Source: an uncultured beta proteobacterium (GTDB lineage: Bacteria; Pseudomonadota; Gammaproteobacteria; Burkholderiales; Burkholderiaceae_C). Taken from it: a stretch of DNA of 64,000 nucleotides. The position numbers and the translations under genes were made by a program. The stretch spans positions 44,006-108,005 of the forward strand of contig CAINUX010000203.1 of assembly GCA_903853895.1 (NCBI GenBank), in the 5' to 3' direction. The notes beneath the pieces were generated by a model. It did not search any database. It was not told where the DNA came from and saw only the letters and a program-made list of their open reading frames with translations. Positions 1 to 64,000 of the stretch are shown here, piece by piece. The first letter of the stretch is position 1, and every line of letters starts with the position of its first letter.

Positions 1-77
1 TGCCCGTTGGGGCAGCCCGTGCGGGCCTGGGCTGAGAAGGCAGCCGCAATCGCGAAGGCATACAGAAAGAGTTTCAT
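1..77 (-). CDS. Secreted protein, 5' end only (partial)
   Basis: The start codon is at 77 on the minus strand and the gene runs off the left edge after about 25 codons. The visible residues begin MKLFLYAFAIAAAFSAQA, a typical Sec signal peptide with a likely cleavage after AQA, followed by RTGCPNG. The mature protein is outside the window, so its function cannot be named. No strong Shine-Dalgarno sequence is visible upstream. It lies downstream of the protease gene on the same strand. Confidence 0.55.
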   Translation of the reverse strand, partial: MKLFLYAFAIAAAFSAQARTGCPNG

Positions 78-131
78 ATTGGGAGATGCTAGCGTCGCAA
101 CGATCCCTGTCAAGGGCTAGCCTTGTCCACG

Positions 132-1691
132 TCAAGGCTTGGCAGTGCCTCGCCACACCTTCATGAGCAGGTCAGAACCTTGCGAGCGGATGCTATTGCC
201 GGTCAGAATCTCTTCTGTCGCGGCCAACATGTCTTTATGGCGGAAGACGACCGTTTCACCTCCCTTCACGTCGACATCCAGCGTGACGAATTCGTCTTGC
301 ATGTCACGCAGCACCGACACCAGATGCGCCAGACTGCGCACCGGCATACCATTCACCGACTTGATGACACGGTAGACCATGCTGCCATAGCCGTTGGCCA
401 CTTTGTGGGGGAAGAAGGGCGCCGACACGACAACCAGCTCTTCCAGATCTTTGGTTGCATCGCTGCTGCGCTGTGTCACGAGCGGGTTGCCCGTCAGACT
501 CCATCCCACCATGGCGTTGGTAGCGTTGGCGTTGGACGATCCTGCGCTTTGAAAGCCCGGCAGCATATCCGCCGTTGCCTTTGACAAAACCAGGGGGCCG
601 TAGATGAAGTAGGGCGGGTAGGTTCCAACGAGTTCCGGGATCAGCTTGGGAACGGTGCTGACCACGGGCAGCTGAATCGGCATGGACTTTCCAGCGCGAA
701 CCACGGTCAAGGGTAGTTTTCCATTCTTGGCAAGCTTTTGCACCAAATAGTGCAGTCTGACCCGCAACCCGGCACCTACGGTGACCATTCCCTGGGCGTC
801 TACCGGGGTGGTGCCGATGTGGGTAATGACGTCCCACTTCTTGAGTGGGTAGTTGGCATCGGAGTGCAACGGCTCAAATACGACCGTCCCCTTGGTGTCT
901 TTGTCAAGCTGCAGGAATGCGCGTAGCGCCGGGTTTTCCAGAGTCTGCAGTGCGTCAAAAAATGCTGGCTTCCCGTCGTAACGACCATCGGCGATATCTT
1001 GCAGGAACAGTTCGATTTCCTCATTGGGAATGATGTACCCAATGTTCTGTGCACTGGGGATATTCGAGAAGGTCAGCCCGATCATCTTGTTGTCTGCGAC
1101 GACTGGTCCGCCGCTGTTTCCCGGGTTGATGGCAGCGTCCACCTGAATCCGCAATCCGGACACCTGATGCCGGTAGCCGACGAACTCAATGCGCGAAACA
1201 ATACCCCTGGTAATCGATTGAGAGTCGCCGCCGGTCGGGAAGCCGTAGGCCAAAACCGAATCCTTCAGCGCCGGCAAGGTCGCTGCGCGGGGCATTGGGG
1301 CATGTGATCTGAAGAAGCTTTCGTCTTCGAGCTTCAGAACCGCCAAGTCGATGCCGGGCGCAATGGCTTCCACGGTGGCGGGCAACTTGTCACCGGACCC
1401 ATTGGCCTGAACCTGGACCTGACTGGCGTACAACGCCACATGCGCATTGGTCAATATTCGGTTGCCCTCGATGACTACGCCAGAGCCTGTGATATTCGCT
1501 GGAGATTGCTTGTTCCACGGTTTGCCGGGATCAGGATTGAGCCGTGTCGCAAAGATCTTGACCACCGAGTTTGCCAGTGCCTTGTCAGGGTCTATCTCGA
1601 CCGAACGGGCACCAGAAACAAACTGGGTCAGCGCGACCGCGCAGACCAGTGTGGTTCGGAACAGAGTGGATTGAATGGTGTGCAATTGCAT
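132..1691 (-). CDS. Trypsin-like serine protease, Deg/HtrA-like
   Basis: This 519-residue protein is an exported serine protease. An N-terminal hydrophobic segment (about residues 8-28) looks like a signal peptide. The catalytic triad is readable: His84 in TNAHV, Asp115 in GIDLAVLKL and Ser193 in GNSGGPV, the classic S1C Deg signature. The roughly 300 residues after the protease domain are long enough for PDZ-like modules; GTTPVDAQGM and VVSAPFFPHKVANGYG resemble PDZ edges. The layout recalls long Deg-like proteases of the plant DEG9 type more than DegP. The likely role is degradation of misfolded envelope proteins. The gene follows the glutathione transferase gene by 27 nt on the same strand, so the two may be co-transcribed. 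The substrate is unknown. Confidence 0.8.
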   Translation of the reverse strand: MQLHTIQSTLFRTTLVCAVALTQFVSGARSVEIDPDKALANSVVKIFATRLNPDPGKPWNKQSPANITGSGVVIEGNRILTNAHVALYASQVQVQANGSGDKLPATVEAIAPGIDLAVLKLEDESFFRSHAPMPRAATLPALKDSVLAYGFPTGGDSQSITRGIVSRIEFVGYRHQVSGLRIQVDAAINPGNSGGPVVADNKMIGLTFSNIPSAQNIGYIIPNEEIELFLQDIADGRYDGKPAFFDALQTLENPALRAFLQLDKDTKGTVVFEPLHSDANYPLKKWDVITHIGTTPVDAQGMVTVGAGLRVRLHYLVQKLAKNGKLPLTVVRAGKSMPIQLPVVSTVPKLIPELVGTYPPYFIYGPLVLSKATADMLPGFQSAGSSNANATNAMVGWSLTGNPLVTQRSSDATKDLEELVVVSAPFFPHKVANGYGSMVYRVIKSVNGMPVRSLAHLVSVLRDMQDEFVTLDVDVKGGETVVFRHKDMLAATEEILTGNSIRSQGSDLLMKVWRGTAKP

Positions 1692-1718
1692 AGTCTGGCC
1701 GGAAGCGAAAATGACGCG

Positions 1719-2594
1719 TCAGAGCGGCGCGGCGAGTTTGTCTTGCGTCTTGGTTTCGAAGTCGCCGGCCTCGTGGCGTTCGTGCAATTGCTTGGCGGGG
1801 TCCCCAAATGTTCGGTTGACCATACGGCCACGCTGGGCGGCGGGTCGCTCTGCAATAAGCTTAGTCCAGCGGACCACATGGGTGTAGGTTTCAACCTGCA
1901 GGAATTCACCCGCCTCGTACAACAGTCCCAGGGCCAACGTGCCGTACCAGGGCCAAACCGCCATGTCGGCAATGGTGTACTCATCGCCCGCCAAGTACTG
2001 ACTTTGCGCGAGCCGCTGGTCAAGCACATCCATTTGGCGCTTGACCTCCATCGCATAACGGTCGATCGCGTATTCGATCTTGGTCGGTGCGTAAGCGTAA
2101 AAATGACCGAACCCGCCGCCAAGAAATGGCGCACTGCCCATTTGCCAGAACAGCCACGACAGGCACTCGGCACGCTTGGCCGTATCGGTGGGCAGAAATG
2201 CGCCGAACTTCTCGGCCAAATAGACCAGGATGGCACCAGACTCAAACACCCTGATTGGCGTTGCTCCGCTGCGATCCACCAACGCCGGGATCTTGGAGTT
2301 GGGATTGACGGACACGAAGCCGCTACCAAACTGTTCACCTTCGTTGATCCGGATCAGCCATGCGTCGTATTCAGCGCCTGCGTGCCCTGCAGCCAGTAAC
2401 TCTTCGAGCATGACCGTGACTTTTACGCCATTCGGCGTGCCCAGTGAATAGAGCTGCAGCGGATGGCGTCCCACTGGGAGATCCTTGTCGTGGGTCGCCC
2501 CTGCGGTCGGGCGGTTGATGTTGGCAAAACGACCACCGCTTTCCTTGTTGGCAGACCAGACTTTAGGCGGTGTGTAAGAGGATGAATTGTCCAT
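1719..2594 (-). CDS. yghU: Glutathione S-transferase family protein, YghU-like
   Basis: This 291-residue protein matches the YghU/nu-class glutathione transferases. The long N-terminal extension (SSYTPPKVWSANKESGGRFANINRPTAGA) precedes the thioredoxin fold, whose start is HPLQLYSLGTPNGVKV at about residues 43-58. The segment NPNSKIPALVD (about residues 98-108) carries the cis-Pro glutathione-binding loop, and FESGAILVYLAEK is the conserved SNAIL-like motif. A C-terminal helical domain follows. YghU-type enzymes have glutathione-dependent peroxidase and disulfide reductase activity. The start at 2594 is the only Met before the family N-terminus. Two glutathione biosynthesis genes (gshA, gshB) lie elsewhere in the window but are not linked to it. 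Confidence 0.88.
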   Translation of the reverse strand: MDNSSSYTPPKVWSANKESGGRFANINRPTAGATHDKDLPVGRHPLQLYSLGTPNGVKVTVMLEELLAAGHAGAEYDAWLIRINEGEQFGSGFVSVNPNSKIPALVDRSGATPIRVFESGAILVYLAEKFGAFLPTDTAKRAECLSWLFWQMGSAPFLGGGFGHFYAYAPTKIEYAIDRYAMEVKRQMDVLDQRLAQSQYLAGDEYTIADMAVWPWYGTLALGLLYEAGEFLQVETYTHVVRWTKLIAERPAAQRGRMVNRTFGDPAKQLHERHEAGDFETKTQDKLAAPL

Positions 2595-2663
2595 GGTGTG
2601 TGCAGCTTGGAATGATTGGAGTTTTCTGGTTCAAGGCGATAGCTGGATGGTACGGCATGGCTG

Positions 2664-2818
2664 TCAAGTTGACATTTTGATCGTCGCACGACACCGCTCG
2701 TGTTCGTCCCGGCTTTCGAGCGACACATAGGCCTTGTCCGCCAAGACCGCCCTCGCCAGCGTCGTCTTGCCGGACTGGCCAGGCGCTGCAAGGTGAGGGT
2801 AGCGGTGCGGGGAATCAT
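2664..2818 (-). pseudogene. Remnant of an AAA_14/DUF4143-type ATPase gene
   Basis: The minus strand begins MIPRTATLTLQRLA from an ATG at 2818, the typical start of the AAA-ATPase family with a C-terminal DUF4143 domain. The family match then continues in another frame as PGQSGKTTLARAVLADKAYV, which contains a P-loop (GQSGKTT), followed by SLESRDEHERCRATIKMST and a stop at 2664. The joint lacks the strand before the P-loop and shifts frame, so an internal deletion broke the gene. More than 85% of the usual length of about 380 residues is missing. This is a relic rather than a working gene. It sits in the 403-nt stretch between yghU and the SulP gene, which otherwise holds only a dispersed repeat copy. 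Confidence 0.65.
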
Positions 2819-2916
2819 TTCCTGCAAATCGGAGTTTTCACTTTCGACTTGCAGTTCTATACCCCGCACAACTCTTTGTTGTTTCCTTCTTTTCGGCACT
2901 TCGGGCTGAACCATCG

Positions 2917-2957
2917 CTATCCATCTGATAGCGATATTCGCTTGTTTCGCGAGGGCT
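2917..2957 (-). repeat. Dispersed 41-bp repeat, copy 1 (intergenic)
   Basis: Read on the minus strand, the element has AGCCCTCG, 16 nt, CGCTAT, 7 nt and ATAG. This is the same spacing found at 12019, 19416, 43124, 47973 and 62349. It lies between the SulP gene and the ATPase remnant. A nearby second ATCGCTAT makes the distal end partly palindromic. Confidence 0.7.
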
Positions 2958-2997
2958 ACCGGCTGATTTGACTATCAACGTATAAGCATGGGCAAGA

Positions 2998-4731
2998 TTA
3001 CGCCTCGTCCCAGTCCCGCCAGTTCACCGGGTACTTGTCGCGGTACAGGTTGACCGCCCGACCCACGGTGGGTGCAAAGATTTCCTCGCCGATGACGGCT
3101 AACGTGCCGTAGTGGCGCAGGCGGTCCTTGACCGGGCCCTTCAGGCCGGCAAACCACAGTTCGATGCCTTGCTGCTCAAGTTCCCGATACAGCGTGGTGA
3201 GCATGTCTGCGGCTGTGATGTCGACATCGGTAATGGCGTCGGCCGCAACGACCACGCGCTGTACCGGTGTCGTCGCCAGAGCGGCGGCCCGGTGGACCTG
3301 TTCGCGGAATACTTCTGCATTGGCGAAGAATAGTGGTGCGTCCCAGCGAAAAAGCACAAGACCGGGCACGAAGCGGCCTTCCGGGTGGCGGCTGAAATCA
3401 TGAAATCCCTTGCTGCCGTCGACGCGCGCCAGAACGGCGAAATAGGGGTGCCAGGCGTTCCAGACCAGCACCAGCAGGGCCAGCGCCACCGTGATGAAGA
3501 TGCCCTCGATCACCCCGACAAAGGCGACGCCCAGAAAACTCACGACCGACAACGCGAACTCCACACGCCGCAGACGCCACATGGCCCACATACCGCGAAG
3601 ATCGGCAAACGAGAGGCAGGCCGCCACGACCACGGCGCCGAGCGCGGCGCTGGGCAGGCTTTGCAGCATGTTGGGTGCAAACAGCAACAACAGCGCGATC
3701 GCCAGTGCGCCAACCAGCCCCGTCAATTGCGTCTTGGCACCTGCTGCCTCGGCGACTGGTGTGCGCGAGGCGCTACTGCTGATGGAAAAGCCCTGAAACA
3801 GTCCGCTTGCCAGGTTGGCCGCTCCCAGCGCCAGCATTTCCTGGTTCTGGTTGACCTGATAACCACCGCGCTGAGCCAGTGAACGTGACAACACGCTGGT
3901 GTCGGCAAACGACAGTAGCGAGATCATGACCGCCCCCGGCATCAGTTGCATCACGTCGACTAATGCAACGTGCGGGATCTTGAATGCCGGCAAACCTTGC
4001 GGTAGCACGCCGACCACGGCCACTTGTGCCGTGCCGGCCAGGTCGTACGCTGCGCTGACACCGGTAGCCAGAACCACCGCGAACAGGATGCCTGGCCACT
4101 GTGGCCGGTAGTGTTTGGTCAGCAGGACGATCGCCAGGCTGGCGGTGCCAATCAAAAGTGCTGTCGGGTTGGTGTGCCCATCGCGAATACCCTGGGCCAG
4201 CAGTAGGGCGCGTTCTGGCAGGTTGTGTGCATTCACGGAGAAGCCGAATATCTTGGGCAACTGCCCCACCAACACCGTGAGCGCAATTGCATTCAGGAAA
4301 CCGATGCGGATGGGTTTGGAGATCAGATCGGCGACCAGCCCCAGGCGCGCCAGCCCGATCAGGATGGAACAAAAGCCCGACAGGATGGCTAGCATGCCGG
4401 CCAGTGCGATGGCTCGCTCGACGCTGCCCGCAGCCATCGGCAGAATCAGCGCGGCAATGATCGCCGCCAATGTGGAGTCCGGTCCCAGCACCATGATACG
4501 GCTGGGTCCGAAAACTGCATAGGCGATCAGGGGGACGATGGTGGCATACAAGCCGTAAATTGCTGGTAGACCGGAGGCTTCTGCATACCCCATGCCCACC
4601 GGCACCAGGACAGCCGAGAGCACCAGTCCGGCGACGAGATCGTTGGCGAACCAGGCAGGCTGGTAGCTGCGCAACGTGGCCAGCCCCGGCAACCAGCGCT
4701 GCCACGTGAGCGGTTTTGTCGTGCTGTGCAT
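2998..4731 (-). CDS. SulP-family inorganic anion transporter with STAS domain
   Basis: This is a sulfate permease-type secondary transporter of about 577 residues. The N-terminal 400 residues hold many hydrophobic segments, starting with the SulP signature region around LVLSAVLVPVGMGYAEASGLPAIYG. The C-terminal 130 residues form a STAS domain (from about FHDFSRHPEGRF to the end). Substrate could be sulfate, bicarbonate or another anion and is not readable from sequence. I place the start at 4731 (MHSTTKPLTWQRWLPG) rather than at the upstream codon 4839, because the longer version would run through the hairpin terminator of the phasin gene and lacks family similarity. The nearest upstream gene on the strand is the phasin. 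Confidence 0.88.
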   Translation of the reverse strand: MHSTTKPLTWQRWLPGLATLRSYQPAWFANDLVAGLVLSAVLVPVGMGYAEASGLPAIYGLYATIVPLIAYAVFGPSRIMVLGPDSTLAAIIAALILPMAAGSVERAIALAGMLAILSGFCSILIGLARLGLVADLISKPIRIGFLNAIALTVLVGQLPKIFGFSVNAHNLPERALLLAQGIRDGHTNPTALLIGTASLAIVLLTKHYRPQWPGILFAVVLATGVSAAYDLAGTAQVAVVGVLPQGLPAFKIPHVALVDVMQLMPGAVMISLLSFADTSVLSRSLAQRGGYQVNQNQEMLALGAANLASGLFQGFSISSSASRTPVAEAAGAKTQLTGLVGALAIALLLLFAPNMLQSLPSAALGAVVVAACLSFADLRGMWAMWRLRRVEFALSVVSFLGVAFVGVIEGIFITVALALLVLVWNAWHPYFAVLARVDGSKGFHDFSRHPEGRFVPGLVLFRWDAPLFFANAEVFREQVHRAAALATTPVQRVVVAADAITDVDITAADMLTTLYRELEQQGIELWFAGLKGPVKDRLRHYGTLAVIGEEIFAPTVGRAVNLYRDKYPVNWRDWDEA

Positions 4732-4825
4732 GGGCCAATTATGCAGACCCGTCAGACGATGTGAGCAATCGCCGCGTTGTTGCTCGCCGGTGCTGTGTTG
4801 CGGGGGGACGAGGGAGGGGCAAACT

Positions 4826-4855
4826 AAAAGACCCGGCACGAGGGCCGGGTCTTTT
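4826..4855 (-). terminator. Rho-independent terminator of the phasin gene
   Basis: A perfect 12-bp stem (AAAAGACCCGGC at 4826-4837, GCCGGGTCTTTT at 4844-4855) with a 6-nt loop lies 52 nt past the phasin stop on the minus strand. The right arm ends in a T run in that direction. Its position supports the downstream start of the SulP gene. Confidence 0.85.
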
Positions 4856-4906
4856 GGTTCAGCCGTGTGTGCACGGCGTATTGGCTTGCCCGTTTCGGGC
4901 CCCGCT

Positions 4907-5389
4907 TTAGCGGGTCTTCTTGGCTTTGGAAGCGGGCGAGACCGAAGCGGCCATCGATGCGCTCTTTTCCATAGCGGTGTCGAGTGCGCTCTCTGCGGTT
5001 GACGCAGCGGCCTTCAGGTTCTTGGCAACGGCGGAGAACGCTTCGGGCGCGGGATGCGCTTTTTCGATCGCGTCCACGGTGCTGTGGAATTGACCAAAGC
5101 TCAGGGCGGTCGCGTCTTTCAGGTTCTTGGCAAACATCGCAGCGCCAGCTTCGGCGGATGCCTTCATGATTTCAAATGCCGCCTGTGGGTCTTTGATGCC
5201 TTTGATAGCTTCCACGGTGTCGGTCAGCGCGGCTTGCGCTTCGCGTGCCTGGTTCTGCGCCAGATCGGCCCATGCCTTCAAGTTGTCCTGCGCGGGCTTG
5301 ATCGCGTCCTGCATGGCAGCGGGAGTGAATTTGGGAGCCGACTCAGACATGGTCTTTGCGATGGCTTCGAAGGGAGTGTTCTTGAACAT
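4907..5389 (-). CDS. Phasin family protein
   Basis: This 160-residue protein has the phasin_2 pattern: a short N-terminus (MFKNTPFEAIAKTMSESAPK), then amphipathic helices rich in Ala, Lys and Glu (WADLAQNQAREAQAALTDTV, IMKASAEAGAAMFAKNLKDA) and a lysine-rich Ala/Ser tail ending KAKKTR. Phasins coat polyhydroxyalkanoate granules and control their size. The start at 5389 is preceded by AAGGAACCACC, a good ribosome-binding site, which favours it over the Met 12 codons upstream. A TTGC-N6-GCAA site just upstream may be a PhaR operator, and a strong terminator follows the gene, so it is probably a single-gene transcript. No PHA synthase gene is in the window. Confidence 0.88.
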   Translation of the reverse strand: MFKNTPFEAIAKTMSESAPKFTPAAMQDAIKPAQDNLKAWADLAQNQAREAQAALTDTVEAIKGIKDPQAAFEIMKASAEAGAAMFAKNLKDATALSFGQFHSTVDAIEKAHPAPEAFSAVAKNLKAAASTAESALDTAMEKSASMAASVSPASKAKKTR

Positions 5390-5411
5390 GGTGGTTCCTT
5401 TTAAAAAAATG

Positions 5412-5425
5412 TTGCAGTGCAGCAA
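5412..5425. promoter_or_regulatory. Possible PhaR-type operator upstream of phasin
   Basis: The inverted repeat TTGCAGTGCAGCAA lies 22 nt upstream of the phasin start codon. Phasin promoters in PHA-making betaproteobacteria are repressed by PhaR at TGC/GCA-rich palindromes. This is inference from position and symmetry only. Confidence 0.4.
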
Positions 5426-5665
5426 TTATGGATCAAATTTCGGTTGTGTGCCAGTTTTGGGTTGACTGACTGATGATTAGTGATGGCTCTCCACAACCCG
5501 GTGCCCGCCCACGCGGGCTGTCCATTCGCTCACTTCCGATTCGGAATTGAAACCCGTGAAAGCAAGCGGTATCCGCTGAAACGATGCGCCACAACAGCGA
5601 CTCCCGTCAGTGCTATGAACCTAGACTTCTTGCACCCCGTCCATAACGGTTGAAGAGATATCCAT

Positions 5666-6718
5666 ATGACACGCTACATAGACATTGCAGACATGCAGAA
5701 CCTGGTGATGTACCACGGCGCCGCGCGCATGATGGCCGAAATGGCCGACTGCATTCGCGAAGATTTTTTGCGTTGGGACGATTTCGACAAATCCCCCAGG
5801 ACCGCCAACCATTCGGTTAATGGGGTCATTGAACTGATGCCGGTGTCGGACGACGCCTTGTATGCTTTCAAATACGTCAATGGCCACCCCAGGAACCCCC
5901 TGCAGGGTCTGACCACCGTCATGGCTTTTGGCGTGCTGGCCGATGTGGCAACGGGCTACCCATCGCTGCTCAGTGAGCTGACCATCACGACGGCCATGCG
6001 CACGGCGGCCACCTCGGTTGTGGCAGCCAAGGCGCTCGCACGCCCCAATAGCCGCAGCATGGCGCTGATCGGAAACGGGTCGCAAAGCGAGTTCCAGGCC
6101 ATTGCGTTCATGACCCAGCTCGGCATCCGGGAGCTGCGGGTGTTCGACGTGGACAGCGCAGCCACCGACAAGCTCGTCGCCAACCTGGCACCTTACGCCA
6201 ACACCGGTGAATTGAAGATCGTGCGTGCGGCGTCGATTCGCGAAGCCGTGCGGGGTGCCGATATCGTGACCACCGTCACCGCAGACAAGACCAATGCCAC
6301 CATTTTGACCGACGATCTGGTGGAGCCCGGCATGCACCTGAATGCCGTGGGCGGCGACTGCCCGGGCAAGACCGAACTGCAACCCAGCATTCTGTTGCGT
6401 TCCAAGGTGTTCGTGGAGTACGAACCGCAGACCCGGGTGGAGGGCGAGTTGCAGCAAATGCCGGCCGATTTCCAGACCCACGCGCTGTGGCAGGTTTTGG
6501 CGGGTATTGCCGCGGGGCGCGATGATGCGGCGCAGGTGACGCTGTTTGATTCGGTCGGGTTTGCATTGGAGGACCTGTCGGCATTGCGATACATCCACCA
6601 GTTGTCCCAGAAGCTGGGCATTGGCAGCACAGTGGACCTGGTGCCCACGCTGCCCGATCCCAAGGACCTGTTTGGTTGTGCCACGGCAGCGCGCCCGCCA
6701 TTGCGCAAAGCAGCATGA
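5666..6718 (+). CDS. Ornithine cyclodeaminase
   Basis: This 350-residue protein belongs to the ornithine cyclodeaminase/mu-crystallin family, which deaminates L-ornithine to L-proline with bound NAD. It starts MTRYIDIADMQNLVMYHG and shows the family segments NGVIELMPVSDD, LATGYPSLLSELTITTAMRTAATS-like residues (about 95-120), the Rossmann region MALIGNGSQSEFQAIAF and GMHLNAVGGDCPGKTEL. Length fits the bacterial OCD type rather than the shorter mu-crystallins. The stop overlaps the arginase start as ATGA (6715-6718), so the two genes are translationally coupled. Together they convert arginine to proline and release urea and ammonia. A weak AAGAGA ribosome-binding site precedes the start. Confidence 0.92.
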   Translation: MTRYIDIADMQNLVMYHGAARMMAEMADCIREDFLRWDDFDKSPRTANHSVNGVIELMPVSDDALYAFKYVNGHPRNPLQGLTTVMAFGVLADVATGYPSLLSELTITTAMRTAATSVVAAKALARPNSRSMALIGNGSQSEFQAIAFMTQLGIRELRVFDVDSAATDKLVANLAPYANTGELKIVRAASIREAVRGADIVTTVTADKTNATILTDDLVEPGMHLNAVGGDCPGKTELQPSILLRSKVFVEYEPQTRVEGELQQMPADFQTHALWQVLAGIAAGRDDAAQVTLFDSVGFALEDLSALRYIHQLSQKLGIGSTVDLVPTLPDPKDLFGCATAARPPLRKAA

Positions 6719-7671
6719 CGCCCAAGCTCTTGCACCTGGTCGGTGCGGAAGTGGGGGAGGGAGCCAGCGATGGTGGTTGCAAGTGGGGTGCACAGGCGTT
6801 GCGTGAGCGCGGTATGGTTCAAGCCTTGAAGGCAACGGGCCGGGACAGCATCTGGGGTGACACCGTCACCGCGCAGCCGCTACACGCCGCCAGTCGGCTG
6901 GACGCCATTGAAGCCTTTTCGCGCCAGCTGGCCATGTCGGTGGAGCGCGCGTTGCGCAAGGGCCATCAGCCCCTGGTAGTGGGTGGCGACCACTCTTGTG
7001 CCGCCGGAACCTGGAGTGCTGTGGCCCAGGTCTTGCAGCCCGCAGGTGCATTGGGGCTGATCTGGATCGACGCCCACCTGGACGCGCACACACCACAAAC
7101 GTCTGACAGCCAGGCTCCGCACGGCATGCCACTGGCGGCACTGCTGGGTCACGGCAGCGACGGGATGGCCGGGCTGTATGGATGGCGCGGCAAGCTGTTG
7201 CCCTCCAACGTCGTGGTGATTGGTGCGCGCAGCTACGAGCCGGCCGAAGCCGAGCTGCTGGCGGCTCTCCAGGTGCGTGTCATGACCATGGAGGAAGTGC
7301 TGGACCGCAGCTTTGCCACGTGCTTTGACGAGGCGCGCGCAATCGTCAAACGCCATACAGCGGGTTGGGGGCTCACGCTGGATCTGGATGGACTGGACCC
7401 GCTGGATGCCCCCGGTACCGGCACACCGGTGGAGACCGGGATTCGCCTGGCCGATGCAGTCCAAGTATTGGCGGGGTGTGGACACGACCCCGACTTTGTG
7501 GCCATGGAGCTGGCCGAGTACAACCCGCTGCGTGACTTTGGCGGACACACAGCGCAAGCTGCCATGCAGTTGGTGTGCGCCGCGCTAAACTTGCCCGATG
7601 CAACTTGCGGCCAATCAACTCGGGAACCACCTCGCACGGGGAATCAAAAGCCTGTACACGCTGCATGGTGA
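6715..7671 (+). CDS. rocF: Arginase
   Basis: This 318-residue protein hydrolyses arginine to ornithine and urea with a binuclear manganese centre. The metal ligands are visible: His93 in GGDHSCA, Asp119, His121 and Asp123 in IDAHLDAHT, and Asp223/Asp225 in TLDLDGLDP. The usual SxDVDxxDP motif is written TLDLDGLDP here, a conservative change. The start overlaps the upstream ornithine cyclodeaminase stop as ATGA. The last 24 codons overlap the start of holA by 74 nt in another frame, and the C-terminal tail PDATCGQSTREPPRTGNQKP looks like a run-on rather than family sequence. The pair supplies an arginine-to-proline route upstream of proA. Confidence 0.9.
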   Translation: MTPKLLHLVGAEVGEGASDGGCKWGAQALRERGMVQALKATGRDSIWGDTVTAQPLHAASRLDAIEAFSRQLAMSVERALRKGHQPLVVGGDHSCAAGTWSAVAQVLQPAGALGLIWIDAHLDAHTPQTSDSQAPHGMPLAALLGHGSDGMAGLYGWRGKLLPSNVVVIGARSYEPAEAELLAALQVRVMTMEEVLDRSFATCFDEARAIVKRHTAGWGLTLDLDGLDPLDAPGTGTPVETGIRLADAVQVLAGCGHDPDFVAMELAEYNPLRDFGGHTAQAAMQLVCAALNLPDATCGQSTREPPRTGNQKPVHAAW

Positions 7672-8698
7672 CGAACCCCTTCTGCAGCAGGAAGCGCTGG
7701 ACGCCATTCGGGCCGAGGCCCGCCAGCAGGGTTTTACCGAGCGCACCGCGCACACCGTGGCCGGAGCCCACTTTGACTGGAGCGAAGTGCTGGCGGCTGG
7801 CGGCTCGCTGAGCCTGTTTGCGGACAAACAAATCGTCGAGGTTCGTATCCCCTCGGGCAAGCCGGGCAAGGATGGCAGCGTCGCCTTGCAGCAGCTGGCC
7901 GAAATTTCAAAAGACAACGATTCCACGCTCACCATCGTCATGTTGCCGCGCCTGGACAAGATGACCAAGTCGAGCGCCTGGTTTGCGGCGCTGGAGAGTT
8001 TTGGCGTCACACTGGAAGTGCAGCCCGTTGAGCGCAATGCCTTGCCACAGTGGATTGCACAACGACTGTCTGTGCAAGGCCAACGCGTGGCGCCGGGCGA
8101 AGAGGGCCAGCGCACGCTGCAGTTCTTTGCTGATCGCGTCGAGGGCAACTTGCTGGCCGCGCATCAGGAGATCCAGAAGCTGGGCCTGCTGTTTCCGGTG
8201 GAGGGCGCGGGCGGCGGAGTTTTGACGTTTGACCAGGTCGAAAGCGCCGTGATGAACGTGGCGCGCTACGACGTGTTCAAGCTCAGCGAAGCGGTCCTCG
8301 GTGGCCATGCGCTGCGCGTGCAGCGCATGCTTGATGGCCTGCAGGCGGAGGGCGAGGCCGAAGTGCTGGTGCACTACACGCTCTGCGAGGACATCCGTGC
8401 CTTGAAGCGCGTCAAGGACGCCATGGCCCAGGGCAAGCCGCTGCCCATGGCACTGCGCGAACAGCGCGTCTGGGGTGCCAAGGAGCGCCTCTTCGAGCGC
8501 GTCTTGCCGCGCCTCTCTGCGGCCACGTTGTCTGAGCTCTTGCAATCGGCCCACGTAGTGGACGGTATTGTCAAAGGCCTGAAGCAACCCGACTGGCCGA
8601 ACAGCGGCTGGCAGGCATTGCACCGCCTGGCCCTGCAGCTGTGTGCGCTGTGCGCGGCCGCTCCCACTGGCGCTACGGCAGGGCCCAGAGCGTCATGA
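7598..8698 (+). CDS. holA: DNA polymerase III subunit delta
   Basis: This 366-residue protein is the delta subunit of the clamp loader, which opens the beta sliding clamp. It has the typical betaproteobacterial N-terminus MQLAANQLGNHLARGIKSLY followed by TLHGDEPLLQQEALDAIR, the beta-binding region, and an AAA+-like core without a working Walker motif. The C-terminal collar domain runs from about residue 215. The start lies inside the 3' end of the arginase gene (74-nt overlap). From memory, Burkholderiales usually carry leuS-lptE-holA-proA; here arginase replaces the upstream genes and a CorA-like gene plus a nucleotidyltransferase/HEPN pair sit between holA and proA. Confidence 0.92.
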   Translation: MQLAANQLGNHLARGIKSLYTLHGDEPLLQQEALDAIRAEARQQGFTERTAHTVAGAHFDWSEVLAAGGSLSLFADKQIVEVRIPSGKPGKDGSVALQQLAEISKDNDSTLTIVMLPRLDKMTKSSAWFAALESFGVTLEVQPVERNALPQWIAQRLSVQGQRVAPGEEGQRTLQFFADRVEGNLLAAHQEIQKLGLLFPVEGAGGGVLTFDQVESAVMNVARYDVFKLSEAVLGGHALRVQRMLDGLQAEGEAEVLVHYTLCEDIRALKRVKDAMAQGKPLPMALREQRVWGAKERLFERVLPRLSAATLSELLQSAHVVDGIVKGLKQPDWPNSGWQALHRLALQLCALCAAAPTGATAGPRAS

Positions 8699-8765
8699 GA
8701 AATTTGGTTACCTTCTCCTGGGGCGATACGTTGCTGCGGGAAGCCTGATCAGCACAGGAGACAAG

Positions 8766-10427
8766 ATGGTGACTTCATCCGGTTTAGAAGCTTCAGACGG
8801 GCGGGTTCGCCTGTTCCATGCCAGTCTGGTCTGGCCGCTGCAAATTGAATCGCTGCCATCGTCGGGGTCGAAGGCGCGCCACTGGGAGGTGCTCGAAGGC
8901 ATTCGGGACGTCCATGCCTGGCGGCGTATCGATGACGAATTCACGGACGACCCTGGGCTCTTCCGTGAACGGCACTATCGCGAATTCGTGTCCTTTCTTC
9001 CTTATGTTCAACGGTTCCTTTACGGGGAGGGCCGCTCCAGCCAGGCCCCAGCGCAGGATGAATCCGGAAACTCGCCGATGCATGTGTTTCGTCGCAGGGA
9101 CATTGCAGGCCTGCGGCTGACCTTGCGGGAGGGCCAGACGCCTGTGGAACTGGAAGTGGTCCACATGGACCTGTATTTCTTTGATGACCTGGACATGGTC
9201 CAGTTCAACGTGGAGGTGCGCGCTACAGACATTGCGCTGGACACCGCGCGCGACATTCTCTTCCGCTTTGGCCGGGCCTACCCTTCGGGATGGGACGATG
9301 ATGGGGGCGGATTGCACAATGCCCACCTGGCGGAATGGCTTGGCAGTGATGGGCGGGTGATTGCAAAGTCAGACTCCGAGCACCGCGAGAAGTTTCTGCA
9401 GTTTGTGTGCAGCCACCGCAGCCCCTGCATCTCGGAACACTGGGCTTGTCTGTTGCGCCCGCTGGTGCTGGCGCACACCGCCGAGCCGGGTGACTTGCGA
9501 TACCGTCTGATCGAATACCACCGCATGCCCGTCATGGCGTATTTGGCCATCGACAGGCCGCGAAGCCTAAGCCCGCAAGAATGGGTGCGTATCGGCCTGG
9601 CCACGGTGCTGCACCCGGATGAGCATCTGCCGGTCAACGAGCCCACCGTCATCGACTTTGAAAAACTATACTGCCAGGACCGCTTTTGGACGGGTACGGA
9701 TGCGGGGCCCAACACCCGCTTCGTGTGTACGGGTAACGCGTTGACGGTGGTGGGAGACAGTGCATCCCCCTTCTTTGTCGACCCGGAACGCGGCGTGCTG
9801 GCGCAGTTTCGCCACCAGTATTTCCTGGTTTTTTTGCTGGCCCATTTGCACCGGGCGGCGTTGCTGGTGTTCTCCGATGTGCTGGTGGGTGCGGTGAACG
9901 CGCTCGATATTCGCAACGATGAATCCGTGCGATCCTTCAAACGGCGCATCCGCTCCAACTTTGAAACGTTTCTGCGGTTTACCCACCGCTACTGGTTTCA
10001 CGAGTTGTCGGAGCGTCCGCACGTGCAGGCCACCTTCCGCATGTGCGCCAACCACCTGCGCAACGACGCCCTGTATGACGAGGTGCGCGATGAGGTCAAG
10101 GAAATGAGCCACTACCTGGACAGTGATTCGCAGCGGCGCCAGTCCAATACCGTGGTGCGCCTGACGGTGATCACCATTCTGGGCTTGATTGCCACCGTAA
10201 CCACTGGCTACTTTGGCATGAACATCATTGCGTTTGGCGAGGCGCCGCCATTGGAGCGGTTGATTCACGGGGTGGCCGCAACTGGCTTCTTTGTTGCAAT
10301 GATCCTTTTTGCCATTGCACGGTCCAAGCGGCTGTCCGACTTTCTCGAAGCCATGTCGGACGAGCGCACGCCCTGGCGCGCAAAACTGCGCGCTTTGTGG
10401 CTGGTGGTGATCAATCGCAAGGAGTGA
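8766..10427 (+). CDS. CorA-like divalent cation transporter family protein
   Basis: This protein of about 553 residues has a large soluble N-terminal region and two C-terminal membrane helices, the CorA topology. The first helix ends in TGYFGMNI (about residues 482-489), containing the GMN selectivity signature of CorA magnesium/cobalt channels. The second helix is around VAATGFFVAMILFAIAR. It is much longer than E. coli CorA (316 residues), so it belongs to a larger divergent subgroup and the transported ion is uncertain. I chose the ATG at 8766 because it follows an AGGAGACAAG ribosome-binding site; the open frame extends upstream into holA. It lies 67 nt after holA on the same strand. Confidence 0.75.
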   Translation: MVTSSGLEASDGRVRLFHASLVWPLQIESLPSSGSKARHWEVLEGIRDVHAWRRIDDEFTDDPGLFRERHYREFVSFLPYVQRFLYGEGRSSQAPAQDESGNSPMHVFRRRDIAGLRLTLREGQTPVELEVVHMDLYFFDDLDMVQFNVEVRATDIALDTARDILFRFGRAYPSGWDDDGGGLHNAHLAEWLGSDGRVIAKSDSEHREKFLQFVCSHRSPCISEHWACLLRPLVLAHTAEPGDLRYRLIEYHRMPVMAYLAIDRPRSLSPQEWVRIGLATVLHPDEHLPVNEPTVIDFEKLYCQDRFWTGTDAGPNTRFVCTGNALTVVGDSASPFFVDPERGVLAQFRHQYFLVFLLAHLHRAALLVFSDVLVGAVNALDIRNDESVRSFKRRIRSNFETFLRFTHRYWFHELSERPHVQATFRMCANHLRNDALYDEVRDEVKEMSHYLDSDSQRRQSNTVVRLTVITILGLIATVTTGYFGMNIIAFGEAPPLERLIHGVAATGFFVAMILFAIARSKRLSDFLEAMSDERTPWRAKLRALWLVVINRKE

Positions 10428-10485
10428 CGTGCCTGGTGGCAGATGCGAGAGGCCCGCTCTGCGGGATATCTGCCAAAATGCCAGT

Positions 10486-10776
10486 ATGCGATTGACCCCC
10501 AGAGAGCAACAAGTGATTCGAGACGCCAGTCTGCGCTATTTTGGGGTGCGCCCTCGGTTGTTCGGGTCGAGGGTGGATGACAGTAAACGGGGCGGGGATA
10601 TCGATCTGTATATCGTGGCACCACTTTCTCCCGAAGATGCTTTTGCAAGCGAAATGAGTCTGGCTGCCGATCTGTATCTCGCCTTGGGTGAGCGAAAGAT
10701 TGATATCGTCGTCAATACCGGTCGGCTGGATCTGCCCATTTACCACGTCGCGCAAGAGCAAGGAGTCTGGTTATGA
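10486..10776 (+). CDS. MNT-type nucleotidyltransferase (antitoxin-like)
   Basis: This 96-residue protein is a minimal nucleotidyltransferase with the GSRVDDSKRGGDIDLYI motif, i.e. GS-X10-DxD with the two metal-binding aspartates. In MntA/HepT (MNT-HEPN) modules such proteins neutralise the HEPN toxin, in several cases by adding AMP to a tyrosine in the HEPN motif. The start at 10486 matches the family N-terminus (MRLTPREQQVIRDASLRYFG). The stop overlaps the HEPN gene as ATGA (10773-10776). It looks full length and intact. It sits between the CorA-like gene and proA. Confidence 0.82.
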   Translation: MRLTPREQQVIRDASLRYFGVRPRLFGSRVDDSKRGGDIDLYIVAPLSPEDAFASEMSLAADLYLALGERKIDIVVNTGRLDLPIYHVAQEQGVWL

Positions 10777-11099
10777 GCTTGCCTCTAGCGGTAGCGCTTG
10801 TACAGTGCGAACGGCACGCAAACGTGATGGCAGATGCTATGAGAGAAATTCCCTGGCCGCTTCGTGCTGAGCAGATGCTTCAGCCTGACGTTTCCCTATT
10901 GCGGTTGGTCGATCAATTTGTACTCCGTTTTACGAAATTGCAGGCCTGGGCGCTACAACGGGGCGTCCGCAATGCCTTAACCCATGAGTACCCCGAAGAC
11001 CCGCTACGACTGGTACTTGCACTGAACGATGCGCAACAAAAGGCGCTACAACTTATTGAATGGCTCGATCTCATCAGAGCCCGCATTCCACATCCATGA
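10773..11099 (+). CDS. HEPN-domain protein, HepT-like, probably internally shortened
   Basis: This 108-residue protein carries a HEPN ribonuclease motif, R66-NALT-H71-E-Y73 (RX4HXY), the active site and AMPylation-site pattern of HepT-like toxins. It overlaps the MNT gene by ATGA, and its own stop overlaps the proA start by ATGA. Family members I recall are about 150 residues, with RFTKLQ followed by about 40-45 residues before the W..LR..RN..HEYP segment. Here [20 protein letters not shown] joins these directly. This suggests an in-frame deletion of the helix pair between them, which would probably disturb the four-helix fold. Activity is therefore doubtful although the motif remains. Confidence 0.72.
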
Positions 11100-12442
11100 A
11101 CGAGTTCAACATCACCGAGTACTCCCAAGCCCTGGGTTCCAAGGCAAAAGTGGCATCAGCCCTCATGGCTGCTGCGCAAACTGCTACAAAAAACAGAGCA
11201 CTTCGCCGTCTGGCCGCGCTGTTGCGCGAGAACACACAGGCGCTGCAGATCGACAACGCCAGGGACATTGACCGTGCCACGGCCGCCGGGCTGGCCGCGC
11301 CGATGGTGGACCGGCTCAAGCTCACCCCCAAGGTGCTGGAGACCTGTGCCCAGGGCTGTGAGCAACTGGCGGCCATGGCCGATGTGATTGGCGAGATCAT
11401 CGGCATGAAGCAGCAGCCTAGCGGCATTCGTGTGGGGCAGATGCGCGTTCCCATCGGTGTGTTTGGCATGATTTTCGAGAGCCGCCCCAACGTGACGATT
11501 GAGGCGGCCAGCCTGTCCATCAAGAGCGGCAATGCCTGCATTCTGCGGGGTGGTTCGGAGGCGATTGAATCCAACAAGGCTCTGGCCAAGCTGGTGCAGC
11601 AGGCCCTGACCGAGAGTGGGCTTCCTGAGGATGCGATGCAATTGGTGCAAACCACGGACCGCGCGGTCGTCGGTCAGCTCATCACCATGCCGCAGTATGT
11701 GGACGTGATCATTCCGCGCGGCGGCAAGGGCTTGATCGAACGCATCAGCCGCGACGCCAAGGTGCCGGTCATCAAGCACCTGGACGGCAATTGTCATGTT
11801 TACGTGGACGACCCCTGTGACCTGGCCATGGCCGTTGCCGTGGCCGATAACGCCAAGACCAGCAAATACAGCCCCTGCAACGCGGCCGAGAGCCTGCTGG
11901 TAGCGCGCGGCGTGGCAGAAGCGTTTTTGCCGTTAGTCGGTGCCGTCTACGCGGCCAAGGGCGTGGAGATGCGTTGTGATACCGCGGCGCTGGAAATCCT
12001 TAAGCGAAATGAGCCTATAGCCCTCGTGGAATCAGGTGATATTGCTATCAATTCAGGAGTAACTGCCAGCGCACCACCCGCTGCCATACTGGTGGCTGCG
12101 CAGGAGAGTGACTGGTATGAAGAATACCTGGCGCCCATCATCAGCATCAAGGTGGTGGAGGGGCTGGACGCGGCGATCGCGCATATCAACCAGTACAGCA
12201 GCCACCACACAGACGCCATCCTCACCCGCGACCATATGCACGCCCAGCGCTTCCTGCGTGAGGTGGATTCGGCCAGTGTCATGGTCAACACCAGCACCCG
12301 CTTTGCCGATGGCTTTGAGTACGGACTGGGTGCAGAGATTGGCATCAGCACCGACAAGTTTCACGCCCGCGGCCCGGTGGGCATCGAGGGCCTGACCTCG
12401 CTGAAATACGTGGTGTTGGGCGACGGAGAAGTGCGCCTGTGA
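11096..12442 (+). CDS. proA: Gamma-glutamyl phosphate reductase
   Basis: This 448-residue enzyme reduces gamma-glutamyl phosphate to glutamate semialdehyde with NADPH, the second step of proline synthesis. Recognisable segments are [53 protein letters not shown] and the catalytic cysteine in [13 protein letters not shown]. ProA is usually 415-430 residues; the excess maps to [20 protein letters not shown] (about residues 301-320), which coincides with a copy of the dispersed 41-bp repeat at 12019-12059. The start ATG at 11096 overlaps the HEPN stop, so expression may be coupled to the upstream toxin-antitoxin-like pair. Proline can also come from the ornithine cyclodeaminase route 5 kb upstream. 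Confidence 0.93.
12019..12059 (+). repeat. Dispersed 41-bp repeat, copy 2 (inside proA)
   Basis: AGCCCTCG, 16 nt, TGCTAT, 7 nt, then GGAG in place of ATAG. The spacing is the same as in the other five copies; the last block is the most diverged. It is in the same orientation as proA and encodes about residues 308-322 ([11 protein letters not shown]), a stretch that appears extra relative to other ProA proteins. Confidence 0.65.
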
Positions 12443-12536
12443 CGCCAGGGGCATCAAAATTGCCGGGTGGCCTTGTATCCGGCCATTCGACCCCCACGTC
12501 TTAGCATTGCCCTTTCACTTCCTTCAAGTAGGCCAC

Positions 12537-13835
12537 ATGGTTCCCCATCTTGTTACTGCCCTGACTGGCCCCATCAATGAACTGGAGCAGCGAATACTGG
12601 ATTCCATGCCTGCCATCGAGCGCTGGTTCCGGCTGGAGTGGATGGAGCACACACCTCCCTTCTACAGCTCGGTGGACGTGCGCAATGCCGGCTACAAACT
12701 GGCGCCGGTGGACACCAATCTATTTCCCGACAGCTGGAATATTCTGACGCCGGCCATGCTGCCCCTGGCCGTGCAGGCGGCCATGGCATCGATTGAAAAA
12801 ATCTGCCCTGAGGCACGCAATCTGTTGATCGTTCCCGAGAACCAGACACAAAGCACCTCTTACCTGAGCAATCTGGCGCAGTTGCGCCGCGTGTTCCACA
12901 TGGCCGGCCTGAATGTGCGCATTGGCTCCATCAGCCCGGACGTCAAGAAAAGCGTCGCCATAGCCCTGCCCGACGGGGAATCCATCACGCTGGAGCCGGT
13001 AGTGCGCACCAAGGGGCGTATTGGCGTCAAGGACTTTGACCCCTGCACGATTCTGCTCAACAACGACCTGAGCGCCGGCGTGCCCGGCATTCTGGAAGAC
13101 CTGCATGAGCAATACCTGTTGCCGCCCTTGCAGGCGGGTTGGGCTACGCGCCGCAAGAGCGTGCATTCCAAGTGTTTTGAGGAAGTCTCCAAGCGGTTCG
13201 GCAAGCTCATCGGAGTGGACCATTGGCTGATCAACCCCATGTTTGACAAATGCGCCCAGGTGGATTTCTCAACCGAGGCGGGTGTGCAGGACCTGACCGT
13301 GCGGGTCGACGCGCTGCTGTCCAAAATCCGCAAGAAGCACAAGGAATACGGCATCAAGGAAAAGCCCTTTGTCGTGGTCAAGGCCGACAACAGCGACCCG
13401 CGCATGGGCGTGTTGACGGTGCGCGACGCCAAGGATCTGGAGTCGGCGCGCCTTCAAGTGGTGCGCGATGGCGCGGCCCCTTCCGTGGGTGGCAGTCCCC
13501 TGTTTGACGTGCTGATCCAGGAAGGGGTGCTGACCTGCGAGCGCGTCAACGATGCCGTGGCCGAGCCCGTCGTCTATATGATGGACCGCTATGTGGTGGG
13601 CGGCTTCTACCGGGTGCACGCCCAGCGCAAGGTCGACGAGAACCTGAATGCGCCGGGCTCCAGCTTTGTTCCATTGGCGTTCGCCGAGAGTACGCACTTA
13701 CCCCAGCCCGGTATCAAGCCGGGTGCCAGTGCCCCCAACCGCTTCTATATGTATGGGGTGATCGGGCGCCTGGCCATGCTGGCTGCCAGCTACGAGCTGG
13801 AAGCCACGGATCCCGACGCCGAGCATTACGACTGA
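12537..13835 (+). CDS. gshA: Glutamate-cysteine ligase, proteobacterial GshA type
   Basis: This 432-residue protein matches the betaproteobacterial glutamate-cysteine ligase family (PF08886), unrelated in sequence to E. coli GshA. It begins MVPHLVTALTGPINELEQRI and contains PPFYSSVDVRNAGYKLAPVD, NLFPDSWNILTP and the ATP-grasp-like region around FVVVKADNSDPRMGVLTVRD. It joins glutamate and cysteine in the first step of glutathione synthesis; gshB lies 7 kb downstream on the same strand. An upstream Met at 12507 is possible, but 12537 fits the family start. It follows proA by 94 nt. Confidence 0.87.
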   Translation: MVPHLVTALTGPINELEQRILDSMPAIERWFRLEWMEHTPPFYSSVDVRNAGYKLAPVDTNLFPDSWNILTPAMLPLAVQAAMASIEKICPEARNLLIVPENQTQSTSYLSNLAQLRRVFHMAGLNVRIGSISPDVKKSVAIALPDGESITLEPVVRTKGRIGVKDFDPCTILLNNDLSAGVPGILEDLHEQYLLPPLQAGWATRRKSVHSKCFEEVSKRFGKLIGVDHWLINPMFDKCAQVDFSTEAGVQDLTVRVDALLSKIRKKHKEYGIKEKPFVVVKADNSDPRMGVLTVRDAKDLESARLQVVRDGAAPSVGGSPLFDVLIQEGVLTCERVNDAVAEPVVYMMDRYVVGGFYRVHAQRKVDENLNAPGSSFVPLAFAESTHLPQPGIKPGASAPNRFYMYGVIGRLAMLAASYELEATDPDAEHYD

Positions 13836-13988
13836 GGTGTTGCGGGGCGTTGCGCCGTTGCCACGTGCGTGGCATGGCCGCGACAGCCCGGTGGGAATGT
13901 TGACCGTTTGAACAGGATTGACCCGCATTGGCGTGATACTTGCTGCGCGCCCTTGACGTTCGTCAATCCTTCAAAACAATGGATCAAC

Positions 13989-16232
13989 ATGAAACCACTA
14001 TTCAAACCCACCCGTTTGCTGCTCGGTATGTCGCTGCTGTGGCCCATGGCCTATTCCACGGCGCAAACGGTTGCCCCAACTGAACCCGCGGTCCAGGCCG
14101 GAACCCTGCAGGCCGTCACCGTCACCGCCGAGCGCCGCACAGAGAACATCAAGGATGTGCCCAGCTCCATTTCCACGCTGTCGGGCGAGAAGCTCGACGC
14201 CCTGAACACCGGCGGGCAGGACATCCGCATGCTGTCCGGTCGCGTACCCAGCCTGAACATCGAATCGTCGTTTGGTCGCGCCTTTCCGCGCTTTTACATC
14301 CGTGGCTACGGCAATACCGATTTCCGCTCCAATGCGTCGCAACCGGTGTCGCTGATCTATGACGACATCGTGCAGGAAAACCCGATTCTCAAAGGCTTCC
14401 CGGTTTTTGATGTGAACCGCATCGAGGTGCTGGCCGGTCCACAGGGCACGCTGTTTGGCCGCAACACGCCCGCCGGCGTGGTCAAGATTGACTCGGTGAA
14501 GCCCTCCAAGACAACCGACGGCTATTTCAATGCGTCCTACGGCACGTACGGCACGTCGGCCCTGGAATCCGCTTTCAATCTGCCCCTGTCCGGCGCCTGG
14601 AACGCCCGCATTTCGGCGCAGGTGCAGCACCGCGACAACTGGGTAACGAATGACAAGAGCGCGACCAAGAATCTCGAAGGCTACGATGACAGCGCCCTGC
14701 GCGTGCAGGCGGCCTACGATGACGGCGGCGCCTTCAGTGCCCTGATTGGGGTGCACGGCCGCGATCTCAAAGGCAGCGCACGGCTGTTTCGCGCCAACAT
14801 CATCCAGAAAGGTAGCAACGACCTGGTGGAGGGCTTTGATCCGAGCCGGATTCAGACCGATGGCCTGAACAACCAGACTCTGACCAATACCGGGGCCAGC
14901 CTGAAGCTGAAGTGGTCGCTGGCGGATGTCAATGTCTACTCCATCACCGGCTACGAGACCGTCAGCGCGTTCAGCCGCGGCGACATTGACGGGGGCTACG
15001 GTGCGGCCTTCCTGCCCTCGGGTGGCGGACCCGGCCTGATTCCGTTCCCGTCAGAGAGTGCCGCCGGCGTGCGCGATCACCAGCAGGTTTCGCAGGAAGT
15101 CCGTGTGGAGTCCAAGAGCAGGGGCCCGTTGACCTGGCAAGCTGGTGCCTACCTGTTCAAGGAAAAGCTGGGCTTCGACAGCTACACCTACAACACCCTG
15201 GGCAACAACGCCCAGTCGGGTGCGGTGCTCAAGTCCGACCAGACCAACGATACCTATGCCCTGTTTGGCGGCGTGACCTACGCGGTGAGCGATGTGCTGA
15301 AGCTGCGCGGCGGTTTGCGTTACACCCAGGACAAGAAGGATCTGGCTACCCAGCCTCTGCCAGCGGGCGACCCTAACCCCACCAACACCAGCAAGGGCCT
15401 GGGCTCCACCTCGGACAACAGCATGGTCAACTGGGACATCGGTGCGACTTACAAGTTGGACAAGGACAGCAACCTCTTTGGCCGCATTGCCACCGGTTTC
15501 CGTGGTGCGAGTATTCAGCCCGCAGGACCCTTTGGCCCCCTGAACCAGGCGGACCCGGAGACCACCATCTCCTATGAGGCGGGCTACAAGGCCGACCTGC
15601 TGAACAAGCGTGCCCGCACGTCGATCAGCGTGTTCCACTACGACGTCAAAGACCAGCAACTGACGGCCGTGGGTGGCACCAATAATGCGGTGCGCCTGTT
15701 GAACGCCAAGAACGCTTCGGGAGATGGTGTTGAGGTCAACTTCGATGCCTATGTCACCCCGAACTTTCTGGTGACGTTTGGCGGCAGCTACAACAACACC
15801 AAGATCAACGATGCCGGTTTGGCCGTCGGTGTGTGTGCCCAGTGCACCGTGCTGAATGCTAAGAACGCTGCGGGACAGGCGCTGATTGACGGCAACCCGC
15901 TGCCCAACGCGCCGAAGTGGATTGCCAACGTGACGGCACGCTATGGCATTCCCGCCGCAAATGGTGGTGAGTACTTCATCTACACCGATTGGGCTTACCG
16001 CAGCGAAACCAACTTCTTCCTGTACCGCTCGGCCGAGTTCACCGGCAAGGACCTGCTCGAAGGCGGTCTGCGCGCGGGCTACAACTGGGGCAATGGCAAG
16101 TACGAAGCCGCCATCTTTGGACGCAATATCACCAACCAGGTCCGCGTGACTGGCGGTATTGACTTCAATAATTTGACAGGCTTTATCAACGATCCGCGCA
16201 CCTTCGGGGTGCAGTTCAAGGCCGCCTTCTAA
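13989..16232 (+). CDS. TonB-dependent outer membrane receptor
   Basis: This 747-residue protein is a TonB-dependent receptor. A signal peptide (MKPLFKPTRLLLGMSLLWPM, cleavage near STAQ) is followed by a TonB-box-like LQAVTVTAERR (about residues 37-47), a plug domain with RIEVLAGPQGTLFGRNTPAG, and a beta-barrel that ends in aromatic Phe (FGVQFKAAF), as outer membrane barrels do. It resembles siderophore/pesticin-type receptors, but the ligand is not readable. The start at 13989 gives the signal peptide; the open frame extends upstream without one. A strong hairpin terminator follows immediately, and the 153-nt gap upstream suggests its own promoter. No Fur box was clearly seen. Confidence 0.88.
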   Translation: MKPLFKPTRLLLGMSLLWPMAYSTAQTVAPTEPAVQAGTLQAVTVTAERRTENIKDVPSSISTLSGEKLDALNTGGQDIRMLSGRVPSLNIESSFGRAFPRFYIRGYGNTDFRSNASQPVSLIYDDIVQENPILKGFPVFDVNRIEVLAGPQGTLFGRNTPAGVVKIDSVKPSKTTDGYFNASYGTYGTSALESAFNLPLSGAWNARISAQVQHRDNWVTNDKSATKNLEGYDDSALRVQAAYDDGGAFSALIGVHGRDLKGSARLFRANIIQKGSNDLVEGFDPSRIQTDGLNNQTLTNTGASLKLKWSLADVNVYSITGYETVSAFSRGDIDGGYGAAFLPSGGGPGLIPFPSESAAGVRDHQQVSQEVRVESKSRGPLTWQAGAYLFKEKLGFDSYTYNTLGNNAQSGAVLKSDQTNDTYALFGGVTYAVSDVLKLRGGLRYTQDKKDLATQPLPAGDPNPTNTSKGLGSTSDNSMVNWDIGATYKLDKDSNLFGRIATGFRGASIQPAGPFGPLNQADPETTISYEAGYKADLLNKRARTSISVFHYDVKDQQLTAVGGTNNAVRLLNAKNASGDGVEVNFDAYVTPNFLVTFGGSYNNTKINDAGLAVGVCAQCTVLNAKNAAGQALIDGNPLPNAPKWIANVTARYGIPAANGGEYFIYTDWAYRSETNFFLYRSAEFTGKDLLEGGLRAGYNWGNGKYEAAIFGRNITNQVRVTGGIDFNNLTGFINDPRTFGVQFKAAF

Positions 16233-16243
16233 GGCATTGACAC

Positions 16244-16284
16244 AAAAAAAGGGGCCAGCACGGGTGTGCTGGCCCCTTTTTTTT
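16244..16284. terminator. Strong bidirectional hairpin terminator
   Basis: A perfect 11-bp stem (GGGGCCAGCAC at 16251-16261 and GTGCTGGCCCC at 16266-16276) with loop GGGT is flanked by seven A and eight T. It lies 12 nt after the TonB receptor stop and should end that transcript before kup. Confidence 0.93.
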
Positions 16285-16422
16285 GCATCCAGTTGTTGCG
16301 CTGCAACATGTCCGCAATTTCCCGTGATATCCGTCAAAAGGCGCTTGCAAGCGGGGGCCACTGGCGCAAAATAGCGATCCCAAACGGAATGGAACCCGCG
16401 CAATTTGCAGCCGGGTCAATTT

Positions 16423-18294
16423 GTGTCAGCAGCATCCAAATCGTCTCTCCCGGCGCTTACGCTGGGCGCCATTGGCGTTGTTTATGGTGATATCGGGACC
16501 AGTGTCCTGTATGCAGTCAAGGAAGTTTTTGGCTCCGGCCACGTCCCCTTCACTCCCGATAACGTCTATGGCATCCTCTCCATCTTTTTCTGGACGCTGA
16601 CGGTCATCGTCTCCCTCAAGTACGTGACGCTGGTGCTGCGGGCGGACAACCACGGCGAGGGCGGTTTGGTGGCCATGCTGGCACTGGCGTCCCAGTCGGT
16701 CAAGGACCGACCGCAATTGCGGCGTGTGCTGCTGCTGGTGGGCATCTTTGGTACCTGCCTGTTCTATGGGGATGGCGTCATTACGCCGGCCATTTCCGTG
16801 CTGTCCGCGGTGGAGGGCATGGAGATCATTTCGCCCGCACTGCACCGCTTTGTGATTCCGATCACGCTGGTCATTTTGCTGTGCCTGTTCATGGTGCAAA
16901 AGAGTGGCACCAGTGGCATTGGCAAGTTCTTTGGCCCCATCACTTTGGTCTGGTTCGCCTGCATAGCCATTCTCGGCGCGGTCCACATTGCCGATCGGCC
17001 GAGCATTTTGCTGGCCATCAATCCGATCTATGCCCTGACCTTTATGTGGAACCAGCCGGGTACCACCTTCATCATCCTGGGCGCGGTGGTGTTGTGCGTG
17101 ACGGGCGGCGAGGCGCTGTACGCGGACATGGGGCACTTTGGTAAAAAGCCGATCCGTTTGGCATGGTTTGCCGTTGTGATGCCAGCGCTCACACTGAATT
17201 ACTTCGGCCAAGGTGCCCTGTTGCTTGATAACCCGGCCGCAGTCAAGAACCCCTTTTATATGATGGCCCCGGACTGGGCGCTAATGCCATTGGTTGCGCT
17301 GGCCACCATGGCGACGGTGATTGCGTCCCAAGCATTGATCACTGGCGCGTTTTCAGTGACCAAACAGGTCATCCAGTTGGGTTATTTGCCCCGTTTGCAA
17401 ATTCAACACACGAGCGTGAAGGACACGGGCCAAATTTATCTGCCGTTTGTCAATTGGGGCCTCTTCGTCCTGATTGTGCTGGCCGTAGTGTTGTTCCGGT
17501 CTTCCAGCAATCTGGCTGCAGCGTACGGCATCGCAGTGTGTACCGACATGCTCATTACCACGGTTCTCACGTTCTACGTCCTTCGCTATAGCTGGAACTA
17601 TCCGCTGGCTTTGTGTATCGGCGCTACCGGATTCTTCTTCGTGGTGGACTTTGCCTTTTGGGCATCCAACCTGCTCAAGCTGTTTGAGGGCGGTTGGTTC
17701 CCCCTGGTCATTGGTGGCGCCATTTTCACGTTGATGTTGACGTGGAAAGATGGTCGAAGGCTGCTCAACGAAAAGCTGCGCGCCGATGCCATCGACTTGC
17801 CCAGCTTTCTGGAAGCGGTATTTGTCAGTCCCCCTACTCGGGTGGAGGGCACCGCCGTATTCCTGACTGCAGAGATTGGCACGGTACCCAATGCGATGTT
17901 GCACAACCTCAAGCACAACAAGGTGTTGCATAACAACAATCTGTTTGTTACGGTGCGCAACCATGAAGTGCCCTGGATTGGTCTAAGCAAACGCCTGGAA
18001 ATTGACTCCCTGGGGCATGACTGCTGGCAGGTTGTGATTCACTACGGTTTCAAGAACGACCCTGATGTGCCCAAGGCCCTGGAGCAAATCAAGGGTCGGG
18101 GTTGCGAGATGAATGCCATGACCACCAGTTACTTCCTGTCCCGCGACACGGTGGTGCCTACCATTGGCAAAGGCATGGCGCAGTGGCGCGAAAAGCTGTT
18201 TGCGCAAATGCACCACAACGCCAGCGGCGCGGCTGACTTCTTGAACCTGCCCAACAATGCGGTGGTGGAACTCGGTTCTAAGATCGAAATCTGA
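16423..18294 (+). CDS. kup: Low-affinity potassium uptake protein Kup
   Basis: This protein of about 623 residues belongs to the Kup/HAK/KUP potassium:proton symporters. The N-terminal signature [20 protein letters not shown] is followed by about 12 membrane helices (to about residue 450) and a soluble C-terminal domain. I propose the GTG at 16423 ([14 protein letters not shown]) because family members start just before this segment; a TTG at 16405 in the same frame is an alternative, and neither has a clear Shine-Dalgarno. The gene follows the strong terminator and so needs its own promoter. The GNAT gene starts 16 nt after its stop. Confidence 0.92.
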
Positions 18295-18310
18295 ACCCGC
18301 CATCCATCAC

Positions 18311-18862
18311 GTGACTGCGCCGCCCACACTGGAAACCGCGCGCTGTCTGATGATGCTGTTGCAGCCGGAGCATGCGCACCTGCTGCTGGCCTACCGGCAG
18401 CGCAACGCAGCGCATTTGGCACCCTGGGAGCCCAACGCCCAAGACGGCACGCCGCTAGACACCTGCCAGCGCGCAGCCGCGCGGTCCGTGCAGGGCTATG
18501 CCGATGGCATCGCCATGCAGTTCATTGCTATCGAACGGCAGTCGCTCACCATGGTGGCGGCCTGCAACTTCACCAATATCGTTCGAGGACCCTTTCAGGC
18601 TTGCCATCTTGGCTATTCGGTGGACCAGGACTGCCAGGGCCAGGGCCTGATGCGCGAAGTGCTGCAGGCCGGGATGGACTATGTGTTTGGTACCTTGGGC
18701 TTGCACCGTATCATGGCCAACCACATGCCGTCCAATGTGCGCAGCGAGCGACTATTACGGTCCCTGGGCTTCGAGCGCGAGGGCTATGCCCGCGCCTACC
18801 TGCAGATCGCGGGGCGCTGGGAAGACATGGTGCTCAATGCGCTGGTGAACCCCCGTTCTTGA
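18311..18862 (+). CDS. GNAT acetyltransferase, RimJ/RimL-like
   Basis: This protein of about 183 residues has the RimJ-type N-acetyltransferase pattern: TLETARCLMMLLQPEHAHLL at the N-terminus, then LGYSVDQDCQGQGLMREVLQ carrying the acetyl-CoA pyrophosphate loop (Q-G-Q-G), and HRIMANHMPSNVRSERLLRS with GFEREGYARAYLQIAGRWED near the end. Such enzymes acetylate N-terminal alanines of ribosomal proteins or other amines; the target here is unknown. I chose the GTG at 18311, 16 nt after kup, since the earlier ATG at 18257 would overlap kup and lacks similarity. Confidence 0.8.
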   Translation: MTAPPTLETARCLMMLLQPEHAHLLLAYRQRNAAHLAPWEPNAQDGTPLDTCQRAAARSVQGYADGIAMQFIAIERQSLTMVAACNFTNIVRGPFQACHLGYSVDQDCQGQGLMREVLQAGMDYVFGTLGLHRIMANHMPSNVRSERLLRSLGFEREGYARAYLQIAGRWEDMVLNALVNPRS

Positions 18863-18868
18863 GCCACA

Positions 18869-20101
18869 ATGGTCCGCATGCAGTTTTTCAAAGACATCAG
18901 CCTCTCCGCCTTCACTGCAGGTTTTGTCGCGGTGCTGGTGGGCTTCACCAGTTCGGTGGCCATTGTTTTTCAGGCCGCGCAGGCGCTTCACGCCACGCCG
19001 GAGATGATCGCGTCCTGGATGTGGGCGCTGGGTCTGGGCATGGGCCTGTGCACGCTGGTGCTGTCGCTGTGGTGGAAAAAGCCGGTCATGGTGGCATGGA
19101 GTACGCCGGGCGCCGCTGTGCTGGCCACCGCCGGGGCCACTGGCGGGTTCTCCATCGAAGAGGCCGTGGGCGCCTTCATGGTCTGCGCGGTGCTGATCAC
19201 GTTGTCAGGAGTGACCGGCTGGTTTGAGCGGGTTATGAACCGTATCCCGCTGGCACTCGCCTCGGCCTTGCTGGCCGGCGTGTTGGCACGCTTTGGACTG
19301 GCCGGGTTTGCCGCCGCTCAGACGGCGCTGCCCCTGGTACTGGTCATGTTGCTGGCCTACCTGCTGGGCAAACGGCTGTGGCCCCGCTATGCCGTGCCAA
19401 CGACGCTTCTGGTCGCTATTGTTTTTGTAGCTACATCATCAGGTTTTACGAGGGCTGATATTGCTTTTGGCTTAACGACCCCGGTGTTGGTGGCCCCCAG
19501 CTTTACGATGACCGCCCTGGTCAGTTTGGCACTGCCGCTGTTCATCGTGACCATGGCCTCGCAGAATCTGCCGGGCGTGGCGGCGATCCAGTCCACCGGC
19601 TTTGGCGACCAGCGCGCCAAGGGCGGTGACGCGGGCATTCCCATCTCCAAAACCATCACGCTGACTGGCGTGGCCACGTTACTGCTGGCGCCGTTTGGTG
19701 CATTTGCGCTGAACCTGAGTGCCATCACCGCGGCCATCTGCATGGGCCCCGAGGCCCACAGCAACCCGGCGCGGCGCTACACAGCGGCCGTATCGTGCGG
19801 TGCGCTGTATGTGGTGATTGGCCTGTTTGGCGCGGCCATCACGGGTGTGCTGACGGCCTTCCCCAAGGAGCTGGTGGCCGCCATTGCCGGGCTCGCCCTG
19901 CTGGGCACTATTGGCGGCGCCTTGTCGTCGGCCTTGCAACATGAACCGCACCGGGAGGCCGCCATCATCACTTTCCTGGTGACGCTCAGCGGTGTTGTGG
20001 TGGCAGGCGTGGGCTCCGCCTTCTGGGGTGTGGTAGCCGGGGCGATTGCGCTGCTGGTGCAGCATGGCGGGCGCGCCACCTTGCTGCGTGCGCGGGATTA
20101 G
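18869..20101 (+). CDS. BenE-family benzoate/H+ symporter-like transporter
   Basis: This 410-residue inner membrane protein matches the BenE family (benzoate:proton symport), with about 11-12 hydrophobic segments. Diagnostic pieces include FVAVLVGFTSSVAIVFQAAQ, VAWSTPGAAVLATAGATGGF and MASQNLPGVAAIQSTGFG. No benzoate catabolic genes are nearby, so the substrate is uncertain. Residues 183-196 (AIVFVATSSGFTRA) coincide with a copy of the dispersed 41-bp repeat, read in the antisense direction. A second Met at 18878 is an equally possible start. It follows the GNAT gene by 6 nt. Confidence 0.83.
   Translation: MVRMQFFKDISLSAFTAGFVAVLVGFTSSVAIVFQAAQALHATPEMIASWMWALGLGMGLCTLVLSLWWKKPVMVAWSTPGAAVLATAGATGGFSIEEAVGAFMVCAVLITLSGVTGWFERVMNRIPLALASALLAGVLARFGLAGFAAAQTALPLVLVMLLAYLLGKRLWPRYAVPTTLLVAIVFVATSSGFTRADIAFGLTTPVLVAPSFTMTALVSLALPLFIVTMASQNLPGVAAIQSTGFGDQRAKGGDAGIPISKTITLTGVATLLLAPFGAFALNLSAITAAICMGPEAHSNPARRYTAAVSCGALYVVIGLFGAAITGVLTAFPKELVAAIAGLALLGTIGGALSSALQHEPHREAAIITFLVTLSGVVVAGVGSAFWGVVAGAIALLVQHGGRATLLRARD
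19416..19456 (-). repeat. Dispersed 41-bp repeat, copy 3 (inside the benE-like gene)
   Basis: On the minus strand: AGCCCTCG, 16 nt, AGCTAC, 7 nt, ATAG. It is antisense to the host gene and encodes AIVFVATSSGFTRA there. The srkA copy at 43124 gives AIDLVATHAVLTRS in the same frame. Confidence 0.75.
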
Positions 20102-20176
20102 CCTCACACATGATGGGAAGGCGGGCTCGTTGTAGAGTTCCCCCACCCCGGTTTTTCAACTAGTCTGGTAGACCCT

Positions 20177-21121
20177 ATGGAAATTCTCTTTGTCAGTGAC
20201 CCGCTTGCGTCCTTCAAGATATACAAGGACACCACCTTCGCGATGATGCGAGAAGCCCAGCGCCGGGGCCACACCATTCACGCCTGTGAGCCGCAACATC
20301 TCGTTTGGGAGCGCGGCGGCGTGGTCCAGGCGCAGGTGCGCAGCATCACCTTGACGGGTGCGCCCGACAACTGGTTTGCCGAAACCGCTCTATCGGTGCG
20401 TGCCATCAAGGACTTTGGTGCCGTGGTGATGCGCAAGGACCCCCCCTTTGACAGCGAATTTTTCTATGCCACGCATTTGCTGGAGCAGGCCGAGCGCGAA
20501 GGCGCCAAGGTCTTCAACAAGCCACGCGCGTTGCGAGACCACCCGGAAAAGCTTGCGATTCTGGAGTTTCCGCAGTTCATTGGTCCCACGCTGGTGACGC
20601 GCGACGCAGAAGCCATCAAACGCTTCCATGCCGAGCACCAGGACATCATCCTGAAGCCGCTGGACGGCATGGGCGGCATGGGGATCTTCCGTGTGAAGGC
20701 GGACGGCCTGAACCTGGGCGGCATCATTGAAACCCTGAACAAGGACGGCGCCGAGACCGTGATGGTGCAGAAATTCCTGCCGGCCATTGCCCAGGGCGAC
20801 AAGCGGGTGCTGGTCATCGGTGGCAAGGCGGTCCCGTTTTGCCTGGCTCGCATTCCGCAGGGCAACGAGGTCCGTGGCAACCTGGCTGTGGGTGGCAAGG
20901 GCGTGGCGCTGCCGCTGAGCGATTCCGACCGGAGCATTGCCGAAAGTCTGGGTCCCATCCTTGCGGCGCGCGGACTGTTGCTGGTTGGGCTGGATGTGAT
21001 TGGCGGCAGCCTGACCGAAATCAACGTGACCAGCCCGACCTGCTTTCAGGAAATCAGCGACCAGACCGGCTTCGACGTGGCGGCTATGTTCGTCGATGCG
21101 CTGGAGGCTGCAGCGCGCTGA
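20177..21121 (+). CDS. gshB: Glutathione synthetase
   Basis: This 314-residue ATP-grasp enzyme joins gamma-glutamylcysteine and glycine. It begins MEILFVSDPLASFKIYKDTT and shows VVMRKDPPFDSEFFYATHLL, NKPRALRDHPEKLAILEFPQ, the ATP-binding loop LKPLDGMGGMGIFRV and EINVTSPTCFQEISDQTG near the end, all typical of bacterial GshB. Length is standard. With gshA upstream it completes glutathione synthesis within the window. It converges with the FecR-protein gene, with 7 nt between stops. Confidence 0.94.
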   Translation: MEILFVSDPLASFKIYKDTTFAMMREAQRRGHTIHACEPQHLVWERGGVVQAQVRSITLTGAPDNWFAETALSVRAIKDFGAVVMRKDPPFDSEFFYATHLLEQAEREGAKVFNKPRALRDHPEKLAILEFPQFIGPTLVTRDAEAIKRFHAEHQDIILKPLDGMGGMGIFRVKADGLNLGGIIETLNKDGAETVMVQKFLPAIAQGDKRVLVIGGKAVPFCLARIPQGNEVRGNLAVGGKGVALPLSDSDRSIAESLGPILAARGLLLVGLDVIGGSLTEINVTSPTCFQEISDQTGFDVAAMFVDALEAAAR

Positions 21122-21128
21122 CGACCAT

Positions 21129-21977
21129 TCATTTCGCCAGTTTTTTCAGATTGGAATCGGCGGGTCGTTCTCTTGCTAACGCTTGCCAGATGGTTTGTGC
21201 ATCGTCGGTGGCGCCGGCCTGTTGTAACTGGGCGGCGTAGAGGACCCAGGCCGAAAACGACGCGTCGGGCGCTGGCTTGATCAAGTCCAGAATCCGGGCA
21301 GCATCCGCAGCTACCACTGAAAAGCCCGTGCTGGTGGCGTTTGCAACCGGCTCGCCCGTCTGGTTGAGCGGCTCAACTTTCCACGTGTACCGGTTGCCCA
21401 GGCGCAGGCCGGAATCGGGCGTGAGCGCCAATTGTGCTTCCGTGGTGTTGCGTTGCCAGATGGTTTTGTTGGTGTCATCGCTGACAGTCACCCGGTAGCT
21501 ACTGGCTCCCGCCATGTGCTCCCACCGCAAGGTCGGCGTGGTATCCGGTATGGCCGTATTGGACGGATACATAGGGAGCTTGCCCAGCAAAACGGACCCG
21601 CCGCGCATGGTCATGGAAGCCCGGGAAAGCTTGCCGGTGGCAATCCTGACATCGGGCAGCGAACCCTCTGCAACACTGCGCATCTTGACCGTGCCTGTGG
21701 TCACGGACAGCACACCGCCGCTGGTGATGCGAAACTGGCCGGGGCCGCTGGCAAGGTACTCCTTGCCTGTGACCAGGTCGATCGCGGAAAATTGGAAGCC
21801 TGCGGGCGCGTCGACCAGGCTGCCATTGGCCATTTCGTTCAGTATCGCCAGCGGTGGTTTGCTGACAAGACCGGGCTTGCCGGTCACGTCCGTAATCAGG
21901 ACGTCGGCCCGGCCGGTGGATGGCTGAAAGAGGCTGGTGACCAGTATGGCAAGGGTGGTGGCTCTCAGCAGGCTCAT
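21129..21977 (-). CDS. FecR-domain secreted protein of the caspase/cyclase operon
   Basis: This 282-residue protein has a signal peptide (MSLLRATTLAILVTSLFQ) and a FecR-like domain around residues 40-130 (GSLVDAPAGFQFSAIDLVTG, YLASGPGQFRITSGGVLSV). A segment around 148-225 resembles a fibronectin-type or carbohydrate-binding beta domain (TPTLRWEHMAGASSYRVTVS). The tail APDASFSAWVLYAAQLQQAG with AQTIWQALARERPADSNLKK looks TPR-like. FecR domains sense or scaffold in the periplasm. The start overlaps the cyclase stop as ATGA, so the proteins are made together. Pairing of FecR-domain proteins with CHASE2 cyclases is known in proteobacteria; the exact role here is inferred to be an extracytoplasmic partner of the CHASE2 sensor. 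Confidence 0.75.
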   Translation of the reverse strand: MSLLRATTLAILVTSLFQPSTGRADVLITDVTGKPGLVSKPPLAILNEMANGSLVDAPAGFQFSAIDLVTGKEYLASGPGQFRITSGGVLSVTTGTVKMRSVAEGSLPDVRIATGKLSRASMTMRGGSVLLGKLPMYPSNTAIPDTTPTLRWEHMAGASSYRVTVSDDTNKTIWQRNTTEAQLALTPDSGLRLGNRYTWKVEPLNQTGEPVANATSTGFSVVAADAARILDLIKPAPDASFSAWVLYAAQLQQAGATDDAQTIWQALARERPADSNLKKLAK

Positions 21978-23752
21978 GGGCTGTTCCCCGGTTCGGGTTT
22001 CCAGGCAAATACTGCGATTGCAGAATGACCCCGGATCGACATCGTGCCCATGGAAACCAGGGCCCGGGTGTCTTGGACGTGATGGTACACATTGCTGGAG
22101 AGCAGGACAGGAAATCCGGAGTCCTTGGTCAGCCCCTCGATGCGCGATGCCGCATTGACCGTGTCGCCAATCGCGGAATATTCATATCGGTCACGAGAGC
22201 CGACATAGCCCATCACGGCAGGTCCGTAATGCAAGCCGACGCCAATGTCGATGGCGGGCGCGTCCATGGAAAGCTGCTCGGCGTTGAAGCGCCCCAACTC
22301 CCGGATCATGGACTGCGCACAGGCCAGAGCGTCGTCACAGGCGGTGTTGGACGCAACGGGCGCGCCAAACACGGCCATGAGGCCATCCCCGATGAATTTG
22401 TCCAGCGTTCCGCCATGGCTGTGAATGGTGCCCACCATGCGGTCAAAGTAGCGGTTGAGCAACGCGGTGACCTGTTCCGGAGGCATGGATTCGCTCAATG
22501 TGGTGAACCCTCGAATATCGGCGAACAGCACACAGATTTCCGATCGGACGCCGTCCATCTTCGGGTCGAGATTGCCGGCCAGAATCTCGGTCATCACGTC
22601 GGGGCTGACAAATCCGCCAAAGGTGTCGCGCAGCCTTTTGCGCTCGCGTATCAATAGCCAGGCATTGACCGCAGCCTTGGCGCCAACCCCCCCGGCCCAC
22701 GCGACGCAGAGGGACAGTGAAGCAACTGCCCAACCCGAGCGCAGCAAGACCAAGGAACTGACCTGAATGGCAATGGCCAGCACGACCATGCCAGCCCAGG
22801 TCCAGGCGCCTGGTCTAAGCCACCACCCCAGGGCCAACAACACCATGACTGCCAACTGGTACGGGAGCGCCAGCGGTTGGACCATGGCATTGCCCATCAT
22901 GCTGCGCAGTTGTTGTGCGTGAACGAGGACACCGTGTGAGGTTCCGTGTGGGGTGTTCCAGCTGCCCAAGGCCAGAGGTGTGCGCTGGTGGTCGTCGAAC
23001 GACATGACGCTACCCAGGAAGACGGCTTTGTTGGCGAAAGCGGCGCGCAGCAGATCCACCTGTCCTTCGCGCTGCCACGCAAGCACCGTGCGCAGAGGCA
23101 GGTATTGGAAGGCCGGACGGATGGCATAGTTGATGAGGCCCGGTGACGTTGGCACACCAATGGCACGCGCCATCTGTCCCGACAGCGTCGGAACCGGATT
23201 CTCCCCGTCACCGATTTTTTCGTCGAACACGCGAATCACCCCATCGGCGTCGGTGACGACGAAGATATACCCGAAGCCGGCCGCGCCCACCAGTGTTCTG
23301 AACAACGGGTGCACCGGTCTGGGGTTGCCGTCGCTGTCGGCGCTCAGTCCCAGTACCAGCGGGGCAATAGGTCGCAGTTTCAGGATGCCTCGCGCCAGAG
23401 TCGCATCCAGCCCTGGCAGCAGCTTGTCAAACGAAACGGCGGGGAGCAGCATGTCCAGGCCCACCACCCTGGGGCGTGCCATGGCCATGGCTTCCATAAA
23501 TGCACCCAACTCCCTGTGCATCAAGGCGGTGGGGACGCCGAACTGGAGCATGTCCTCGTCATCAATGCCGACAATGGCGACAGGTTCGCTATCCAGGATG
23601 GGTTGCTCGATGGACAGGAAGCGGAACTGCTGATCGCGCCATTGGCTTTCCAGCAGTTGGAATGACGGGGTTAAGAAGCACGCCAGAGCAAGCAGCCAGG
23701 GCAGGGCGAAACCCGCTGCGTTGATCCAGTGTTTTCTCGGGTGAGGTTCCAT
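21974..23752 (-). CDS. CHASE2-domain adenylate cyclase
   Basis: This 592-residue membrane enzyme has an N-terminal helix (about residues 12-32), an extracytoplasmic CHASE2 domain (about 40-285, with VAIVGIDDEDM and RPRVVGLDMLLP), three transmembrane helices (about 295-365) and a class III nucleotide cyclase domain (about 400-590). Metal-binding Asp412 (LFADIRGFT) and Asp456 (KFIGDGLMA) are present, as are the transition-state Asn533 and Arg537 (TVNAASR). Lys452 with a small polar residue at 526 favours ATP over GTP. The start at 23752 lies 8 nt after the caspase stop, and the stop overlaps the FecR gene by ATGA. It should convert an envelope signal into cAMP. Confidence 0.87.
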   Translation of the reverse strand: MEPHPRKHWINAAGFALPWLLALACFLTPSFQLLESQWRDQQFRFLSIEQPILDSEPVAIVGIDDEDMLQFGVPTALMHRELGAFMEAMAMARPRVVGLDMLLPAVSFDKLLPGLDATLARGILKLRPIAPLVLGLSADSDGNPRPVHPLFRTLVGAAGFGYIFVVTDADGVIRVFDEKIGDGENPVPTLSGQMARAIGVPTSPGLINYAIRPAFQYLPLRTVLAWQREGQVDLLRAAFANKAVFLGSVMSFDDHQRTPLALGSWNTPHGTSHGVLVHAQQLRSMMGNAMVQPLALPYQLAVMVLLALGWWLRPGAWTWAGMVVLAIAIQVSSLVLLRSGWAVASLSLCVAWAGGVGAKAAVNAWLLIRERKRLRDTFGGFVSPDVMTEILAGNLDPKMDGVRSEICVLFADIRGFTTLSESMPPEQVTALLNRYFDRMVGTIHSHGGTLDKFIGDGLMAVFGAPVASNTACDDALACAQSMIRELGRFNAEQLSMDAPAIDIGVGLHYGPAVMGYVGSRDRYEYSAIGDTVNAASRIEGLTKDSGFPVLLSSNVYHHVQDTRALVSMGTMSIRGHSAIAVFAWKPEPGNSP

Positions 23753-23760
23753 TGCCAGTT

Positions 23761-26688
23761 TTAGCGCTTCACCAGTGCAATAGGGAAGTCGCTGATTCCC
23801 GACGGTGTGATGCTGACTGGTGACTGCTGTCCCTTGGTCAGTTCTTTTACTCGCTCCGCCACGTAGAAGTCCAGCGCCTTGTGGGATATGACTCCGGTTT
23901 TCCGGAAGTCTGCCTTGCCGGTCAGTCCTTCCACGACCGCCTTGGTAAACGCGCCATTGCCCCACTCAGGTGCCTCTCTTGAAAACTGTCGGCCGGTTGA
24001 CGCTGCAAAAACAATGACGCCATTTTCGGCGGATGCCAGTTCATTGACGACAGCATTGACATCAACCACGCCACGGGTCTTTGCCGTGCCCAGGGCGTTG
24101 CCCGAGTGGCAGCTGTCAATGAAAAACAAGGCTTTTCCTGCAATGCTGTTCAACGCCAGTTTGATGTCGTTTTGCGCAACCCCGGTGCGCAGCAACTGTT
24201 CCGGGTTGCCGTCGTGGGGTAGGAAGTAGTAGTTGCCAGCGTTGTCATTCAGGCCGTGTCCGGCCAGAAAAAGTATGCCGACATCGCGGGACGTTACTTC
24301 ACGCTTAAGCCATTCCAGCCCGTCCAGAACGCCGTCCTTTGTGGCTTTCCCGTCGGTGAGTATCTTGACTTCCACGTCGCGGTACAGGCTCCCCTTTTGC
24401 AGGGACATCGCCTTGCTGAAGTCACCCGCATCCTTAGCGGCGAAGTCCAGGTTGTATGAGGCATTGCGGTACTTGGACATGCCAACTGCCAGCACATAGA
24501 GCTTGGGCGCCAGGGAGCTGTCGGTTTTGGTCGGGTTTGCGGGTGATGTGTCGCGGGGTCTTGCACCAGACCACTTCACCGGCACGACCGCTGGGGTCGA
24601 TATACCGTTGCGATTCTCGGCAAATACCTGTATCTCCGAGTCGTCTGCGGGTACCTTGACTGAGATCTCACGCCCGGAGGCGCCGGGTCCATCCGAGCTT
24701 TTCGCCAGGCGTGTTTCAGGCTGCAACAGGCCGTTGACCCGAACACGTACCGATAGCACGGGTGCATCGCTGGGCGTGCGGATGGCAATGCGAAGAGTCA
24801 ATTCCGCTTTGGCGGTCGACACGTCTCCAAGCGGGGACACTATCTCCACAATCGGCGGAAGTGCGACGGCTGCAATCTCAGATCGTGGTGTACGGTTGGC
24901 ATCCAAATCGGCCAGCCGAACCGCCTCTTGAATGTCTGCTGCCCCTAACACCCTGGCAACCACATCGGGCCGATAGTATTGCCCCCGAAATCGTGAGGCC
25001 GGGAAGAAATCTGCCGCCAGGTCCTTCCCCCGGTTCAGATGCCAGCCTATCAAGTCCTCTGATCCCGGGCCTGCTGCGAAGAAGCCGGATGGTGTCCACA
25101 GTACCCATCTGCGACGGTCGGTGTGCGCAAACAAAGTCAGATGTTCAGCTCCATCTTTTGCTGCGTACCAATGGATGGTGCCGTCACTGAAGGCCGCGAC
25201 GACCCATCGGCCGTTCTCGGAAACATTGACTTGCCAGGTCGTGCCTGGCGCAGCCACTCGCCAGAGTTCTGTTCCACTCGCGTTGTAGTACCGGACGTGC
25301 TGGCTGGTTCCGATCGCAAAACCTGAGTTGTTCGATGCAACCGCTGCGGTCATGGAAATTTCGGACTCATTCAGGCTTAGGCGACGTTGGTTCAATGTGG
25401 GGTTTGTGTTTTCGAACCAATCGCCTATGACTAGGGGAGGCTTCCCGGCGCCCGGTGGTTTCCATTGCGGTTGGGGTGCAGTCCACTGCAACTGCACGAC
25501 GTCGAATGCGGCAACATCACCCGTTCCTTGACTGCTGTTTAAAGGAAATGCAACGCTTGCCCCGTCTCGGGATAAACGAAAAGCGCTGCGTGCATTGCGG
25601 AAGTCCGCCAGGGCACTGCCAAACGATTGATTGGTATATCCACTGGTAGTGCTTTTTAGCCAACCCCACGAAGGTTCAGCAGACGCGTAGACCACGCGGC
25701 CGTCGGCTAAGGTGTGGACACCGACCACACTGTTGCTGGCAACACTTTCGTCGTTTGCAGCACCCTTGCCGCCCTGTCGCCAGCGCCGAAGGACGTTCAA
25801 GCGATCTGCACCTCGCCAGGTTCCCGCAGCGAGCAAGTCCTCACCATCTCGTGTCCAGGAAACAGCGTTCAGACTGCCGCCCGAAATACCTGTAGTGCTG
25901 GGAGCGTAGGCCAGTTGCAAGGTGTCTGCGTTCAATACGGCAACCGAGGTTGAGTCCGAAAACCCCACGGCCAGGAGTCGATTGTCCGGTGACCAGGCTA
26001 CGCCAAACGGCTGCCGCCCTTGGTTGGGGCGGGTGCTGCCTGCAAGTCTGAGGGGCCGTTGCGTTGCGTCGTAAGCACGGATCAACCCGTCGGTACTTGC
26101 CACGGCGAGTCGGGCACCGTCCCAAGAGAACTTGGCCCCGGTGACTGCACCCTCGTAGCGGTTGTCGCTGCCGGTCTCGCGGCTGCTGTGCCAGCCAGAA
26201 TCGCTGCTGAACAGGCGAACGCCATTTACACCCCACAGCCCTACGGCGAGAGTCCTTCCGTCAGGGGAGAACGTGAGTTGAGTGACAACATCTGGCAATC
26301 CGGTGATGCGATGCCAAAGTGCGCCACTGGATCGATCAAACAGGTAGACGTCGTTGTCCGCGGACCACCCGCCCACCGCCACCATGGCACCGTCCGGAGT
26401 CATTGCCGCAGCAAAGAGCTTTCCGTCGTTACCTGGGCCCACCGGGGGTCTCAGGACTTGCAATAGCTTGCCACTTTCAAGATCCCAGATGCTGGCCGTC
26501 TTGTCTTCCGCAGCCGTTACGGCATACCGCCCTTTGCTGTCAACATCGATTGCACGAATGGGCGCGCTGTGCGAACCAATACTGGTCCGCAATATAGGGA
26601 CTTCCGCTGGCTGGTCTGGACCCGCAAAGGAATTCCAGACGCATGTGGCAAGTGCAAAGGCACACACGCGGCTGAAATACGTCTTCAC
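23761..26688 (-). CDS. Exported WD40-repeat caspase-like protease
   Basis: This 975-residue protein starts with a signal peptide (MKTYFSRVCAFALATCVWNS, cut near FAG). Residues 38 to about 550 form WD40-type beta-propeller repeats (IRAIDVDSKGRYAVTAAEDK then TASIWDL; FSPDGRTLAVG; AWSPDNRLLAVGFSD; VSENGRWVVAAFSDGTIHWY). An Ig-like beta region spans about 610-705. The C-terminal peptidase C14 domain (about 728-970) has the catalytic dyad His811 (FLAGHGLND) and Cys860 (FFIDSCHSGNA), so it is predicted active. The signal peptide implies periplasmic action, unlike most defence caspases. It lies between the OmpA-like gene (12 nt upstream) and the CHASE2 cyclase gene (8 nt downstream). The trigger and substrate are unknown; propeller-caspase fusions usually act as sensor-executor proteins. 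Confidence 0.85.
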   Translation of the reverse strand: MKTYFSRVCAFALATCVWNSFAGPDQPAEVPILRTSIGSHSAPIRAIDVDSKGRYAVTAAEDKTASIWDLESGKLLQVLRPPVGPGNDGKLFAAAMTPDGAMVAVGGWSADNDVYLFDRSSGALWHRITGLPDVVTQLTFSPDGRTLAVGLWGVNGVRLFSSDSGWHSSRETGSDNRYEGAVTGAKFSWDGARLAVASTDGLIRAYDATQRPLRLAGSTRPNQGRQPFGVAWSPDNRLLAVGFSDSTSVAVLNADTLQLAYAPSTTGISGGSLNAVSWTRDGEDLLAAGTWRGADRLNVLRRWRQGGKGAANDESVASNSVVGVHTLADGRVVYASAEPSWGWLKSTTSGYTNQSFGSALADFRNARSAFRLSRDGASVAFPLNSSQGTGDVAAFDVVQLQWTAPQPQWKPPGAGKPPLVIGDWFENTNPTLNQRRLSLNESEISMTAAVASNNSGFAIGTSQHVRYYNASGTELWRVAAPGTTWQVNVSENGRWVVAAFSDGTIHWYAAKDGAEHLTLFAHTDRRRWVLWTPSGFFAAGPGSEDLIGWHLNRGKDLAADFFPASRFRGQYYRPDVVARVLGAADIQEAVRLADLDANRTPRSEIAAVALPPIVEIVSPLGDVSTAKAELTLRIAIRTPSDAPVLSVRVRVNGLLQPETRLAKSSDGPGASGREISVKVPADDSEIQVFAENRNGISTPAVVPVKWSGARPRDTSPANPTKTDSSLAPKLYVLAVGMSKYRNASYNLDFAAKDAGDFSKAMSLQKGSLYRDVEVKILTDGKATKDGVLDGLEWLKREVTSRDVGILFLAGHGLNDNAGNYYFLPHDGNPEQLLRTGVAQNDIKLALNSIAGKALFFIDSCHSGNALGTAKTRGVVDVNAVVNELASAENGVIVFAASTGRQFSREAPEWGNGAFTKAVVEGLTGKADFRKTGVISHKALDFYVAERVKELTKGQQSPVSITPSGISDFPIALVKR

Positions 26689-26700
26689 TGTGGCCCTGAC

Positions 26701-27993
26701 TCAACTCGTCGTCGGACATTGCGCCGATTTGAATTCGATGCGCCGATCCAGGGAGTCAAAGGGATCGCCTTTTCCGGTGGCAACCAGTGCCTCGCTGGAA
26801 CCATAGCCCTTCGTTGATATCACGTTTGCCAGATCCTTGCGTTCTGCGAGCAGACGCTGCTTGACGTATTCGGCGCGCTGAAGCGCCAGGCGTTCGTTGA
26901 GTGGCTCCGAGCCTCCACGGCCGGTATGGCCGCCAACCTCAAAGCAGGTCTCGGAGGTTTTCGCCAATTTCGATGACACACTGGCCAGTTCCTTGATCCA
27001 CCGGTCGTAAGGATTTTCATCTTTGGCCAGTGCCGAACCACCGCTTTGGAAACCAAATTTGACCGCCAGGCGTTTCGCGCTCATACCCTGTGATGCCATT
27101 TTCGAGAACACCTGCATGGCTGCATCGCGACGCCCCAATTTGACGTTGGAGAGGTAGATCCCCGTGTGCACCCTGGCCTGGTCACCTGCCGGGTTTCGCA
27201 ACAGGGCGGTAAAGAGAGCCAGAGAATCCTTGTACTTCTTGCTGTTGTACGCTTTGGTGGCCTCGTCGATGCCGGCAACGACGCTCACCTTGTCCAGGTA
27301 GGCTGTATTGATAGGGTCTCCCGCGCTGGTGCCCTGGCAAGTCTTGATATAGCCTTCCACGATTTTGTCATTGACCCAAAGGGGTGCATCGCGAAAGTAG
27401 GGCAAGGGTGTCGGATCGATGCCGTCAGTTTGTGACCTGGCAAACCCCTTGCTGACAATCTTGCCAGTCTTGAGATCGGCGAGTGCAAAGCAAACGCGAT
27501 AAGCGTCACGTTCGCCCGAGGCCTTGCCTTGCAGGTTGATAGGGGTAAACGTTCCTATGAATACCAGCGGCGCCGCGGCCAGGTTGGCGGCATTAAAGGG
27601 CTTGACCTGGTACCGGGGATAGTTGTTGGAAACAATTTCTGTGACCTGCTGTTCCAGTGCAACCGTGGCGACGGACTGCATCCCCGTCGTTCCATCGACC
27701 AGGGGATCAATGACCAGACTGAAGGATTGGCCATCGGGCAATTTGGCTTTCGTGAACAAATCGCGTGCGGCCAGTTTGACTGCATCCCCATAGGGCAGTG
27801 CAACAACGACCGGCGGTGCGACAGGAGCAGGCTGTGCTACCGCCACGGTGGCCGGCGCTGCTGGGACTGGGGCTCGCACAACCTCCTGCGGCGCGCATGC
27901 AATCATGGACGCGCCAAGGAGCGGGACCCACTTGAAACACCCTTTGGATGCATGGCGGGTCCGGCAGGGAACGCTGGGTAAAAAGTGTTTCAT
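26701..27993 (-). CDS. OmpA-like lipoprotein, first gene of the caspase/cyclase operon
   Basis: This 430-residue protein has a hydrophobic N-terminus ending in a lipobox-like MIAC (Cys33), so it is probably an outer membrane lipoprotein. A Pro/Ala/Val-rich linker (41-65) precedes a domain at about 70-220 resembling those that sense or bind lipoprotein partners (FIGTFTPINLQGKASGERDA). A helical repeat region (about 240-305, SKKYKDSLALFTALLRNPAG) follows, then an OmpA C-terminal domain (about 335-425). The peptidoglycan motif reads GGHTGRGG, so the usual Asp after T is Gly358; the arginine in LALQRAEYVKQ is kept. Peptidoglycan binding may be weakened. A GAGG site lies 7 nt before the start and a candidate promoter lies just upstream. 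Confidence 0.75.
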   Translation of the reverse strand: MKHFLPSVPCRTRHASKGCFKWVPLLGASMIACAPQEVVRAPVPAAPATVAVAQPAPVAPPVVVALPYGDAVKLAARDLFTKAKLPDGQSFSLVIDPLVDGTTGMQSVATVALEQQVTEIVSNNYPRYQVKPFNAANLAAAPLVFIGTFTPINLQGKASGERDAYRVCFALADLKTGKIVSKGFARSQTDGIDPTPLPYFRDAPLWVNDKIVEGYIKTCQGTSAGDPINTAYLDKVSVVAGIDEATKAYNSKKYKDSLALFTALLRNPAGDQARVHTGIYLSNVKLGRRDAAMQVFSKMASQGMSAKRLAVKFGFQSGGSALAKDENPYDRWIKELASVSSKLAKTSETCFEVGGHTGRGGSEPLNERLALQRAEYVKQRLLAERKDLANVISTKGYGSSEALVATGKGDPFDSLDRRIEFKSAQCPTTS

Positions 27994-28024
27994 GGAATGG
28001 CCTCGAACGAGTGACGTGAGTTAC

Positions 28025-28053
28025 ACCATACTGACTGCGCGAATTTAGTCCAA
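28025..28053 (-). promoter_or_regulatory. Candidate sigma70-like promoter of the caspase/cyclase operon
   Basis: On the minus strand TTGGAC (28053-28048) and TATGGT (28030-28025) are separated by 17 nt, the optimal spacing. They lie about 30 nt upstream of the OmpA-like start codon. The next gene upstream (yafJ-like) ends at 28120. This is sequence inference only. Confidence 0.45.
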
Positions 28054-28119
28054 TTGCGTGAACAATGCAAAGAGAATCAACGCTGCCCCGATCTGGGGCT
28101 GGTGTGCCCAAACTCCCGG

Positions 28120-28905
28120 TCAGTCGGTGAGCGGTGCACCATCTACAAAGACCTTGAATTCACCCGGTTCCATGGCGACCCAGTCTTCGTTGGTTGTCAG
28201 CGGTTCGGTCACTACGATGGCCAGACGATCCTCGGGTCCATTGAGTTCGGCCAGGTCTACATTCACGTCTTCGTCCTTCAGCTGGACCTGGGTGAAAGGG
28301 TGTTGACGCACCACATAGTGCAACTTGGTGCTGGCATGTGCCCACAGGGCCTGTCCGTTGCTCAGCAGGAAATTGAAGGTGCCGTGCTTGGCAATCCGGG
28401 GCACCAGTTCGCGCAGCGTGTGCGTGAGCTCTTCGACACTGGGCACGCCGGAGTGTGATTTGTTGAGCTCCTGCAATAGCCAGCAAAAAGCCAGTTCGCT
28501 GTCGGTGTCGCCGACCGGTTTGAAAGCCCCGTGCAGCATCGGATGAAAGTCTTTCAAATCGCCGTTGTGGGCAAATACCCAGTAGCGGCCCCACAGCTCG
28601 CGCACAAAGGGATGGCAGTTTTCCAGACTGACCTGGCCCACTGTGGCCTTGCGCACGTGGGCGACGACGTTGTGGCTCTTGATCGGGTAGGTGCGCAGCA
28701 TTTGCGCAATCGGGGATGTGGCGGCGCTTTCCTTGTCGACGAAATAGCGCGCAGCCTTGCCGGGCTTTTGCCCGTCACTTTCAAAGAAGGCGATGCCCCA
28801 GCCGTCAGAATGGTGGTCGGTGCAGCCACCGCGTTGCGAAAACCCGGTAAAACTCAGCGTCAGACTGGCCGGCAGCCGGCTGTTCATTCCAAGGAGTTGG
28901 CACAT
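28120..28905 (-). CDS. yafJ: Class II glutamine amidotransferase, YafJ-like
   Basis: This 261-residue protein has the Ntn-type glutaminase fold. After Met removal the catalytic Cys2 begins MCQLLGMNSRLP. HSDGWGIAFFES, VVAHVRKATVG, NCHPFVRELWGRYWVFAHNG (oxyanion Asn-Gly) and the C-terminal REHPFTQVQLKDE-like region match YafJ/YafP-type stand-alone amidotransferases, whose acceptor reaction is not defined. Length matches the family (about 255). It is separated from the YbaN gene by 26 nt on the same strand. Confidence 0.87.
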   Translation of the reverse strand: MCQLLGMNSRLPASLTLSFTGFSQRGGCTDHHSDGWGIAFFESDGQKPGKAARYFVDKESAATSPIAQMLRTYPIKSHNVVAHVRKATVGQVSLENCHPFVRELWGRYWVFAHNGDLKDFHPMLHGAFKPVGDTDSELAFCWLLQELNKSHSGVPSVEELTHTLRELVPRIAKHGTFNFLLSNGQALWAHASTKLHYVVRQHPFTQVQLKDEDVNVDLAELNGPEDRLAIVVTEPLTTNEDWVAMEPGEFKVFVDGAPLTD

Positions 28906-28931
28906 GCAAACAGTTTACACGGCGAACGGCG

Positions 28932-29363
28932 TCAGGTCTCAGGCGAGGCGGGCGCCACCGTTGGGTCGGTCGTGGGCTCGGGCCGCACAGGAATACGCCA
29001 GATAAAAACCCCGAGGATTGTCGCCATGGCCAACAACATGATGCGATGCCAGAACGAGTGCATGATGAGTATCGAGGTCCCGAATGACAGGACCATCATG
29101 AACGCGGCCCAGTGCTTGGTCTTGCGTTGCATGGCGCCATGCGTTCGCCAGTCAGCGATGAGCTGGCCTGTGAGACGGTGGTTCAGCAGCGCGTTGTAGA
29201 AGCGGTCCGAACTTCTGGCAAAGCACGCGGCGGCCAGTAGCACAAACGGGGTCGTCGGTAACACGGGCAACACGATACCCATGAGCCCCATTACCAATGC
29301 AGCAACACCTGCAGCAAAGTAGAGCCCCCTAATCCATCGGGATCGGTGCAGCGAACCTTCCAT
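28932..29363 (-). CDS. ybaN: DUF454/YbaN-family inner membrane protein
   Basis: This 143-residue protein shows two hydrophobic hairpins and the DUF454 signature: GLMGIVLPVLPTTPFVLLAA followed by CFARSSDRFYNALLNHRLTG, then WRTHGAMQRKTK and a second pair of helices. YbaN-type proteins are inner membrane proteins of unknown function; some sit near haem or iron genes. It starts 4 nt after the stop of the dihaem cytochrome gene, suggesting coupling. Confidence 0.87.
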   Translation of the reverse strand: MEGSLHRSRWIRGLYFAAGVAALVMGLMGIVLPVLPTTPFVLLAAACFARSSDRFYNALLNHRLTGQLIADWRTHGAMQRKTKHWAAFMMVLSFGTSILIMHSFWHRIMLLAMATILGVFIWRIPVRPEPTTDPTVAPASPET

Positions 29364-29367
29364 CGGT

Positions 29368-30003
29368 CTATTGCAGACTGCCGATGTAAACCGATACCGA
29401 GCGGATCTCGAGGGCGGTCAGTTTGGACGCAACACTGTGCATGACGGCGTTATCGTTCGTGCGTTCGCGGTCACCAAATTCCTTGAGCTGCCCCTCCAGA
29501 TACGCGGGGTGCTGGCCTGCCAACCGAGGCAATTGTTGCGTGCCGTGTCCGTTGGTACCGTGGCACGACACGCACGCGGGCACCCCGGAGAACGAGTTGC
29601 CCTTGGTAAAGATGTATTTGCCGACGCCCGCGAGATCAGCGTCCGCAGATTGTCGGAAGCCCGGTTTGCGGGTGCTGAACCAGGCCGCCAAGCCTCTGAA
29701 TTCTTCGTCCTTCATGCCCTTGACCATGTCGCTCATGGTGTCGCTTTTACGTCGACCGTCGCGGAAATCCTTCAACTGTTTGAGCAGGTAATCCGGGTGC
29801 TGCGCAGCCAATCGCGGGTAGATCGCACTGGCGCTTTCCCCTTCGCGGCCATGGCACAGCACACATCGGGAGTCCACGATCTCCATGACGCGCTGGTCGG
29901 TTGCGACCGGGCCGACTTCGGCCGCAACTGGGCCTGCGAGAAAAACCAAGGACAGGCACACAATCAATTGACGATTGCGGAGTGGGCGGCGTTTGGTCAG
30001 CAT
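29368..30003 (-). CDS. Dihaem cytochrome c, cytochrome c4-like
   Basis: This 211-residue protein has a signal peptide (RQLIVCLSLVFLAGPVAA) and two CXXCH haem-c sites, Cys47-Cys50-His51 (CVLCHG) and Cys144-Cys147-His148 (CVSCHG), one per half of a duplicated domain. Methionines in each half (SDTMSDMVKGM; NDNAVMHSVASKL) could be sixth ligands, as in cytochrome c4. It would carry electrons in the periplasm, for example to a terminal oxidase. I chose the ATG at 30003; a TTG at 30018 is in frame but less likely. Confidence 0.88.
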   Translation of the reverse strand: MLTKRRPLRNRQLIVCLSLVFLAGPVAAEVGPVATDQRVMEIVDSRCVLCHGREGESASAIYPRLAAQHPDYLLKQLKDFRDGRRKSDTMSDMVKGMKDEEFRGLAAWFSTRKPGFRQSADADLAGVGKYIFTKGNSFSGVPACVSCHGTNGHGTQQLPRLAGQHPAYLEGQLKEFGDRERTNDNAVMHSVASKLTALEIRSVSVYIGSLQ

Positions 30004-30178
30004 GTTAAAACCAGTCAAGTAGATGCATCAAATTTTACCCGTACGCAGTAGCGGTAGATTGTGCGATGTCACTGTTTCGAGATGTGTCGTTTCTGGATCG
30101 CGTGTGCTTTGCTAGGTGACAATAAGTGCAATGCGCTGCCCGCATAGCTAGCCTTCGTTTTGCATACTGAAAGTTTTA

Positions 30179-31921
30179 ATGACCTTGACCGGCCTGATTG
30201 GCCAATATGTCCGCCAGAACTGGCGCCCCTATCTGTTGTCAGCCCTGATGCTGGCCGCGGTGAGTGCGCTCACGGTTTACATACCACGCCAGGTGGGGCG
30301 GGTGGTGGACGGGCTTGTGGCCGGCACGTTAAGTCCGGGCGCGCTACAGGGTGAACTGGCGTGGCTGATCCTGGCGGGTGTCGCCATCTATTTTCTGCGC
30401 GTGGCATGGCGCCTGCAATTGTTTGCGGCCAGCTACCGCTTGGGCGCAGAACTGCGCCAGCGCTTGTATGCCCGCTTGTGTCTGCAAGGGCCACACTTTT
30501 TCCAGCAGAAGCGCACCGGTGACTTGATGGCCATGGCTACCAACGACATTGACTCAGTGGAAATGGCGTCAGGCGAAGCCATGCTCGCGGGCTTTGACGG
30601 GACCCTGACCCTGATCATGGTGGTGGCGATGATGAGCCTGGGCGTGGACGGCCGGCTGGCGGGGGCGGCGCTGTTGCCTTTCCCCTTGATGGCGTTGGCG
30701 TTCTGGCGTATTTCCAACCACATCCACAAGGCCTCCAAGGACTCACTGGATGCCTTTGGCAAACTCAATGACCATGTGCAGGAAACGCTGACCGGTGTGC
30801 GCACTTTGCGGGCGTTGGGCCTGGAGGAACGCAGTGCCGCCCGATTTGCTGAACTGGCCGAAGCCGCAGCGAGTGCCAGTCTGCGCGCCCAGCGTTGGGA
30901 AGCGGCCTTTGAGCCCGCCGTCGGCATTGCCCTGGTCAGTGCAACCGTATTGACGCTGGGGCTGGGTGGCTACCTGGTGTGGCACGCAGAGCTGACCATT
31001 GGCGCGCTGACGGCCTTCAGCATGTATTTGGGGCAGCTGATCTGGCCCATGTTTGCCGCGGGCTGGGTGTTGGCTTTGATGGAGCGCGGGCGCGCGGCCT
31101 GGGGGCGCCTGCAGCCCACACTGGATGCGCCGTTGTCCATTGATGACCACGGCACGTTCGATGCCGTGGTCAATGGTTCATTGGTGTTTGACAGCGTGAG
31201 TTTTTCCTACCCCGGTCATCAGGCGCGGGCTTTGTCGGGCTTGAGCCTGAGCGTGCCAACCGGTCAGACTTTGGGTCTCGTGGGTGCCACCGGTTCAGGC
31301 AAGTCCAGTGTGCTGCGGCTTATCCTGCGCCAGTATGGGGTGCATTCTGGCAATGTGGCGTGGGGCGGGAAGTTGCTGTCGGACTACCGGCTCGACGCGC
31401 TGAACAGCGCCATCAGTTGGGTGCCACAGGAGCCGTTTCTCTTTTCCGCCTCCATTGCCGAGAACATCGGGCTGGCCAAGCACGATGCCAGTCGTGCCGA
31501 GATTGAACAGGCCGCGCGGCTGGCCTCTATCCACGACGATATTGTGCGCATGCCGCTGGGCTACGACACGCCCGTCGGTGAAAAAGGCATTGCGCTGTCG
31601 GGTGGCCAGCGCCAGCGCGTGGCCATCGCCCGTGCACTGCTAACCGATGCACCGCTTTTGTTGCTGGACGACGCGTTGTCGGCAGTGGACACACAGACCG
31701 AAACCGACATCCTGCAGCACCTGCGCAGCGCGCGCACCGGGCGCACCGCAGTGATCGTCAGCCACCGACTCAGTGCGGTCATGGATGCTGACCACATTCT
31801 GGTGCTCAAGGACGGTAAAGTCAGCGAGCAGGGCAACCATGCCAGCCTGCTCGCATGCGATGGCTGGTACGCCGCACAGTGGCGCTACCAACAACTGGAG
31901 GCTAGCCTGGATGCCGCCTGA
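30179..31921 (+). CDS. mdlA: ABC exporter subunit, MdlA-like (degenerate ATPase site)
   Basis: This 580-residue half-transporter has six membrane helices (about residues 15-310) and a nucleotide-binding domain. Walker A is GATGSGKSS, the signature is LSGGQRQR and Walker B is LLLLDDALSAVD, in which the catalytic Glu is replaced by Asp. E. coli MdlA has the same change, supporting the assignment. It forms a predicted heterodimer with the next gene product, whose start overlaps by 11 nt. Substrates of MdlAB-type exporters are uncertain; lipids, peptides or drugs are possible. The start codon at 30179 is the only reasonable one. Confidence 0.86.
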   Translation: MTLTGLIGQYVRQNWRPYLLSALMLAAVSALTVYIPRQVGRVVDGLVAGTLSPGALQGELAWLILAGVAIYFLRVAWRLQLFAASYRLGAELRQRLYARLCLQGPHFFQQKRTGDLMAMATNDIDSVEMASGEAMLAGFDGTLTLIMVVAMMSLGVDGRLAGAALLPFPLMALAFWRISNHIHKASKDSLDAFGKLNDHVQETLTGVRTLRALGLEERSAARFAELAEAAASASLRAQRWEAAFEPAVGIALVSATVLTLGLGGYLVWHAELTIGALTAFSMYLGQLIWPMFAAGWVLALMERGRAAWGRLQPTLDAPLSIDDHGTFDAVVNGSLVFDSVSFSYPGHQARALSGLSLSVPTGQTLGLVGATGSGKSSVLRLILRQYGVHSGNVAWGGKLLSDYRLDALNSAISWVPQEPFLFSASIAENIGLAKHDASRAEIEQAARLASIHDDIVRMPLGYDTPVGEKGIALSGGQRQRVAIARALLTDAPLLLLDDALSAVDTQTETDILQHLRSARTGRTAVIVSHRLSAVMDADHILVLKDGKVSEQGNHASLLACDGWYAAQWRYQQLEASLDAA

Positions 31922-33692
31922 TCACGATCCGCAATCCAGCCGAGCAAACCCGGTAACACCGCGCAATACCCGACGGGCGGTGGCCCTGCTATTGCACGCG
32001 GCCGCACCCGAGCGACGCCATCTGTTGCTGGGCACCGCCTGGTTGCTGGCGGCGGCTGTGATGGAGGCGGCTGGCCCTCTATTGGGCAAGTACTACATAG
32101 ACCAATACCTGTTGCCCCAGCGTCTTGACTTGCAAATGATGGGTGTCTTGCTCGCGGGCATCGTCGTGGCAGGCAGTGTGGCCAGTGTGATTCGCTATGC
32201 CCAGCTGACCCGTTTGTCGGGTGTGGCCATGCGCTCGGTGCGGCGTTTGCGTGAAGAAGTCTACGGCCATGTGTTGCGCCTGCCCATGGCGTTCTTTGAC
32301 AAGGCCATCACCGGGCAACTGGTCAGTCGCGTGACCAACGACACCGAGCAGGTGAAGAGCCTCTACGTGCAAGTGCTATTTGTCATGCTGGACAGCAGCA
32401 TCGTGGTACTGGGCGCACTAGGCGCCATGGCCTGGCTTGACTGGCGCCTGATGCTGATCGTGCTGACGCTGATCCCGGCAGTGGTGGTCATTGTCTGGTT
32501 TTACCAACGCTGGAGCGCACCCGCCGTGGCCCGTGCGCGCCAGAAGCGTAGCGACATCAACGCCCAGATGTCGGAGTCCATTGCCGGCATGGCCGTGCTG
32601 CAAGCCAGCAACGCGCAGCAGCGCTTTCGTGACCGCTTTGACAAGACAAATCGGCAACACCTGGCGGCCCGCATGGCCGAGATGCGCGTCAACGCCTGGC
32701 TGCTGCGCCCCATGCTGGACTTCATCAATGTGGTGCTGCTGGCTGTGGTGATCTACAGCTTTGGCCAGCGCAGCCTGGGTGCGGTGGAGATCGGCGTCTT
32801 GTATGCCTTTGTCAGCTACATCGGGCGTGTGGTGGACCCGCTGATCCAGATTACCCTCCAGTTTGGACAGCTGCAGCAAGCCGTGGTGGCAGCGGCCCGG
32901 GTGGACGCGCTGTTGCAGGAGCAACGGCCAACACCCGTCGTCAGTGATGCCTGCATCCGCGAAGGGTCCATCCGGATGGAGAATCTGCGTTTTGGCTACG
33001 ATCCAGCGACCGTGGTGTTGCACGATCTGTCGCTGGACATTCCTGCAGGCGGATTCTTTGGTTTGGTCGGTCACACCGGAAGTGGCAAGTCCACGTTGCT
33101 GAGTTTGTTGCTGCGCTTCTACCAGCCACAGGCTGGCAGCATTGCGCTAGATGGTGTTCCCTTGGCAAGCTTTAGCGACGCACAATTCCGTGCCGATGTG
33201 GGCCTGGTACCGCAAGATCCGTTTCTACTGGCTAGCACCGTGCGCGACAACATCGCCATGGGGCGGGATCTGACCCAGCACGCGGTGGAGACGGCGGCGC
33301 GTGCTGCCCACTGCCACGATTTCATCGTGCAACTGGAGCAGGGTTACGACACCCTGCTGGGAGAAGGCGGCGCGCGCCTGTCGGTGGGGCAAAAGCAGCT
33401 GATCGCGATTGCACGCGCGCTGGCTGGGCAGCCGCGCATCCTGTTTCTGGACGAAGCCACAGCCCACATCGATTCCGAGACCGAGCAGATCGTGCAAGTG
33501 GCGTTGTCGGAGTTGCATGGGCGCGTGACGGTGGTGGCAATTGCCCACCGCCTGTCCACGATACGTGCTGCCGATTGCATCGTGGTGCTCAACCATGGCC
33601 GCATCCACGAGCAGGGTACGCATGATGCCCTGATGGCTCTGGATCAGGGCATCTACCAGCGCTTGTACCTGTTGCAGCAGATGGGTGAGTAG
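31911..33692 (+). CDS. mdlB: ABC exporter subunit, MdlB-like
   Basis: This 593-residue half-transporter has six membrane helices and an intact ATPase: Walker A GHTGSGKST, signature LSVGQKQL and Walker B ILFLDEATAHID with the catalytic Glu. The LSVGQ signature is typical of MdlB. Its start (ATG at 31911) lies within the last codons of the mdlA-like gene, so the two are translationally coupled and form a heterodimer with one active ATP site. The upstream part of the open frame is only a shadow of mdlA. Confidence 0.87.
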   Translation: MPPDHDPQSSRANPVTPRNTRRAVALLLHAAAPERRHLLLGTAWLLAAAVMEAAGPLLGKYYIDQYLLPQRLDLQMMGVLLAGIVVAGSVASVIRYAQLTRLSGVAMRSVRRLREEVYGHVLRLPMAFFDKAITGQLVSRVTNDTEQVKSLYVQVLFVMLDSSIVVLGALGAMAWLDWRLMLIVLTLIPAVVVIVWFYQRWSAPAVARARQKRSDINAQMSESIAGMAVLQASNAQQRFRDRFDKTNRQHLAARMAEMRVNAWLLRPMLDFINVVLLAVVIYSFGQRSLGAVEIGVLYAFVSYIGRVVDPLIQITLQFGQLQQAVVAAARVDALLQEQRPTPVVSDACIREGSIRMENLRFGYDPATVVLHDLSLDIPAGGFFGLVGHTGSGKSTLLSLLLRFYQPQAGSIALDGVPLASFSDAQFRADVGLVPQDPFLLASTVRDNIAMGRDLTQHAVETAARAAHCHDFIVQLEQGYDTLLGEGGARLSVGQKQLIAIARALAGQPRILFLDEATAHIDSETEQIVQVALSELHGRVTVVAIAHRLSTIRAADCIVVLNHGRIHEQGTHDALMALDQGIYQRLYLLQQMGE

Positions 33693-33719
33693 TCGGGCGC
33701 GCGTGGGTTGGCGCCGGAC

Positions 33720-34049
33720 TTATTTTCCAGCTGGCACTGCGGTTTGTGCGTCGTGTTTCTGCTGGCGGATGGCCTTGCTGTCACGGTGCGCTTCGCGTTG
33801 CAGCTTGCGGCGCTCAGCGCGGGTAACCGTGCCGTCGGCCTTGGCTGCAGCTTCATCGGCTGCCAGTTTGGCTTCGCGCTTTTGCAGGCGGTTGGTTTCC
33901 TTGGCGGTGAGCTGACCGGAGGCTACGCCCTGGTCAATTCGTTGCTGTTGATTGGCTTCGCGTTTGTCCAGATTGGGGGTTGCGGGTTGTGCCATTGCCA
34001 ATCCTGCCATGGTCAAAGCCAATGCGGCAACGAGTGTCTTTGTCTTCAT
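33720..34049 (-). CDS. Small secreted coiled-coil protein
   Basis: This 109-residue protein has a signal peptide (MKTKTLVAALALTMAGLAMA, cleavage near AQPA) followed by a highly charged Lys/Arg/Glu/Ala-rich helical region (NRLQKREAKLAADEAAAKAD, TRAERRKLQREAHRDSKAIR) that is likely coiled coil. Proteins of this kind are widespread in betaproteobacteria with no known function. A GGAGA ribosome-binding site precedes the start at 34049. It converges with the mdlB-like gene. Confidence 0.75.
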   Translation of the reverse strand: MKTKTLVAALALTMAGLAMAQPATPNLDKREANQQQRIDQGVASGQLTAKETNRLQKREAKLAADEAAAKADGTVTRAERRKLQREAHRDSKAIRQQKHDAQTAVPAGK

Positions 34050-34185
34050 GAGAATCTCCGGTGTGTTGGATGCATGGAACGACTCCATCGGACTACAACG
34101 CCGCTGCCACCCCATGGGGTTGACCGTGCGCGGGTCGGGTTCTGTAAAAGTTTGTGAAGTACGCAGGTACTAGCGCATGGGGCGT

Positions 34186-34377
34186 TCAGTCGCGCGGCTC
34201 GCTCCAGAGTTTTCCGCCCGTGGCCCAGTTTTCGCGTTTCACATCGGTGATCAGGATGTCAACGGACTCCGGTGAACCGCCCAACACTTCGACGGTGACG
34301 CGGGTGATTTCTTCGGCCAGTTTCTTCTTCTGTGCAATGGTGCGGCCTTCGAGCATTTCAATATGGTAGGTAGGCAT
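34186..34377 (-). CDS. 4-oxalocrotonate tautomerase family protein
   Basis: This 63-residue protein starts M-P-T-Y, so removal of Met leaves the catalytic Pro1 of the tautomerase superfamily. The sequence MPTYHIEMLEGRTIAQKKKL followed by AEEITRVTVEVLGGSPESVD and ILITDVKRENWATGG matches the short 4-OT-like monomers that form hexamers. The start at 34377 follows AAAGGACTCCC, a good ribosome-binding site. The physiological substrate is not evident, because no aromatic meta-cleavage genes are adjacent. Confidence 0.86.
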   Translation of the reverse strand: MPTYHIEMLEGRTIAQKKKLAEEITRVTVEVLGGSPESVDILITDVKRENWATGGKLWSEPRD

Positions 34378-34413
34378 GGGAGTCCTTTGGGAGGTCAATG
34401 GAAAGGGATTGAT

Positions 34414-34659
34414 TCAGGGAGCAGAGGGATCAGGGAGTGCCGCCGCAGCACAGCGGGCACATACGCAGGCCAGCCGTCGGGCGTCGGTTGGAATGCGCTC
34501 AAGCAGCGTCGGTGCAAACACGACCGTGGTACACCAGCACGGGTCTTGGGCCACCCCTGTTTCGCGCTGCATTTCGTTGGCGCACTGGTTGCTTTGACCG
34601 CACAGCGAACACATGCGGGGGTCGACTCTGGGGGCAGGGCGGGGCAATATTTCGGACAT
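34414..34659 (-). CDS. Cysteine-rich CWC-family small protein
   Basis: This 81-residue protein contains the CWC pattern: CSLCGQSNQCANE, then PCWCTTVVFAPTLLERIP, then ACVCARCA. The paired cysteines probably bind zinc. Function is unknown; these proteins are common in gammaproteobacteria and betaproteobacteria. It is divergent from the GT39 glycosyltransferase gene, with a strong hairpin between them. Confidence 0.82.
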   Translation of the reverse strand: MSEILPRPAPRVDPRMCSLCGQSNQCANEMQRETGVAQDPCWCTTVVFAPTLLERIPTDARRLACVCARCAAAALPDPSAP

Positions 34660-34677
34660 GGCGGGTTGTGGGCTGGA

Positions 34678-34704
34678 CCCCTCAGTTTAGACTGAGGGGG
34701 TTTT
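34678..34704. promoter_or_regulatory. Terminator-like hairpin at the glycosyltransferase start
   Basis: A perfect 9-bp stem (CCCCTCAGT at 34678-34686, ACTGAGGGG at 34691-34699) with a 4-nt loop is followed by G and TTTT. In the plus direction it looks like a small intrinsic terminator, but it ends exactly where the best start of the GT39 gene lies. It may be an attenuator, or a chance hairpin between divergent genes. Confidence 0.5.
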
Positions 34705-36238
34705 GACTCATCCCCTGTTGCCCTTGCGCTCCGCCCCCTCACTGTTCCACGCCCCAAGAAACACCTGGCTCTTATTGTTCCTGGTGTGCTCCCTGCATTT
34801 CGGCATGGGTGCGCTGCTAGGGTTGTCGGTGGATGAAGCGCACTACGCGCTGTACGCCGTGCATCTGGACTGGAGCTATTTTGACCATCCACCGCTGGTG
34901 GGGTGGGCCCAGTGGCCGTTGGTGGCGCTGAATGCGCCCACGTGGGCCATGCGGCTGGTGCCCGAACTAGTTTGGCTGGCGACTGCGCTACTCGCCTACC
35001 GACTGGCAGAGCGTCTGAACGCCAGTACTCAGCCAATGGTGCCAACCGGGCAGGCCGGTCTTTGGGCGGTGGCTGCGCTGGCCTTGGCACCCCTGTTGCA
35101 TGTGCTCGGAATTGGCCTGCTACCCGACACTTTGTTGATGTTTTTCAGTGTCGCCCTGTTGGGGCTAACGTGGGACCTGATGGATGGCAACATTGTGCGC
35201 CGGCCCTTGCCATGGGTAGCTCTGGGTGCGGTGTTGGGCCTGGCGGGCCTGAGCAAATACACCGCCATACTGGCTGCTGCGGCGGTCGCGCTGTGTCTGA
35301 TGCTGGCACATGGCGTCGCGGTCCTGCGCAATGTCTGGTTGTGGATGTCCGTAGCGATAGGCTTGTTGCTGGTCATGCCTGTCGCCTACTGGAATGAACG
35401 CAACCAATGGATCTCTTTTGTCTACCAGGCTCAGCATGGGGCGGGCGGCGGCTGGCAAGTAGCGCATCTGCTACGGTTCCTGGTGGTGCAGCTGCTGGTC
35501 TATGGACCGCTGCTTCTATGGGGTTTGGCGGGCGTGCCCCGGGCTCAGGGAGCGTCCCCGCGCGCCTTGCTGCTGTTCTTTGTTGTGCCGTTCGTGGTGC
35601 TGGCCGCGCTCTCGGGTGGCGGCACCAGCCTGCCGCACTGGACGGCACCCGCCTGGGCGGCGCTGGCTCCGTTTGCCGGGGTGGGGCTCGCACACGCTAT
35701 GCAGAACGGGCATCGCTGGGTGATCTGGGGGCTGGTGGTGGTGCAGGGCCTGGTGAGTGCTGCTGCGCTGGGCCTGATGCTGACCGGCGGTGTGCCGTTG
35801 TTCACCGGTGCCACCGGCCAAGGCAATAGCGCTAATCCATCCAACCCCTTTGCAGATTTACACGGTTGGGACGCGGCAGGTAGCCGCGCCCGCGTCCTGG
35901 CCGAGCAGCACGGACTGCAGAGTGTGGGTGTACAAAACTGGACCCTGGCCAGCCGACTGGGCTGGTATGCCAGTCCCCTGCCGGTGTATGTCCTGGAGGA
36001 TCGGTTCGACCAGTTCGACCTGTGGGCGGGTGATCTGCCAGCGGGGGGTAACACGCTATTTGTCGATTGGTCCCAGCTGGCCTACATGGCGCCAATAGGC
36101 GACAACGGTTTTACCGACTGCACCTTGCTGGAGACGCAGGACGTGCGGCGGCTGGGTACCACCATCGCCACCTTCCGGTTCTACGCTTGCCACAACTGGT
36201 CGGGGCAGCCGCGACCCCGTCTCCGAGGTGCTTCCTGA
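34703..36238 (+). CDS. GT39/ArnT-like membrane glycosyltransferase
   Basis: This protein of about 511 residues is a GT-C fold glycosyltransferase of the PMT_2/ArnT type, using polyprenyl-phosphate sugar donors. After the first helix it has the catalytic acidic motif LSVDEAHYALYA (about residues 41-52), then DWSYFDHPPLVGW, and about 10-12 membrane segments. The C-terminal part is more hydrophilic. No ATG precedes the first helix; TTG at 34703 is the earliest candidate, with further TTGs at 34718 and 34724. Its stop overlaps the PAP2 start by 1 nt (TGATG), consistent with a lipid-linked pathway in which the phosphatase recycles or makes the carrier lipid. Confidence 0.8.
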   Translation: MTHPLLPLRSAPSLFHAPRNTWLLLFLVCSLHFGMGALLGLSVDEAHYALYAVHLDWSYFDHPPLVGWAQWPLVALNAPTWAMRLVPELVWLATALLAYRLAERLNASTQPMVPTGQAGLWAVAALALAPLLHVLGIGLLPDTLLMFFSVALLGLTWDLMDGNIVRRPLPWVALGAVLGLAGLSKYTAILAAAAVALCLMLAHGVAVLRNVWLWMSVAIGLLLVMPVAYWNERNQWISFVYQAQHGAGGGWQVAHLLRFLVVQLLVYGPLLLWGLAGVPRAQGASPRALLLFFVVPFVVLAALSGGGTSLPHWTAPAWAALAPFAGVGLAHAMQNGHRWVIWGLVVVQGLVSAAALGLMLTGGVPLFTGATGQGNSANPSNPFADLHGWDAAGSRARVLAEQHGLQSVGVQNWTLASRLGWYASPLPVYVLEDRFDQFDLWAGDLPAGGNTLFVDWSQLAYMAPIGDNGFTDCTLLETQDVRRLGTTIATFRFYACHNWSGQPRPRLRGAS

Positions 36239-37038
36239 TGCAGGTTCCTGCTATTCCGTTGCGCTGGTGGCTGCTGCCCTTCGTGCTGTTCGCGTTGAGC
36301 GCGCCGCTGTGGCTGCACACCTTTGAGCCGGCCAGTTTTGTAGTGATCAATACTTTTTTTGCGCCGGTCGCGGCGCCGGTGTGGACGGGGCTTTCACTGC
36401 TGGGCAATGCCTGGGGCATTCTGGGGGTGACCGCGCCGCTGCTGGTGCGCGCGCCCCGGCTGCTGTGGGCCTGGTTGTGCGCTGCACCCTTTGCCATCGT
36501 GTTTGCCCGTGTGGGCAAAGGGCTGATCGAAAGCCCGCGACCGGCCGCCGTCGTGGATAACGCCCAGATGCGCGTGGTGGGTGAACTGCTGCATAACGTT
36601 TCCATGCCGTCGGGTCACACATTGACCGCGTTTACCGTTGCGTCAGCGATCTATTTCGCATTGCCCCAGAAAGGGCGTGCCAAACATCTGTGGCTGTTTG
36701 TGCTGGCTGCGGGTACCGGTTTGTCGCGTATTGCTGTGGGCGCGCACTGGCCGGGTGATGTGGCAGTGGGCATGAGCCTGGGGCTGCTGGCTGGCATGCT
36801 GGGCACACGCCTGCTGGCACGCATGGGCAGCAAGCATCTGTTGCCTACTGCGTGGAGCTTGCGCCTGGTCGCAGCACTTCTGGTGGCTACCGTTTACACC
36901 CTGCTGACTGAACCTCAGGATTTCGAGGAGAACTGGCCGGTGCAGTACGTCCTAGTTTTGGTTGTGGTCGCAGCACTTTATACTTTTGCCAAACAGAATT
37001 GGGCGGCATACCGAGCGGCCCGTCAGTGGAGTGCGTAA
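36238..37038 (+). CDS. PAP2-family membrane phosphatase
   Basis: This 266-residue membrane protein carries the three PAP2 acid-phosphatase motifs: KGLIESPRP (about residues 98-106), SMPSGH (about 121-126) and SRIAVGAHWPGDV (about 162-174). Around six membrane segments are visible. Such enzymes dephosphorylate undecaprenyl pyrophosphate or lipid phosphates; the coupled GT39 gene points to a polyprenyl carrier. The start at 36238 overlaps the upstream stop, and the globin gene starts 4 nt after its end. Confidence 0.88.
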   Translation: MQVPAIPLRWWLLPFVLFALSAPLWLHTFEPASFVVINTFFAPVAAPVWTGLSLLGNAWGILGVTAPLLVRAPRLLWAWLCAAPFAIVFARVGKGLIESPRPAAVVDNAQMRVVGELLHNVSMPSGHTLTAFTVASAIYFALPQKGRAKHLWLFVLAAGTGLSRIAVGAHWPGDVAVGMSLGLLAGMLGTRLLARMGSKHLLPTAWSLRLVAALLVATVYTLLTEPQDFEENWPVQYVLVLVVVAALYTFAKQNWAAYRAARQWSA

Positions 37039-37042
37039 AACA

Positions 37043-37624
37043 ATGAACCAGAATGCTGTCAAATTGGTGCAGGAGTCGTGGTGCAAGGTTGAGGCTGCAG
37101 GCCCCGTAGCTGCGGAGTATTTTTGCCACACCTTGCTGGGAAACAGGCCGTGGTTGACGGCCGATTACATTGGCCACCTGGATGAACGCGACGCCATGTT
37201 GATGCAGACCTTTGGCCAGTTGATCCGGGGAATGCACAGACTCGATAGCCATGCATCCCTCCTCTTGCAGGTCGGGCGGATTAACGCCTGTTGCGGCATT
37301 CAGACGCACCACTATCCCTACTTTTCAGTGGCCCTGCTGCAGACCCTAGCGCACCTTTTGGGCGATGAATTTTCCGAGCCGGTCAGACACGCGTGGACCA
37401 AGGTGATCGGGACCATGACCCGGCTGATGCTGGCGGGCGCAAGTGGAGCGTCGGGCGCGAGCTTCGCGATCCGGCAGAGCGCGGAAGACCGGCGCTACCA
37501 GCGTCGGCGGGCGGCACGCGACCTGGGCGGGATCAGGGGCTACCACCGACGTTCGGCGCCCGAGAGCAATCGGCGCAATCTTGGCACCCATGCGCCTAGT
37601 GTGATCGCGCGTCCTGCGATTTGA
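37043..37624 (+). CDS. Single-domain globin with unusual C-terminal tail
   Basis: The first 140 residues resemble the globin domain of flavohaemoglobins and bacterial haemoglobins: MNQNAVKLVQESWCKVEAAG, then GRINACCGIQTHHYPYFSVA with the likely proximal His, and LGDEFSEPVRHAWTKVIGTM. No FAD/NAD reductase domain follows. Instead there is an Arg-rich, low-complexity tail of about 55 residues (RRYQRRRAARDLGGIRGYHR) that overlaps the convergent neighbour by 29 nt. The tail could be real or could reflect a lost stop codon. It is 4 nt downstream of the PAP2 gene. A role in NO or oxygen binding is inferred from the family only. Confidence 0.75.
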   Translation: MNQNAVKLVQESWCKVEAAGPVAAEYFCHTLLGNRPWLTADYIGHLDERDAMLMQTFGQLIRGMHRLDSHASLLLQVGRINACCGIQTHHYPYFSVALLQTLAHLLGDEFSEPVRHAWTKVIGTMTRLMLAGASGASGASFAIRQSAEDRRYQRRRAARDLGGIRGYHRRSAPESNRRNLGTHAPSVIARPAI

Positions 37625-37874
37625 GTTCCTCCATCAGCGGGTCGGGCTGACCGCCTGCTGCCAGGTGACTCTTGTACCAAACCGCCAGGATGCTCGTCAC
37701 CACGGGCCCCGGATCTTGCAGAACTTTCGTGAAATCAAGTCCGTTGATGTTGCAGACCCGCTTGACGAGGTCCATGTCGAGGTCAATGGCATCCAAGTCG
37801 CAGCGGCGAATCTTCAGGTCGGCGAATGTGTAGCCCTCTGGAAGCTTGAGGGTCAGGAGTGAATCGGTTTGCAT
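37596..37874 (-). CDS. Hypothetical protein
   Basis: This 92-residue protein starts MQTDSLLTLKLPEGYTFADL and continues with KIRRCDLDAIDLDMDLVKRV. It has no signal peptide, membrane segment or motif I recognise. The sequence is balanced and acidic, and codon use looks like that of its neighbours, so it is probably real. The 3' end overlaps the convergent globin gene by 29 nt. No ribosome-binding site is obvious before the start. Confidence 0.6.
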   Translation of the reverse strand: MQTDSLLTLKLPEGYTFADLKIRRCDLDAIDLDMDLVKRVCNINGLDFTKVLQDPGPVVTSILAVWYKSHLAAGGQPDPLMEELKSQDARSH

Positions 37875-37967
37875 GGCGTGTGTGCAGCGGAATGGTTCGG
37901 CAAGCCTTGATTGTCGCAATCCCGGGAGTACATTAGCGATCTCATTGTGTGCATCCCAAAGTTTGAA

Positions 37968-38543
37968 ATGAAAAAATTTACCTTAACTGCATTGCTGCTG
38001 GCATCAACCGTGGTCTATGCGCAATCCTCCACTGCCAAAAAAGACCTGGTTGCCAAGATTCTGATTTTGCAGCAGCCGGCCATAGAACAGACTGCACAAG
38101 CCCTGGTCGAACGACCCGCCATGCAGTTGCACCAGCAGGCAGGCCTGGCGCTACAGACCCGAGTGGCGCCTGAAAAACGAGAGGCCGCTGCGAAGCTGGT
38201 TCAGGAAGACCTCAAGAAATATGTGGACGAGGTAGGGCCACAGGTTCGCCAGCAGGCGGTGAAGCTGGCGCCATCCACCATTGGCGCCCTGCTGGAGGAA
38301 AAGTTCACCGAAGACGAACTCAAGCAACTGATCGCCATCATCGAATCGCCGGTCAACCGCAAATTCACGCAGATGGGCGGTGAGTTTCAAAAGGCTCTGG
38401 GCGAAAAACTGATAGTGCAGACCAAGTCGGTCGTGGAGCCGAAAGTCAAGGCACTGGAGCAGGCCATCGTCAAGCATCTGGGCTTGCCACCCGCGCCGGA
38501 TGCCAAGGCTTCGGAAACCCCGGCCAAATCGCCCAAGAAATAG
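37968..38543 (+). CDS. DUF2059-type secreted protein
   Basis: This 191-residue protein has a signal peptide (MKKFTLTALLLASTVVYAQS) followed by a helical domain. The segment FTEDELKQLIAIIESPVNRK followed by FTQMGGEFQ matches the DUF2059 signature (E-L..L..FY.SP.G.K). The C-terminus is Ala/Pro/Lys-rich. Function is unknown; such proteins are periplasmic. It is a single gene between two minus-strand genes. Confidence 0.8.
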   Translation: MKKFTLTALLLASTVVYAQSSTAKKDLVAKILILQQPAIEQTAQALVERPAMQLHQQAGLALQTRVAPEKREAAAKLVQEDLKKYVDEVGPQVRQQAVKLAPSTIGALLEEKFTEDELKQLIAIIESPVNRKFTQMGGEFQKALGEKLIVQTKSVVEPKVKALEQAIVKHLGLPPAPDAKASETPAKSPKK

Positions 38544-38554
38544 CTTGAGGGCGA

Positions 38555-39436
38555 CTAGCGTGCGTCTGGCCTGTGCTGCGCAAGACGCAGTGCCAGCGCA
38601 CTCAAGGCCTCATACGCCGCACCGGTCGGCGCATCCCAGGCGGCCACCGCCGCACCCTGGCGTGCGATAGCGTACGTGTCGCCCCGCGCGGCGGGGCCTG
38701 TCAACGCAGCCTGTGGGCCCAGCGCGGTGATGTTGGCCACCGCGTTGCGCAACAGGGCAGAACGCAAGTGCACGATCACGTCGGCGGGTACGCCGGTGGA
38801 CTGCCACAAATCCTCCGCGGTGGCTTGCAACACGGGTAGAAAGTTGGTCGCGAACACAGCTGCTGCGTGGTAGAGCAATTTGTCACTGCTGGCTACGTCA
38901 AAGCAGCGCGCACCGATGGTGTGGAAGGCGACGCGCAGTGTGGCGCAGGCCGTTGCATCGCCCTCCAGCGCGCACGGCGTCCCCGGGAATTGCGCAATGG
39001 CGCTGGGCACCGACGCGAAACTGAGGATGCAATGTGCGCTGGCCACACGCCAACCCAATGCCGCCAGCGGCGCAAGTGACGCAGTGCTTTGGGCGCCACT
39101 GCAGTGGAAAACGATGGGTGTAGTCGCTCCGTCTGCGCCTAGGCGGGAACTTGCAGCGGTCTGTGCCAAGGACTGCGCGCAGTCCGCCAGTTGTGCGTCT
39201 GGCACGCCCAACAGCCAGATGTCGGCACTGCGCAGGGCGTTCATTTGCGCCACGGCTTGCCCAGCACCGATCACACTGCACGCCGACTGCGCGCTGTGCA
39301 GGGCAGTGGTCAATACGTCCTGCACCGCAAAACTGCCCTGGGCATGCCAGAGGCTGGCCAGGGTTTGCGCCACCCGCCCGGCGCCAATCAGGTTCAGTGT
39401 TGGCAGGTAGGGGGCGGCGCGAGCGGAGCTTGGCAT
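38555..39436 (-). CDS. Rossmann-like oxidoreductase with DUF2520 domain
   Basis: This 293-residue protein begins with a Rossmann NADP-binding strand-loop (LNLIGAGRVAQTLASLWHAQ, about residues 11-30). It continues with a region like ketopantoate or F420-dependent reductases (IVFHCSGAQSTASLAPLAAL; GWRVASAHCILSFA). The C-terminal DUF2520 helical part starts near KLLYHAAAVFATNFLPVLQA. Substrate is unknown. The start at 39436 fits the family N-terminus. It lies 16 nt downstream of queD on the same strand. Confidence 0.83.
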   Translation of the reverse strand: MPSSARAAPYLPTLNLIGAGRVAQTLASLWHAQGSFAVQDVLTTALHSAQSACSVIGAGQAVAQMNALRSADIWLLGVPDAQLADCAQSLAQTAASSRLGADGATTPIVFHCSGAQSTASLAPLAALGWRVASAHCILSFASVPSAIAQFPGTPCALEGDATACATLRVAFHTIGARCFDVASSDKLLYHAAAVFATNFLPVLQATAEDLWQSTGVPADVIVHLRSALLRNAVANITALGPQAALTGPAARGDTYAIARQGAAVAAWDAPTGAAYEALSALALRLAQHRPDAR

Positions 39437-39452
39437 GGGGGTGTTTGTCGTC

Positions 39453-39839
39453 TTAACGAAGGGTACAGCTGTCGCCAACGCCGTCTCGCCATACGCGCAC
39501 CTGCACCAGGCCGGGCACGGCATCGGTCATTGCACGCCAGATGAACGCAGCCAGGTTTTCCAGCGTAGCGGGTCCCAGGCCCGGCACTTCGTCGAGCAAA
39601 TGGTGGTCCAGTTGCGGGCGCAACTGCTCAACGGCCTGGCGTACCAGCCCCAAGTCGATAACCATTCCGGTCGCCGGATCGACGTTGCCTGTCAATGTGA
39701 CCTCTGCGTTGTAGGTGTGGCCATGGATGCGGCGGCTGCCTTCGGCCTCGATATCGCGGCGCAGGGTATGGGCGGCGTCGAAGTAGAACTTCTGGCTGAT
39801 TTCGCAGCGGGTGGGTTTTTGGGCGGTTGGGGGGCTCAT
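39453..39839 (-). CDS. queD: 6-carboxytetrahydropterin synthase QueD family
   Basis: This 128-residue protein has the QueD/6-pyruvoyltetrahydropterin synthase pattern: FYFDAAHTLRRDI and RRIHGHTYNAEVTLTG give the zinc-binding histidines, and TLENLAAFIW with LVQVRVWRDG match the C-terminal part. It makes a precursor of preQ0 for queuosine. The family's catalytic Cys, normally a few residues before the RLHGH motif, is Ser here (EGSRRIHGH), so the exact reaction should be treated with caution; this variant seems common in betaproteobacteria. The ATG at 39839 overlaps the queE stop by 4 nt. Confidence 0.82.
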   Translation of the reverse strand: MSPPTAQKPTRCEISQKFYFDAAHTLRRDIEAEGSRRIHGHTYNAEVTLTGNVDPATGMVIDLGLVRQAVEQLRPQLDHHLLDEVPGLGPATLENLAAFIWRAMTDAVPGLVQVRVWRDGVGDSCTLR

Positions 39840-40471
39840 CGGATGCCTGAGATCTTGTGGGTTTGCAGGGACAGGCGCCATGCCGGGCGCTGCAAGCACT
39901 GCGCAATGCAGGCTTGGGTGTTAGCGTCGCGTTGCGGGTTGTCCATGGGTTGCAGGTAACGGTGGCTAAAGTTAACCGCCTCACACTCGGCCAGGGTGAT
40001 ACCGGGCTGCGGCCACACCAGCTTGAGCTCATGGCCCTGGCGTTGCACCCAGGTGGAACCGGCCTTGGGGCTGACGCAGATCCAGTCGATGCCCGGCGGT
40101 GCCGCGATGGTTCCATTGGTTTCTACGGCGATGTGAAAGCCCTGCGCATGCAAGGCGTCAATCAGGGCGACATCCACCTGCAACAATGGCTCACCACCGG
40201 TCATCACGACAAAGCGGTGGGCTGTATCGGTGCCAGGCCACTGGGCTGCGATGCGTTCGGCCAAAGCCTGTGCGGTGTCAAACTTGCCGCCCAACGTGCC
40301 ATTGGTTCCGACAAAGTCGGTGTCGCAAAACTGGCAGACGGCGCTGGACCGGTCTTGCTCACGCCCTGACCACAGGTTGCAGCCGGCAAAGCGGCAAAAC
40401 ACCGCCGGGCGGCCCGCGTTGGAGCCTTCACCCTGCAGGGTATAGAAAATCTCTTTGACCTGGTAGCTCAT
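39836..40471 (-). CDS. queE: 7-carboxy-7-deazaguanine synthase
   Basis: This 211-residue radical SAM enzyme converts carboxytetrahydropterin to carboxydeazaguanine in queuosine synthesis. It begins MSYQVKEIFYTLQGEGSNAG and has the unusual CX14CX2C cluster motif of betaproteobacterial QueE (CNLW followed by VCQFCDTDF) instead of CX3CX2C. VVMTGGEPLLQVD and VETNGT are the SAM-binding segments. It is coupled to queD by ATGA. The 135-nt gap upstream shows short inverted repeats, but I could not fit a preQ1 riboswitch. Confidence 0.92.
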   Translation of the reverse strand: MSYQVKEIFYTLQGEGSNAGRPAVFCRFAGCNLWSGREQDRSSAVCQFCDTDFVGTNGTLGGKFDTAQALAERIAAQWPGTDTAHRFVVMTGGEPLLQVDVALIDALHAQGFHIAVETNGTIAAPPGIDWICVSPKAGSTWVQRQGHELKLVWPQPGITLAECEAVNFSHRYLQPMDNPQRDANTQACIAQCLQRPAWRLSLQTHKISGIR

Positions 40472-40554
40472 GGGGTGCGCCCCGCATGCCTATGCACCCC
40501 ACGGTGTGGGGATACGAGGTTTTTGTACATGGTAGTCCTCTACATGGCTCCGGA

Positions 40555-40590
40555 TGACAAAAGGCAAAGCCCGCCGGAGCAGCGGGCCTT
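40555..40590 (-). terminator. Probable terminator after the NTase/HEPN pair
   Basis: On the minus strand GCCCGC (40587-40582) pairs with GCGGGC (40574-40569) around a 7-nt loop, with outer AAG/CTT pairing, and is followed by a T-rich run TTTGCCTTTTG. It lies about 20 nt after the HEPN gene stop. Confidence 0.6.
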
Positions 40591-40606
40591 AGGGGTATTT
40601 TACTGT

Positions 40607-41056
40607 TCACTGCGCGATCATTGGTGTTCCGCTGAGTTTGTAGACTTCAGGTATGTACTTCTTCAAGATACCAACCAGTGCATCCGCTTCGGCTTTTGAC
40701 ACTGGCGGAAATGGCGAGTGGTAAGTTGTCTCGTTTCTGCGGGTGTGCGCCTTGATGATGAGTGCCATCTCGGGTGGTGTCATCTTCAGGTCACTGCCTA
40801 CGCGCTGGATCACCAAGTTGCGCCCAGCTGCTTTGGCACGCACGCAGTAGAACTCCTGCACCGCTTGCACCAACTGAAAGTAGCCTTCGTATGCCGACGT
40901 GAACCGTTGCATCGACAAGTTGGCGTCGATTTGATTCGCCCCTGTCAAGTAGTCCTGCGCATTGGTGAGGTACAGCGCCAACGCGCCTGGTGTTTGCGCC
41001 ACCTCTTCCAAGGCACCGGTCTTGATAAGGTTTTGGTATTCAGTGGGACGCTGCAT
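40607..41056 (-). CDS. HEPN-like protein paired with a nucleotidyltransferase
   Basis: This 149-residue, mostly helical protein has the HEPN-like pattern NLSMQRFTSAYEGYFQLVQA followed near the end by TRRNETTYHSP. The RRN..TYH segment gives R-X5-H, a variant of the HEPN RX4-6H motif, and resembles the RNE..Y signature of HEPN proteins. It overlaps the upstream nucleotidyltransferase gene by 17 nt. The organisation recalls MNT-HEPN toxin-antitoxin modules, though the gene order is antitoxin first and the nucleotidyltransferase carries an extra DNA-binding-like domain. A terminator follows. Confidence 0.65.
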   Translation of the reverse strand: MQRPTEYQNLIKTGALEEVAQTPGALALYLTNAQDYLTGANQIDANLSMQRFTSAYEGYFQLVQAVQEFYCVRAKAAGRNLVIQRVGSDLKMTPPEMALIIKAHTRRNETTYHSPFPPVSKAEADALVGILKKYIPEVYKLSGTPMIAQ

Positions 41057-41615
41057 GGGGAAGAATCCTTATTTGTGAGGCTTCAGAAATCTGAGCCAGA
41101 ACCGGGTCGGTTTGCCGTAGCTTGGCCCACTCCGCTGCACCGTATAGGTTCAAATGTACCGCTCGCCCGAGGGACTTTTCCGCCTCCAGCAGGGAGGTGC
41201 TTACCTCCATCAGCGGTGCATTGCCTACTACGATCAGGTCGATGTCACTGGCGTGCGTGTCGGTCCCTCTTGCCACCGATCCAAAAACAAATGCCTCGTC
41301 GATTTGGGCTTGGAAAGGCGCCAGCACCGCACGCAAAGGCTCTGCGAGCCCAAACGATTTCAAAACAATGGCGCGCAGTTCTGGGTAAAGAAAGAACGTG
41401 GTGTTGACCTTGATGCAGCGTTGCCGCGCGCGTCGTGGGCCTTCCTGCAATACCCCTGCAGCCAACAAGCGCTCAATCTGCCGCTGTCCGCCCCCGTTGC
41501 CGCCCCCCGCGTGCGCCAGCAGCTCGTTAAGCGTAAAGCTGTGCTCTGGGTCGGCAAACGCCACGCCCAGCACCCTTTGCATGCTTGGCGTGAACAGAAA
41601 ATCTGCTGCACTCAT
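41040..41615 (-). CDS. Nucleotidyltransferase with N-terminal winged-helix-like domain
   Basis: This 191-residue protein has an N-terminal helix-turn-helix-like region (FTLNELLAHAGGGNGGGQRQ, then IERLLAAGVL and a basic wing) and a C-terminal nucleotidyltransferase domain with GSVARGTDTHASDIDLIVV, i.e. GS-X9-DxD. This fusion is common in bacterial nucleotidyltransferases that regulate their own operon. The start at 41615 is preceded by GAGGGGATTTA. It overlaps the downstream HEPN-like gene. Substrate or target is unknown; by analogy it may AMPylate or otherwise control the HEPN partner. Confidence 0.72.
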   Translation of the reverse strand: MSAADFLFTPSMQRVLGVAFADPEHSFTLNELLAHAGGGNGGGQRQIERLLAAGVLQEGPRRARQRCIKVNTTFFLYPELRAIVLKSFGLAEPLRAVLAPFQAQIDEAFVFGSVARGTDTHASDIDLIVVGNAPLMEVSTSLLEAEKSLGRAVHLNLYGAAEWAKLRQTDPVLAQISEASQIRILPHAASH

Positions 41616-41884
41616 TAAATCCCCTCTGTAGGGATCGTTACCCCTGATTGGGGGATTTTGACACAAATAACGCATGACGTGACAACGTCTCCCGCCGCCA
41701 AGGGCAAGGATGCATTGCGGTCCAGTCGGTTGATGGTGACAGGCAATGACCTGCGGGAATACTCAGACGAAACTGTCAAAAATCTTGCATTGCATTGTGC
41801 TAACTTGTTGAGAAAGAGAATCTTCCTCTGGCTCGATTTTTGTGCATGTCTCTCACTTTTCAAATTTCTAGCGTGATACATCCA

Positions 41885-42660
41885 ATGCAAACCAAAGCCT
41901 CCCTCAAAACTCTTCTGGCCACCAGCAGCATCGCTGCGGGTCTGTTGCTGGCTGCCCCGGCACAAGCCGCCGTGATGGTGGGAGGCTCGGCCCTGCTGGC
42001 TTCGGGTGACGCGGACCAATTGGAATCTTGGCTGGGTGAAGGGGCGATTACGCTGACCAACACTTTCACCAAGCAAGCGGGCGACGATGCTGTCTATTTT
42101 CATGCTGCAGCGGATGGCAAGGGGCTTACCTTCGTTGTGATGTACGGAACCGAAAACAGCACCGGCAAGTCGGCGGTGTACGGCGGATATGACCCACAGT
42201 CCTGGCGTTCTTCAAGTGGCTGGAATGTCACCCCCAATGTGACGGAGTGAACCGGATTCCTGTTCCACCTGGCACGGACCAGCTATTTGGTCAGCGGATG
42301 ACACCATTGTCAGGTGGGGCATGGGCAGGGTGGGACGCCGGTCTAAACCAAACTTACAACGATACTAGCTTCGGCCCATCATTTGGAAGCGGTCTCGATA
42401 TTTGGGTGAATGAGGCGCTCAGTTCGGGTCACTCGGTTCTTTGGTCCTATGCGGATGACAACGCGACAACAAAGCGGACGTCCATCATCGACGGCAGCAT
42501 ATACACCGACGAGAATATTTCAATCACCGGTATTGAGGTATTCACGATCAGCCTGATTGGCGCGGTGTCCGAGCCGGGCTCCCTGGCACTGGCAGGCTTG
42601 ACGCTCGCGGGTTTGGCGGCTGCTCTTCGGCATCGTCCAGCGGGTACTTTGACCGCGTAA
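41885..42660 (+). pseudogene. Broken PEP-CTERM TLDc-like protein gene
   Basis: Reading from the ATG at 41885 gives a signal peptide (MQTKASLKTLLATSSIAAGL, then APAQA) and the start of a TLDc-like domain (FVVMYGTENSTGKSAVYGGY), which ends at a TGA at 42248-42250. The family sequence continues after the stop as TGFLFHLA in the same frame, then shifts frame and resumes as DQLFGQRMTP, LNQTYNDTSFGPSFGSGLDI and a PEP-CTERM-like end SEPGSLALAGLTLAGLAAAL. At least two lesions, a nonsense codon and a frameshift, therefore separate two halves of one secreted protein. A sequencing error could explain the frameshift but hardly both changes. Confidence 0.7.
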
Positions 42661-42667
42661 ACCCGCT

Positions 42668-43714
42668 TCAAACCACCAACGGATCTTCCTGCATGGCTTC
42701 CATCTGTTCTTCGAGCATCTGCACCTGGCCCTGCCAGTAGTCGCTGGAGCCAAACCACGGGAAGTTGACGGGGAAAGTGGGATCATCCCAGCGCCGGGCC
42801 AGCCAGGCGCTGTAGTGGATCAGGCGCAGCGTGCGCAGTGGCTCGATCAGCGCCAGCTCGGCACGGTTGAAATCCCGGAACTGCTCGTAGCCGTCCACCA
42901 GTGCGCCCAGTTGACGCGTGCGCTGGCTGCGGTCGCCGCTGAGCAGCATCCACAGGTCTTGCACGGCGGGGCCGGTGCGGGCGTCGTCCAGGTCGACAAA
43001 ATGCGGACCGGGGCCGGCGGCGGGGGCTGCGTCGGCCGGGGTCCACAGGATGTTGCCGGGGTGGCAGTCGCCGTGCAGGCGCAAAACCGCCACGCCCGAA
43101 TCATCGAGGTCTTTTTGGCCACTAGACCTCGTCAATACTGCATGAGTAGCTACTAAATCAATAGCGTTTGTGCAAACCTTGGTCCAGGCGGATTGCACAT
43201 CCAACGGCACCTTGTCGTGCTCCAGCAGCCATTGCATGGACTCCACACCAAAGCTCTGTACGTCCAGACGCGGGCGGCTGGCAAACGGCTTTTTGGCGCC
43301 CACGGTGTGGATGCGCGCCAGGAAGCGGCCGATCCACTCCAGTACCTCGCCATCGTCGAGCTCGGGAGGGCGCCCGCCGCGTCGGGGGCTGGCGCTGAAG
43401 GCAAAGCCGCCAAAGTGGTGCAGCGTCTGTGGTCCACCGGCGAAGGGACCCTGCAGCTTGAGTGGCCCGACGGCAGGTATTTCAGCGGCCATCAGCTCTG
43501 CGGCAAAGTCGTGCTCTTCCTGAATCTGGGCATCGCTCCAGCGCTCGGGGCGGTAGAACTTGGCAACGACGGCCGTGCCGTCTTCGAGTTGCACCTGGTA
43601 GACGCGGTTCTCATACGACGACAGGGCGGTCAACCGACCGTCGCCGCGCAGGCCCACGCTATCGAGCGCGTCGAGTACGACGTCCGGCGTCAGTGTTTCA
43701 AAGGGATGGCGCAC
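42668..43714 (-). CDS. srkA: SrkA/YihE-like stress response kinase
   Basis: This 348-residue protein is an aminoglycoside-phosphotransferase-fold Ser/Thr kinase like E. coli SrkA. It starts MRHPFETLTPDVVLDALDSV (GTG start) and has SSYENRVYQVQLEDGT with the ATP-binding loop, VVAKFYRPERW with the Lys, LRLHGDCHPGNILW as catalytic loop and HFVDLDDARTGPAVQDLWML as metal-binding loop. SrkA protects cells against stress by countering MazEF-type killing. Residues 184-197 (AIDLVATHAVLTRS) derive from a copy of the dispersed 41-bp repeat in a surface region before the catalytic loop. The start codon directly abuts the stop of the upstream small membrane gene. Confidence 0.87.
   Translation of the reverse strand: MRHPFETLTPDVVLDALDSVGLRGDGRLTALSSYENRVYQVQLEDGTAVVAKFYRPERWSDAQIQEEHDFAAELMAAEIPAVGPLKLQGPFAGGPQTLHHFGGFAFSASPRRGGRPPELDDGEVLEWIGRFLARIHTVGAKKPFASRPRLDVQSFGVESMQWLLEHDKVPLDVQSAWTKVCTNAIDLVATHAVLTRSSGQKDLDDSGVAVLRLHGDCHPGNILWTPADAAPAAGPGPHFVDLDDARTGPAVQDLWMLLSGDRSQRTRQLGALVDGYEQFRDFNRAELALIEPLRTLRLIHYSAWLARRWDDPTFPVNFPWFGSSDYWQGQVQMLEEQMEAMQEDPLVV
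43124..43164 (+). repeat. Dispersed 41-bp repeat, copy 4 (inside the srkA-like gene)
   Basis: AGACCTCG (one mismatch), 16 nt, AGCTAC, 7 nt, ATAG. It is antisense to the host gene and uses the same frame as the copy in the benE-like gene. Confidence 0.75.
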
Positions 43715-43897
43715 TCAGTCCTTGTGGCGGTTGTTTTGGTTGGGCGTGAAAAACATGGCCACGCCTACGGCGATCAGGATCGCCGGCCACCAGGTCTTGA
43801 ACAGATCGGCCAGACTGACATTGATGAGCCCAAGATTGGTCAGCAGAAAAAACGTGCCGAACACGATCAGTGCGATGGCAGCGACATTGCCCTTCAT
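43715..43897 (-). CDS. Small two-helix membrane protein (LiaI/DUF5668-like)
   Basis: This 60-residue protein has two membrane helices (about residues 5-24 and 36-51) linked by the short loop LINVSLADLFKTWWP, and ends in a polar Asn/Arg/Lys tail. The GNVAAIALIVFGTFFLLTNL..W.PAILIAVG pattern is like the LiaI/LiaF N-terminal membrane region. Function is unknown. The stop TGA abuts the GTG start of the srkA-like gene. Confidence 0.75.
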   Translation of the reverse strand: MKGNVAAIALIVFGTFFLLTNLGLINVSLADLFKTWWPAILIAVGVAMFFTPNQNNRHKD

Positions 43898-43961
43898 GGT
43901 GAACCCCTCATTTCAAAAAGAATGAGGGCATTGTCGCAAGGTTTGGGATGTCGGCGAGCGC

Positions 43962-45479
43962 TTAGCCCAGTGGCCCCAAATCGTCGCCATAGAGTGCGGC
44001 GTCGTCCGAGCCCGAATCGGAGAACCCTCCTGCGGTAGACGTGTCTTTTGAGCTGCTGTCACCCAACAGTTCAAAGGGCAGGGATTGCTTGACCAGGATG
44101 ATGGTACAGGGCGCGTCCATCGCCACCTTGATGGGTACGGTGGCGACGAAACGCTGCGTTTTCAGCCCGTGCGTGGCCGCTCCCATCACGATGACGCTGA
44201 CGTGGTTGCCCCGGGCATAGTCCAGAATGGCCTGGGCCACGTCGCCCGATTCGAGCACGTGGAACGAGGTCTGGTGGCCGGGGTGGTCCAGCGGCTGGGC
44301 CCACTGGCGCAACGTCGTCAGGTAGCGGCGGTGGACGTTGGTTTCGCTTTTGTCTTCATCGGTGCTGCTGGTCTGCCCGGACGAAATGACCGTAACACAG
44401 GCCAGGCGTGCCCCGATGCGGGTGCCCAGCGAGCGGGCCACAGCCTGGCGCAAGGAATACAGCGTTGCATCGGTCACGTCCTTGTGGGGCACGGCCACCA
44501 TCACGATGGGCACTTCGTCGATTTGTTGTGCTGCGATGGGACTGGGCTTGTACTGCATGCCCGCCGCCTTGATCCATCTCTTGAAGTGCGTGCCAAACCG
44601 GGTGCCCGTGACATTGGTTCCGCGGTGGGTGATGGTGATCTGCTCCGGATGTACCAGATCAAAGGCCAGGTGCGCCGCCGATGGGTAGCGGTGCGCGGCT
44701 TCGGGCTCCAGGCAACGCATGACCACTTCTTGCAGCCAAGGAGGCAATTCGGGCTTGAGCTTGCGTGGAGGTACCGGGTCCACCCACAGCCGTTGCCGCA
44801 AGCCGCCATCGGTTTGAGGGGCACCAAAAGGCAGCCGTCCGGTGCACAGCTGGTAGAGCATGACGCCGACCGCAAAAATGTCGCTGCGTGGGTCGCCGCG
44901 CACACCCACCACTTGCTCGGGCGCAATCCAGGCAGGGGAGCCTACGGCCTTGCGCAACTGCTCAGCCAGCAGATCGGGGTAGTGCGCGTGGCACGACAGG
45001 CCAAAGTCCAGCAGCACAGCCGTGCCGTCCCCGCGGAACAGCACATTGGCGGGCTTGAGATCCAGATGCACCGTGTTCTGTTGGTGCAGGGCATGCAAGG
45101 CACGGGCCATCGCTGAGCCTAGCCAGGCGATCTGCTCGACGCTGGGAGGTGTTTCAGAGTCCAGCCAGTGCTCCAGGGTCTCGCCCGTGACGTACTCCAT
45201 GACCAGATAGGGCACGCGGGAAAGGTCGCCAGCGGCCACAAAGCGCGGCACATGGCGGCCCTGCAGCACCTGCATGATCTGGCACTCGATCTCGAAACTG
45301 ACAATGTTTTCCGCGCCGTCGCCCGCCGTCATGCGCGGAATCTTCATCGCCATGGCAAAGCCCGGGTCGCGCTGGCCGTCGGCGTAGTGCACGCGGTAGA
45401 TGTGGGCCATGCCGCCGGAGTGGATGCACTCTTCAATCGTGAAGCCGTCCAGCTCGGCCCCGGGCTCCAGCAGTTTCAT
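43962..45479 (-). CDS. Serine/threonine protein kinase with C-terminal Usp domain
   Basis: This 505-residue cytosolic protein has a Hanks-type kinase domain (about residues 10-270). Readable residues are the glycine loop IHSGGMAHIY, Lys46 in MAMKIPR, the catalytic loop HLDLKPANV with Asp140, and DFG Asp158. The loop reads HLD rather than HRD, so it is a non-RD kinase. After a linker, residues 330-475 form a universal stress protein domain (VPIVMVAVPHKDVTDATLYS; HVSVIVMGAATHGLKTQRFV). The acidic Ser/Asp tail follows. No membrane segment is visible. Its start overlaps the stop of the metallophosphoesterase gene by ATGA, forming a kinase/phosphatase-type pair. Substrate is unknown. Confidence 0.85.
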   Translation of the reverse strand: MKLLEPGAELDGFTIEECIHSGGMAHIYRVHYADGQRDPGFAMAMKIPRMTAGDGAENIVSFEIECQIMQVLQGRHVPRFVAAGDLSRVPYLVMEYVTGETLEHWLDSETPPSVEQIAWLGSAMARALHALHQQNTVHLDLKPANVLFRGDGTAVLLDFGLSCHAHYPDLLAEQLRKAVGSPAWIAPEQVVGVRGDPRSDIFAVGVMLYQLCTGRLPFGAPQTDGGLRQRLWVDPVPPRKLKPELPPWLQEVVMRCLEPEAAHRYPSAAHLAFDLVHPEQITITHRGTNVTGTRFGTHFKRWIKAAGMQYKPSPIAAQQIDEVPIVMVAVPHKDVTDATLYSLRQAVARSLGTRIGARLACVTVISSGQTSSTDEDKSETNVHRRYLTTLRQWAQPLDHPGHQTSFHVLESGDVAQAILDYARGNHVSVIVMGAATHGLKTQRFVATVPIKVAMDAPCTIILVKQSLPFELLGDSSSKDTSTAGGFSDSGSDDAALYGDDLGPLG

Positions 45480-46228
45480 CGTCCATCCTCCAGACGCGCG
45501 GCAAAAAATTCGGGCAGACCAATGCGCCGAATCGCGTTGGCCGCCGCGTAGTGGTCGTAGGGCACGCGGTGAAAGGTCAGCTGCGCGCGGTCGGTGTCAA
45601 AAATGCAGTACATCGCGTGGAAATTGCCATCGCGCGGCTGGCCGACCGACCCTACCGTGCACAGCCATTGGCGGTGCTTGGGCACGGGCACGGCCACGCC
45701 GGGCTGCGGCGTGAAGGGCATCAGTCCATCACCGGCGCCGCGGTAGTACAGGGTCTGAAAATGGACGTGGCCCCCGAAAACATAACGCACGCCGGGCCAC
45801 TGGACCGCTGCGTCCATGCTGGCTTTGGCGGCCCGCTGGTCGTAGACATAGCGCCACAGGTGAGGCTCGTTGGCACTGGCGTGTACAAACAGCACGCTGT
45901 CGTCGTGCAGGGTCAGCGGCAGGTTGGTGATCCAGTCCTTCTGGGAGGCACTCAGCTGCTGACCCGTCCACGCGGCGCTGCTGTCGCCTATGGTTTTGAC
46001 TTCGGCGGGGGGATTGACGGCCATGGCATCGTGGTTGCCCTGTATGGCCATGGCACCTTCCTCGGTGAGCAGCATGATGCGGTCTACCACGGCACCCGGG
46101 TCCGCGCCGTAGCCGACCATGTCGCCCAAAAATACAAAACGCTGCGCCTGCTGCGCCCGGGCATGCGCCAGGCAGGCGTCGAGCGCCTGCAGGTTGGCGT
46201 GGATGTCAGACAGTAGGGCAAAGCGCAC
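45476..46228 (-). CDS. Calcineurin-like metallophosphoesterase
   Basis: This 250-residue protein has all dimetal motifs of the family: LSDIHANLQAL (DxH), FLGDMVGYGADP (GD), IQGNHDAMA (GNHD), VLFVHASANEP and FGGHVHFQTLY (GHxH). It belongs to the YfcE/Ser-Thr phosphatase-like group. It is translated just before and coupled with the kinase-Usp gene (ATGA overlap), so it may reverse that kinase or act on a nucleotide; this is inference. An AGGAGACTCT site precedes the start. Confidence 0.88.
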   Translation of the reverse strand: MRFALLSDIHANLQALDACLAHARAQQAQRFVFLGDMVGYGADPGAVVDRIMLLTEEGAMAIQGNHDAMAVNPPAEVKTIGDSSAAWTGQQLSASQKDWITNLPLTLHDDSVLFVHASANEPHLWRYVYDQRAAKASMDAAVQWPGVRYVFGGHVHFQTLYYRGAGDGLMPFTPQPGVAVPVPKHRQWLCTVGSVGQPRDGNFHAMYCIFDTDRAQLTFHRVPYDHYAAANAIRRIGLPEFFAARLEDGR

Positions 46229-46309
46229 AGAGTCTCCTGTTTAGGGCGCCACCATTTTGCAGTGACGCATGCGCAATCATGCCTCAGTTGACTGACGCCA
46301 AGTTTGCAT

Positions 46310-47437
46310 TTACAGGGAAAGTATGTGGCCCAGTCGCGGGTCGCCTTTGCCGCCCAGCACCTGCTGGTACGCGGCCTGCACAGCCGCCGCGCCCACATGG
46401 TGCTCGACATGCAACCAGGGGCGTTCGGGTCGCGACACCGCCGCCGTAAACGCCTGCCAGGACTGCACCAGCCGTTGACCCAGGCCCTGTGGGCCCCATT
46501 CGCTGCTGCGCTTCTTGATTTGTGCGGGTGCGAAAAATAGTGTGGCCTTGGGGCCGGGCACATCTTTTGCGCCGCCCATATCCGACACATGGGTGGCGCC
46601 TATGGAGCTGCTGTACCGCAGACCGGTGCAATGGGTATGCAGCGCCTTGCGCAGTGGCGCATTGCCGGCAAAGTCCACGTAGATGCTCGGTGCGTCAGGC
46701 GCAATCTGGTCCAACTGGTCATACGTCAACACCCGGTGGTAGCAGCCCAGGCTTTCGCAAAAAGCCACGTTGCCGGGCGATGTAAGACCGACCACTTCGA
46801 TGCCTTTGCGCTGGGCCAGCTGAAAGGCCGTGCCGTAGGCGGTCTTGCTGGACGCGCTGGACAGCAACAGTAGGGCGGGCCGGGTTGCATCGGCGGTGGC
46901 GCCAAAGAAATCGTTGTCGGCCAGAAAGTCGTCTATCAGCCACGAAGTGATGAACAGCGGGCGCAGCAGGGCCTGGATGTCCTCGGTGTCGGCCGCGTAG
47001 AACGGGTCGGCCGCACAGCGCATGTACTGGTTGTAGACCATGTGCAACTGGGCCCGGTGTGGCGCGGCGTCAAAGAACGAGCCGGCTGACACTTTCGCAG
47101 GTGTCAGATCGACGGCACTGGACATTGGAAAGTAGCCATACAGGTGTTCGCCCACGGCCACATCCGGGTGGCGTGACTCGCGCACGGTGCCAAAACCCCA
47201 GACCGGAATGCGGCCCCAGGCGATACCGTCACCCGAATCTGCCACCGGGTAAAACTGCCAATACTGCATGGCATCGCCCATGGCCGCGTAGGTGATGTTG
47301 TTGGAGGTCAACGCAAAGCGTTCAATGCCCACGCGCACGTGACCATCGGCAAGTGTGCCCATGGGTGACGTGCGCACGGTGGTGGTGGTCAGCTGGGCCT
47401 TGCGGACCAGGAGTTCAGTCGTGTCGGAGGTGTTCAT
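46310..47437 (-). CDS. DUF2855 family protein
   Basis: This 375-residue protein matches the DUF2855 family: NITYAAMGDAMQYWQFYPVA and GRIPVWGFGTVRESRHPDVA near the N-terminus, then a Rossmann-like core (LLLLSSASSKTAYGTAFQLA; VVGLTSPGNVAFCESLGCY). This looks like a medium-chain dehydrogenase/quinone-reductase relative lacking zinc ligands. Function is unknown. It lies on the minus strand between a holin-like gene and the metallophosphoesterase, with gaps of 65 and 81 nt. Confidence 0.83.
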   Translation of the reverse strand: MNTSDTTELLVRKAQLTTTTVRTSPMGTLADGHVRVGIERFALTSNNITYAAMGDAMQYWQFYPVADSGDGIAWGRIPVWGFGTVRESRHPDVAVGEHLYGYFPMSSAVDLTPAKVSAGSFFDAAPHRAQLHMVYNQYMRCAADPFYAADTEDIQALLRPLFITSWLIDDFLADNDFFGATADATRPALLLLSSASSKTAYGTAFQLAQRKGIEVVGLTSPGNVAFCESLGCYHRVLTYDQLDQIAPDAPSIYVDFAGNAPLRKALHTHCTGLRYSSSIGATHVSDMGGAKDVPGPKATLFFAPAQIKKRSSEWGPQGLGQRLVQSWQAFTAAVSRPERPWLHVEHHVGAAAVQAAYQQVLGGKGDPRLGHILSL

Positions 47438-47502
47438 GCCTCTACCTTAATGCAATTCGGCAGGGCCATCAACTCACCAAGGGCGCTGCTGCGACAGGCC
47501 GG

Positions 47503-47904
47503 CTACAGCCAGACTCCGCTGTGCGGCATCTGTATCGGGTGCGCGGTGTCGCCGCTGAGTACGAAGGCGCCAATCAGGAAACTGAGCAGCGAGACAAAAA
47601 TGCTGGCGAAGAACGCCGTCCAGAACCCCGACACCGAAAAGCCTTTGACCAAAGCGGCCACCAACTGGATCATCAGGGCATTGATCACCAGCAAGAAAAG
47701 ACCAAAGGTGATGAGCGTCAGCGGTAGTGTCAGAACGATGAGCAGGGGTTTGACCAGCGCGTTGGCAAAACCCAGTAGCAGCGCGGACACGATCAACGAG
47801 AAGGTATCGGCGAACCGCAACCCCCGAAAAACACCACTGGCGACCCACAGCGAGACGGCGGTGATGCACCAGTGCAAAAGGAAGGGTTTGAGTTCGTCAA
47901 GCAT
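47503..47904 (-). CDS. Phage holin family IV / YvlD-like membrane protein
   Basis: This 133-residue protein has four membrane segments and the family pattern: WVASGVFRGLRFADTFSLIV, ALLLGFANALVKPLLIVLTL, PLTLITFGLFLLVINALMIQ and FWTAFFASIFVSLLSFL. It is not a phage gene here: such YvlD-like proteins are chromosomal and of unknown role. The tail GDTAHPIQMPHSGVWL is specific to this protein. Confidence 0.85.
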   Translation of the reverse strand: MLDELKPFLLHWCITAVSLWVASGVFRGLRFADTFSLIVSALLLGFANALVKPLLIVLTLPLTLITFGLFLLVINALMIQLVAALVKGFSVSGFWTAFFASIFVSLLSFLIGAFVLSGDTAHPIQMPHSGVWL

Positions 47905-47972
47905 GGGCGGGGGTCGTGATGATCAAAGGCACAATATACCCCGAACAACGAAATGCACCATAGCATCGGGTG

Positions 47973-48013
47973 CTATTGAAATAATAGCTGGATAGCCTTA
48001 TTTTGTGAGGGCT
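47973..48013 (-). repeat. Dispersed 41-bp repeat, copy 5 (intergenic)
   Basis: On the minus strand: AGCCCTCA (one mismatch), 16 nt, AGCTAT, 7 nt, ATAG. It lies in the 193-nt gap between the divergent holin-like and hydrolase genes; nothing else is evident in that gap. Confidence 0.72.
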
Positions 48014-48097
48014 AGGTACCGATTCTGTTAACGCGTTCCCTCTGTAACCAACGGGCCGCCGTAAAGGGTGTTTTGACAATGCTGTATCCCGCCCTCC

Positions 48098-48802
48098 ATG
48101 GTTAGAAGATTGGTCCTCATGCCCGGCATGGACGGGACTGGGGAATTGTTCGTACCATTTGTCCATGCCCTGGGCTCAGCCTGCCAGGTGAAGGTGATCC
48201 GGTACCCGGGTGATGTTGCGATGGGATATGCCGAGCTGGAGGCCTTTGTCCGCAAGCGATTGCCAAAGAAAGGCCGCTATGTCGTTTTGGGCGAATCGTT
48301 TTCCGGCCCAGTGGCGGTGCGCCTTGCGGCGGCCCCGCCACCGGGCCTGATTGGCGTCATCCTGTGTTGCACGTTCTTGAAGAACCCGCGACCCAGCCTG
48401 TCGGGCCCGCGTTGGTTGATGGACATGGCGCCTGTGAAGCGCGTGCCGGTCGGAGTCATGGCTGCAGTGATGATGGGTCGCTACTCGACGGCAAGCCTGC
48501 GCGCGGCACTGGCCCATGCATTGGTGCAGGTGTCCGACGCAACGCTGAAAGCGCGCATGCGTGCGGTTCAGGAGGTTGATGTGACGCGGGACCTGGCGTC
48601 GGCAAAGATCCCGGTCATGTACCTGCAAGCCGAACAGGATTACGTCGTACCGAAGGATGCGGCGGCTGAGGTTCAGGCACAACTTCCTTCTGCAACGGTT
48701 ATATCGATCAACGGCCCCCACTTTTTGTTGCAGACGCGGCCAACTGCCGCAGCGGCAGAAGTTGTAAGCTTCATCCGTAGCCGAAAGAGCGTTTCCCCAT
48801 GA
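48098..48802 (+). CDS. Alpha/beta hydrolase
   Basis: This 234-residue protein begins RRLVLMPGMDGTGELFVPFV, the oxyanion-loop start, and has the nucleophile elbow VVLGESFSGPVAVRLA with Ser in GESFSG. The acid is likely in YLQAEQDYVVP and the His in ISINGPHFLLQTRP. Substrate is unknown. The stop overlaps the GNAT gene by ATGA. It is the first gene after a repeat copy. Confidence 0.85.
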   Translation: MVRRLVLMPGMDGTGELFVPFVHALGSACQVKVIRYPGDVAMGYAELEAFVRKRLPKKGRYVVLGESFSGPVAVRLAAAPPPGLIGVILCCTFLKNPRPSLSGPRWLMDMAPVKRVPVGVMAAVMMGRYSTASLRAALAHALVQVSDATLKARMRAVQEVDVTRDLASAKIPVMYLQAEQDYVVPKDAAAEVQAQLPSATVISINGPHFLLQTRPTAAAAEVVSFIRSRKSVSP

Positions 48803-49311
48803 CCCAATTGTCCCCCATGACCGAACCTGCATTCGCTGACTATCTGGCGTTTGCGATTCCTGATTTTGCCCGGGACAAGGTGCAAGCCGGTCAATGGGCA
48901 GAGCACGAATCGCTGGAGCTTTCGCGCACGGGCTACGTCGAATTGTTGCCACAAGGGCTGGCCACGCCGGACAATTTTTTCTACACGGTGCGCGATGGAG
49001 CCTTGCTGGCGGACATCGGCATGCTCTGGTTTGCGGCACAGCAGCGTGCCGGCCAAAGGATCGCCTATGTGTATGACGTCTACATCCGACCAGAGCACCA
49101 GCGCAAGGGGCACGCCAGCCGCGCCTTCGCCGAGCTGGAAGTCGAAGTCCGCAAGCACGGTCTGTCGGGCATAGCCCTGCACGTGTTTGGCCACAACGCG
49201 GGGGCACAGGCGTTGTACCAAAAGCTGGGTTATGTGCCAACTAACATCAATATGTTCAAGCTGCTGACCAGCGCCGCTGCGCCAAGACCGACACAGACCC
49301 GCCAAGGCTGA
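48799..49311 (+). CDS. GNAT family acetyltransferase
   Basis: This 170-residue protein has the GNAT core in its C-terminal half: AYVYDVYIRPEHQRKGHASR carries the acetyl-CoA loop (R-K-G-H-A), then ELEVEVRKHGLSGIALHVFG and HNAGAQALYQKLGYVPTNIN. The first half is an acidic family-specific region. Acceptor unknown. It is translationally coupled to the upstream hydrolase. Confidence 0.85.
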   Translation: MTQLSPMTEPAFADYLAFAIPDFARDKVQAGQWAEHESLELSRTGYVELLPQGLATPDNFFYTVRDGALLADIGMLWFAAQQRAGQRIAYVYDVYIRPEHQRKGHASRAFAELEVEVRKHGLSGIALHVFGHNAGAQALYQKLGYVPTNINMFKLLTSAAAPRPTQTRQG

Positions 49312-49381
49312 AGCTACACTCAACAATCATCATTGCGCGCGGCAGGGAATGCCTCCGCTCACGACACGGAGGATTGGGACC

Positions 49382-50536
49382 ATGGGGAGTCGTTTGCTAC
49401 GGCAGGTGCATGTCGATTGTCTGGGGTGCCATATTCATGGACCTGGTCATCCCGACCCGCGCCAGGCCTGCCTCAACGTGTTGGAGCGGCTGGGTCTGGC
49501 GGATTTGGAGCCGATGGTTGTCGCAAAGCACCTGCACGGGTCGCAGGCGAATTTTCTGTCCCTGAAACTCCACCCCGACCAAGTGCAGCATTGGGCGCCT
49601 GGCCTGGATACGCTGGGGTTGGCCGCCACCCTGAAGCTTGACACGACGGGCAGCCGACAGGATCTGGCCCGCGAGATTGTGGTCGCCATGCTGATGGGGC
49701 CGGTGGCCTTCGAGTTTCCCAGCGTGGACGAACTGGTGAGTGCTGTCCATATTCGCATCAACATTGTGCAGGCAGCGCGCAAGACGATGCTGGCCTTTCA
49801 CACCATGCAGGCCGAGCGCCCGCAGGACTGCTGGCAGTACGATGAAGACCGCGGCTTCGTACTGCGGCCTGGGGCTTCGCTGATAACGGCACTCGTCAAG
49901 GCAACCCAGCCCGAGGTGTCGGGCGAACTGTATTCCTTCTCCTGCTACCGCGCCTCGGAATATCTCATTCTGCTGGGCATCGCGCAGGAGTTGGAGCGTT
50001 GCAATCCTGCCTTGTACGTGCAATTGCAGTCCATGTGGGGTGCGAACCCTATCAAGTCAGGCCTGTTCCATGACGTCTTTCTGCATGAGCAGGGGTCCAT
50101 GGATGCCCCCCTGCCGCCGCACTACTTTGTGCCTGGCGACCGTACCTGGTTTCGCAACCCGGATGAGGCATCTGCCGACGCGTCCGGGTTTGAGGGGTCG
50201 TGGGTGATGTATCTGGGGGGTGGTTTGTTCAACAACTTCTGGCAACGCGATCGGCCCTACACCATGGTGGCCAAGTACCTGGAGATCTACCACTGGCGCA
50301 ATGCCGTGTACCGCGACGAGCAGGGGGAAGAATGCATCGACGAGGCCCGCGTCGCGCAGCTGGTGCAGCAGACCTTGCATGACCCCGCCGAAATAGCGCG
50401 CATTGTTGCGGTGATGGGTCGCTATCGCGAGGCACGCGGTGTCTATACCGATGCCGGGGGCTGTAATGACACGACGCGTGAGTTTGCGCGCTGGGTGTGC
50501 CCCGGCACGACAGATCTGGTCCTGCCCCAGTCCTAA
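49382..50536 (+). CDS. Distant Tgl-like protein-glutamine gamma-glutamyltransferase homologue
   Basis: This 384-residue protein has a central region recalling the Bacillus spore transglutaminase Tgl: SVDELVSAVHIRINIVQAAR aligns with Tgl AELMFELKLRMNIVAAAKT, SGELYSFSCYRASEYLILLG with the Tgl catalytic Cys region, and PGDRTWFRNPDEASADASGF with the GDCLYFKNPE stretch. The catalytic Cys is Cys188. The other Tgl residues appear replaced: Glu next to Cys by Ser, Glu of RGENVILLG by Ser, and His by Asn. Spores are not expected in this host. I chose the start at 49382, which follows GGAGG at 9 nt; the earlier ATG at 49349 has poor spacing. An acyltransferase gene follows after 5 nt. Confidence 0.6.
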   Translation: MGSRLLRQVHVDCLGCHIHGPGHPDPRQACLNVLERLGLADLEPMVVAKHLHGSQANFLSLKLHPDQVQHWAPGLDTLGLAATLKLDTTGSRQDLAREIVVAMLMGPVAFEFPSVDELVSAVHIRINIVQAARKTMLAFHTMQAERPQDCWQYDEDRGFVLRPGASLITALVKATQPEVSGELYSFSCYRASEYLILLGIAQELERCNPALYVQLQSMWGANPIKSGLFHDVFLHEQGSMDAPLPPHYFVPGDRTWFRNPDEASADASGFEGSWVMYLGGGLFNNFWQRDRPYTMVAKYLEIYHWRNAVYRDEQGEECIDEARVAQLVQQTLHDPAEIARIVAVMGRYREARGVYTDAGGCNDTTREFARWVCPGTTDLVLPQS

Positions 50537-50541
50537 AGACA

Positions 50542-51573
50542 ATGCCACGGCGCCAACTGCACATCGACGCGGCCAAGGTTGTCGCGTCGCATCTCATTGT
50601 GCTGCACCACTTCACGGTGTATGGGCCATTGGCGGTTGCGCTGGACGTCGCTGCGCCGCGGCTGACGGACTTCTTCTTCGAATACGCACGCATGGCGGTG
50701 CAGGTGTTTCTGGTGATCGGCGGCTACTTCGCGGCCAGCTCTCTAGCGCCACATGGACACTTGCAGCTCTCGCATCTGATCCGGCGGATCGGGCAGCGCT
50801 ATCTGCGTCTGGTATTGCCATTTTCTGTGGCCATGTTGTTGGTCTTGGTGTGCAGTGCCGTGGCGCGCAGCGGGCTACCGTCCGAGTTCATTCCGGCGGC
50901 CCCGGGGTTGCTGCAGTTGCTGGCCCATGCCGGGCTCTTGCACGGTGTGCTGGGTGTTGAGCCGCTTTCCATTGGCATCTGGTATGTGGCCATCGATTTT
51001 CAGCTGTACGTCCTGATGGCTTTCCTGCTGTGGCTTGGCAGGCGCCAGGCGCAGTGGCTGGTTGCAGTGTTGACGTTGACATCGCTGCTGGTTTTCAATC
51101 TGCAAGCCGATGGCGACAACTGGGCGCCATACTTTTTTGGCGCCTATGGCATGGGCGCATTTGCGTGGTGGGCGGGGCATTCACGCCACGCTGGACCGCG
51201 GCTGGTGGCGCTGGCTGGAGCGGGCGCGCTCGCATTGCTGTGGGACTTTCGGTTGCGCATCCTGCTGGCGCTGGCGGTTGCCCTGTGGCTGGGGGTTGCG
51301 CGCTGGCGCACTGCCCAGGATGGGACCGCGCATGCGCTCCCCGTATCCATGTCAAGGGCCGTCCGGGTGCTGGGGCGTTGTTCCTACGCGCTGTTCCTGA
51401 CGCATTTCTGCGTGATCCTGTTGGCCAATGTCGCCTGGGCCCACTTGCAATGGACTTTTGCGGGCAGCGCCGGCCTGGTTACCCTGGTGGCCTGGAGCGC
51501 CTGCGTGGTACTGGCGCTGGCTTTTGAGCGCTATATCGAACGACCCCTTTCGGGGTTGCGGCTGTTTCACTGA
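50542..51573 (+). CDS. Acyltransferase family 3 membrane protein
   Basis: This protein of about 343 residues has the acyltransferase-3 pattern: an N-terminal AAKVVASHLIVLHHFTVYG with the key His, RMAVQVFLVIGGYFAAS, and about ten membrane helices ending with FALFLTHF-like segments (YALFLTHFCVILLANVAWAH) and FERYIERPLSGL. Such enzymes O-acetylate or acylate glycans and lipids. It starts 5 nt after the Tgl-like gene, so the two probably work together or at least are co-expressed; the acceptor is not known. Confidence 0.85.
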   Translation: MPRRQLHIDAAKVVASHLIVLHHFTVYGPLAVALDVAAPRLTDFFFEYARMAVQVFLVIGGYFAASSLAPHGHLQLSHLIRRIGQRYLRLVLPFSVAMLLVLVCSAVARSGLPSEFIPAAPGLLQLLAHAGLLHGVLGVEPLSIGIWYVAIDFQLYVLMAFLLWLGRRQAQWLVAVLTLTSLLVFNLQADGDNWAPYFFGAYGMGAFAWWAGHSRHAGPRLVALAGAGALALLWDFRLRILLALAVALWLGVARWRTAQDGTAHALPVSMSRAVRVLGRCSYALFLTHFCVILLANVAWAHLQWTFAGSAGLVTLVAWSACVVLALAFERYIERPLSGLRLFH

Positions 51574-51612
51574 ATCAGGCAGACTGGTCAAACCACTACC
51601 CATTGGAGCAGC

Positions 51613-52446
51613 ATGAACACACCACTTCGTTACGCGCTGGCCTGCCTTGCCATGGTGGGCCTGCATGGTCTGGCTGCGGCTGAGGTGCCCGTAGCCACCG
51701 CTGAGGCACTCATGCGCAAGTCGGGCGTCTGGGCGCAGTTGGGCGACGTAGTGGTACAGGTGAAGGCGGGGATAGCCCAGTCGGCTGCGACCGGCACGAT
51801 GACCCCCGACGACGTGAAGCGGCTGGAGGAACTGGCAGAAGATGCCTTTGCGGCCCCCCGCCTGCGCGATGCCTTTCTGCGTGAGGTGTCGCAGCATGTG
51901 ACGGTGGCACAGAGCGCGGACGCACTCAAGTGGTTCAACAGCCCGACGGGACAACTGATGACCCGTCTGGAAGAGACCTTTTCGGCCAACTTCGACGACA
52001 TGCAGCGCGTGATGAACGACGGCAATAAAGCGTTGGGCAGTGCATCGGCCAAGCGGCATGCCCTGCTGACACAGGCTGTGCAGGCGACGCGCGCAGCCGA
52101 GGGCATGGTCGCCATGCAGATCAATACCACGTTGGGCGTGTTGCAGGGCGTGGCCAACGTGGCCCCCAGCGCATCCACACCACCGGCCCATGAATTGCGC
52201 CGGATGCTTGAAGCACAAAGGCCGCAAATGCTCGCGCAATCCATGGGCGTCATGTTGACCCTGTTTGCTTTGACCTACCAGACGGCCAGCGACAAGGCAC
52301 TGGAGCAATACGTAAAGTTCCTGTCGTCGAAATCGGGCAGCGCACTGTCGGTCGCGATGAATGATGCGCTGGACAAATCCCTGTCTGGTGCCGCTCAGCG
52401 TTTGGGAAGCGGCATCCCGAAGGTGCCCGACGCGATGCGCCTCTAG
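51613..52446 (+). CDS. Secreted helical hypothetical protein (DUF2059-like)
   Basis: This 277-residue protein has a signal peptide (LRYALACLAMVGLHGLAAA) and a mostly helical body. SADALKWFNSPTGQLMTRLE resembles the DUF2059 core (L.WF.SP.G), with a second similar stretch ALEQYVKFLSSKSGSALSVA in the C-terminal part, so the protein may contain two related units. Role unknown; periplasmic location expected. It lies 39 nt after the acyltransferase gene and converges with the response regulator gene. Confidence 0.72.
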   Translation: MNTPLRYALACLAMVGLHGLAAAEVPVATAEALMRKSGVWAQLGDVVVQVKAGIAQSAATGTMTPDDVKRLEELAEDAFAAPRLRDAFLREVSQHVTVAQSADALKWFNSPTGQLMTRLEETFSANFDDMQRVMNDGNKALGSASAKRHALLTQAVQATRAAEGMVAMQINTTLGVLQGVANVAPSASTPPAHELRRMLEAQRPQMLAQSMGVMLTLFALTYQTASDKALEQYVKFLSSKSGSALSVAMNDALDKSLSGAAQRLGSGIPKVPDAMRL

Positions 52447-52460
52447 CCCCGGCGCTGCGG

Positions 52461-53231
52461 CTAGGCCGCTTTGAACAGGTGCGAGAACGGTCGGCTCACG
52501 GTCAGGTTCTCGGGCCGGCCCTTGATCTTGACGGACGCCTGACCGCGAAAATCCCGCGTTACGTTTTCAATCGCCTTCGCATTGACGATGGTGGAGCGGT
52601 GGATTTGCCAGAACTTGTTGGCATCGAGTCCGGTCAAAATTTCCTTGATGGGCGTGCGTATCAGGGTGTCCAGATCGCGGGTGGCGACCAGTGTGTATTT
52701 CTCGTCGGATTGAAAAAACAGCACGTCATCGATGGCGATCAGGCGCAACTGGTTGCCAACGCTGGCCTTGATCCATTGCAGTGCCTCTGTGGCCGGGCGC
52801 AAGTGGGCCGATATCTGCGCGACCAGCGCGTCCAGATCCTGCGATGGCGGTGGCACCATGGCCAACCGTCCCTTGAGCCGGTCCACCGTAGCCTGCAGCC
52901 GCTCATCCGTGTACGGTTTGAGGACATAGTCCACTGCGTTGGCCTCGAACGCCTCCACCGCGTACTGGTCGAAGGCGGTCACAAACACCAGATGGGTTCG
53001 AACTGCCGGATTGGCTGCCAGGCATCTGGCCACTTCCACACCCGTCATCTCCGGCATCTGGATGTCCAGAAACGCCAGGTCGGGGTGGTGCCCTTCGATC
53101 GCTTCCAGGGCAGCTTCACCGTCGCCCACGTCGGCGACGATGCGCAGGTCGGGCCACATCCGGGCCAGCTTGGCTTTGAGCTGGGCCCGCAAAATCGGTT
53201 CGTCTTCAGCAATGATGGCGGTAGGGTGCAT
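52461..53231 (-). CDS. LytTR-family response regulator
   Basis: This 256-residue protein has a receiver domain (about residues 1-120) with the acidic pocket AEDEP and the phosphoacceptor Asp56 in LAFLDIQMPEM, and Lys in DYVLKPYTDERL. A LytTR DNA-binding domain follows (about 150-255, LIAIDDVLFFQSDEKYTLVA; KFWQIHRSTIVNAKAIENVT). It is the partner of the LytS-like kinase gene that ends 12 nt upstream, making a classic two-component pair. Targets are unknown. Confidence 0.91.
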   Translation of the reverse strand: MHPTAIIAEDEPILRAQLKAKLARMWPDLRIVADVGDGEAALEAIEGHHPDLAFLDIQMPEMTGVEVARCLAANPAVRTHLVFVTAFDQYAVEAFEANAVDYVLKPYTDERLQATVDRLKGRLAMVPPPSQDLDALVAQISAHLRPATEALQWIKASVGNQLRLIAIDDVLFFQSDEKYTLVATRDLDTLIRTPIKEILTGLDANKFWQIHRSTIVNAKAIENVTRDFRGQASVKIKGRPENLTVSRPFSHLFKAA

Positions 53232-53243
53232 AGAGTGATTGTG

Positions 53244-55361
53244 CTACGGGCGGTTGCGTTTTGTCACCAGCCACCAGACCAGCAGCCCCATCAGGATGAA
53301 GGGCGATATCGCGGGCAGCAGCCCTATCAATATGGCTGCCACAGTAACGACCATGACGGCTACCAGCAGAAAGCCTAAACCGTACAGCACCCCCACCACA
53401 ATGGCCACCGCCAATGCGGCCGCGCCAAACCCGATCAGCAGGCCCACGGAGCCGACGGCCAGGCTCTCGATGCCATCAAGCTGCAGGTCGCCCATCTGCA
53501 CGGGCAGCCAGCCGGTGACCAGGGCAACGAAGCCCGCCAGCAGCAGGCCTGCCAGCACCAGCATCAGCACCATGAACATGCGGGCCAGCAAACGGACCCA
53601 CACGCCGTGCGTTTTGCTGGTTGCGTACCAGACGCGGCGCCAGCCCTTGGGCGGCGCTGCGCTTTCGACTGTGTTCTGAGCAGTCGTCTCTACAGACCCG
53701 TGTATGGCCGACAGGTAGGCGGCAGACGATTGCAACGGCACCTCGATGCTGGCCACCACTCCCTGGGGTTCGTTGGACGTGAGGGTAAAACGACCGCGTG
53801 TGCCGTAGAGCGCTGCCAGGCGCTCGCGCAGGTTGCTTAAGCCCACACCACTGCCGGTTTGCATGGGCGTGTCAGACAGACCCCTGCCGGTGTCGCGCAC
53901 CAATACGCGCAGCGTTTCGCCATGGCTTTCCAGCAGGCGCTCCACCACCACATCGATGCGGCCACCTTCGCGCTGCGGCTCCAGGCCGTGCTTGATGGCG
54001 TTTTCGACCAGGGACGGCAGCATCATGGGCGGGAAGGCGCAGGCCAGTACATCGTCGGGTGCCTGAATGCCAAACTCCAGACGCGAACCCATGCGCATTT
54101 GCAAAATATTGAGGTAGGCGCGCACCAGCTCCAACTCTTGACCGACCGTGGATGTGCTTTCGCGCATCTTCGGCAAGGAAGCCCGCAGGTACTGGATCAG
54201 GTGGCCCACCATCTGGTTGGCAGCGGGCGGGTCCACCTCATTCAGGGCCTGCACATTGGCCAGCGTGTTGTACAGAAAGTGGGGTTCCACCTGGGCCTGT
54301 AGGGCCTGCAGGCGTGCTTCGGTCACCTGGCGACTGACATCGCTCAATTCGGCTTCCCGCGTCTTGCGGTCTGCCAACGCCAGTGCGCTGCGTGATCGGC
54401 CGATGAAAAATTTGGCAATCAGCAGCACTACAAACAGCGGGATGAACGCAAGGATCAGCGCCGATCCGACCGCTACGCGCCAGACATCGCTGCCGACCTG
54501 GGCGCGGATATCGCCCCGGACTTCGGGGCTCAAGACCAGCGCGGTGCGGTCATCCGCGCGCTGACCCGGCCAGTGCACACCGATGGATACATCTTTAGCC
54601 GACCCGCTGGCGCTGGTGGCGGGTTTTGGAGGAATCGCGGGAATGGGCGGTAGTGCCGGGATGGCGGGAATCGCGGGGGTGGCCGCCTTGCTGGGGACAC
54701 CGGGCACGCCAGGAACACCGGGAACGCCGGGGACGCCCGGCAGGCTGGCCCGCGATTCATGGCCGACGTTCTGCGCGGCGCGCAGTGCATTGAGGGCTTC
54801 GTGCGCTGATTTTTCGTTCTCGCGGGCAGACGTTACGAGTTGCTCCATCGATTTCAAAGTGGCGGCTGCGTCCACACCCTTGCCGCGCAGGCGCTCCATC
54901 GTGTCAGTACGGGCCTCTTCTACCGCTTCGCGCGCTTCGACGGCTGCTTCCAGCGCGGCTTCGGCCGCTTGGGTGGCGGTCTCCAGGGCCGCGTCCGCCG
55001 CCTCCCGTGCAGAGTCAATCACGGTGTCGTAGCCCGCGGTTTGCGCGCGGATGAGTTCGTCGCGGGCGCGGGTAACTTCGGCCAGCGCGCTCTCAAATTC
55101 GCGCCGGCGATCCGGGTCGGTGCTGCGGTCCTTCATCGCAGCCAGCACGCCAGCGGCCAGATCAAGCGCACGGTTGCCCACCGTCAGCCCGATTTCACGG
55201 TTGATGGCACGGTTCTCGGCGGGCGTGGCGCCGCTGTCGACCAGGCGAATCACGTGCACTGGAAGCGCAAACAGCACCAGCACGGCCAGCGAGGCAATGC
55301 CGCCGACGATCATTCCCCACCAGGGGGTTTTGTGGATGAAATTACCGAGGGCTTTGAACAT
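53244..55361 (-). CDS. LytS-like sensor histidine kinase with VPG repeats
   Basis: This protein of about 705 residues has an N-terminal membrane helix (about 17-38), a long Ala/Glu-rich coiled-coil region (about 90-200), then a collagen-like (GVP)n and AIPxxP stretch (about 208-246), a second helix (about 296-318), and the kinase core. The phosphoacceptor is His361 in QVEPHFLYNT, and SLVENAIKHGL and GRGLSDTPMQTGSGVGLSNL form the ATP site. The C-terminal 120 residues hold about four more membrane helices, unusual for a kinase. The start ATG at 55361 follows AGGTG; a GTG at 55373 is an alternative. The response regulator gene follows immediately. Confidence 0.83.
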   Translation of the reverse strand: MFKALGNFIHKTPWWGMIVGGIASLAVLVLFALPVHVIRLVDSGATPAENRAINREIGLTVGNRALDLAAGVLAAMKDRSTDPDRRREFESALAEVTRARDELIRAQTAGYDTVIDSAREAADAALETATQAAEAALEAAVEAREAVEEARTDTMERLRGKGVDAAATLKSMEQLVTSARENEKSAHEALNALRAAQNVGHESRASLPGVPGVPGVPGVPGVPSKAATPAIPAIPALPPIPAIPPKPATSASGSAKDVSIGVHWPGQRADDRTALVLSPEVRGDIRAQVGSDVWRVAVGSALILAFIPLFVVLLIAKFFIGRSRSALALADRKTREAELSDVSRQVTEARLQALQAQVEPHFLYNTLANVQALNEVDPPAANQMVGHLIQYLRASLPKMRESTSTVGQELELVRAYLNILQMRMGSRLEFGIQAPDDVLACAFPPMMLPSLVENAIKHGLEPQREGGRIDVVVERLLESHGETLRVLVRDTGRGLSDTPMQTGSGVGLSNLRERLAALYGTRGRFTLTSNEPQGVVASIEVPLQSSAAYLSAIHGSVETTAQNTVESAAPPKGWRRVWYATSKTHGVWVRLLARMFMVLMLVLAGLLLAGFVALVTGWLPVQMGDLQLDGIESLAVGSVGLLIGFGAAALAVAIVVGVLYGLGFLLVAVMVVTVAAILIGLLPAISPFILMGLLVWWLVTKRNRP
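54624..54743 (-). repeat. In-gene tandem repeat encoding (GVP)n and AIP-rich segment
   Basis: A run of 9-nt and related units (plus-strand ACCGGGAACGCC-type, then GGAATGGGCGGT-type) encodes LPGVPGVPGVPGVPGVPSK followed by AIPAIPALPPIPAIPPKP in the sensor kinase. It is a slippage-prone repeat inside the predicted periplasmic part, between coiled coil and membrane helix. Confidence 0.75.
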
Positions 55362-55518
55362 GTTGGCTGACACCTGATGCGGTTAATGGGTTGCGCAACC
55401 GGGGTGATTGCGGTGCATGGGGGTCAGAATACCGGGCGTTCCATGCCCGGGCTAGCGAAAAGGGACAGATTGCAGAAAGCGGGGAATGAAGCGACAGGCC
55501 GCTGCTGCGGCCCTTCGG

Positions 55519-55947
55519 TCAGGCGACCGAAATCGTCACTTCAATGTTGCCGCGGGTTGCGTTGGAGTAGGGGCACACGGCGTGGGCCTTGGCGACCAGG
55601 GCTTCGGCTGCAGCGCGCTCCATGCCGGGGATGCTGACCACGAGCTGGACTTCGATGCCAAACCCCTGGGGGATCTGGCCGATGCCCACCGTGGCGTCAA
55701 TGCTGGTGTCGGCGGGCAGGGCAATCTTTTGCATGCCGGCGACAAACTTCATGGCGCCGATGAAGCAGGCGCTGTAGCCTGCTGCAAACAGCTGCTCGGG
55801 GTTGACGCCGCCGCCCGCACCGCCCATTTCCTTGGGGACCGCGAGTTTCAGGTCCAGCAGACCGTCCGACGTGCGGGTAGTGCCGTCGCGTCCGCCGGTA
55901 GATTTGGCGTGGGCTTGGTAAATGACTTTTTCGACTTTGGTGGCCAT
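55519..55947 (-). CDS. ohr: Organic hydroperoxide resistance protein
   Basis: This 142-residue protein is an OsmC/Ohr peroxidase that reduces organic hydroperoxides. It has the two redox cysteines, Cys61 in [13 protein letters not shown] and Cys125 in [14 protein letters not shown], and starts with the family [13 protein letters not shown]. It lies downstream of a P460-like cytochrome gene and ohrR, all on the minus strand, so it is probably controlled by OhrR. Confidence 0.94.
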
Positions 55948-56032
55948 GGTGGTGGTGCTTTCAGGTATGGTGCCCCGGGTTGGAGCGGGTGGTAAACGGG
56001 TTGAATGGATGGGCGAACAGCGGGGGGGCGGT

Positions 56033-56722
56033 TTAGAGCAGGCTCTTGAACCAGCTTACGGTGGCGCCGATGGTGACAAGGGCGCGCAGCTTCAGCAAAG
56101 CCATGGTGTCGCCGGCTTCGGGAACGGCGGGGCCGCAGCGTGGGTCGGAGCGTTGCAGGGCGCCGGTCATCTTGTGGTCGATGGGAATGGGCTCGCAGCC
56201 GTGGTCGGTCTCACAGACAAAGTCCCAGGGCTCACGGGCCGGTACGTGGCACGTGAAACAGTTCTTGCCGAAGCGGTTGTTGACCTCGGCAAAGCCGCGC
56301 TTGCCGATTTTGGTTCCGCTGTCATTGACTGACAGCTCAAAGAATTCCCAGTCGCCGGTGGCAGGGCTGAAGCCGGCCTCACGCTTGACCATGGCCTCGG
56401 TGGGCACCAGTTGTACGACTGAGCCCACCGGGTAGATCGCGCCCTTGGGTGCGTTGGCCGCGGTGACGGTGGACATCACATCGCCCAGCAGGTTGTCGAC
56501 ATAGAAGTGGCGCACCTGGGCCATCTGGCGCATGCACTTGAAGCTGTTGTCATCGACCTTGACCATGGCGGTGGCGGCGTCTGCCACCTGGCCGACGGCA
56601 ACCAGGCCCAGGCTCACGGTGATGGCGGTCGCAACGAGCCGCAGCTGCAAGCCCAGCGTGCGGGCAACGGTTCGCAGTCCGTTGCTGGCGGACCGCGTTG
56701 GGGTGACTGGGGATGGATGCAT
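56033..56722 (-). CDS. Cytochrome P460-like c-haem protein
   Basis: This 229-residue protein has an N-terminal hydrophobic signal (about residues 26-50, ending VADA) and one haem-c site, Cys155-Cys158-His159 in [28 protein letters not shown] and [15 protein letters not shown] match the cytochrome P460/c'-beta family pattern (W.F..f....G, CF.CH), whose members handle hydroxylamine, NO or peroxides. The Lys crosslink of true P460 cannot be judged. It sits between ohr and ohrR, suggesting it joins the oxidative-stress response. The start at 56722 follows GGACCACCACC. Confidence 0.7.
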
Positions 56723-56741
56723 GGTGGTGGTCCTTTCGGGT

Positions 56742-57218
56742 TCAGGGTGTAGATGGGTTTGTGGGCGCATGCATGGTGTTGCGAAGCTTCTTGATCTGCT
56801 GGTTCAGCGCGACCAGTTCACCCAGCGGCAGTCCGCTTTGGGTCACGACGCAGCCCGGTATGTGGGCAGCCTGCGTCTGCAGTTGTTTGCCAGCCGGGCT
56901 GAGCCACACATGCACCCGGCGCTCGTCGGCGCTGGAGCGCTGGCGGGTCAGCCAACCGGCGGCCTCCAGCCGTTTGAGCAAGGGGGTCAGCGTGCCCGAA
57001 TCCAGACTCAGGCGTTCCCCCACTGCTGACACGGTGGGCCCATCAGACTCCCATAGCACCAGCATGACCAGATACTGCGGGTAGGTCAGGCCCAGTGCAT
57101 CCAGCAAGGGTTTGTAAAGCTTGGTCATGGCCAGCGACGCGGAATACAGGGCGTAGCACAACTGGTTGTCCAGCAACTGTGCTGGATTGGAGAGGGAGTT
57201 GGCCGGTGTGTGTCGCAT
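56742..57218 (-). CDS. ohrR: MarR-family organic hydroperoxide sensor OhrR
   Basis: This 158-residue protein is a MarR-type winged-helix repressor. [20 protein letters not shown] contains the peroxide-sensing Cys21 characteristic of OhrR, and [40 protein letters not shown] and [15 protein letters not shown] form the DNA-binding core and wing. When oxidised it releases its operator. A perfect inverted repeat 19 nt upstream of its start is the likely site. It is the first gene of the ohrR - P460-like cytochrome - ohr run. Confidence 0.92.
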
Positions 57219-57236
57219 GGGCTGAAGTATATCACG

Positions 57237-57262
57237 CAATTCAATTGTGTGCAATTGAATTG
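57237..57262. promoter_or_regulatory. OhrR-type operator palindrome
   Basis: CAATTCAATTG (57237-57247), spacer TGTG, CAATTGAATTG (57252-57262): an exact 11-bp inverted repeat, AT-rich in a GC-rich genome and similar to known OhrR boxes. It lies between ohrR (minus) and the GMC oxidoreductase gene (plus), so it may control both directions. Confidence 0.8.
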
Positions 57263-57325
57263 AATATCTGTACTATGCGGGTACTTCGGGGCAGGGCAGT
57301 ACAACTTTCCAAAGAGACCAACCGC

Positions 57326-58933
57326 ATGGCTGAGGGGCAGTTTGACTACATCATCGTGGGCGGCGGGTCTGCCGGCTGCGTGCTGGCTGCTCGCCTGACC
57401 GAAAACCCCGGTATTAACGTGGCACTGCTGGAAGCCGGCCCTCCAGACAAGGGCGTGCTGATGCACTGTCCGGCCGGGCAGGCGGTGCTGATGAAGAAGG
57501 GCGATGCCAACTGGAAGTTCGAGACCACGGAGCAACCCGGTCTCAATGGCCGCTGCGGATACCAGCCGCGCGGCAAGGTGCTGGGCGGTTCTAGCGCGAT
57601 CAACGCCATGGTCTACATCCGGGGTCAGCGTGCCGACTACGACAACTGGGCCGCAATGGGCAATCCGGGCTGGTCCTACGACGACGTGCTCCCCTATTTC
57701 AGACGAGCTGAAGACAACGCGCGTGGGGAAGACGACTTCCATGGCGTGGAAGGCCCGCTGCATGTCATGGACCTGGCCAGCCCCAGCCGGCTGGGGGCCG
57801 TCTTTCTGGAGGCTGCCCAACAGGCGGGGTATGCGCTCAACCCGGACTTCAACGGCCACTCCCAAGAGGGCGTGGGCCCCTACCAGGTCACGCAGCGCAA
57901 CGGCGAACGCTGCAGCGCCGCCAAGGCCTATCTGGCGCCGATCCATCGGCGTCCCAACATCCGCGTGTTCACCAGAGCCCACGCCACGCGCATCCTGGTT
58001 GAGCACAAACGCGCGGTGGGTGTCGAGTTTGTGCGCGATGGCGAGACCCTGCAGCTACGCTGCGCGCGCGAGGTGCTGTTGTGCGCCGGTGCGCTCCAAT
58101 CACCGCAAATCCTGATGCTGTCCGGCATTGGCCCGCACAAACAACTGGTACGCAAAGGCATTGCCACCGTGCACGATTCTCCGGGCGTCGGGCAAAACCT
58201 GCACGACCACGTCGGCATCGTCCAGGTCATCAACGCGCCACGCCTTACCGCCAGCATTGGTCTGTCGCTGAGTGGCACCCTGCACGTCGCGCGGGGCCTG
58301 TTGGAGTGGCAGAAACACCGCACAGGCATGCTCACGACCAACTTCGCCGAGACCGGTGGCTTTATCAAAAGCCAGCCGTCGGAACGCGCGCCTGATCTGC
58401 AGTTGCACTTCGTTGTCGGCAAAATGATGGACCATGGTCGCAGCACCGCGCTGGGCCATGGCTTTTCGGGGCTGGTCAGCCTGCTGCGTCCGGCCAGCCG
58501 CGGCCTCGTGGCGCTGCGCAGCAAGGACCCGTTTGAGCCGCCGTTGATTGATCCGAACTTCTTGGGCGTGCGAGATGACATGGAGCGCCTGGCGCGCGGC
58601 TTCAGAATCCTGCGCGACCTGTTGCAGCAACCGGCGCTGACCCAGTTGGGCGGGCGTGAAACCAAGACTTCCGCGCAGGCCACCAGTGATTTTCACATCG
58701 AGCAGTTCTTGCGGGATAACGCCGACTCACTGTATGACCCAGTGGGCAGTTGTCGCATGGGCAAGGGCTTGATGGACGTCGTCGACCACAAGCTTAGGGT
58801 CTATGGGGTGCAGGGACTGCGCGTGGTGGACGCCTCCATCATGCCGCAAATCATCAGCGGCAATACCAATGCCCCGACCATCATGATCGCCGAGAAGGCA
58901 GCCGACCTGATCAAGGACGCTCAGGAACAGTAG
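57326..58933 (+). CDS. GMC-family oxidoreductase (choline dehydrogenase-like)
   Basis: This 535-residue flavoprotein shows the GMC pattern: [17 protein letters not shown] (FAD), [41 protein letters not shown]-like signature ([17 protein letters not shown]) and [20 protein letters not shown]. It oxidises alcohols and passes electrons to a quinone or cytochrome. The usual catalytic His in the YHPVGTCRMG motif is Asp471 here ([11 protein letters not shown]), a single C-to-G change, so activity is uncertain. It is divergent from ohrR across the OhrR operator, and its 3' end overlaps the sensor kinase gene by 23 nt. Confidence 0.87.
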
Positions 58934-61493
58934 ACGTAACAAACGGCGCCGTCACCGGAAGGCGCAGCACAAACCGGGTACCTTCACCCATCACGGTGTG
59001 GACCTCGATCTGGCCGCCCAGCACGCTGGTCACAATGTTGTGGACGATGTGCAGGCCCAGACCCGAACCACCCTGGCCCAAGCGGGTGGTGAAAAAGGGG
59101 TCAAAGATGCGCTTTACATGTTCGGGTGCAATACCGCGCCCGTTGTCATGCACCGTGATTTGCACATGACCGGCAATTCCCGCCAGGCCCAGGATATCGA
59201 TACGACCAGCGTGGCCAGGGGTAAAGCCATGCACGGCGGCGTTGTCAATCAAGTTGGTGAGCACCTGCACCAGTGGTCCCGGGAAGCTGTCCATCATCAA
59301 ACCGCGAACGACGTCGGTGTGCACCGCGCAGTGTGCGCGCCGAGTAGCCGGGCTGATGGTCAGCACCACTTCATCCACCAGACCCGCCAAATCAAAGCTC
59401 CGGCGCTGCGCACTGGTCTGGTCCACGGCAATCTGTTTGAAGCTCGAAACCAGGGTTGCCGAGCGGCTCAAGCTGCGCACCAGCAGGTCGGCTGCCATCT
59501 GCGTTTCCTGGATGAAAAGTTCAAGGGCGGAGCGCTGCATGGGCTGTTTGACGGCCAAGGCAAATGCCCGCGTGCGTTCGTCCAAGGCGCTGGCCACCGT
59601 CAGGCCATTGCCGATGGGCGTGTTGAGCTCATGTGCGACACCTGCTACCAGGGCCCCCAATGACGCCAGCTTTTCCGACTGTACTAGGCTGTCGCGGGCC
59701 AGCTCAATGGTGCGCATGGCCTGCGACAAATCGGCATTGGCGGCTTGCAGCTGCTCGGTGCGCTGGTTGACGCGCTCTTCCAGACTGGCATTGAGCTCTT
59801 CTACCTTTTGCTGGGTGCGCAGCTGTTCGGTGATGTCAAACAAGGTGGTGACCAGCATCTTGCGATGCGGTTCCTGGATAACCCTGGCGTAAATGGAGAC
59901 CCACAGATGCCGGCCATCGGCATGGCGCACCTGCACCACCCAGTTGTCAATCGATGTTGACTCCTGCCGCAATTCACGCGCGGTCACGGCGTCATGCGGA
60001 TGGACCCAAAGTCCCAACTCAGAAGTAGACAGCGCGGCGGTGGTCGCCTTGTCATATCCAAATGTTGCGTAAAAGGCTGCGTTGCGGTAGTACGTGGTGT
60101 AGTCGTCCGAATCAAAACTGTAGGATGTTGGCAGGGGCGACATTTCAAACAGGTTGGAGAAACGAGCCTCACTCTCCCGCAAGGCCCTTTCCGCCAGCGC
60201 CGCATCCGTTATATCGCGCACCACGGCGATCATGTAGCGCTCACCGCGCGACTCGAACACTGCTGCATAACCCAGACAATCGCGGACCGTGCCGTGGCGG
60301 TCGCACAGACTCACCGCAAAATCTCGTGCCTCCTTGTCGCGTGCAATGGTATGCATCAGAGCCTGGCGCTGATCGGCGTTGTGCCACAGGCCGATTTCCA
60401 CAGACGTGCGACCAATGACCTCCTCGCGGCTGTAGCCGGTAAAGCGCTCAAACGCCTCATTGACCTCGACATAGCGGCCGTCCGACGCTCTGGAAATCGA
60501 CATGAAGTCGGGCGTCAGGCGAAAGGCCACCACGAACTTTTCATGCAGCGCCAGCTCGTCGGTCACGTCGCGCGCAATCCAGACCGCGTGGGAATTGGTC
60601 TTCCCTTCCAGGTCAATCAGCACCGCGTTGGCAACAAAGTCCCGGATCTCCCCATCCTTGCGGCGAATCTGCGCCCTGCCGTCGAGCACGCTGCCCTCAC
60701 GCAACAGGGTCTCAACAATCGCGGCACGTTGCTCAGGGTGAACCCAGATATCCAGGTTGCCAATGGGGTGCCCAATGGCGTCCGCCCGCGAGTGACCGCC
60801 AATCTGCTCAAAGCCCTCGTTGGCATCAATTACGACGCCATCCGATAGTCGGGTGATGACGATCCAGTTGGGGCTGGCGTGGAAAACCCGCACGAACTTC
60901 TCGCTGGTGGCTTCACGTTCGGTAATATCGGTGGCTACCAGACCTACCCCGACAATCTGGCGTTGGGCGTCAACCAGCGGGAACTTGACCGCTTCCATCT
61001 GGCGCAACCCACTGCTGCTCTGGATGGGGACTTGGTAGCGCAGTGTTTCGCCTGTTTCCAAAACCCGCCGGTCGTTGGCGCGCACGGTTTCTGCCGTCTC
61101 GGCTGCCATGAAGTCGAGGTCCAGTTTTCCGGCTAGGGCCAGGGAGCTAATGCCGTGGGTGCGCTCAAATTCAGCGTTGGCGCTCAGGTAACGACCGTCT
61201 TTCCCTTTGGCAGCAATCACCATGGGCGCGTTGTCCATGAAGGTTTGCACCAACCGACTCTGATCTTTCTGTGCCTGGAGCTGGGTTTGCAGCGACCGCA
61301 TGGGGCACACCAGTCCCACGTAACCCAGCCAGTAAGCCCCTGCGGCCCCCAGAACCGCCAGCACAGCTATGGCGACCGCGGGCGCGCCCAACTGTGCACC
61401 GATGCCCGCCAGGGCCAGGGACGTCGCTGCGGTCAACACCCAGTGGACAAACAGAGTCACGGGACGCAAATTTTTATTAAATGGAGTGTTCAT
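58911..61493 (-). CDS. Multi-PAS membrane sensor histidine kinase
   Basis: This 860-residue kinase has two N-terminal membrane helices (about 10-35 and 38-62), four PAS domains (about 82-190, 200-310, 320-430, 440-555), a coiled coil (about 560-605) and the kinase core with phosphoacceptor His621 in GVAHELNTPIGN. An HATPase domain follows (VLTNLIDNAAVHGF, DNGRGI, GQGGSGLGLHIV). No receiver domain is attached and no response regulator is adjacent. It lies 39 nt after the ABC-2 permease on the same strand. The signal is unknown. Confidence 0.9.
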   Translation of the reverse strand: MNTPFNKNLRPVTLFVHWVLTAATSLALAGIGAQLGAPAVAIAVLAVLGAAGAYWLGYVGLVCPMRSLQTQLQAQKDQSRLVQTFMDNAPMVIAAKGKDGRYLSANAEFERTHGISSLALAGKLDLDFMAAETAETVRANDRRVLETGETLRYQVPIQSSSGLRQMEAVKFPLVDAQRQIVGVGLVATDITEREATSEKFVRVFHASPNWIVITRLSDGVVIDANEGFEQIGGHSRADAIGHPIGNLDIWVHPEQRAAIVETLLREGSVLDGRAQIRRKDGEIRDFVANAVLIDLEGKTNSHAVWIARDVTDELALHEKFVVAFRLTPDFMSISRASDGRYVEVNEAFERFTGYSREEVIGRTSVEIGLWHNADQRQALMHTIARDKEARDFAVSLCDRHGTVRDCLGYAAVFESRGERYMIAVVRDITDAALAERALRESEARFSNLFEMSPLPTSYSFDSDDYTTYYRNAAFYATFGYDKATTAALSTSELGLWVHPHDAVTARELRQESTSIDNWVVQVRHADGRHLWVSIYARVIQEPHRKMLVTTLFDITEQLRTQQKVEELNASLEERVNQRTEQLQAANADLSQAMRTIELARDSLVQSEKLASLGALVAGVAHELNTPIGNGLTVASALDERTRAFALAVKQPMQRSALELFIQETQMAADLLVRSLSRSATLVSSFKQIAVDQTSAQRRSFDLAGLVDEVVLTISPATRRAHCAVHTDVVRGLMMDSFPGPLVQVLTNLIDNAAVHGFTPGHAGRIDILGLAGIAGHVQITVHDNGRGIAPEHVKRIFDPFFTTRLGQGGSGLGLHIVHNIVTSVLGGQIEVHTVMGEGTRFVLRLPVTAPFVTSTVPERP

Positions 61494-61532
61494 TCTGCAC
61501 CAACACTCGCCAGCCGGGGCTGCGTGTTTTCG

Positions 61533-62387
61533 CTACTGCCGAAAGCGTTTGCGTGTCAGTGCCAGCGCCACCCAAAAAGATACCACCGTGTACGCCACCA
61601 GCACCGATGTGTGGCGCGCCACATCACTGGGCCACTGGTCCATGAACAGCGGGCGCACCAGCAGCACGGCGTTGCTCAGGGGCAGCCAGTCGGCCACCAC
61701 GCGCACGGCGTGGGGCAGTTGGTCGAGCGGAAAGAACACGCCGCTCAAGAACATCATGGGTGTCAGGAACAGCGTGAAGTAGTAGGTGAAAAAATCGTAG
61801 CCTTTGGCCAGCGCATTGAAAATCAGCGCAATACAGCTGAAGGTAATGCCCACGCCCAGCAGAATCGGCCAGGCCAGCAGCAGTTTCGGGCTGTGGCTGA
61901 TGCCCAGGGCCAGCATCACGCCCAGGATGGCGGTCACCGTGAACAGCGACTTGAAGGCCGCCCACAGCATCTCGGCCAGCACGATGTCGTCCAGGCCGAC
62001 CGGCGCATTCATGATGCCGTCCCATGTTTTTTGTACATGCATGCGTGAGAAGGCCGAGTACAGCGCCTCAAACGATGCGGCCTGCATGGCGCTCATGCAG
62101 ATCGAGCCGCTGGCCAGAAACAGGATGTAGGGCACCTGTACCGGGCCGGCGGGGCCTGGCACGGTGATCTGGCCGACCAGCGCACCCATGCCGTAGCCAA
62201 AGGCCACCAGCCACATCAACGGTTCGGCGATGTTGCCGACCAGGCTGGGAATGGCCAGCTTGCGCCACACCAGCAGGTTGCGCAGGAACACCGGCCAGAA
62301 GCGCAGCGACAGCTGTGGTGCCCGCCATACAGAGGAAATTGTGCCGCTAGCCCTCGTGGAGGTTGCGTTAATAGCTATTGTTTTCAT
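61533..62387 (-). CDS. ABC-2 type exporter permease, NodJ-like
   Basis: This 284-residue protein has six membrane helices and matches NodJ/ABC-2 permeases (FLRNLLVWRKLAIPSLVGNI; FGYGMGALVGQI; SFEALYSAFSRMHVQKTWDG; FLTPMMFLSGVFFPLDQLP). It pairs with the ATPase encoded 5 nt upstream. Its first 13 codons, including the ATG at 62387, lie inside a copy of the dispersed 41-bp repeat, so residues MKTIAINATSTRASG are not family sequence. The original start may have been near the LSLRFWPVFLRN segment. Substrate unknown; NodIJ relatives export lipo-oligosaccharides. Confidence 0.85.
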   Translation of the reverse strand: MKTIAINATSTRASGTISSVWRAPQLSLRFWPVFLRNLLVWRKLAIPSLVGNIAEPLMWLVAFGYGMGALVGQITVPGPAGPVQVPYILFLASGSICMSAMQAASFEALYSAFSRMHVQKTWDGIMNAPVGLDDIVLAEMLWAAFKSLFTVTAILGVMLALGISHSPKLLLAWPILLGVGITFSCIALIFNALAKGYDFFTYYFTLFLTPMMFLSGVFFPLDQLPHAVRVVADWLPLSNAVLLVRPLFMDQWPSDVARHTSVLVAYTVVSFWVALALTRKRFRQ

Positions 62388-62389
62388 AG
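62349..62389 (+). repeat. Dispersed 41-bp repeat, copy 6 (at the permease start)
   Basis: AGCCCTCG, 16 nt, AGCTAT, 7 nt, ATAG. The last block carries the start codon of the minus-strand permease gene, and the rest encodes its N-terminus. Confidence 0.78.
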
Positions 62390-62392
62390 TGA

Positions 62393-63316
62393 CTAAGCAT
62401 CCTCCCGGATCTGGCGGCCGGTGAGTTTGAGGAACAAATCCTCAAGATTGGCCGGGCGGTGCAGGGTGCGCAACTGCGGGTGGGCGTGCAGGGCCTGCAG
62501 CAGGGCTGCGGCGTTGCCTGTGTAAAAGAACACGGTTTCGCCGCTCACTTCCACGCGCGAGGCCAGCGAGCGCAGGGGGCCCTCGGCGACGGCCAGCGCA
62601 CCCACGCCAAACACCTCCACCACATCGGGCTCCAGGTGCTGGGCGATCAGGTCGCGCGGCCGCCCTTCAGCGATCTTCTTGCCGTGGTCCAGCACCAGCA
62701 GGCGGTTGCACAGGCGCTCGGCCTCGTCCATGAAATGGGTGGTCAGCAGGATGGACTTGCCCTGGCCTAGCAGCAGTTGCAGGCGCTCCCACATCAGGTG
62801 GCGGGCCTGCGGGTCCAACCCGGTGGTGGGCTCATCCAGCATCAGCAGTTTGGGGTCATTGACCAGGGCCCGGGCCAGCGACAGGCGCCGCTTCATGCCG
62901 CCGGACAGTTCGCCCGGTTTGGCATCGGCTTTGCTGGTCAGCGACGCAAATTCCAGCAGTGCCGGAATGCGTGCGCGAATCTGCGCATCCTTCATCCCGA
63001 AATAGCGGCCGTAGACCAACAGGTTCTCTGCGCACGTGAAGTCGGGGTCCAAGGTATCCATCTGGCTGACTACGCCCAACTGGGCCTTGATGGCCAACGC
63101 GTCTCTGGGCATCTCCAGCCCCAGGGCGTGGATGCTGCCGCTGTCGGGGGCGCTCAGGCCCAGGCACATGCGGATGGTAGTGGTCTTGCCGGCGCCGTTG
63201 GGGCCAATGACACCCAGGCATTCCCCAGGTCCGATCTCGAACGACAGGTCGTCGACGACGGTGGCGTCGCCATAGCGCTTGCTCAGGTGCTCGACCCGGA
63301 CCAGTGCGCTGGACAT
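62393..63316 (-). CDS. ABC exporter ATP-binding protein, NodI-like
   Basis: This 307-residue ATPase has Walker A GPNGAGKTT, the Q loop VVSQMDTLDPDFT, signature LSGGMKRR, Walker B LLMLDEPTTGLDP and the switch His in LLTTHFMDEAERL. The segment MDTLDPDFTCAENLLVYGRY is typical of NodI-like ATPases. It starts 2 nt after the AMP nucleosidase stop and is followed by its permease, so amn, ATPase, permease and the PAS kinase may form one transcript. Confidence 0.91.
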   Translation of the reverse strand: MSSALVRVEHLSKRYGDATVVDDLSFEIGPGECLGVIGPNGAGKTTTIRMCLGLSAPDSGSIHALGLEMPRDALAIKAQLGVVSQMDTLDPDFTCAENLLVYGRYFGMKDAQIRARIPALLEFASLTSKADAKPGELSGGMKRRLSLARALVNDPKLLMLDEPTTGLDPQARHLMWERLQLLLGQGKSILLTTHFMDEAERLCNRLLVLDHGKKIAEGRPRDLIAQHLEPDVVEVFGVGALAVAEGPLRSLASRVEVSGETVFFYTGNAAALLQALHAHPQLRTLHRPANLEDLFLKLTGRQIREDA

Positions 63317-63318
63317 GG

Positions 63319-64000
63319 CTACTGGAACGCCACTTCGGAGAAGCTGCGCAGCTTGCGGCTGTGCAGCTGTTCGGAGCCCTGGGCGCGCAGCAGCTCCACG
63401 GCGCGCATGCCGATGCGCAGGTGCTGGTCAACCCGTTCACGGTAGAAATGGTTGGCCATGCCGGGCAGCTTGATCTCGCCATGCAGTGGCTTGTCGCTGA
63501 CGCACAGCAGGGTTCCATACGGCACGCGGAAGCGAAAACCGTTGGCGGCGATGGTGGCGCTCTCCATGTCCAGGGCGATGGCGCGGCTCTGGCTGAAGCG
63601 GCGCTGGGGCTGGTTGTCGGGCAGCAGCTCCCAGTTGCGGTTGTCGGTGCTGGCCACGGTGCCGGTGCGCATGATGCTCTTCAGGGCCGGGCCCTTGATC
63701 TGCGTGACATCGGCCACGGCCTGTTCCAGTGCCACCTGGACCTCGGCCAGCGCCGGAATTGGTACCCACAGCGGCAGCTCTTCGTCCAGCACATGGTCCT
63801 CGCGCACATAGCCATGGGCCAAAACGTAGTCGCCCAGCTGCTGGCTGTTGCGTAGACCGGCGCAGTGGCCCAGCATGATCCAGGCGTGGGGGCGCAGTAC
63901 GGCGATGTGGTCGGTGATGTTCTTGGCATTGGCCGGGCCAACGCCGATGTTGACCATGGTGATGCCGGCGCGGTCAGCGCGTACCAGGTGGTAGCCCGGC
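63319..64000 (-). CDS. amn: AMP nucleosidase, C-terminal part (partial)
   Basis: The gene enters from the right edge. The visible 227 residues include PGYHLVRADRAGITMVNIGV, ITDHIAVLRPHAWIMLGHCA, GDYVLAHGYVREDHVLDEEL and ALDMESATIAANGFRFRVPY with LLCVSDKPLHGEIKLPGMAN, all matching the catalytic domain of Amn. The enzyme splits AMP into adenine and ribose 5-phosphate. The N-terminal regulatory half is outside the window. The stop lies 2 nt from the start of the ABC ATPase gene. Confidence 0.93.
   Translation of the reverse strand, partial: PGYHLVRADRAGITMVNIGVGPANAKNITDHIAVLRPHAWIMLGHCAGLRNSQQLGDYVLAHGYVREDHVLDEELPLWVPIPALAEVQVALEQAVADVTQIKGPALKSIMRTGTVASTDNRNWELLPDNQPQRRFSQSRAIALDMESATIAANGFRFRVPYGTLLCVSDKPLHGEIKLPGMANHFYRERVDQHLRIGMRAVELLRAQGSEQLHSRKLRSFSEVAFQ

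Follow-up and report, generated by a model that had tools for sequence, protein, structure and literature searches.

The window, i.e., the whole stretch of 64,000 nucleotides, carries on its minus strand a gene for a protein combining a predicted signal peptide, a WD40-type beta-propeller, a putative Ig-like domain and a Peptidase_C14 domain. It is flanked on its 5′ side by a lipoprotein gene and on its 3′ side by genes for a CHASE2-containing nucleotide cyclase and a FecR/Ig-like protein (Table 1). The 19 nucleotides 5′ of the GTG start codon are identical to those at the homologous locus L003. Elsewhere in the window, the N-terminus encoded at 43962-45479 (minus strand) resembles a Ser/Thr protein kinase.

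Table 1. Features of the protease locus, with positions in the window.
Feature	Positions	Strand	Details and basis
Gene for predicted exported propeller/Ig-like/Peptidase_C14 protein	23761..26688	minus	975 aa; GTG start at 26688, stop ends at 23761
AGGG, Shine-Dalgarno-like	26694..26697	minus	5 nt upstream of the protease GTG; sequence
Predicted signal peptide, residues 1-22	26623..26688	minus	sequence, conservation, model helix 2-20; predicted cleavage after S-F-A22
WD40-type beta-propeller region, residues 32-563	25000..26595	minus	Pfam, model strands, Foldseek
Putative Ig-like beta domain, residues 613-706	24571..24852	minus	strand pattern of the model, from which the domain name is inferred
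Peptidase C14 (caspase/metacaspase) domain, residues 729-972	23773..24504	minus	Pfam PF00656, model
Catalytic His811 (GHG)	24256..24258	minus	invariant, 22 homologues
Catalytic Cys860 (DSCHSG), sole cysteine of the mature chain	24109..24111	minus	invariant, 22 homologues; Cys count
Asp858, predicted acidic S1-pocket residue, cf. TbMCA2 Asp211	24115..24117	minus	invariant; PMC4357240, PMC6426788
Asp753, predicted second acidic S1-pocket residue, cf. TbMCA2 Asp95	24430..24432	minus	invariant; equivalence inferred
Lipoprotein gene, 430 aa, 12 nt upstream of the protease	26701..27993	minus	lipobox Cys33, Pro/Ala-rich linker, LpoB-like domain, helical repeats, OmpA-like domain
CHASE2 (periplasmic sensor) plus class III nucleotide cyclase gene, 8 nt downstream of the protease	21974..23752	minus	Pfam
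Gene for exported FecR/Ig-like protein, 4-nt overlap with the cyclase gene	21129..21977	minus	signal-peptide-like N-terminus, weak Ig match

Pfam searches with the protease sequence placed the start of the WD40 match at residue 36 and the Peptidase_C14 match at residues 732-957, the latter with an E-value of 8e-14 and 52.3 bits (cut-off 21.4). An AlphaFold model built from a 22-sequence alignment (mean pLDDT 82.8, pTM 0.66) contains a helix at residues 2-20, a low-confidence stretch at 21-28 and propeller strands up to about residue 563, followed by a helical segment, a beta domain (613-706) of Ig-like appearance and the C14 domain. Structure prediction of the propeller and the C14 domain had been proposed as a check in the preliminary description, and the model shows both. 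Foldseek searches with it returned propeller matches, including the 7-bladed nvWRAP-T (TMt 0.87). C14 folds were absent from the top 50 matches of the full-length model since WD40 matches dominate there.

With a C14 domain that carries a His-Cys dyad, the protein falls into the C14/orthocaspase group. His811, Gly812, Asp858, and Cys860 are invariant in the alignment of 22 homologues, in line with the earlier claim of an intact catalytic dyad, and Asp753 is invariant as well. For the metacaspase TbMCA2, two acidic residues, Asp95 and Asp211, have been placed in the predicted substrate pocket (PMC4357240, PMC6426788). By motif position these appear to correspond to Asp753 and Asp858, and cleavage after Arg or Lys is therefore predicted. 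Judged from its sequence, the protease is probably an active caspase-like enzyme of the orthocaspase/metacaspase type. The same genome contains a second C14 gene with a better score (138 bits) on another contig (L001, G000:C106:36548-37207).

The N-terminus of the protease, MKTYFSRVCAFALATCVWNSFA followed by GPDQ, combines a basic n-region with a hydrophobic core and an S-x-A cleavage site, and is of the Sec/SPI type without a twin arginine. The possibility that the protease itself is a lipoprotein was rejected, as the motif LATC with Thr at position -1 was judged a poor lipobox. The open reading frame spans 979 aa, which puts an in-frame stop four codons ahead of the GTG at 26688 and makes this GTG the first possible start. 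The only other start codons ahead of the propeller are a GTG at codon 8 and a TTG at codon 33. In comparison with the protease of L003 (91% identical), codons 1-31 contain seven synonymous and two non-synonymous changes, with eight of the ten nucleotide differences at the third codon position. This bias indicates that the segment is translated and makes a start at codon 33 unlikely. A start downstream of the signal peptide, named in the preliminary description as the finding that would overturn a periplasmic location, was consequently rejected on this codon pattern.

Among the homologues, 30 of 33 full-length and 12 of 14 propeller-only proteins satisfied a signal-peptide heuristic (basic n-region, hydrophobic 10-mer, A-x-A-like site). 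The corresponding figure for other ORFs of at least 200 aa from the same loci was 98 of 311 (Fisher p 2e-11, uncorrected for relatedness), a background that includes truly exported proteins as well as spurious ORFs. Two of the three full-length proteins missed by the heuristic, L052 and L054, look signal-peptide-like by eye, and the third, L081, does not. L081 (6893-9808) has intact catalytic motifs and eight cysteines, and is possibly a cytosolic member. In four homologues (L084, L085, L088, and L091) a lipobox takes the place of the signal peptide, which implies that export survives a change of signal type. The mature protease of the window contains one cysteine, the catalytic one, compared with an expectation of about 7.5 based on twelve further ORFs of the window (P 0.005), an argument of little weight because composition varies and some of the twelve ORFs were picked by length alone. 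That the protease acts in the cytosol, either through translation from the TTG at codon 33 or because the N-terminal helix is no signal, is barely conceivable: the TTG and the homologue L081 would fit such a reading, but codons 1-31 are under coding constraint, and an N-terminal signal is retained by almost every homologue even though the sequences diverge. The same constraint and the result for the full-length homologues bear out the periplasmic location proposed earlier, and strongly support a protease that is predicted to be exported to the periplasm. The propeller also belongs, as had been stated, to the same exported chain, with signal peptide, WD40 region and C14 domain following one another in a single 975-aa ORF.

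Several homologous loci encode variants of this architecture. Stand-alone exported propellers of about 600 aa without a protease domain occur at L089, L090, L092-L097, L099, and L100, and match only about residues 25-582 of the window protease. The loci L044 (7273-11181) and L050 (7152-11060) encode exported fusion proteins of about 1300 aa in which the propeller has a C14-like motif set on either side. At L098 (3284-8129), two genes for exported C14 proteins adjoin one another and lie beside a glycine-zipper lipoprotein; the second of the two encodes a DUF4384 domain. The 1037-aa ORF of this locus contains a C14 domain itself and is not one half of a split propeller and protease.

The prokaryotic caspase homologues, i.e., the orthocaspases or bacterial metacaspases (PF00656, MEROPS C14), share with the window protease the GHG and DSCHSG motifs and acidic residues in a presumed S1 pocket, and WD40 is a common partner domain among them (PMC3501461). 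What sets the window protease apart is a signal peptide that is conserved across the whole propeller-C14 family, and an outer-membrane lipoprotein as partner. Export had been set against the cytosolic action of most bacterial caspase-like proteins in defense, but exported C14 proteins are not unusual. A simple heuristic, with some frames doubtful, recognized a lipobox or signal peptide in six of the 14 further proteobacterial C14 genes whose N-terminus could be seen, and a survey from 2012 already interpreted the N-terminal helices of many prokaryotic metacaspases as likely signal peptides (PMC3501461). The surprise thus lies in a swappable set of partners and not in export alone.

The best clue to the function of the protease is the adjacent OmpA/LpoB-like lipoprotein, which the preliminary description did not mention. 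Its gene is found immediately 5′ of the protease gene in 10 loci from Comamonadaceae and Rhodocyclaceae, and the lipobox Cys33 as well as four cysteines of the mature protein are invariant in all 10 relatives. The invariant mature cysteines are consistent with an oxidizing periplasm. The OmpA domain was identified by Pfam, and Foldseek searches with the lipoprotein model matched OmpA/Pal-type domains and, with a different part of the protein and at similar E-values, LpoB (2mii and 4q6l; 1e-4 and 7e-4). The aspartate of the GHTD motif is the usual DAP-binding residue of OmpA domains. In the whole lipoprotein family this position is occupied by Gly or Ser, so that normal peptidoglycan binding should not be assumed and peptidoglycan sensing is uncertain. 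Beside many more distant protease homologues no such lipoprotein gene is found, and these adjoin other exported proteins, namely small OmpA proteins, Ig- or RCC1-rich lipoproteins and a TPS-domain protein. Taken together, a partnership of lipoprotein and protease appears likely.

Relatives of the lipoprotein were detected at E ≤ 1e-25 in 46 of 301 genomes of the same bacterial family. The copies sampled for their partners were 52 that do not lie beside a C14 gene; they were selected by similarity and come predominantly from one bacterial family. The gene preceding the lipoprotein encodes a Ser/Thr-kinase-like protein in 31 copies, a TIR protein in four, a CGGG-type lipoprotein in three and an unclassed protein with a tail motif in six, and nothing was recognized in the remaining eight; for most partners these classes are heuristic, being based on BLAST comparison to a few reference proteins. 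Pfam confirmed kinase or TIR domains in twelve partners and revealed AAA domains in two that had been recognized by the motif only. In many cases the partner gene shares 4 nt with the lipoprotein gene or stops only a few nt away from it. Of fourteen partners that were inspected, most contain a TM-like segment and a Pro/Ala-rich linker, and have an ending of the kind RC..LL.R..LGE.LS......EC. This two-cysteine tail (C..LG..L..EC) is present on most kinase and TIR partners (loci L154-L203, comprising kinases, TIR, and AAA proteins) and is probably periplasmic. The simplest reading of such a partner is that of a cytoplasmic enzyme with a tail that reaches the outer-membrane lipoprotein.

At the window protease, an LpoB/OmpA-like lipoprotein gene likewise stands beside the gene of a putative output enzyme. 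The protease, ending in ...SGISDFPIALVKR, lacks the two-cysteine tail, and no shared docking element was found. It is therefore placed in the lipoprotein-centered module by the shared lipoprotein only. Moreover, the lipoprotein gene precedes the protease gene but follows those of the kinases and TIR proteins, and the operon logic is hence not identical for the two kinds of pairs. In a tree of the lipoprotein, the C14-paired sequences form a group (87/63, short of what the program counts as firm support) next to a TIR- and kinase-paired clade and inside a supported clade (99/96). Six partner labels on this tree require 9 changes, compared to a mean of 29 for shuffled labels, which suggests that partners are stable within clades and were changed between clades.

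Next to the protease gene, the CHASE2-cyclase and FecR-like genes occur solely in the window and at L003, and the cyclase was therefore rejected as a general partner of the protease. At L173, a pair of this kind is present away from C14. The FecR/CHASE2 sensor operons (e.g., BiofilmReg, PMC5192318) likewise place an exported FecR-like protein next to a CHASE2 receptor. The output in the window differs from these operons in being a nucleotide cyclase instead of a histidine kinase, and linkage to a protease is restricted to the window and L003.

The nearest described two-gene arrangement is that of the EACC1-caspase systems (PMC7159879; NCBIfam NF047832), which are membrane-proximal, carry the caspase as second gene and have cyclase alternatives. 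In contrast to these, the 5′ gene of the window encodes an OmpA/LpoB-like lipoprotein and not a single-TM EACC1 protein, and the caspase domain is C-terminal and predicted to be exported. The NF047832 model scored 70.8 bits (cut-off 140 bits), and the locus departs from these systems in both defining features compared, this score and the EACC1 single-TM domain of the 5′ gene. The partner resembles LpoB and the Pal/OmpA-type lipoproteins in its lipobox, its OmpA-like domain and its fold match to LpoB. It differs from them in joining both domains in one chain, in the replacement of the usual DAP-binding Asp and in the pairing of its gene with kinases, TIR proteins or the protease. No description of a system combining caspase, CHASE2, and WD40, or OmpA, TIR, kinase, and LpoB, was found in the open-licence papers searched.

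Three further readings of the locus have to be weighed against a joint function of protease and lipoprotein. The protease might be a maturation or shedding enzyme of the gingipain type that trims large exported or lipid-anchored neighbors without any sensing. This would agree with the large Ig-rich or RCC1/Big-domain lipoproteins encoded beside the homologues at L048, L049, L055, L056, and L059, with the TPS-domain exoprotein beside that at L058, and with the basic P1 specificity predicted for the C14 domain. However, the window and the nine loci of the nearest type have an OmpA/LpoB-like lipoprotein as neighbor, and no adhesin-like substrate was recognized alongside, so that such a role seems unlikely here. 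We consider it quite improbable that the lipoprotein is an incidental neighbor and that propeller and protease, though exported, serve periplasmic protein turnover by themselves. The many homologues without an OmpA neighbor and the existence of stand-alone exported propellers of the same family speak for this view, yet the adjacency is kept in the 10 Comamonadaceae and Rhodocyclaceae loci despite differing surroundings.

A role in defense or programmed death, with cleavage of envelope proteins upon phage attack killing or arresting the cell, is very doubtful. Caspase-like and TIR domains are common effectors of conflict systems (PMC7159879, PMC8195603), and the lipoprotein family also pairs with TIR proteins. 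Nevertheless, a PADLOC scan of five genes recognized no defense gene and no gene of a specific anti-phage system beside the protease, and its matches were generic, with caspase at 32.7 bits, the class III cyclase domain matching PycC, and other weak ones. The defense setting evoked in the preliminary description thus found no support, and the commonest partners of the lipoprotein are kinases and not toxins.

The reading preferred here, for and against which we see the case as evenly balanced, is that a modular system for envelope sensing, which includes the lipoprotein encoded upstream, has the exported protease as its output in the periplasm. According to this model, the Sec-exported caspase-like protease would act in the periplasm jointly with the outer-membrane lipoprotein, which would be the shared envelope-facing part, with its outer-membrane anchor, its LpoB-like domain and its modified OmpA domain, and would probably sense the state of the envelope or the cell wall. 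Membrane kinases, TIR proteins or other proteins entering the periplasm via the conserved two-cysteine tail would be the output in other genomes. In the lineage of the window, the output would be an exported protease for which no tail is needed. The propeller would most likely bind the lipoprotein or a substrate, and the C14 domain would most likely cut envelope proteins after Arg or Lys. A sensor and an executor in one chain, as read from the sequence, are plausible. In the window lineage, the CHASE2-cyclase and the FecR-like protein encoded downstream may relay this state inward as a cyclic nucleotide.

More broadly, and only tentatively, the observations might point to an undescribed envelope-surveillance system, mainly of Burkholderiales, in which one outer-membrane LpoB/OmpA-like lipoprotein serves interchangeable outputs, either kinases and TIR proteins whose two-cysteine tail spans the periplasm to meet it or, in the branch of the window, an exported caspase-like protease active in the periplasm. 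If this is true, an outer-membrane lipoprotein would control a caspase-type protease that acts beyond the cytoplasm, and this family of lipoproteins would also feed kinases and TIR proteins across the periplasm. The role of exported bacterial caspases has been a question since the first surveys noted their likely signal peptides, and lipoprotein and output enzyme would then offer a testable two-part handle on their function.
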